Source: a virus
Reading direction: 5' to 3' (one strand)
DNA length: 22,758 bases
Virus record (IMG/VR): IMGVR_UViG_3300025127_000304
Coordinates: 1 to 22,758 of that record
Below the pieces are notes generated by a model. It was not told the DNA's origin, searched no databases, and saw only the letters and a program-made list of their open reading frames with translations. A program made the position numbers and the translations under genes. This document shows positions 1 to 22,758 of this stretch, piece after piece (position 1 is the first letter of the stretch; every line of letters begins with the position of its first letter).

Positions 1-426
1 CAGACTCGAGAAAAGGAAACTCGAAAAAAAGTTTGGACTCCACCATCAGCATTAGATGCACCCCCTGCGCCTACAGGTTTTAGGCACAGATGGATAAGAG
101 CCGAGAGTATTGGATTTCAAGATACAAAAAATGTATCTGGAAGAATAAGATCTGGATATGAATTAGTTAGATCTGATGAATACCCAGATTCAGACTATCC
201 AATAGTAGAAGACGGCAAATACAAGGGAGTGATCGGTGTTGGCGGCCTAGTGCTCGCTAGGGTACCAGAAGAGATCGCGCAACAACGACAAGAGTATTAT
301 GCTCAACAGCATAAAGAAAAAGTTGAAGCAATGGATAACGATCTTATGAAGGAAGAGCACCCAAGCATGCCTATCGATATCGACAGGCAATCGCGTGTTA
401 CTTTTGGTGGCTCAAAGAAATCCTAA
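1..426 (+). CDS. 3' end of a pre-capsid gene, unknown function (partial)
   Basis: The reading frame is open from the first base to the stop at 424-426, giving 141 visible residues, so the true start lies upstream of the window. An internal GTG at 229 could be mistaken for a start, but codons upstream of it (for example PPSALDAPPAPTGFRHRW) read as normal protein. The visible part is charged, with a Gln/Glu/Lys-rich stretch (EEIAQQRQEYYAQQHKEK) likely to be helical, and ends in a basic GGSKKS tail. It sits directly upstream of the decoration and major capsid genes, where head-assembly factors (scaffold, protease or small head proteins) are usually encoded, so a head-morphogenesis role is inferred from position only. 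No family is recognised. Confidence 0.75.
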   Translation, partial: QTREKETRKKVWTPPSALDAPPAPTGFRHRWIRAESIGFQDTKNVSGRIRSGYELVRSDEYPDSDYPIVEDGKYKGVIGVGGLVLARVPEEIAQQRQEYYAQQHKEKVEAMDNDLMKEEHPSMPIDIDRQSRVTFGGSKKS

Positions 427-462
427 TTAGGAATTCATAAACCATCGAAGAACAATTAACCC

Positions 463-476
463 GATGCTTCGGCATC
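463..476 (+). promoter_or_regulatory. C(UUCG)G tetraloop hairpin before the decoration gene
   Basis: GATGC-TTCG-GCATC forms a five-pair stem closed by a C(UUCG)G loop, a type known to be exceptionally stable. It lies in the 66-base gap after the partial gene and ends six bases before the AGGAGG ribosome site (482-487) of the next gene. There is no U-run, so it is not a classical terminator. A role in mRNA stability, processing or transcript punctuation is inferred. Confidence 0.5.
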
Positions 477-492
477 ATAATAGGAGGACTCT

Positions 493-1083
493 ATGGCTAG
501 AGCAAATAAAGATAGTGCCTTTGGTCTAAGACCAATTGGTAAGATCGGACAGAATAGAGACAACCAGGGTTTAAGTGAGTATAGTATCACAGCAAATGAT
601 ACTACTACGATCTTCTTTCAAGACGCGGTTTCAGCAACAGCAGCAGGTACAATTCACCAAGCTGCAGCTTCTGAAGCTTTCTTGTTAGGTTCACTCAATG
701 GTGTCTTTTATACTGACCCAACAACAAGTAAGCCTACGTTCGCAAATCATTACTCGCAAGTAAATGCGGCTGATATTTCAGCGTTCGTAGCAGATGATCC
801 GTACGAAAGATTCGAGATCCAGTCTAACAAAACTACTGCACACACGCAGTCAGACATATTCCAAAACTGTAATATGGAAGTGACAGCTGGAGACTCTGCG
901 AACTTTGTTTCAAAATCTGAAATAGATATCGCAGGTGGTACGACTACTGGTACGGCTCAACTAAAAATAACAGGTGTATCGAATGATATTGATAACAGCA
1001 ACTTAACTCACGCAAGTGGTCACGTTAACTTTGTTGTTATGATCAACGAGCACTTATACAATGCTAAAAATAACGGCATATAA
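493..1083 (+). CDS. Putative capsid decoration / head structural protein
   Basis: This 196-residue protein starts at an ATG with a strong AGGAGG site five bases upstream. It is rich in Ser, Thr, Ala and Asn, has no signal peptide or membrane segment, and looks beta-rich, as virion surface proteins usually are. The N terminus (MARANKDSAFGLRPIGKIG) resembles proteins encoded just before Mu gpT-like major capsid genes in marine phage contigs. It lies between the partial pre-capsid gene and the capsid gene, with a 22-base gap to the latter, so co-expression in large amounts is likely. A decoration or capsid-stabilising role is inferred from position and composition; no catalytic motif is seen. 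Confidence 0.65.
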   Translation: MARANKDSAFGLRPIGKIGQNRDNQGLSEYSITANDTTTIFFQDAVSATAAGTIHQAAASEAFLLGSLNGVFYTDPTTSKPTFANHYSQVNAADISAFVADDPYERFEIQSNKTTAHTQSDIFQNCNMEVTAGDSANFVSKSEIDIAGGTTTGTAQLKITGVSNDIDNSNLTHASGHVNFVVMINEHLYNAKNNGI

Positions 1084-1105
1084 TAGCGGAATAGGAGATT
1101 AAATT

Positions 1106-2017
1106 ATGGCTATATCAAGAGGACAACTAGTTAAAGAACTAGAGCCAGGTTTGAACGCACTGTTCGGCTTGGAATATAAACGTTATGAGAATCAGCATGC
1201 TGAGATATATGTAACAGAAACTTCAGACAGAGCGTTCGAAGAAGAAGTTATGTTATCTGGTTTTGCAAATGCATCAGTTAAACCAGAGGGTTCTGGCGTA
1301 GTTTTTGACAATGCTCAAGAAACTTACACAGCTAGATACACTATGGAAACTATTGCACTAGCATTCGCGATCACTGAAGAAGCGATCGAGGATAACTTGT
1401 ATGACAGACTTGCGTCTAGATATACAAAAGCATTAGCTAGATCCATGGCAAATACTAAACAAATAAAAGCAGTTGACCCATTATTAAATGGTTTACCTTC
1501 AATTGGAACTTTCACATCAGGTGATGGTTCTGCATTGTTTGCAACAAACCACCCAACAATAGCGGGAACTGTTTCAAATACGTTGACTACACAGGCGGAC
1601 CTTAATGAAACTTCATTAGAGCAATCTCTTATTGACATTGCTAAATTGACAGATGAAAGAGGTTTAAAAATTGCAGCAAGAGGAGTTAAAATGATTGTTC
1701 CTTCGGAGAATCAGTTTAATGCTGAGAGATTAATGAAATCTCAAGGTAGAACTTCAACAGCTGACAATGATATCAACGCAATTGTTTCTATGGGAATGGT
1801 TCCTCAAGGATACAGAGTGAACAATTTCTTAACTGATCCAGATGCGTTCTATCTAATCACTGATGTACCAAACGGTATGAAGTATTTCGAGAGAACACCT
1901 ATCAGAACAGCGATGGAAGGTGATTTCGATACTGGAAACGTTAGATACAAAGCTAGAGAGAGATACAGATTTGGTGTCTCTGACTTTAGAGGTATCTTTG
2001 GCGTAGAAGGTGCTTAA
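1106..2017 (+). CDS. Major capsid protein, Mu gpT-like HK97 fold
   Basis: This 303-residue protein builds the icosahedral shell. It matches the Mu-like major head subunit (gpT) type: an N-terminal arm followed by a stretch with LNALFGLEYKRYENQHAEIY, an acidic helical segment ITEEAIEDNLYDRL near residues 88-102 (the spine-helix region of HK97-like folds), a loop with SALFATNHP near 142-150, and the C-terminal end KARERYRFGVSDFRGIFG. Length is in the normal range for the family. The start is an ATG with TAGGAGA nine bases upstream. The gene is followed by a strong hairpin terminator at 2031-2058, fitting a heavily expressed structural gene. No separate protease or scaffold gene is visible in the window; it may lie further upstream. 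Confidence 0.9.
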   Translation: MAISRGQLVKELEPGLNALFGLEYKRYENQHAEIYVTETSDRAFEEEVMLSGFANASVKPEGSGVVFDNAQETYTARYTMETIALAFAITEEAIEDNLYDRLASRYTKALARSMANTKQIKAVDPLLNGLPSIGTFTSGDGSALFATNHPTIAGTVSNTLTTQADLNETSLEQSLIDIAKLTDERGLKIAARGVKMIVPSENQFNAERLMKSQGRTSTADNDINAIVSMGMVPQGYRVNNFLTDPDAFYLITDVPNGMKYFERTPIRTAMEGDFDTGNVRYKARERYRFGVSDFRGIFGVEGA

Positions 2018-2030
2018 TACTTAAAAATTT

Positions 2031-2058
2031 AAGGCGGGACACAATCCCGCCTTATTTT
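2031..2058 (+). terminator. Rho-independent terminator after the capsid gene
   Basis: AAGGCGGGA (2031-2039) pairs perfectly with TCCCGCCTT (2045-2053) around a five-base CACAA loop, followed by ATTTT. The nine-pair GC-rich stem begins 13 bases after the capsid stop codon. In the AT-rich background this is the clearest terminator in the window; it may be partial, because the next gene starts only 17 bases after it with no obvious promoter of its own. Confidence 0.85.
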
Positions 2059-2075
2059 AAAAATAGAAAGAAAAA

Positions 2076-2363
2076 ATGCACCCTAAACAATTCAGAGTAC
2101 AAATTTATGCATATCAGTATCACGCTGATTTTGTTATATCTTCCTTGGATGGTCCCTTAGATATCGAAAATGCCATAGTTGACAAACTAGGAAAAAAAGA
2201 TATAAAATGGGAATATCTTGGAGAAATGATGAATCCCAAGATTAAAAGAATAACCTATGAGGAGGTTATAAATGGAGGAGATGATGCAACATCTACAGGA
2301 CCTTTACAAGAAGAAAAGAGGTCTGGATCTTCAGTGGGAGCAGGAACATCTCAAGGAGGGTAG
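2076..2363 (+). CDS. Small protein of unknown function, 95 aa
   Basis: The gene starts at an ATG with only a weak purine-rich site (AGAAAG). The first 65 residues look like a compact domain (FRVQIYAYQYHADFVISS and DKLGKKDIKWEYLGEMMN), while the last 31 residues are a low-complexity Gly/Ser tail that lies entirely inside the start of the next gene in another frame. This suggests the tail is not constrained and the next gene determines the DNA in the overlap. It sits just after the capsid terminator. Function is not recognised; a small head or regulatory protein is possible. Confidence 0.6.
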   Translation: MHPKQFRVQIYAYQYHADFVISSLDGPLDIENAIVDKLGKKDIKWEYLGEMMNPKIKRITYEEVINGGDDATSTGPLQEEKRSGSSVGAGTSQGG

Positions 2364-2499
2364 ATATACCCTTAATATGGTAAAGATCGATAGAGAAGTT
2401 AAGAACGTTCTTACCGATATTAAAATGGCAGAGGCTAAAAAAGAACATCTGCAAAATAAAATTGAGGAAGTAGCTCCACAAGTTTCTGTAGCAACTTAA
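2272..2499 (+). CDS. Small helical protein, 75 aa, unknown
   Basis: The ATG is preceded by a strong GGAGG site (2261-2265) with six bases of spacing, and an in-frame TAA directly abuts the ATG, so this start is well fixed. The protein is charged and almost wholly helical in appearance (EEMMQHLQDLYKKKRGL, KNVLTDIKMAEAKKEHL), suggesting a coiled coil. It overlaps the last 92 bases of the preceding 95-residue gene in a different frame. No known domain is recognised. Its neighbours are structural, so a scaffold- or chaperone-like role can be imagined but is not shown. Confidence 0.65.
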   Translation: MEEMMQHLQDLYKKKRGLDLQWEQEHLKEGRYTLNMVKIDREVKNVLTDIKMAEAKKEHLQNKIEEVAPQVSVAT

Positions 2500-2547
2500 A
2501 CAAAAAGCTACATCGTTGGAAAATTCTTATCCGCACTACAGGCTCTC

Positions 2548-2576
2548 TTGCACTCTATCTAAAACTAGTATATAAA
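2548..2576 (+). promoter_or_regulatory. Candidate sigma70-type promoter, weak -35
   Basis: TTGCAC (2548-2553) and TATAAA (2571-2576) are separated by 17 bases in the 163-base gap before the 256-residue structural gene. The -10 is good (5 of 6) but the -35 matches only at TTG, and chance TATA-like boxes are common in DNA this AT-rich. Its position, after a terminator and before a gene with a long leader, favours a real promoter. Confidence 0.35.
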
Positions 2577-2599
2577 TTAATTACTATACAATTAATAAT

Positions 2600-2642
2600 G
2601 ATATATAGACGAGTATAGTCGACGGCCTAGAGACTATATATC
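2600..2642 (+). repeat. Inverted repeat with a competing inner hairpin in a gene leader
   Basis: GATATATAG (2600-2608) is the exact reverse complement of CTATATATC (2634-2642). An alternative, mutually exclusive stem pairs TATAGTC (2614-2620) with GACTATA (2632-2638) around an 11-base loop. Both lie in the leader of the 2663 gene, ending seven bases before its AGGAGG site (2650-2655). This could be a leader RNA switch, a transcript-processing site or an operator; nothing in the sequence decides among them. Confidence 0.5.
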
Positions 2643-2662
2643 TTAACTAGGAGGATACAATC

Positions 2663-3433
2663 ATGGCAGGAACACACTTTAGAAATCCAATAATGTTTGC
2701 TGGATTAGCTAATAACACTAAATGGTTTAAGGATTTACCAGTAGATAATAATCCTAACTACATATGTTATAAAGACGATTTTATTTATAACACTTTACCT
2801 TCAGCAGAATGGTCAACATCTATTGCAGACGGTGGCGCATCAGCTGGTATATCTAATGAAGTAGGCGGAGCAGTAACTTTAACATCTGCTAACACTACAG
2901 ACAACAACGGTATAGCTTTAGTAAAAACTGCTAACACTTTCCAAGCTGTAGCGGAAACTAAAGATAGCTCTGGAGCAGTCACTAACCCAGGTACAGTTAT
3001 TTGGTACGAAGCGAGAATTCAAAACAATGACGCTAACGCTACTGACTATGGTACTGGATTAGTTGAAACTTTTACTGGGACTTCAGGATGGAGATCTGCT
3101 AACAGAATCTCTATTGAGTCTAACAACGGTGAACAGTTTTATAGATTTGTAACTAAAAATGCGGATGGAACAAATCAAGTTCAACACACTGCATACACTA
3201 TCACTGATAGTTCTTATGACACTGTAGGGTTTAGAGTAGATAAAGCTGGAAAAGTTGAGTTTTTTGTAAACAGAGAGCTAGCAGCAACTGTTACATCAAA
3301 TATTAATACTGATGATATGCAAATGTTTGCAGCTTCAGTATCAGCTTCTGCTTCTGGACAGAGAGTAACAAAATTAGATTACATTAGTGCAACTCAGAAC
3401 AGAAATGCTTCTGAACTTATTGGTAATATCTAA
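2663..3433 (+). CDS. Virion protein with jelly-roll-like (LamG/ConA-type) pattern
   Basis: This 256-residue protein has a good AGGAGG site and ATG. After an N-terminal arm (MAGTHFRNPIMFAGLANNT) it alternates beta strands and turns in the way of LamG/concanavalin-like domains: a W near residue 50, VIWYEARIQ near 115, EQFYRFVTKN near 156 and the closing pair VGFRVDKAGKVEFFVN near 190-205, followed by DYISATQNR. Such domains occur in head fibres and decoration proteins and may bind sugars. It has no signal peptide and lies between the capsid and neck genes, with a hairpin at its 3' end. The fold is inferred from sequence pattern only. Confidence 0.6.
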   Translation: MAGTHFRNPIMFAGLANNTKWFKDLPVDNNPNYICYKDDFIYNTLPSAEWSTSIADGGASAGISNEVGGAVTLTSANTTDNNGIALVKTANTFQAVAETKDSSGAVTNPGTVIWYEARIQNNDANATDYGTGLVETFTGTSGWRSANRISIESNNGEQFYRFVTKNADGTNQVQHTAYTITDSSYDTVGFRVDKAGKVEFFVNRELAATVTSNINTDDMQMFAASVSASASGQRVTKLDYISATQNRNASELIGNI

Positions 3434-3445
3434 TAAATAATTAAT

Positions 3446-3474
3446 GGGGACTCGACTTGTTTAGAAGAGTCCCC
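3446..3474 (+). terminator. GC-rich hairpin after the jelly-roll-like gene
   Basis: GGGGACTC (3446-3453) pairs perfectly with GAGTCCCC (3467-3474) around a 13-base loop, 12 bases after the stop codon. It is followed by TAAAAATTAAGG rather than a U-run, so termination may be inefficient; it may instead protect the 3' end of the upstream message. It ends ten bases before the next gene's ribosome site (AAGGAGA). Confidence 0.5.
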
Positions 3475-3494
3475 TAAAAATTAAGGAGAAGAAT

Positions 3495-3800
3495 ATGCAA
3501 ACATTTGGAAGCACTGGTGACATTTCTAATGCTAATGTTACTACTGAAAACAAAGTTGTAAAAACTGGAAGAACAAGAGCTTTAGGTGTTGTGTTAAACA
3601 CAACTGCTGCCTCAGGTGATTTTCACTTGAAAGATGGTGGGGCTGCAGGGACAGTAAAATTTAAATATAAAACAAGCGGAACTGCATCTGCAGGTAGTCC
3701 AATTGTAATTAATTTTCCTGGACCTATTTTGTTTGAAACAAATTTAACAGTTGCTTTTACTACTGAACACGTAACAGTTTGCTCTGTATTTTATAACTAG
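3495..3800 (+). CDS. Small beta-rich virion protein, 101 aa
   Basis: The gene has an AAGGAGA site six bases before the ATG. The protein is rich in Thr, Gly, Ala and Val with alternating hydrophobic residues (TRALGVVLNT, TVKFKYKTSG, FETNLTVAFT), typical of a small beta sandwich, and has no membrane segment. Its stop codon TAG lies inside the TAGGAGG ribosome site of the next gene, so the two are tightly linked. The pattern resembles the 116-residue protein at 13993, but no clear sequence identity is visible. A minor head or neck protein is the best guess. Confidence 0.6.
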   Translation: MQTFGSTGDISNANVTTENKVVKTGRTRALGVVLNTTAASGDFHLKDGGAAGTVKFKYKTSGTASAGSPIVINFPGPILFETNLTVAFTTEHVTVCSVFYN

Positions 3801-3808
3801 GAGGCAAA

Positions 3809-4744
3809 GTGGCTTTTTCAGGCACAAGTACATTCGAGAAATTTCTCTCGATAGATGATATTATTACTGAAGCTTTTGAAAGATTAGGATTTTTTGATTA
3901 TTCAGGGAATGATTTAAGATCTGCAAGACGTTCTTTAAATATAATGTTTCAAGAATGGGATAACAGAGGTTTACATTTTTGGGAGGTAGCAAGAACTGCT
4001 ATCAGTTTGGTAGAAAATCAAAATGAATATACAATATTTAGATCTCCATCTGACGGTAATGCAAATGGTATAACCACAACTCTATCATCAGGGATTACAG
4101 ATTCAGCCACTACAATTCCAGTAGCATCAACTAAAAATATGAATGCCACAGGTAAGATAAGAATTAATTCCGAAGTAATAACCTATACTTCGATTTCAGG
4201 TAATAATATTTTATGTTCAGCCTCTGATCGAGGAGCTGATGGTACAACCGCTGCATCTCATGCTTCTGGTGATGCTGTGACTAATTTTGTGGATATGGTT
4301 TCAGATATTTTAGAAGCCAGTTATAGAAATTCAAGTGACGTAGACACACCACTTTCAAAAATTAATAGATCTCAATACCAAGCTTTCTCAAATAAAAGTT
4401 CCACTGGCCAACCATCACAATATTTTGTTCAAAGGTTTATAGATAAAGTTACAGTAACTTTATATTTAACACCAGGTAGTACACAAGCTGGTGAATATTT
4501 ATATTTCTATTATGTTAAAAGAATTCAAGATGCAGGTAAATACACAAACGAAGCTGATGTTGTTAACAGGTTTGTACCATGTATGTGTGCAGGTTTAGCA
4601 TATTATATGGCTATGAAAAAAGCACCACAAAGAATACAAGAGATGAAATTAATTTATGAGGATGAAATACAAAGAGCGTTAGCAGAAGATGGTTCACCTG
4701 CTAGTGTTTACATTTCACCTAAAACTTATTATCCGGAGATATAA
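3809..4744 (+). CDS. Head-tail connector / neck protein (P22 gp4- or T7 gp11-like) with inserted beta domain
   Basis: This 311-residue gene starts at GTG with TAGGAGG four bases upstream. The N-terminal helices (DIITEAFERLGFFDY, then DLRSARRSLNIMFQEWDNRGLHFW, residues 17-58) show the alternating pattern of podovirus connector proteins that sit under the portal and close the neck after packaging. Residues about 82-158 are an inserted beta domain of a type common in phage structural proteins, with the signature EVITYTSISGNN and RGADGTTAASHASGDAV. After it the connector pattern resumes (DKVTVTLYLTP, then C-terminal helices RFVPCMCAGLAYYMAMK). Its stop overlaps the next start (TAATG). Assignment to the connector group is good; the exact counterpart is less sure. 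Confidence 0.7.
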   Translation: MAFSGTSTFEKFLSIDDIITEAFERLGFFDYSGNDLRSARRSLNIMFQEWDNRGLHFWEVARTAISLVENQNEYTIFRSPSDGNANGITTTLSSGITDSATTIPVASTKNMNATGKIRINSEVITYTSISGNNILCSASDRGADGTTAASHASGDAVTNFVDMVSDILEASYRNSSDVDTPLSKINRSQYQAFSNKSSTGQPSQYFVQRFIDKVTVTLYLTPGSTQAGEYLYFYYVKRIQDAGKYTNEADVVNRFVPCMCAGLAYYMAMKKAPQRIQEMKLIYEDEIQRALAEDGSPASVYISPKTYYPEI

Positions 4745-5115
4745 TGGCAAAGTTTGCAAAAGGAAAATACGCATTAGCAATTTCAGATAGAAGCGGTCAA
4801 GCATTTCCGTGGAGAGAAATGGTTACAGAATGGAATGGCGCGTTTGTTCATATTACAGAATATGAACGTAAACAACCACAGCTGGAGCCAAAACCTTTTG
4901 TTGCGGATCCTCAAGGATTGGAACAAGCGAGACCACAACGTTTTGATTTAAACACTGGAGGTGGTGGAGGAATTATTGCCGATTTAAGTTTACCTGGATC
5001 TTTTTCTTTTCAGGATCAAAGTAATAATTCCATGGTGCCAGAAAATCCATCTGATATAAATAGAAGAAGAGAAGCAAGTTTAACTTTAGGAGATATAACG
5101 GTAAGTATATCATGA
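4744..5115 (+). CDS. Conserved small phage protein of the neck cluster, 123 aa
   Basis: The start shares one base with the preceding stop (TAATG) and the end overlaps the next start (ATGA), so it is translated as part of a coupled trio of neck genes. The N-terminal 60 residues (YALAISDRSGQAFPWREM, TEWNGAFVHITEYERK, KQPQLEPKP) form a motif I recognise from many marine phage genomes, always beside adaptor proteins, with no assigned function. The middle has a poly-Gly stretch (TGGGGGII) and the C terminus looks beta-like. A minor virion or neck component is likely by context. Confidence 0.65.
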   Translation: MAKFAKGKYALAISDRSGQAFPWREMVTEWNGAFVHITEYERKQPQLEPKPFVADPQGLEQARPQRFDLNTGGGGGIIADLSLPGSFSFQDQSNNSMVPENPSDINRRREASLTLGDITVSIS

Positions 5116-5762
5116 CATACACAGAATTAGTACAAAAAATTAGAGACTACACGGAGGTTACAAGCACGGTTTTAACTGATACTATTGTAAATGGTTTTAT
5201 TGAAAATGCAGAGTTTAGAATTTTAAGAGATGTAGATTCCGACAATAATAGAAGATACGTAACTGCTCAAATGGTGGCTAGTCAAAGATTTATAGACACC
5301 CCTCAAAACCTGTTGGTAATTAGATCTGCTCAAATAGTAGATTCTGCAGGTGTTGGAGTGGCTAATGACAGAGATTTCTTACAATACAGAGATACCAGTT
5401 TTATGTCCGAATTTAACAATTTGGGAGTCCAAGGAACCCCTAAATATTACAGCAACTGGGATGAAGACACAATAGTTGTGGCTCCCACACCTGACCAGAC
5501 CTACACAATACAATTAAATTATATCTTGAAACCAGATGGATTATCTAGTACAGTTCCTACTACATATTTAAGCCTGCAATTTCCCAACGGACTTTTATAT
5601 GCGTGTCTAGTAGAGGCATATGGTTTTTTAAAAGGGCCAAATGATCTCTTGCAATTATACGAAGGAAAGTATAAACAAGTGGTAGAAGGCTTCTCAATAG
5701 AACAAATGGGAAGAAGAAGACGAGATGAATATCAAAGTGGTGTTCCTCGTATAGGTAAATAG
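5112..5762 (+). CDS. Phage head-tail adaptor protein (SU10-adaptor / T7 gp11-like)
   Basis: This 216-residue protein begins with the typical adaptor pattern MTYTELVQKIRDYTEV followed by helix FIENAEFRILRDVD and RRYVTAQMV, then beta strands (NLLVIRSAQIV, KYYSNWDEDTIVVAPTP, YTIQLNYILKP) and C-terminal helices ending in GRRRRDEYQSGV. Such proteins form a ring between portal and tail nozzle in podoviruses and some siphoviruses. Length fits the group. The ATGA overlap with the 123-residue gene indicates translational coupling. Its partner would be the gp10-like nozzle protein at 11119, which is separated from it here by fibre genes and the reversed oxygenase block. Confidence 0.75.
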   Translation: MTYTELVQKIRDYTEVTSTVLTDTIVNGFIENAEFRILRDVDSDNNRRYVTAQMVASQRFIDTPQNLLVIRSAQIVDSAGVGVANDRDFLQYRDTSFMSEFNNLGVQGTPKYYSNWDEDTIVVAPTPDQTYTIQLNYILKPDGLSSTVPTTYLSLQFPNGLLYACLVEAYGFLKGPNDLLQLYEGKYKQVVEGFSIEQMGRRRRDEYQSGVPRIGK

Positions 5763-5772
5763 GAGAAAAAAA

Positions 5773-6210
5773 ATGGCTATAACACAAGCAATTGCAAACT
5801 CATTTAAAAAACAATTATTAGATGGTGACCAAGATTTTACAGCGGCACCCTCTGGTGATATTTTTAAAATAGCTCTTTATACTTCTTCAGCAACTCTAAA
5901 CTCAGCAACAACTTCTTTCACAACTGGAAACGAGGTTTCAAACTCAGGACAATATACTTCTGGTGGTGGAAAGCTAGTTAACCTAGCAACTTCAATTACA
6001 GCTGGTGTGGCAAGAGTAGACTTTGCAGACAGATCTTTTACTGGGGTCACTATTACTGCTAGAGGAGCATTAATCTACAACACATCGTTTTCAAATTCAG
6101 CGGTGGCAGTTTTAGATTTTGGAGGAGATAAAACAGCTACGTCTGGAGTTTTCACAATTCAGTTTCCAGCTCAAACTTCAACAGCAGCGATTTTAAGAAT
6201 CTCTGGTTAA
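5773..6210 (+). CDS. Conserved phage virion protein, 145 aa
   Basis: The gene has an AGGAG site before its ATG and lies ten bases after the adaptor gene. The sequence pattern (MAITQAIANSFKKQLLDG, DIFKIALYTSSATLNSAT, ARGALIYNT, VAVLDFGGDKTA, FTIQFPA) is one I recognise as widely spread in marine and other phage tail or neck regions, without an established function. It is probably all beta after a short N-terminal helix and has no signal peptide. Context suggests a minor tail or neck protein; a domain database search would probably return an uncharacterised phage family. Confidence 0.65.
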   Translation: MAITQAIANSFKKQLLDGDQDFTAAPSGDIFKIALYTSSATLNSATTSFTTGNEVSNSGQYTSGGGKLVNLATSITAGVARVDFADRSFTGVTITARGALIYNTSFSNSAVAVLDFGGDKTATSGVFTIQFPAQTSTAAILRISG

Positions 6211-6227
6211 TTAGGAGGTAAACTCCT

Positions 6228-7196
6228 ATGGCATCAGGGACTTGGAATACCGGCTTTTGGGGCCAGAACCAATGGAACGATTCAGCAAACCCGACTTTAA
6301 TACCTACGGGTATCGCCCTAACTGCAACTTTAGGGGACGAATCAACTGTTGGTGAAATTAATGTAGGTTGGGGTAGAGCCAATTGGGGTGATTTTGCTTG
6401 GAACATCGCTGGAAACGTTCTTCCTACAGGTATTGCCTTAACAGGAGCTTTAGGTAGTCCAGCAATTCACATCGATGTAACCGCAACTCCATCCACAAAC
6501 AACGGTCAATTAATGACCGCTAATCTGGGAACAAACACAAATATAGATATTCAAACAAAAGCATTTCCAACAGGTAATGCATTAACCTCAAATTTAGGAA
6601 CAGCAGATGCCAGCCCTGATGCAATGGCTACAGGTATTGGAATGTCCATGGGCCTTGGAACCATAGAGGCATTTAATCAAACTGGTTGGGGTAGACAAGG
6701 TTGGAATGTAAATGCGTGGGGAGTAGAAGGTCAATTTGCAAATGTCGATGTGACTGGAATAGCCATGGCAGCGGCGGTAAGTGCACCCGAGTCTGTCACA
6801 GGAAATGCTGATTTACTTCTCAACACTTTAAATGTAGCACAAGCAACTCTTGGTAATGTAGATCCAGCCCCTGATGCTAATATCACTGGAGAAGCAATGA
6901 TTGCATCTTTAGGAAATGCAGTAGGCATTGTTGATTACATCGATATTCCTACAGGCATTCCAATGACTGCTGCTTTATCTAGTGTTACAGCTGTTCCAAG
7001 CCAAGAAGTAGATGTAACAGGTATATCTATGAACGCTCAATTAGCTAGTGTAACACCTATTATTCACGTAGATGTTTCAGTAACTGGTTTAGGGTTGACT
7101 ATGAACCAAGGAAATGGTAATGCTTTAATCTGGAACGAGATAGATACAGGTTCAGCACCTATAGATCCTCCAGGATGGCGAGAGGTGGCTGCATAA
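6228..7196 (+). CDS. Repeat-rich tail-associated protein with TG repeats and W-x4-W-x4-W motifs
   Basis: This 322-residue protein (TTAGGAGG site, ATG) is built of about ten degenerate repeats around a Thr-Gly pair, for example PTGIALTATLG, PTGIALTGALG, ATGIGMSMGLG, VTGIAMAAAV, PTGIPMTAALS and VTGISMNAQLA; the last four Thr-Gly pairs are exactly 22 residues apart. Interspersed are three motifs in which tryptophans recur every fifth residue (W6/W11/W16, W48/W53/W58, W154/W159/W164), often as GWG. Repeats of this kind are seen in marine phage tail proteins. The C terminus (IDPPGWREVAA) is compact. It is probably a beta-solenoid-like fibre or tail decoration; receptor contact is inferred. A terminator-like hairpin with a nested promoter follows. 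Confidence 0.65.
   Translation: MASGTWNTGFWGQNQWNDSANPTLIPTGIALTATLGDESTVGEINVGWGRANWGDFAWNIAGNVLPTGIALTGALGSPAIHIDVTATPSTNNGQLMTANLGTNTNIDIQTKAFPTGNALTSNLGTADASPDAMATGIGMSMGLGTIEAFNQTGWGRQGWNVNAWGVEGQFANVDVTGIAMAAAVSAPESVTGNADLLLNTLNVAQATLGNVDPAPDANITGEAMIASLGNAVGIVDYIDIPTGIPMTAALSSVTAVPSQEVDVTGISMNAQLASVTPIIHVDVSVTGLGLTMNQGNGNALIWNEIDTGSAPIDPPGWREVAA
6306..7118 (+). repeat. Degenerate Thr-Gly protein repeats (about ten copies)
   Basis: Thr-Gly pairs at residues 27, 67, 115, 135, 176, 190, 220, 242, 264 and 286 of the 322-residue protein are each followed by a hydrophobic-polar pattern ending in Leu-Gly or Leu-Ser. The last four are spaced by exactly 22 residues (66 bases). The DNA copies have diverged, so this is an old protein-level repeat rather than a recent duplication. 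Confidence 0.7.
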
Positions 7197-7197
7197 T

Positions 7198-7222
7198 GAG
7201 TTTGACAGAAACTCTTATTTTT
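7198..7222 (+). terminator. Terminator-like hairpin after the repeat protein
   Basis: GAGTTT (7198-7203) pairs with AAACTC (7209-7214) around a five-base loop, followed by TTATTTTT. It begins one base after the stop codon of the 322-residue gene. The stem is short and AU-rich, so strength is doubtful. It shares bases with the promoter at 7202-7230. Confidence 0.5.
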
Positions 7223-7230
7223 AATAAAAT
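7202..7230 (+). promoter_or_regulatory. Near-consensus sigma70-type promoter before the tail-fibre genes
   Basis: A perfect TTGACA (7202-7207) is followed after exactly 17 bases by TAAAAT (7225-7230; 5 of 6). A start near 7237 would leave a short leader that just includes the AAGGA ribosome site (7239-7243) of the 7251 gene. This is the best promoter match I find in the window and would drive the two fibre genes and the 124-residue gene. Confidence 0.6.
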
Positions 7231-7250
7231 GAATACATAAGGAATAAAAT

Positions 7251-7952
7251 ATGGCGAATTCAACATCAGCTAACCTAAAACTCACAGTCCAAGCAACCGG
7301 TGAAAACTCGGGAACATGGGGACAAATTACAAATACAAATCTATTAATTCTAGAACAAGCTATTGGTGGTTTTACAACTTTTAACGTAACTAATGCGAGT
7401 AGAGCTCTTACTTTTAGTAATGGTGCTTTATCTAATGGTAAGAACGACGTAATTAGATTAACAGGCACCTTGGCTGGAAACTTAAACGTAACAATACCAG
7501 ATTCTATAGAAAAAACTTATATTGTACAAAACGACTGCGATCACGCAGGAAATACATTAACTTTTAAAACTTCATCTGGAACTGGAGTTTTACTATGTGA
7601 GGGTAATTGTTATATTTTATATTCTGATGGTACTAATGTAGTTAAAACAAACGAATATAGAAAGTGGAGAGCAGTATCTGCCGCTGAAACAGTTCAAGCA
7701 GGGGCAAAACTTTTGGTAAACACAAATGGTGGCGGAGTAACCATTACACTACCTGCATCACCAGCAACGGGTGATGAAGTTTCTTTTGTGGACCAAGGTT
7801 ATGATTTTAATTCTAACGCATTGACTGTCGGTAGAAATTCTTCTAATATAGCTAATGCAGCATCTGATCTTGTAGTTAACACACAAGGCGCAGCTTTTTC
7901 ATTAGTATTCTCAGGAGATGCTACAACAGGATGGACTTACACGGAGAAATAA
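7251..7952 (+). CDS. Tail fibre-like protein, 233 aa
   Basis: The protein opens with STSANLKLTVQATGENSGTW followed by GQITNTNLLILEQAIGG, a signature I know from fibre-like proteins of marine phages and cyanophages. The rest is beta-rich with Gly and Asn turns (NLNVTIPDSI, NTLTFKTSSG, GGGVTITLPASPATGDEVSF) and closes with a W in the last six residues. Two similar halves may exist, both containing a V-T-I-x-x-P pattern (NVTIPD near residue 80 and TITLPA near 164). It has an AAGGA site and is followed at once by the collar fibre. Role: part of the host-contact apparatus, inferred. Confidence 0.7.
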   Translation: MANSTSANLKLTVQATGENSGTWGQITNTNLLILEQAIGGFTTFNVTNASRALTFSNGALSNGKNDVIRLTGTLAGNLNVTIPDSIEKTYIVQNDCDHAGNTLTFKTSSGTGVLLCEGNCYILYSDGTNVVKTNEYRKWRAVSAAETVQAGAKLLVNTNGGGVTITLPASPATGDEVSFVDQGYDFNSNALTVGRNSSNIANAASDLVVNTQGAAFSLVFSGDATTGWTYTEK

Positions 7953-7953
7953 T

Positions 7954-8535
7954 ATGTCAAATTACGAAGCAACAAAATACGATTTTTCTGGAGCAAACCT
8001 TACTGGTATCGAAGGAATTCCAACGGCGACTATTGTGCCATGGTCTTCTTCATCAGTGCCAACAGGTTTTTTAGAGTGTAATGGAGCAGCAGTTTCAAGA
8101 TCTACATACTCTGCATTATTTGCTATTGTAGGTACAACTTATGGCGCTGGGGACGGTGCATCAACCTTTAATTTACCTGATCTACAAGATAACGTGGCAA
8201 TGGGTAAATCTGGAACTAAAGCTCTGGCATCAACGGGTGGAGCAAACACAGTTTCTATAACCGCTACAGGTAACATTGGAGGAACCACTGCAAACGCAAC
8301 TCTTTCAACCTCACAACTTGCCTCTCACACTCACCCAGCCTCTACTGGCTCCGGTGCTTTTCAAACTAACCCTGGAGGATCTTTAGGAACAGCTACTAAA
8401 CCTGGAGGAAGCACAGGTAGTACTGGATCAGGCTCAGGTCACTCTCATAACATGAGTGCAACATTTAGTGGAGATGCGGTATCAGGGGCGATACTTCAAC
8501 CTTATTTAACAATTATTTACATAATTAAGACATAG
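7954..8535 (+). CDS. Tail-collar-domain fibre protein with HxH metal motifs
   Basis: I take the ATG at 7954, which has GGAG seven bases upstream, over an in-frame ATG 12 codons earlier that lies inside the preceding gene. Residues 22-85 match the phage tail collar domain (IVPWSSSSVPTGFLECNG, then YGAGDGASTFNLPDLQDNV). The C-terminal half has two His-x-His motifs (125-127 in SHTHP and 163-165 in GHSHN) within a Gly/Ser/Thr-rich stretch, and ends in ILQPYLTIIYIIKT. In T4 short and long tail fibres HxH pairs bind zinc or iron at the trimer tip, so a trimeric metal-bound receptor-binding tip is likely here. Confidence 0.8.
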   Translation: MSNYEATKYDFSGANLTGIEGIPTATIVPWSSSSVPTGFLECNGAAVSRSTYSALFAIVGTTYGAGDGASTFNLPDLQDNVAMGKSGTKALASTGGANTVSITATGNIGGTTANATLSTSQLASHTHPASTGSGAFQTNPGGSLGTATKPGGSTGSTGSGSGHSHNMSATFSGDAVSGAILQPYLTIIYIIKT

Positions 8536-8543
8536 GAGAAAAA

Positions 8544-8918
8544 ATGGCAACTAACGCAAATTGGACAGTAGTATTTGAAGACAAATGTATTATTAAAAAT
8601 TACGCAGAAGGTGCTTCTGAAGGTATTGGTTATGTAATTTCTGATGATTCTTTTTGGTCTGATTCTAAGTTTTCTAATATTTGGGCTATTCAATACGGAA
8701 CATCTACACCTTCTGACGAAGTAGAGTATAGAGATGGAACTCAACATACAACTTATGCAGATGCAAACCTAGGTGATATCAGTCAATTCTCTTCTAAATG
8801 GGACGCTGCTCACTTAGCTCAATTACAATCTGATTGGGATAATGATAACGTTGAAGGTGAAACTTCAGATGACAAAGTTGCTAGACTTGGGGCTAGACCA
8901 ACTTCTTATTCTTCATAA
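8544..8918 (+). CDS. Small acidic tail-associated protein, 124 aa, unknown
   Basis: An AGGAG site lies eight bases before the ATG and eight bases after the collar gene. The protein is acidic and aromatic, with WTVVFEDKCIIKN at the start and WAIQYGTSTPSDEVEYRDG in the middle, and a charged helix-like end (AHLAQLQSDWDNDNVEGE). It resembles small proteins found after collar fibres in marine phages, possibly a fibre chaperone or cap, but this is inferred. Its last 13 bases overlap the 3' end of the reversed oxygenase block, so no separate terminator fits between them. Confidence 0.65.
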   Translation: MATNANWTVVFEDKCIIKNYAEGASEGIGYVISDDSFWSDSKFSNIWAIQYGTSTPSDEVEYRDGTQHTTYADANLGDISQFSSKWDAAHLAQLQSDWDNDNVEGETSDDKVARLGARPTSYSS

Positions 8919-9412
8919 TCTTCTATAAACAAGGTTGCAGTATATCTTTTAAGATTTACAACTTCACTTTTGTGAGGGGAATGAATCCAATTAGACGGAA
9001 ATAAAACAGCCCTGTTTTCTCTAAAACCTATGTGAATATCTAATTCACCTTTTGTATAAAAAACAATTCCATTAGTTACTGCAGTGGGTCCACTGATCAT
9101 TATAAGAGCATTTAATTTAGAAATTGTTACATCATCATGTGGAATAAAATGACTTAAATTTCTTTGATCTATCCCTGAACTGTGTTGTATGTTATTAATT
9201 TTAATATTAAATTTTTTTTCAAGTTGTTTAGTAAATATTTTTTCAATCTTAGGTTGATCAGTAAAATACCATCTATTACCATAAAAATTTTCTTTATTTT
9301 TTTCTGTGGTGCCTTCAAGAAAACAAGGTGAATAAAAAGCTTTATTCAAAGTAAAATCTTGTACAATTTTTAAATCATTTTTTTCAAAAAAATTATCTAA
9401 TACTTTAATCAT
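8906..9412 (-). CDS. 2OG-Fe(II) oxygenase-like protein 1 (HxD type), last gene of the reversed block
   Basis: This 168-residue protein would hydroxylate an unknown substrate using Fe(II) and 2-oxoglutarate. The double-stranded beta-helix core is visible: H92-x-D94 in HFIPHDDVT as the first iron ligands, VLFPSNWIHSPHKS with the distal histidine (H144 or H147), and R156 in LKRYTATLF as the 2-oxoglutarate anchor. It is near the minimum length for the family, so an accessory domain is absent. Its start shares one base with the stop of the upstream gene (TAATG), so it is translated last in a coupled four-gene unit. Substrate cannot be read; virion protein, tRNA or metabolite are all possible. Confidence 0.75.
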   Translation of the reverse strand: MIKVLDNFFEKNDLKIVQDFTLNKAFYSPCFLEGTTEKNKENFYGNRWYFTDQPKIEKIFTKQLEKKFNIKINNIQHSSGIDQRNLSHFIPHDDVTISKLNALIMISGPTAVTNGIVFYTKGELDIHIGFRENRAVLFPSNWIHSPHKSEVVNLKRYTATLFIEDYEE

Positions 9413-10002
9413 TATTTAAGCATCATCCAAGAAGTTAGAATATATTTTTTACCAGACAATGGTGGATTACCTCTGTGCACATAAGGAAAAGCTGCAGGCC
9501 AAATAACTATTCTTCCAGTTTTAGGTTTTACTCTTTTTGAAAAATGTAAAAATTCTGTTTCACCACCTTCTTCTACATCATTTAAATAAATGGTAAAAAC
9601 TAAAACCCTTGATGAATAATAAAAACCTGGCATATGTTCAACATGCCAGAGATGATAACCTTGAGTGGGTAGGGTTTTTTGAATTTTAAAAGTTGTATAA
9701 TCTAGATCGGGGTAAAAATCACCTATCCCTGTATTATCTACATAATGTTTTAACGCAATTTCATAATTTACTTTTAAAACTTTTACATCTTTCCACCATA
9801 CATCTATATTATCTGGGGCTGCAAAAAATTGCAGATCTTGTTTTTGCGTTAATTTCGCACCTTCAAAAACAGATCTGTTAACGGTTTTATTAAATTTGTT
9901 TTGATTTTCAAATAATTGAATTGCTTTATCACACTCTTCTTTAGTAATATAATTATCATACACTCCAATAAAGTTAGTAATGTTTATTGTTTTTTCTTTC
10001 AT
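9412..10002 (-). CDS. 2OG-Fe(II) oxygenase-like protein 2 (HxE variant)
   Basis: Using the ATG at 10002 (196 residues; AGGAG ten bases upstream; a GTG at 10005 is an alternative), this is a prolyl-4-hydroxylase-like protein. The core reads YHLWHVEHMPG, RVLVFTIYLNDVEEGGETEF, KPKTGRIVIWPAAFPYVHRG and GKKYILTSW. The iron site appears to be H120-x-E122 with distal H176: Glu replaces the usual Asp. This WH-x-E version is one I know as recurrent in marine phage oxygenases. Lys185 or Lys186 would take the 2-oxoglutarate-binding place held by Arg or Lys in the family. The start overlaps the upstream stop as TGATG. Substrate unknown. Confidence 0.8.
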   Translation of the reverse strand: MKEKTINITNFIGVYDNYITKEECDKAIQLFENQNKFNKTVNRSVFEGAKLTQKQDLQFFAAPDNIDVWWKDVKVLKVNYEIALKHYVDNTGIGDFYPDLDYTTFKIQKTLPTQGYHLWHVEHMPGFYYSSRVLVFTIYLNDVEEGGETEFLHFSKRVKPKTGRIVIWPAAFPYVHRGNPPLSGKKYILTSWMMLK

Positions 10003-10535
10003 CACTCTTTTTCTCCTGTGGTTTTAGAACATTTATCATAAGCAAAGCTTGCATATGGACCATTTCTATCTACGTAATGAAAAAAAACTTGAGCCATTCC
10101 ATCACCTTTATATGTTCCAGGTCTTCCATGTTTTTGATCACAACCAGCATATAGTAAACCATCTCCCTCTTCTAGTTCTAAAATATTATTCTCTATTACA
10201 AAAGGCCAATCATCATATTTTTTTATACAGGCACTAATAGAAATTTCACATGATGGTCTGTCGGTATGTGTTTCTAAGGTTGCGCCAAAGATATAGTATC
10301 TCCAGTAGGCATAAGTTGGAAGTAATTCTAAACCTGTTTCTTTTTTCATTAAATCTAATTTTAAATCTAAAAAGGAAGTCATTAAAGAATCTTTATACCA
10401 AGAAGGTGAAAAGGATTGGCCATCTAATTGATATCCTGTATCAGAATCTAACTGATAATAGCAATAAGGCTGCAATATACTTAACTCTTCTTTTGAAAAA
10501 AAATTTTTAATAATTTTAAAATTTACTGAAGCCAT
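10002..10535 (-). CDS. 2OG-Fe(II) oxygenase-like protein 3 (divergent)
   Basis: This 177-residue protein has an oxygenase-like core: YWRYYIFGATLETHTDRPSC with H90-x-D92, ISISACI, then LELEEGDGLLYAGCDQKHGR with a likely distal H136, and AQVFFHYVDRNG. The usual Arg about ten residues after the distal His is not seen; R138 or Q149 may substitute, so 2-oxoglutarate binding is less certain. The pattern resembles a phage oxygenase subgroup with WRxY and a C-terminal H-Y-V-D. Its start lies 13 bases inside the end of the upstream gene; an AGGAG site is 18 bases away, which is far, so coupling probably matters. Confidence 0.65.
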   Translation of the reverse strand: MASVNFKIIKNFFSKEELSILQPYCYYQLDSDTGYQLDGQSFSPSWYKDSLMTSFLDLKLDLMKKETGLELLPTYAYWRYYIFGATLETHTDRPSCEISISACIKKYDDWPFVIENNILELEEGDGLLYAGCDQKHGRPGTYKGDGMAQVFFHYVDRNGPYASFAYDKCSKTTGEKE

Positions 10536-11071
10536 GATACTATGCTATATCTCACTCCTTTTGTTATTGGCGTTATACTATGTGGATACATAAAATTACT
10601 TGGAAAAAAAACTATAGATCCTTTTCCAAGTTTTATTGTTTTAAGTTCAACTTTTTTTTGATTAGTAAATATTAAATCACCACCTTCATACCCTTCATTT
10701 AAATTTATTATTACACTTAAACTTCTAACGTTATCAGTAAAGTGATCAGTATGAACTTCATATTTTCCCCCCATTGAATATTTTAGTAAATCTATTTGAT
10801 TTATTTTACTACTGGTCATCATTGGAAACTTAGCCTTATAAAAACCATACACTCTGGTTATCTCGTGTTTAACATAGTTCCAATAAAATAAATTAGTTGG
10901 AGTTTTAAAATCCAATTGATAACCTTTTACATTCCTTATTTTTGTATTTATATCACCTAAACCAACTGTAAGATTTTTATTTGCCCTCTTATCTATAAGG
11001 GAAATTATTTTTTTAGAAAAATCAGGGTTTATTATATTTTTTAATTCAACAATAGCTTCCAAATGATCCAT
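10523..11071 (-). CDS. 2OG-Fe(II) oxygenase 4, prolyl-4-hydroxylase-like; first gene of the reversed block
   Basis: This 182-residue protein has the clearest family signature of the four: LLKYSMGGKYEVHTDHF with H107-x-D109, SLSVIINLNEGYEGGDLIF, GKGSIVFFPSNFMYPHS with distal H164, and GVRYSIVSW with R174. These give the full Fe(II) triad and the 2-oxoglutarate anchor at the standard spacing. It is closest to the P4H-type 2OG-FeII_Oxy families, and its N-terminal 85 residues are the usual helical support. It lies next to the divergent promoter region at 11072-11118, so it heads the minus-strand transcript. The family hydroxylates proteins in many systems, but the substrate here is unknown. Confidence 0.85.
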   Translation of the reverse strand: MDHLEAIVELKNIINPDFSKKIISLIDKRANKNLTVGLGDINTKIRNVKGYQLDFKTPTNLFYWNYVKHEITRVYGFYKAKFPMMTSSKINQIDLLKYSMGGKYEVHTDHFTDNVRSLSVIINLNEGYEGGDLIFTNQKKVELKTIKLGKGSIVFFPSNFMYPHSITPITKGVRYSIVSWLQ

Positions 11072-11075
11072 TATA

Positions 11076-11104
11076 TTGATACTTTCATTCTCTATATTTT
11101 TAAT
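11076..11104 (+). promoter_or_regulatory. Candidate promoter for the gp10-like gene
   Basis: TTGATA (11076-11081; 5 of 6) and TTTAAT (11099-11104; 5 of 6) are separated by exactly 17 bases. Some promoter is needed here because the 8918-11072 region is transcribed mainly on the other strand. A start near 11111 leaves only about eight bases before the ATG at 11119 and no ribosome site, implying a leaderless message if this promoter is real. Confidence 0.45.
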
Positions 11105-11113
11105 ATATAAAGC

Positions 11114-11141
11114 ACTATATGCTACAAAAATTAAATTTCAA
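11114..11141 (-). promoter_or_regulatory. Candidate promoter for the reversed oxygenase block
   Basis: On the minus strand TTGAAA (11141-11136; 5 of 6) and TATAGT (11119-11114; 5 of 6) are separated by 16 bases. A start near 11107 would give a leader of about 35 bases to the ATG at 11071. The elements overlap the first codons of the + strand gene and face the candidate promoter at 11076-11104, so the two would interfere. Confidence 0.45.
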
Positions 11142-13083
11142 GGCTGGGTTTAACAAACAAGATACTGAATCAGGGGCTGAAGGTCAATGGACTGATGGTG
11201 ATTTTGTTAGATTTAGGTATGGGTTACCAGAAAAAATAGGTGGTTGGTTACAATTAACTGCAGGTAATAAAACTTTACCAGGAGCAGCTAGGGCTCAGGT
11301 AGCTTTTACTAGTTTTTCAGGAGAAAAATATGCAGCCATTGGAACATCACAAGGTTTATTTTTATATTATGGAAATGATTTTTATGATATCAGTCCATTA
11401 GATACAGCAATCACAGGGTGCACTCTTACCACCGTAAATAATTCAAACGTTGTTACAATCAACAAAGGATCTCATGGATTAGCTGTAGGAAGGTACATTA
11501 CTTTATCTGGTGTAACAGTCACTGGAGCTAGTGCATTTACAGCTGCAGACTTACAAAAAACTTATGAAATATTAACGGTGCCTGATATCGATAAATTTAC
11601 GATACAAGCAGCTAGTGTAGAAACAGGTTCTGGAATGACTGCTGCTGGAGCTGCAACAGTTAATCCCTATGTCATTGTTGGACCAACCACTCAAACAACC
11701 GGATATGGATGGAGCACATCCACTTGGAACACATCCACTTGGGGAACGGCTAGAGCAACAAGTGATGTTGTTTTAGATTCAGGAAACTGGAGTCTTGATA
11801 ATTTTGGTGAAGTATTAGTAGCTACGATCTTTAATGGAGAAACTTTTACATGGGACGCGGGAGCATCTAACGCTAGAACAATTAGAGCATCTCAATCTAC
11901 GTCAAATTTTCAAACCACTAACAATCCAACCGCCACTAGATTTACATTAGTCTCAGACAGAGACAGGCATTTGTTTCACTTTGGAACTGAAACAACGATT
12001 GGTGATCCAACCACACAAGATCCCATGTTTGTAAGATTTTCTAATCAAGAAGATCTTAATACATATGCACCCACAGCCACTAATACAGCGGGTACTTTTA
12101 GATTAGATACAGGTAATGAGATTAGAGCAGCTATTCAAGGTAAAGACTATGTTTTTGTAATAACAGATTTAGCAGCCTATGTAATACAATTTGTAGGTCC
12201 ACCATTTACTTTTTCAGTTAGACAAGTGGGCACAAATTGTGGATGTATAGGTCAACACGCAGCCTCTTATGTTAATGGAGCCGTGTTTTGGATGGGAACA
12301 CAAGGAGGGTTTTTTGCATATGACGGAACAGTTAAATCTTTACCATCTCTTGTGGAGGATTTTGTTTTTACAACCGATGGAACTAACCTAGGATTAAATT
12401 TTGGTTCTAGTGATGTTATATTTTCTGGATCAAATAATTTATACACGGAGGTTAATTGGTTTTATGCAAAGGATGGCTCTGATCAGATTGATAGGTGTGT
12501 GACATATAATTATGCAGAAAATTGTTGGACTACCTCTACTTTAGATAGAACTACATATCAAGATCAAGGTGTGTTTGACAAGCCTTATGCCACTGATTAT
12601 GAAGACACACTCACGCCTGTTTTTCCAGACATTTTAGGAATAACAAATAAGTACGGAGCCTCTATATATTACGAACATGAAACTGGCACCGATCAAGTTA
12701 ATAGCACATCCACAACTGCTATACCTGCATTTATTAGATCTGGTGACTACGACATAACTTCTAGAAGAAGTGCTTTAGGCCAATCAACTGGTGTGGTTGA
12801 TTATAGAGGAGACGGAGAGTTTATTATGTCTGTTAAAAGATTCATACCTGATTTTAAATATCAAGAAGGAAATGCTAAAATAACCCTTTTTGTGAGTGAT
12901 TTTCCTGATGACACTCCAGTTAGTTCTCCACTTGGACCCTTTACAGTTACATCAACAACTGATAAAGTAGATACCAGAGCAAGAGGAAGATTAGTATCTC
13001 TTAGAATAGAAAACGAATCTGTGGGAGAAACATGGAGATATGGGACTCTTAGACTAGATGCTCAACCAGATGGTAGAAGATAA
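11119..13083 (+). CDS. Packaged-DNA stabilisation / tail nozzle protein, P22 gp10-like
   Basis: This 654-residue protein begins with MLQKLNFKAGFNKQDTESGA and FRYGLPEKIGGW, the N-terminal signature of the P22 gp10-like stabilisation family, which forms the nozzle below the connector ring and holds packaged DNA. Residues about 100-182 are an inserted beta domain (KGSHGLAVGRYITLSG) of a type common in phage structural proteins. Residues 196-209 hold W198, W203 and W208 at five-residue spacing, encoded by a short direct repeat. The rest alternates beta strands in propeller-like fashion (RHLFHFG, YVFVITDLAAYVIQFVG, VFWMGTQGGFFAYDG). No ribosome site is seen before the ATG. It is cut off from the other neck genes by the reversed oxygenase block. 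Its stop overlaps the next start (TAATG). Confidence 0.8.
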   Translation: MLQKLNFKAGFNKQDTESGAEGQWTDGDFVRFRYGLPEKIGGWLQLTAGNKTLPGAARAQVAFTSFSGEKYAAIGTSQGLFLYYGNDFYDISPLDTAITGCTLTTVNNSNVVTINKGSHGLAVGRYITLSGVTVTGASAFTAADLQKTYEILTVPDIDKFTIQAASVETGSGMTAAGAATVNPYVIVGPTTQTTGYGWSTSTWNTSTWGTARATSDVVLDSGNWSLDNFGEVLVATIFNGETFTWDAGASNARTIRASQSTSNFQTTNNPTATRFTLVSDRDRHLFHFGTETTIGDPTTQDPMFVRFSNQEDLNTYAPTATNTAGTFRLDTGNEIRAAIQGKDYVFVITDLAAYVIQFVGPPFTFSVRQVGTNCGCIGQHAASYVNGAVFWMGTQGGFFAYDGTVKSLPSLVEDFVFTTDGTNLGLNFGSSDVIFSGSNNLYTEVNWFYAKDGSDQIDRCVTYNYAENCWTTSTLDRTTYQDQGVFDKPYATDYEDTLTPVFPDILGITNKYGASIYYEHETGTDQVNSTSTTAIPAFIRSGDYDITSRRSALGQSTGVVDYRGDGEFIMSVKRFIPDFKYQEGNAKITLFVSDFPDDTPVSSPLGPFTVTSTTDKVDTRARGRLVSLRIENESVGETWRYGTLRLDAQPDGRR

Positions 13084-13832
13084 TGGCAAACACTTTATTT
13101 GATTTAGCACAAGAATATTTAAATCAGGGTTTACCTGACATAAGTGGTATCTTTCCACCACCTCCCAAAACTATAGGTCCTGTTTTACCTTTCCTACCAG
13201 AAGCGGAAAAACCTACTGGCATAGAAACACTATTTCAAGCAGGGAGAGGACCTAATGATGAATTTCGTGGAGGAGGGGGTGATTTTGGCGATTTAGATTT
13301 AAGTGATAAAAAAACTGTAGTTAGAAATGTTTATACTAAATTAGCTCCAGGCAGATTTGAATTTGTTCCAACTGAAATAGACGCATTTAGAAATATGAGA
13401 TCAGGTTTATATCAAACAAAAGAAGGTAAAAATGTAGACGCGATGTTTACAGATACTCCAACGGGAATTTTTAAGATAATATCTAATATCATGGAGCCAA
13501 AACAATTTGGTGCAACTTATCCGATTGGTAAAATACAAGGAGCTTACACAAACTTGGCTAGTCTATTAAAAAATCAAAGAAATCCTACTAATTTAATAAC
13601 GCAAAAACAACAAAGATTAATTAATAGAGGATCACAAATTGCGGAAGACTTTACAGGTGGAGGAGAGTTTCCTATGGAAAAGACTCCTAAAAAACCTCCT
13701 ACAAAACCTAGAAGAGATTTTGCATTTGAAGATCAATCTTATTCAGGAGGATCAGGAGGATCAGGAGGATCAGGAGGTGGTGGCGGATTTGGAGCTGCAG
13801 ACTTTGGACCAGACACTGGTGAATTTGTATAA
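13083..13832 (+). CDS. Virion-associated protein with Gly/Ser-repeat tail, 249 aa
   Basis: The ATG shares a base with the gp10-like stop. The N terminus has a Pro-rich stretch (FPPPPKTIGPVLPFLP), the middle (residues 85-190) looks globular with YTKLAPGRFEFVPTEIDAF, and the C-terminal 60 residues are disordered: basic KTPKKPPTKPRR, then Ser-Gly-Gly repeats followed by poly-Gly and an acidic end. No family is recognised. The setting between the nozzle and small conserved genes suggests a tail-tip or internal virion component. The stop overlaps the next start (TAATG). Confidence 0.65.
   Translation: MANTLFDLAQEYLNQGLPDISGIFPPPPKTIGPVLPFLPEAEKPTGIETLFQAGRGPNDEFRGGGGDFGDLDLSDKKTVVRNVYTKLAPGRFEFVPTEIDAFRNMRSGLYQTKEGKNVDAMFTDTPTGIFKIISNIMEPKQFGATYPIGKIQGAYTNLASLLKNQRNPTNLITQKQQRLINRGSQIAEDFTGGGEFPMEKTPKKPPTKPRRDFAFEDQSYSGGSGGSGGSGGGGGFGAADFGPDTGEFV
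13743..13777 (+). repeat. Tandem 9-base repeat coding for Ser-Gly-Gly
   Basis: TCAGGAGGA occurs three times in a row and a fourth copy lacks the last base. Each copy encodes Ser-Gly-Gly in the 249-residue protein. Identical codons in every copy suggest recent slippage expansion. Each copy also contains AGGAGG, a perfect ribosome-binding core, inside the coding sequence. Confidence 0.85.
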
Positions 13833-13996
13833 TGGCGAAGATAACTAACTACATACCTGAACCTAAATCAGAGTATGAAGTAGAAAATCAAAGACAGATT
13901 ATAGAGTCTTTAACCACTATGAAGCAACAACTTAATTTTTCTTTTCAACAAGATTTAAAAAACGAACAAGATGCGTTTAATTATTTTTTATCATGA
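13832..13996 (+). CDS. Small conserved-looking phage protein, 54 aa
   Basis: ATG at 13832 shares a base with the preceding TAA, and its TGA overlaps the next ATG (ATGA at 13993), so it is locked into the coupled chain on both sides. The 54 residues start MAKITNYIPEPKSEYEVENQ and continue through LTTMKQQLNFSFQQDL to a Phe/Tyr-rich end. The C-terminal two thirds look like an amphipathic helix. I recall similar short proteins in marine phages at the same place, without known role. It fills what would otherwise be a 160-base gap, which supports it being a real gene. Confidence 0.65.
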   Translation: MAKITNYIPEPKSEYEVENQRQIIESLTTMKQQLNFSFQQDLKNEQDAFNYFLS

Positions 13997-14343
13997 GTAT
14001 TTTTTATAAAAATCAAGGTTTTAAACAATCAGGTACTGGTAAAACAACTGTTCTTACTTGCCCTACAGATGGAACAATTATAGTTAAATCTATATATTGT
14101 GCAAACAATGATGCGTCATCAGGCATTTTGGTAAATATGAACTTAGTTGACTCATCTGATTCGAGCACTGAATATGAATTTTTTAGGGATGAGGTAGCGG
14201 CTAAATCACAAGTAAATGCCACACCTCAAAGCTTGAATTTAGAAGCAGGTGATGCTATAACAGTGCAAGCAGCAACAGGCAGTAATACAATACAAGGTGC
14301 CATAAGTTATGCTTTAATAAACAGAGAGAATGAAAACGGATAA
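13993..14343 (+). CDS. Small beta-sandwich-like virion protein, 116 aa
   Basis: The start is coupled to the preceding gene by ATGA. The protein has the regular strand pattern of a small virion beta sandwich (TTVLTCPTDGTIIVKSIY, SGILVNMNLVD, AGDAITVQAATGS, QGAISYALI). It is similar in style to small neck or fibre-tip proteins such as the 101-residue one at 3495. No enzyme motif or signal peptide is seen. Its end overlaps the next gene by 14 bases. A minor structural role is inferred. Confidence 0.6.
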   Translation: MSIFYKNQGFKQSGTGKTTVLTCPTDGTIIVKSIYCANNDASSGILVNMNLVDSSDSSTEYEFFRDEVAAKSQVNATPQSLNLEAGDAITVQAATGSNTIQGAISYALINRENENG

Positions 14344-14524
14344 TACTATAAAGATAGACTGTACGACGATAACTACTTATAGAAACACAAAGACAGGTAA
14401 GACTTCTTCTGAGAAAATGGAAGGACCTGATATTGTTCAGGATGTCATTGTGCAAGTTACTAATAAGGGTTTAGAAGTATTTCAGAAAGTAATGAATGAA
14501 AACAATGATAAAAGTAATAAATAA
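14330..14524 (+). CDS. Short protein of unknown function, 64 aa
   Basis: The ATG is preceded by an AGAGAGAA purine run inside the end of the upstream gene. The protein is polar, Thr/Lys-rich at the start (IKIDCTTITTYRNTKTGKT) with a helix-like end (VTNKGLEVFQKVMNENN). It overlaps its neighbours on both sides, 14 bases before and 29 bases after. No family is recognised. Dense coupling supports it being real, but nothing in the sequence shows a function. Confidence 0.5.
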   Translation: MKTDNTIKIDCTTITTYRNTKTGKTSSEKMEGPDIVQDVIVQVTNKGLEVFQKVMNENNDKSNK

Positions 14525-15032
14525 TGTTTTAAATTTACAAGATTGTTTTTCTTTATATGAAGGTTTAGTTAGAGATCATATTTGGAACTTGGCTAGAAGC
14601 AGTAGTTCAGATACCCCTGGTGGAGCATTTCCTGGTGTAACACTTGTAGAAAATGGAAAAGTTAATCTCAATAATCAATATTGGATAGGCTATTTTAATT
14701 GTTTGTTTGATAGAATAAATGCAGAGTTAAAAAAACAACACAATTTTTCAATGAGCAGGATCATAAGAAGAATAGCTTTGAACGCTCAAAACGACAATCA
14801 CTATACAGAATTTCATCAAGACGTTGAAGAAAACACTTATAGCATTGTAGGATTTTTTTCACCTCAATGGGCTGAAGATTGGGGTGGAGAATTAAATATA
14901 GAAGGAGAGGTTATTAAATATAAACCAGGCACTTTTATATTATTTGAGTCTCATCAATTACACAAATCAGAACCTATAAAAAAAATACCATATTGGAGGA
15001 CATCAGTAAGTTATATTATTGATAAAAAATAA
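14496..15032 (+). CDS. 2OG-Fe(II) oxygenase-like protein 5, + strand, heads the glycosyltransferase set
   Basis: This 178-residue protein (a second ATG at 14505, giving MIKVINNVL, is an equally good start; neither has a clear ribosome site) has the Fe(II)/2-oxoglutarate core: HYTEFHQDVEENTYSIVGFF with H107-x-D109, DWGGELNIEGEVIKYKPG, TFILFESHQLHKSEP with distal H156 (or H153), and YWRTSVSYII with R168. It differs from the four minus-strand oxygenases in all flanking sequence, so it is not a recent copy of any. It ends four bases before a glycosyltransferase gene, suggesting successive action: hydroxylation, then sugar transfer. Substrate unknown. Confidence 0.75.
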   Translation: MKTMIKVINNVLNLQDCFSLYEGLVRDHIWNLARSSSSDTPGGAFPGVTLVENGKVNLNNQYWIGYFNCLFDRINAELKKQHNFSMSRIIRRIALNAQNDNHYTEFHQDVEENTYSIVGFFSPQWAEDWGGELNIEGEVIKYKPGTFILFESHQLHKSEPIKKIPYWRTSVSYIIDKK

Positions 15033-15035
15033 ATA

Positions 15036-16019
15036 ATGAAAATAAGAAACCAAAGCCCTAAGGGTGGAACAGAACTACAATTTGAATATTTAGAAAAACA
15101 CGTAGATAAAAGTTTGTTAGATCAAGTGCAGATATGCACTTCGGTTCCAGAAAAAATACCATTACATCCAACCAAACCAAATATTCTTTGGCAAAAAAAT
15201 TCCTATGATCAACCTAACTTATTCCCTTGGTTTAAGAACCCAGCTAATCACAGTAAGTATGATTGGTATGTGTTTAATTCTCATTGGACTTATGAAAAAT
15301 ATAGAAATCATTTTAACATTCCTACTAATAAATGTGTGGTTATAAAAAATGGTATAGATAAAATAGAAAAATCTACACCTTATCAAGAAGGAAACCAGAT
15401 AAAAATAATTCATCAAAACACACCATGGCGTGGCTTATCTGTATTACTAGGTGCCATGCAATTAGTTAAGAATCCTTTAATAACTCTAGATGTCTATTCT
15501 TCTACCGAAGTTTATGGAAAAGACTTTTACGATCAGAATGATAAATATTACAAAGAACTTTACGAGCAAGCAGAGGCTTTACCTAATGTAAACTACATAG
15601 GATACAAGCCTAATAGATACATAAAAGAAAATTTAAAAAATTATCATATGTATGTTTATCCTAGTATTTTTGAAGAAACTTTTTGCATATCTTTATTAGA
15701 ATGCATGGCAGCCGGTTTATATTGTATAACTACAGACTTTGGTGCTTTGTATGAAACAGGTGCGGAGTTTCCAATGTATATTCCTTATGAGGATAATAAC
15801 AGAGCGTTGGCTCAAAAATTTGGTTTTGCAATAGAACAAGCAGCTAAAACTATGCATGCAAAACAAATACATAACCATTTAGAATCTCAATCAGCCTACG
15901 CCAACGTTTATTATAATTGGGGTAAAGTTGCAATTCAATGGACAACATTTTTAAAAGGAGTAATAGATGCAAGATCCAAATCAGCCGATATGGTTTACGA
16001 GCCACGAAAAGAAAGGTAA
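15036..16019 (+). CDS. GT-B-fold glycosyltransferase, GT4-like
   Basis: This 327-residue protein transfers a sugar from an activated donor to an unknown acceptor. The GT4-type signature is clear in the C-terminal half: IKIIHQNTPWRGL (residues 123-134, donor-site loop), PNVNYIGYKP near 183-192, then YPSIFEETFCISLLECMAAG with the E214-x7-E222 motif, followed by ITTDFGALYE. The N-terminal half has QSPKGGTEL, often seen at the start of GT4 enzymes, and VFNSHWTYEKY. Length is short but complete. It is preceded by oxygenase 5 and overlaps the next glycosyltransferase by 53 bases. There is no signal peptide or membrane segment, so it acts in the cytoplasm. Confidence 0.85.
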   Translation: MKIRNQSPKGGTELQFEYLEKHVDKSLLDQVQICTSVPEKIPLHPTKPNILWQKNSYDQPNLFPWFKNPANHSKYDWYVFNSHWTYEKYRNHFNIPTNKCVVIKNGIDKIEKSTPYQEGNQIKIIHQNTPWRGLSVLLGAMQLVKNPLITLDVYSSTEVYGKDFYDQNDKYYKELYEQAEALPNVNYIGYKPNRYIKENLKNYHMYVYPSIFEETFCISLLECMAAGLYCITTDFGALYETGAEFPMYIPYEDNNRALAQKFGFAIEQAAKTMHAKQIHNHLESQSAYANVYYNWGKVAIQWTTFLKGVIDARSKSADMVYEPRKER

Positions 16020-16815
16020 TGTAAAAACAATACATCTTGGAGAATCGCCTTACAAGATAATGGTATGCACACCTGTGCATAGCGATGTTTCTATGCATTA
16101 TTGTCAAGCCGTGTTAAAGTTTCAACAAGCTTGTATTAATAATAATATTTTAGTTAGTTTTACTTTAATGAAATCATCATTGGTAACACAAGGAAGAAAC
16201 CTTTGTGTGGCTGAAACTTTAAATCATATAGATGGATATACACACTTATTATTTATCGACTCGGATATTGATTTTGATTTTGAAACAATAGAAAAAATGT
16301 TAAACGCAGATAAAGATATAATCTCATGTCCATATCCTATGAAGTCTTTTGATTGGGATAAGGTTTGGAGTCAAAAAGATAAAGCTAAATCAGTACGAGA
16401 ATTAAAAGCACCAGGTTTAACTTTTCCTATAAAACTAGAAGATCAAGAACACATTGCTTCAGATAAGGGAATAGTTGAAGTAACTCATGCTCCTACAGGC
16501 TGTATGTTAATTAAAAGAACTACGTTAGAGAAAATGATAAAACATTACCCTGAGCTAGAGATATTTCAACCAACTAATATAAATGGTAAAGAGGTTAAAA
16601 AACAAAATTTTTATAACTTTTTTGATACAATCCACGACCCAGAAACTAAACGTTGTTTTGGTGAAGATTTTGGTTTTTGTCAAAGGTGGACAGACATGGG
16701 TGGTAAACTATACATTTATATAATGGATTACATAAGCCATGTAGGAGAATACCAATATTCTGGTAGATTTTTTGATAACTTAAAACCTGTTGACGATAGT
16801 AAAAAAATCAAATAA
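15967..16815 (+). CDS. GT-A-type glycosyltransferase-like protein
   Basis: The start is well supported by AGGAG seven or eight bases upstream of the ATG, although it lies 53 bases inside the preceding gene. Motifs along the 282 residues: IMVCTPVHSD (31-40), QGRN (75-78), LLFIDSDIDF with the D98-S-D100 metal/nucleotide-sugar motif, KDIISCPYPMK (116-126), APTGCMLIKR (175-184), and ED233-234 in FGEDFGFCQRW as the likely acceptor-side acidic pair. This matches a family of phage and bacterial GT-A enzymes of uncertain sugar. It is soluble. Together with the GT-B enzyme and oxygenase 5 it forms a modification cassette inside the virion genes. Confidence 0.8.
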   Translation: MQDPNQPIWFTSHEKKGNVKTIHLGESPYKIMVCTPVHSDVSMHYCQAVLKFQQACINNNILVSFTLMKSSLVTQGRNLCVAETLNHIDGYTHLLFIDSDIDFDFETIEKMLNADKDIISCPYPMKSFDWDKVWSQKDKAKSVRELKAPGLTFPIKLEDQEHIASDKGIVEVTHAPTGCMLIKRTTLEKMIKHYPELEIFQPTNINGKEVKKQNFYNFFDTIHDPETKRCFGEDFGFCQRWTDMGGKLYIYIMDYISHVGEYQYSGRFFDNLKPVDDSKKIK

Positions 16816-16818
16816 AGT
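16790..16818 (+). promoter_or_regulatory. Weak candidate promoter before the ejection-protein genes
   Basis: TTGACG (16790-16795; 5 of 6) and TAAAGT (16813-16818; 4 of 6) are 17 bases apart at the end of the GT-A gene. The 55-base gap to the 16871 gene is one of the few real gaps in this part. Support is modest because partial matches are expected by chance in this composition. Confidence 0.3.
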
Positions 16819-16870
16819 GTGATATTTCAGGATTAGTACGCCTGCCCTTAACTTTAAATTAGACAAAATT

Positions 16871-17770
16871 ATGGCAATATCACGAATGCAACAACCCAGA
16901 CAATTATACGGATTAGGAAGCCTAGTAAAAAGTATAGGTAAAGGTGTTAAAAACCTTATTAAATCCCCTGTCGGTAAAGGTTTATTATTAGCTGGTGGTT
17001 TTGGATTAGCAGGTATGGGGCCTTTTGCTGGTCTTGGTAAGACTGCATTAGGAACTAGATTATTTGGGACACCCGGAATACCCGATGCCATAGGTAAAGA
17101 AGGTTTGTTCAGTAGTCTTATAGAAAAGTTTAAAGGTGCTGGAACGGGAACTAAGCTAGGAGTAGGTAGTGGTCTCGTAAGTTTATTATTAGCAGATGGA
17201 TTTAGCGGCGATGAAGTAAAAGCCATTACTCAAGACAAAGTGGCGGTATCAAAATATTTAAGAGATTATTATACTAAATTAAATCCAGACGCAGACGAAA
17301 CAGAGATACAAGAATTTGTAGAAACTAATACAAGTGAATATGCAACAGGTGGTAGAGTTGGTTTAAAAGATAGTGTTAAATTTATGACTGAAAAAGAATT
17401 AGAGGAGACTATGCCTGGATTAGCAAGAGGTGAAGTTAAAAACTATGAGCTAAAGAAAAAAGCTAATAGAATGGAAAAGCTAATGGAACTTCTTAAAGAA
17501 TACGAAAAGAATAAAAAAGCTGCTGGTGGCATGCCAACAGGTATTATGAGAACTAATCAAGCTGGTGTACGGGAAAGAGACTACAGAGATGAAGGTGGTT
17601 TTGTGCCCGTAGGTATAAAAGAGAGAGCTGATGATGTACCAGCTATGTTAAGTAAAAATGAATTTGTAATGACAGCTGATGCTGTTAGAGGTGCTGGCGA
17701 TGGCAGCATTGAAAAAGGAGCACAAAAAATGTATGATCAAATGAAGAGATTGGAGAATAAGGTAGCATAA
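16871..17770 (+). CDS. Putative internal virion / ejection protein, 299 aa
   Basis: The protein starts basic (MAISRMQQPRQLYGLGSLVK, then KGVKNLIK), continues with a Gly/Leu/Ala hydrophobic stretch (residues 36-65, GKGLLLAGGFGLAGMGPFAG) that could insert in a membrane, and ends with a charged helix and the segment GGFVPVGIKERADDVPAMLS and KNEFVMTADAVRGAG. That C-terminal motif, and the GGRVGL near residue 158, recur in marine phage internal proteins next to large ejection proteins. No ribosome site is visible before the ATG. Its stop overlaps the next start. Role inferred: delivered with DNA, or assembly of the inner core. Confidence 0.6.
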   Translation: MAISRMQQPRQLYGLGSLVKSIGKGVKNLIKSPVGKGLLLAGGFGLAGMGPFAGLGKTALGTRLFGTPGIPDAIGKEGLFSSLIEKFKGAGTGTKLGVGSGLVSLLLADGFSGDEVKAITQDKVAVSKYLRDYYTKLNPDADETEIQEFVETNTSEYATGGRVGLKDSVKFMTEKELEETMPGLARGEVKNYELKKKANRMEKLMELLKEYEKNKKAAGGMPTGIMRTNQAGVRERDYRDEGGFVPVGIKERADDVPAMLSKNEFVMTADAVRGAGDGSIEKGAQKMYDQMKRLENKVA

Positions 17771-18633
17771 TGGCCGAAGAAACTACACAACGTATATTAC
17801 CCGCACCGTTTATTGAAGCGGCAGGTAAAACATTTTTAGCAGATCTTGCAGCTGCAACAGGTCAACTTAAAGCAGCAGATCTTTCTAAAGTATTTGGACC
17901 ACAGTTTGTAGCTGCCCAAGATCCTTTACAGGCGGCGGCTCAACAATTAGCTACACAAGGTTTGGGAGCATACCAACCATTCTTACAATCTGCAGCTGCA
18001 AGAGAAGCTCAGGCTGGAACACTAACAGGGCCAACAGCTTATCAAGCATTTATGTCTCCGTATCAACAAGATGTTATAGATGCCACGTTACAAGAGTTTG
18101 ATGTTCAGGCAGCAAAAGGTATACCTAACATTGCTGCTCAAGCTGTGAGCAGAGGTGTTCTCGGAGGTGGTAGAGAAGGTGTTCAAAGAGCCGAGTACCA
18201 AACAGCAAGCGACAGGAACCGTGCAGCATTACAGGCACAATTATTACAACAAGGTTTTGGACAAGCTCAAAATTTAGCTCAACAAGCATTCCAAAATCAA
18301 CAAGCTTTAGCAGCTAATCAATTAGGATTAGGTAGAGCACAACAAGCTTTCTTAGGTCAAGATGTTGGAGCATTAACAACTTTAGGTGCACAGAATCAAG
18401 CTCAAAGACAAGCTCAATTATCAGCTCAACAACAGTTGGCTCAACAACAATTAAATCAACCATTAGGTGCTGCTCAGGCTTATGGCACTGGTGTAACAGG
18501 TTTAATAGCTGGATACCCAGGTCAAACTAGACAAATAACAGAACCTAGTCCAAATCCTCTAGCAACAGCTCTTGGAGCAGGTGCAACATTAGCAGGGATA
18601 TATAGAGCATTACCCTTTGGATCATCTAATTAA
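17770..18633 (+). CDS. Ala/Gln-rich putative ejection protein, 287 aa
   Basis: The ATG shares a base with the previous stop (TAATG). The middle (residues 80-230) is strongly Ala/Gln-rich and helical (QAQNLAQQAFQNQQALAANQ, RQAQLSAQQQLAQQQLNQPL), as in internal virion proteins of podoviruses that form helical cores or channels. Flanks include AFMSPYQQDVIDATLQEF and the C-terminal YGTGVTGLIAGYPGQTR, a pattern I recognise from marine phages. The last 25 residues are hydrophobic (ALGAGATLAGIYRALPFG). No catalytic motif is seen. Likely ejected into the host at infection, by analogy. Confidence 0.65.
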   Translation: MAEETTQRILPAPFIEAAGKTFLADLAAATGQLKAADLSKVFGPQFVAAQDPLQAAAQQLATQGLGAYQPFLQSAAAREAQAGTLTGPTAYQAFMSPYQQDVIDATLQEFDVQAAKGIPNIAAQAVSRGVLGGGREGVQRAEYQTASDRNRAALQAQLLQQGFGQAQNLAQQAFQNQQALAANQLGLGRAQQAFLGQDVGALTTLGAQNQAQRQAQLSAQQQLAQQQLNQPLGAAQAYGTGVTGLIAGYPGQTRQITEPSPNPLATALGAGATLAGIYRALPFGSSN

Positions 18634-18634
18634 T

Positions 18635-20197
18635 ATGAGCAGAACTTTTAAAAGACCAATGTTTAGAAAAGGCGGTAACGTCGGTGTTGGTATTATGTCT
18701 GGTATTACAGATAGAGTTAAGGCTCAAAGTGGTTATCCTAACCCTGAGGTAGATTTTTTAAAATTTGATCCAAAAGGATTTGAGGATAGAGAAAAAATAT
18801 TAGCAGATCAATTAACAGCTTTAGCCCCTGATATTGCTGAAGAAGCTAAAGGTATAGAATTAGAAGGCTATAAAAGTCCCGAGGCTTTTAAAAGTAAAAT
18901 GAAAATAGAAGAACCTAGATCAATTTCGGAGTATATAGCTCAATTAAGAGAAGGTGTAGGTGGATACCAAGGTACAGATCCCTTAACTACTTTTCTTCTA
19001 ACTGCAGGTCCACAGATAGCAACGGCCACTGGTTTCGCAGATGCTATTTCAAAATTAGGTCCAGCTAATAAAGCTTTGTTAGATAGGCTAGGTAAAGAAG
19101 CGGAGTTTGAAAGAAGTCTTAGATTAAAAGGAACTGAGTTGGGATTAGCCGATCAAGCAAGAGCAGATGATCAAAGATACAATTTAGCGTTAACAGCTGA
19201 TGAAAGGGATTACAAAAATTACATAACTAAAGATGAAAGAAACTATTTAAGAGCCTCTACTTTAGATAACAGAGCATATAATGATTTAACAGCCGCTAAG
19301 AAACAGGCATTTGAAATTAATTTATTAAAACAAACAAGAGCTTATGAGCTTTTAGATAGAGATAGAAAAGAAGCTTTAGATGCTAAATTGTTAAGAGAAG
19401 CAAGAGCCTATGAAAAAATGACAGAACAAGAAAAACGAGCTTATGAGAAGAGATTAATAAATGAGGATCAAGCGTTCCAACTTACAAAAATAAGAGAAAC
19501 AGTTAAGGCTCAAACAGAGGCTGCTGGTGGCAGTGCAGACTTTCTTACTGTAAAAGAGCAAGTATTTAACGATACTAACGATATTTCAGCTGCAAATCAA
19601 ATGGGTGAGATTTTAACAACTAAATATAAGTATGTGGATGGTGCAGGTAAAAATCAAACAGGAACTTTATATGATCAGGCTAAAGGATTTTTAGCGAGTG
19701 AATTAGCCCCTGGTAGTAATTACATATCAACTGACTTAAATGTAAAAAGTAATTTAAAAGCATTTGTAGATGCTAATAAGAAAAATTTTAAAGAAGGTAT
19801 TAAGTATTTTGTAAATGCAAAAACTGGTGGTATTACAGAGGTAAGAAAACCAGTTGGTGAGGCTGAAAAAGAAATAGCTAAAGATAGTCTAGGGTATATT
19901 GTAAACAATTATGCCTTTAGTGATATACCAGAAATTAAAGAAATAGATCTTAGTGTGGACGAAAAAGAAGAGGTTGTTACAGGAACTAAACTTACAAGAT
20001 CTGATGCTGAAAAAATAGCTAGCGAGAGAGGACTTACTTTAATACCAGAAAGACCAAAGGGTGATAAAAGTAAAAATTATATAAACAAACAAAAAGAAAA
20101 ATTAGGACCAAATGCTATAACAGTTAAGGAACTTGAAGATATTATAAAAAAAGAAAATCTACCTACAAAAGGAACAACTAGATTAAGAGGGAGTTAA
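18635..20197 (+). CDS. Putative ejection protein with ten 11-residue repeats, 520 aa
   Basis: I take the ATG at 18635 (MSRTFKRPMFRKGGNVGVG) over one six codons earlier that lies inside the preceding gene; neither has a clear ribosome site. The N terminus is basic with FRKGG, a start often seen in marine phage internal proteins. Residues 178-288 consist of ten consecutive 11-residue units, each with an aromatic or Leu at position five (Y182, Y193, Y204, Y215, F226, Y237, L248, Y259, Y270, F281). This periodicity predicts a long right-handed (hendecad) coiled coil. The C-terminal 220 residues are globular and charged. Placed between two other putative ejection proteins, it is probably part of the internal core. 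Confidence 0.7.
   Translation: MSRTFKRPMFRKGGNVGVGIMSGITDRVKAQSGYPNPEVDFLKFDPKGFEDREKILADQLTALAPDIAEEAKGIELEGYKSPEAFKSKMKIEEPRSISEYIAQLREGVGGYQGTDPLTTFLLTAGPQIATATGFADAISKLGPANKALLDRLGKEAEFERSLRLKGTELGLADQARADDQRYNLALTADERDYKNYITKDERNYLRASTLDNRAYNDLTAAKKQAFEINLLKQTRAYELLDRDRKEALDAKLLREARAYEKMTEQEKRAYEKRLINEDQAFQLTKIRETVKAQTEAAGGSADFLTVKEQVFNDTNDISAANQMGEILTTKYKYVDGAGKNQTGTLYDQAKGFLASELAPGSNYISTDLNVKSNLKAFVDANKKNFKEGIKYFVNAKTGGITEVRKPVGEAEKEIAKDSLGYIVNNYAFSDIPEIKEIDLSVDEKEEVVTGTKLTRSDAEKIASERGLTLIPERPKGDKSKNYINKQKEKLGPNAITVKELEDIIKKENLPTKGTTRLRGS
19166..19498 (+). repeat. Ten exact 33-base-period coding repeats (hendecads)
   Basis: Units such as DERDYKNYITK, DERNYLRASTL, DNRAYNDLTAA, QTRAYELLDRD, EARAYEKMTEQ and EKRAYEKRLIN follow each other with no gap or insertion. 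The spacing is exactly 33 bases throughout. Codons differ between units, so the array is old and kept by selection on the protein. Confidence 0.85.
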
Positions 20198-20199
20198 AA

Positions 20200-22758
20200 G
20201 TGGTAACTAAATTCACTCCTTTGAAAGGCCCTGAAGAGGATAACCCAACTAGTTGGTATACATCTGCAATTGCAGGTATAGGATCTGGATTAATAAAAGT
20301 TCCAGAAGGTATCGTGTCTTTAGCTGCTGAACTATTAGATCTAGGAGCTGATACAAACACGGCTGTAAAAGTAGAACAATTCTTTGATAAAATAAATCCA
20401 TTTGATGAATTAGCTGAAGCAAATGCAGCGGGTAGATTAACAGAGGCCATAACTTCTATTGGTATACCTGGTGCTTATGGATTTAAAATAGGTACTAAAA
20501 TAGCAGACAAGTTAGCAAAAAGAGCAATTGATGCTAAAAAAAATGGTAGATATGCAACAATAACACGAGAGACAAGTAAGGTGGCGGAAAGAACTAGAGC
20601 CTTAAATGAAAAAGCAGGTGTTAAAAGATTTGCTGCTGGAGTAATGGGTGGAGCAGCTGGTGAAATGTTTGTAGCGGATGTAGAGGACATAGGTAGTTTT
20701 GGAGATATATTTTCAGGTTCACCTACCCGTTTAGATAGAGATGAAAGAGTTGAAGGTCGAGGAGACGCTGCTCGTAAATTATTAAATAGAGTAAAGTTTG
20801 GTTCTGAGTCTTTATTGGTTGTGCCCTTTGTAGCGGGTGTGGGTAAAAGCGCCAAGCTTCTAGCAACACAAGGTAAAGAATTAGCTTACAGTAGTTCTAG
20901 ATTTAATAGAGCTTTAGCTAAAATAGCTTCTACAGTTACACCTGAAGGAGGCCTTACTAGAGAACTATTTGAAGGTGTGAGAAGTTTTGGAGGTTTAAAA
21001 GCAGGGGATATAAATGAAGCTCAAAGACTTTTTAAAAATATTACTAAAGAAATTAATAACATCTTTCCAGAATTAAAACACGTATATGATAAATCTTTAA
21101 CAAAAGAAAAAGATGAATTTATGAAACAGCTTAATGAACTTTTATTAGAAGGAGATTTAGGTAAAGGAATTAATGTAAATAGATTAGATAACTTAGTTGA
21201 TGCTCTTAAAGAAAAAAATATTAGCAAAGAAGCAAGATTAAGAATTAAAGATGTTTTAAACGATGCAAGAAGTGAGTTTAATAGTTTAATAAACGTTATA
21301 GAAGGAGCTGCACCTCCAGCTAAAGCTGGAGAGGTAACAAAAGAAATAAAAGGAATTACAGCTGATCGTATAAAATCTTTTATAGGTAACACTTATAATA
21401 TATTTGAACAAAAAGGTATTTTAGGATTTAAAAGATATCTACCCACTGACCAAGTATACAATGATACAGTTAATGTTATAAGACGTAGTTTAGCTGAAAC
21501 TAATGGAACAACTCTTGTTGATGACATAGAGTTTAGAAAAGACGCAGAGATGTTAGCGGATGAAATATTAGAACAAGTTTCTAAAATGAAAAAACCCCCT
21601 GCTTTACCTAATAAAACTTATACTAATTCAACAATGGAAGGACAGACCGAAAAAGCATTTACTCAATTAGTAGATTTAGGGGGAACAATAAAGGTAATGA
21701 ATAAAAAAATTACTATAAAAGATGCTGATAAAGAAGTTTTTCAAAAATTTTTTGGTAAGTTTTCAGATCCAAGATATACAATTATTCAAGGGATGGGTGC
21801 ACTATCTTCTTTAGGTAGAACTGTTAAATTTTTAGATGATATAAATAAAACAAATTCTGAAATTCAAAAGACAGCTCTTGGAGGACCTCCGATAGGTAGA
21901 GGATTTTTTTGGGGATCACAAAAAGAAGCAGCAAGAGCTACAAATAATGTAGCTGACATAGTTCCATTAGATGATTTAATGAGTGAATTAACTCAAAATG
22001 GTATAATTTCTAATCCTTTGGCTAAAAAATTTACTACAAGAGAAATAAAAGAAGCTCTTAAAAATGCAACTGGTGTTCAGGGTAAATTAAATTCTCGTGG
22101 TATTCTTGAAACAGTGGATCAAACAAACGTAGCTAAAAATGCAGCCACAACTTTATATAGATCTCTTCTTTTATTTCCTAAAGGCGTATCACAACTTGCT
22201 AAAACAGTTTTATCTATACCAACACACTTAAGAAACTTTATTAGTGCAGCTGCATTTAGTGCAGCAAATGGAATTATGTTTAATCCAAAACTAGTACAAC
22301 AAGGTTTTGATGAAGCATTAGGAGGTTTAGGTCCACGTACAGCGGCTGGAATACTTAGATTTGGTGAAAGATCTACCAAAGAACAAGAAGCTTTATATAG
22401 AGAATTATTAGAGCTTGGTGTAGTAAACTCTCAAGTACAGGTGGGAGATTTAAAAAATTTATTTAGAGATATGGGCTTTGGTGCTAAATCTGTTGATATA
22501 GACTCAGGTCTTAAGCCTATGATGAGTAGACTTCAATCTTTTGCTAAAGGAGCTTTTAGAAGATTTCAAGGTCAATACATTGCAGAGGATGATTTCTTTA
22601 AAATATTAAACTACGCAGGTGAATATGGTAGATTAAAAAATGCATACACTAAAAATAATGTAAGCAAAACTACACGAGAAATAAAAGAAGAAGCAGCTGA
22701 CATAGTTAAAAATACAGTGCCTAACTATGATTATGTAGGTAACTATGTAAAACTAGCT
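20200..22758 (+). CDS. Giant putative ejection / internal virion protein (partial, 853+ aa)
   Basis: The frame is open from a GTG at 20200 (AGAGGGAG six bases upstream, three bases after the previous stop) to the end of the window, so the protein has at least 853 residues. It has hydrophobic segments near the N terminus (SAIAGIGSGLIKVPEGIVSL) and near residues 205-225 (SLLVVPFVAGVG), long Lys/Glu-rich helical regions, and around residues 664-692 a segment SQLAKTVLSIPTHLRNFISA followed by AAFSAANGI, which I recognise from giant internal proteins of marine phages. No transglycosylase or protease motif is seen in this part. By size and position it fits the ejected internal proteins of podoviruses that build a channel across the cell envelope. 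Confidence 0.7.
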   Translation, partial: MVTKFTPLKGPEEDNPTSWYTSAIAGIGSGLIKVPEGIVSLAAELLDLGADTNTAVKVEQFFDKINPFDELAEANAAGRLTEAITSIGIPGAYGFKIGTKIADKLAKRAIDAKKNGRYATITRETSKVAERTRALNEKAGVKRFAAGVMGGAAGEMFVADVEDIGSFGDIFSGSPTRLDRDERVEGRGDAARKLLNRVKFGSESLLVVPFVAGVGKSAKLLATQGKELAYSSSRFNRALAKIASTVTPEGGLTRELFEGVRSFGGLKAGDINEAQRLFKNITKEINNIFPELKHVYDKSLTKEKDEFMKQLNELLLEGDLGKGINVNRLDNLVDALKEKNISKEARLRIKDVLNDARSEFNSLINVIEGAAPPAKAGEVTKEIKGITADRIKSFIGNTYNIFEQKGILGFKRYLPTDQVYNDTVNVIRRSLAETNGTTLVDDIEFRKDAEMLADEILEQVSKMKKPPALPNKTYTNSTMEGQTEKAFTQLVDLGGTIKVMNKKITIKDADKEVFQKFFGKFSDPRYTIIQGMGALSSLGRTVKFLDDINKTNSEIQKTALGGPPIGRGFFWGSQKEAARATNNVADIVPLDDLMSELTQNGIISNPLAKKFTTREIKEALKNATGVQGKLNSRGILETVDQTNVAKNAATTLYRSLLLFPKGVSQLAKTVLSIPTHLRNFISAAAFSAANGIMFNPKLVQQGFDEALGGLGPRTAAGILRFGERSTKEQEALYRELLELGVVNSQVQVGDLKNLFRDMGFGAKSVDIDSGLKPMMSRLQSFAKGAFRRFQGQYIAEDDFFKILNYAGEYGRLKNAYTKNNVSKTTREIKEEAADIVKNTVPNYDYVGNYVKLA

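Follow-up and report, generated by a model that had tools for sequence, protein, structure and literature searches.

An antisense block of four 2OG-Fe(II) oxygenase genes at a fixed site of variable content in the tail module of an HTVC027P-like pelagiphage

The presence of multiple 2OG-Fe(II) oxygenase genes in pelagiphages and cyanophages is already known. Clustered 2OG genes were noted in HTVC023P-type pelagiphages (PMC9599517). In the same study a gene named 'ferrochelatase' always has a 2OG oxygenase gene beside it, and the two were read as an iron/heme partnership. Two phage gene families that concern us here, phrog_61 and phrog_2954, are enriched in seasonal viral populations and make up two of the three enriched gene categories (PMC11561400). 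Higher copy numbers are found in other phages. S-SZBM1 is reported with nine 2OG copies (PMC9146016), and S-SM1 (GU071094, genes 051-061) carries about eight 2OG-type genes within 6 kb. Thus the expectation of a previous sequence-only reading of our locus, that cyanophages carry single oxygenases, was too low.

The DNA analysed here, referred to as the window, is a 22.8-kb virus record. It is a relative of Pelagibacter phage HTVC027P, its best match in the phage collection (78.7% identity over a third of the window), and the host group of the virus is SAR11-type ocean bacteria. Four adjacent minus-strand genes, P1 to P4, lie between a gp71-like gene and a virion gene (Table 1). The sequence-only reading had described these four open reading frames with their codon counts and overlaps, and every coordinate was reproduced exactly; P1 and P2 share 1 base, P2 and P3 1 base, and P3 and P4 13 bases. 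The placement of an antisense 2OG block inside the tail module is also supported, with the collar and gp71-like genes on the left and the virion gene on the right. P2 has 196 residues when started at ATG and 197 with an alternative GTG start. A fifth 2OG oxygenase gene, P5, had been overlooked. It ends 3 bp before a glycosyltransferase gene, it is optional at this place, and its relatives sit within the block slot of other phages.

Table 1. Features of the oxygenase locus and its surroundings (positions in the window)
Feature	Position	Strand	Remarks
Tail collar protein, upstream of the slot	7918..8535	+	PF07484 3.6e-22
gp71-like gene, left slot boundary	8544..8918	+	tail-to-tail overlap with P1, 13 bases
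P1, 2OG-Fe(II) oxygenase	8906..9412	-	168 aa; PF13640 E=0.004; AlphaFold2 and Foldseek; adjoins the gp71-like gene
P2, prolyl-4-hydroxylase-like 2OG oxygenase	9412..10002	-	196 aa; PF13640 4e-11; phrog_61 7.9e-46
P3, 2OG oxygenase, family named 'ferrochelatase'	10002..10535	-	177 aa; phrog_2954 7.5e-41; AlphaFold2/Foldseek
P4, PKHD/P4H-type 2OG oxygenase, partner of P3	10523..11071	-	182 aa; PF13640 4e-17
Block leader, putative promoter/leader	11072..11118	-	TTATATATTA at 11101-11110; AATGAAAG at 11082-11089
Virion structural protein, HTVC027P gp75 homologue, right slot boundary	11119..13083	+	phrog_3287 3.8e-80
P5, fifth 2OG oxygenase	14496..15032	+	178 aa; PF13640 8.6e-8
Glycosyltransferase family 1-type protein	15036..16019	+	PF00534 2e-15; in 25/25 relatives' loci
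Glycosyltransferase-like protein	15967..16815	+	phrog_1574; weak Anp1 match; in 25/25 relatives' loci

A comparison with the described systems shows both likeness and difference. In HTVC027P (MN698241) the genes gp72-gp74 likewise form an antisense slot, located between gp71 and gp75 and headed by the same leader motif, and gp73 is the orthologue of P2 with 70% identity. However, this slot is only three genes long and lacks P1, P3 and P4; its other two members, gp72 and gp74, come from different families (clusters 8 and 1). The partner genes described in HTVC023P-type phages (PMC9599517) resemble our block in that a P3-family gene adjoins a 2OG gene. There, P3 is interpreted as an enzyme of heme and the 2OG genes as non-adjacent, whereas here P3 is itself a 2OG oxygenase, and it stands with the others in one block that has a fixed site and one constant gene. 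The S-SM1 block includes P2-, P4- and P3-like genes and follows shortly after fiber and Gly-rich genes, a similar link to the tail, but S-SM1 is a myovirus of another phage family, its genes run in the same sense and their identity to ours is low. In ACG-2014f a protein named 'ferrochelatase' (AIX29050.1, phrog_3531, 362 aa) consists of fused P3 and P4 homologues, but its gene is found among nucleotide-metabolism genes and not tail genes.

P1-P4 are all 2OG-Fe(II) oxygenases by fold and metal triad, and the activity is predicted from these features. The Pfam family PF13640 is matched above the cut-off by P4 and P2, so that their fold assignment rests on the profile. P1 and P3 were tested by structure because the Pfam match of P1 is weak and below the cut-off and the Pfam search with P3 gave no match. 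Their homologues were gathered from viral contigs, aligned, folded with AlphaFold2 (pLDDT 94.2 for P1 and 88.6 for P3) and searched with Foldseek against the PDB. P3 gave 345 matches at E<=1e-3, the best at 1.6e-6, with PiuC, PHD2 and P4H among them; P1 gave 276 matches, the best (9e-8) to an oxygenase. For each protein the best 50 PDB matches belong, as judged by their names, to the 2OG oxygenase superfamily. A PDB sequence search with P3 returned chance matches only. The sequence-only reading had named the lack of a 2OG profile match in two or more of the four as an argument against itself; P1 and P3 indeed fail the Pfam cut-off, yet both show the 2OG fold.

The metal ligands, among them the H-x-D/E pair and the distal His pointed out in that reading, are invariant in every family. 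Unchanged residues are His92, Asp94, His144 and Arg156 of P1 (89/89 homologues), His120, Glu122, His176 and Lys186 of P2 (162/162), His107, Asp109, His164 and Arg174 of P4 (112/112), and His90, Asp92, His136 and Arg138 of P3 (104/104). A basic residue after the distal His, which would bind 2OG, is invariant in P1, P2 and P4 (Arg156, Lys186 and Arg174), while P3 has none at the usual position; its Arg138 is invariant and Arg79 nearly so. The dN/dS values of the four genes, 0.21-0.34, indicate purifying selection. Similarity among the four proteins is low and detectable only between P2 and P4 (35% over 76 aa); as proposed, they are not recent tandem copies. The nearest NCBIfam models of P4 are of the PKHD-type/YbiX kind (3.7e-16, below cut-off). 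All six PDB matches of the P2 profile are prolyl 4-hydroxylases (3.4e-9 for the best, to 2e-5), including the bacterial enzyme of Bacillus and the viral PBCV-1 vCPH. In prolyl 4-hydroxylases a Lys stands ten residues after the distal His, as it does in P2. However, the identity to both enzymes is low, and the metal motif of P2 is H-x-E in all 162 homologues, versus H-x-D in prolyl 4-hydroxylase. We therefore call P2 P4H-like and not a P4H.

A search with the right-hand virion gene gave 405 relatives, of which the nearest 80 were taken. P2 is present in all 72 of these loci with a readable slot, the window and HTVC027P included, and is the sole slot gene in 24 of them. Addition of loci fetched through P3 and P1 gave 177 complete slots, a sample of nearest relatives with some overlapping and many selected by P1 or P3. 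These slots contain one to nine genes in 76 arrangements, P2 is present in 177/177, and 632 of the 647 genes are antisense. P1 is the last gene in 65 of 70 slots, and of the 80 slots with P3, 77 have P4 next to it. Counted over P3 homologues, P4 lies immediately upstream in 92 of 103, some of the others being perhaps cut by contig ends. The slot is fixed between the tail-collar/gp71-like gene and the virion gene, P2 is its constant core, and P4-P3 is a pair module. The pairing, together with the fusion of the two, supports joint action of P4 and P3. In HTVC023P, a more distant phage, this slot lacks a P2 orthologue. The idea of a portable four-gene cassette, present or absent as a unit, is refuted by this synteny: P2 is fixed, P4 and P3 go as a pair, and P1 and the other genes vary independently.

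The accessory genes of the slot turn over fast. Among 94 non-redundant loci, block content shows no correlation with how far the right-hand virion genes have diverged (Mantel r -0.05); the mean Jaccard distance of block content is already 0.87 at 2-5% amino-acid divergence. There is no covariation of block content with the collar protein, and that with gp71 is weak. In most loci the first block gene is separated from the virion gene by a leader, mostly 44-47 nt long, which contains TTATATATTA and AATGAAAG and is conserved regardless of which gene comes first. Cassettes thus change behind a fixed leader. This leader is the putative promoter of the block, as judged from its conservation and not from the sigma-70 scan, which gave fewer matches than in shuffles. 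A sigma-70-like TTGAAA-16-TATAGT at 11141-11114 is not above chance. TTATATA-type motifs alone do not exceed chance frequency in the window or in HTVC027P either, and only the combined element is distinctive.

At 35% identity the slot proteins form 24 clusters, most of them of the DSBH/2OG type (PF13640, PF13759, PF13661, JmjC_2/cupin); the rest are sulfotransferase-like proteins, methyltransferases and one displaced collar gene. The unclustered genes comprise several of the O-carbamoyltransferase type, one methyltransferase, one 2OG protein and two without Pfam match. The carbamoyl-, sulfo- and methyltransferases could be hydroxyl-capping enzymes. The glycosyltransferase pair of the window follows downstream in every locus long enough to judge (25/25).

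Wider contexts of P3 give hints on the substrate. A total of 35 genome contigs, some evidently phage, carry relatives of P3. The cellular relatives, mostly with 28-41% identity, are from unrelated bacteria, with none in SAR11. Two cellular contexts were read closely, and the other relatives have varied surroundings. In Dyella (L284) the P3 relative is accompanied by a radical-SAM/SPASM peptide maturase, a C39 peptidase-ABC exporter and another 2OG oxygenase, and in Citrobacter (L270) by a JmjC_2 protein, a RiPP-type P450 and a GNAT protein. In S-SCSM2R a P3-P4 fusion is followed by glycosyltransferases and a radical-SAM maturase, and this cluster, which has several glycosyltransferases, also includes a sugar epimerase, an aminotransferase-type enzyme and an amidinotransferase. 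Links to virion genes recur elsewhere. In HTVC023P a sense-oriented 2OG gene is flanked by the gene of a Gly-rich tail protein on one side and by the right-hand virion gene's homologue on the other, and in two phage-like contigs (L251, L269) P4-P3 lies directly or closely before a phrog_3287-family virion gene, with a carbamoyltransferase and a tryptophan halogenase also carried by L269. The P3 relatives of P-SSM7 and ACG-2014f are located among replication/nucleotide genes and not tail genes. We considered the block as a RiPP maturation set and rejected it: the genes overlap and leave no room for a precursor, and such a context is seen only at the cellular relatives of P3.

The P4H matches of P2 and the peptide-maturation neighbours of P3 together favour a polypeptide substrate, and this conclusion has moderate support. 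Less firmly, the substrate may be located in the virion, as a tail protein. Our best explanation, held tentatively and at a little under an even chance, is that the block is one version of a locus that HTVC027P-like pelagiphages keep in a fixed place and fill combinatorially. This locus would encode a protein-modifying enzyme set and be diversified by cassette exchange. The target would most likely be a tail or adhesin component made from the flanking genes. P2 would supply the constant hydroxylation, and P1, the P4-P3 pair and P5 would carry out further oxidations. The glycosyltransferase pair may then cap the new hydroxyls, and carbamoyl-, sulfo- and methyltransferases may do so in other phages. 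The accessories would be reshuffled by homologous exchange, for which P2, the virion genes on either side and the common leader would serve as anchors, so that close relatives would differ in surface chemistry and could escape receptor or defence matching. The capping sequence, the exchange mechanism and the adaptive purpose, be it escape or host range, are what we infer. A more doubtful version holds that this is combinatorial post-translational decoration, in which a constant hydroxylase and glycosyltransferase pair and exchangeable oxygenases or capping enzymes (the halogenase in one relative) would vary tail chemistry. Several observations weaken the tail protein as target. The antisense orientation suggests that the block and the virion genes are timed separately, and an enzyme with a virion protein as substrate would have no need of this. 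Block content shows no covariation with the collar and weak covariation with gp71, and P-SSM7 and ACG-2014f keep their P3 relatives away from tail genes. Furthermore, glycans would be just as possible as acceptors for the capping transferases.

The strongest rival, which we regard as unlikely but by no means far-fetched, is that the substrate of the enzymes is a glycan or small molecule. It might be a polysaccharide of the host surface or the precursor of a sugar, and its tailoring would alter the surface of the host in the course of infection, for instance so that other phages are excluded. The constant glycosyltransferase pair, the carbamoyl-, sulfo- and methyltransferases in the slot and the sugar-related surroundings of the S-SCSM2R fusion all fit this rival. 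Against it stand the protein prolyl-hydroxylase-like families of P2, the peptide-maturation clusters around P3 relatives and the position of the slot inside the tail module; that no nucleotide-sugar genes occur in the window counts weakly, as the window is a fragment. A further possibility, rated as improbable, is modification of host proteins such as translation factors or ribosomal proteins for host takeover. It draws on a Pseudomonas P4H in complex with EF-Tu among the fold matches and on two accessory clusters (c18 and c22) that match JmjC_2, the family of ribosomal oxygenases. However, these family matches are weak, the very rapid reshuffling within one clade is ill-suited to conserved translation targets, and the slot is associated with virion genes and glycosyltransferases.

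Repair or hypermodification of DNA appears quite improbable. An older proposal, as quoted in PMC9146016, points to cyanophage 2OG genes near uvsX/uvsY/uvsW, and HTVC023P-type phages have base-hypermodification genes elsewhere (PMC9599517). But P1-P4 have no AlkB-type or TET/JBP match in Pfam, P4 giving a weak sub-threshold match to Oxygenase-NA; the families are P4H/PKHD-like, and the slot lies in the virion module. The least credible reading, with almost no weight from us, is the published one of the pair, in which P3 is a ferrochelatase and the block an iron/heme module. Its basis is the co-occurrence reading in PMC9599517 and PMC11561400 and the naming of phrog_2954, shared with GenBank annotations such as HTVC023P gp67 and several cyanophage genes. 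This name is refuted for P3 by the 2OG fold and the invariant H-x-D...H, and P3, having no Pfam match, has none to the ferrochelatase family. In addition, a real ferrochelatase is about twice as long as P3. The BFVD fold matches of P3 include the 'Ferrochelatase' of S-SM1, which has the same fold. The name of phrog_2954 is thus a mis-annotation, and it was used in two ecological papers (PMC9599517, PMC11561400).

The organisation of the locus, its constant core, the correction for P3 and the capping partners seem not to have been described before in the open-licence literature searched. HTVC023P-type pelagiphages are abundant ocean viruses, and the phrog_61 and phrog_2954 members are here neighbours in a single block and belong to the same enzyme class. 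A vague list of 'auxiliary metabolic genes' thereby gives way to a question that can be tested in a cultured phage, on gp72-gp74 of HTVC027P: what the constant hydroxylase targets, and whether the exchangeable set affects host range or escape from defence. Our results suggest that the virus places chemical decorations on its own tail or on another surface, and that it changes them again and again. If true, this would be a chemical analogue of antigenic variation among closely related phages.

The phage family named 'ferrochelatase' (phrog_2954 and phrog_3531), which includes the antisense gene product P3 of the window, is a 2OG oxygenase family. The name, which is wrong for these members, also appears in ecological papers (PMC9599517, PMC11561400). 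In P3, the usual 2OG-binding Arg/Lys downstream of the distal His is absent, while Arg138 (H-x-R) is invariant and Arg79 almost invariant, which suggests an atypical cosubstrate anchor.

The name 'DNA endonuclease (V)' for phrog_274 and phrog_2297, which match 22 and 8, respectively, of the 43 members of the 2OG protein set, looks like a second mis-annotation beside 'ferrochelatase'. This naming question touches P5, the fifth oxygenase of the window, and the 'denV' of Synechococcus phage S-SM1. The latter gave no match in a Pfam search and carries H-x-D and a distal His.

Features discussed in the text
Feature	Locus	Coordinates
P3	window	10002-10535 (-)
P5	window	14496-15032 (+)
Collar protein	window	7918-8535 (+)
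S-SM1 'denV'	L246	2592-3080
DUF6817 fusion	L053	910-1761
DUF6817 fusion	L073	3309-4151
Phage-like contig, filed under Maricaulis MAG	L269	1-6719
Candidate RiPP-like cluster (Dyella)	L284	1-8338
Candidate RiPP-like cluster (Xanthomonadales)	L280	
Candidate RiPP-like cluster (Xanthomonadales)	L275	

Two accessory 2OG proteins are domain fusions with an N-terminal DUF6817 domain (1.8e-22, scored on the same protein in L054). The collar protein contains HTH and HSH motifs (SHTHPAS, GHSHNM); some tail fibres coordinate metal ions through motifs of this kind.

In Dyella (L284) and the Xanthomonadales relatives (L280, L275), genes for a radical-SAM/SPASM maturase, a C39-peptidase ABC exporter, one or more 2OG oxygenases, a P3 relative and a MacB/FtsX permease form a probable RiPP-like cluster. 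The Maricaulis-filed contig carries a carbamoyltransferase, 2OG genes, a tryptophan halogenase, P4 (the partner of P3), the slot protein cluster c8 and P3, followed by a virion gene. Through this halogenase, halogenation joins the enzyme set.
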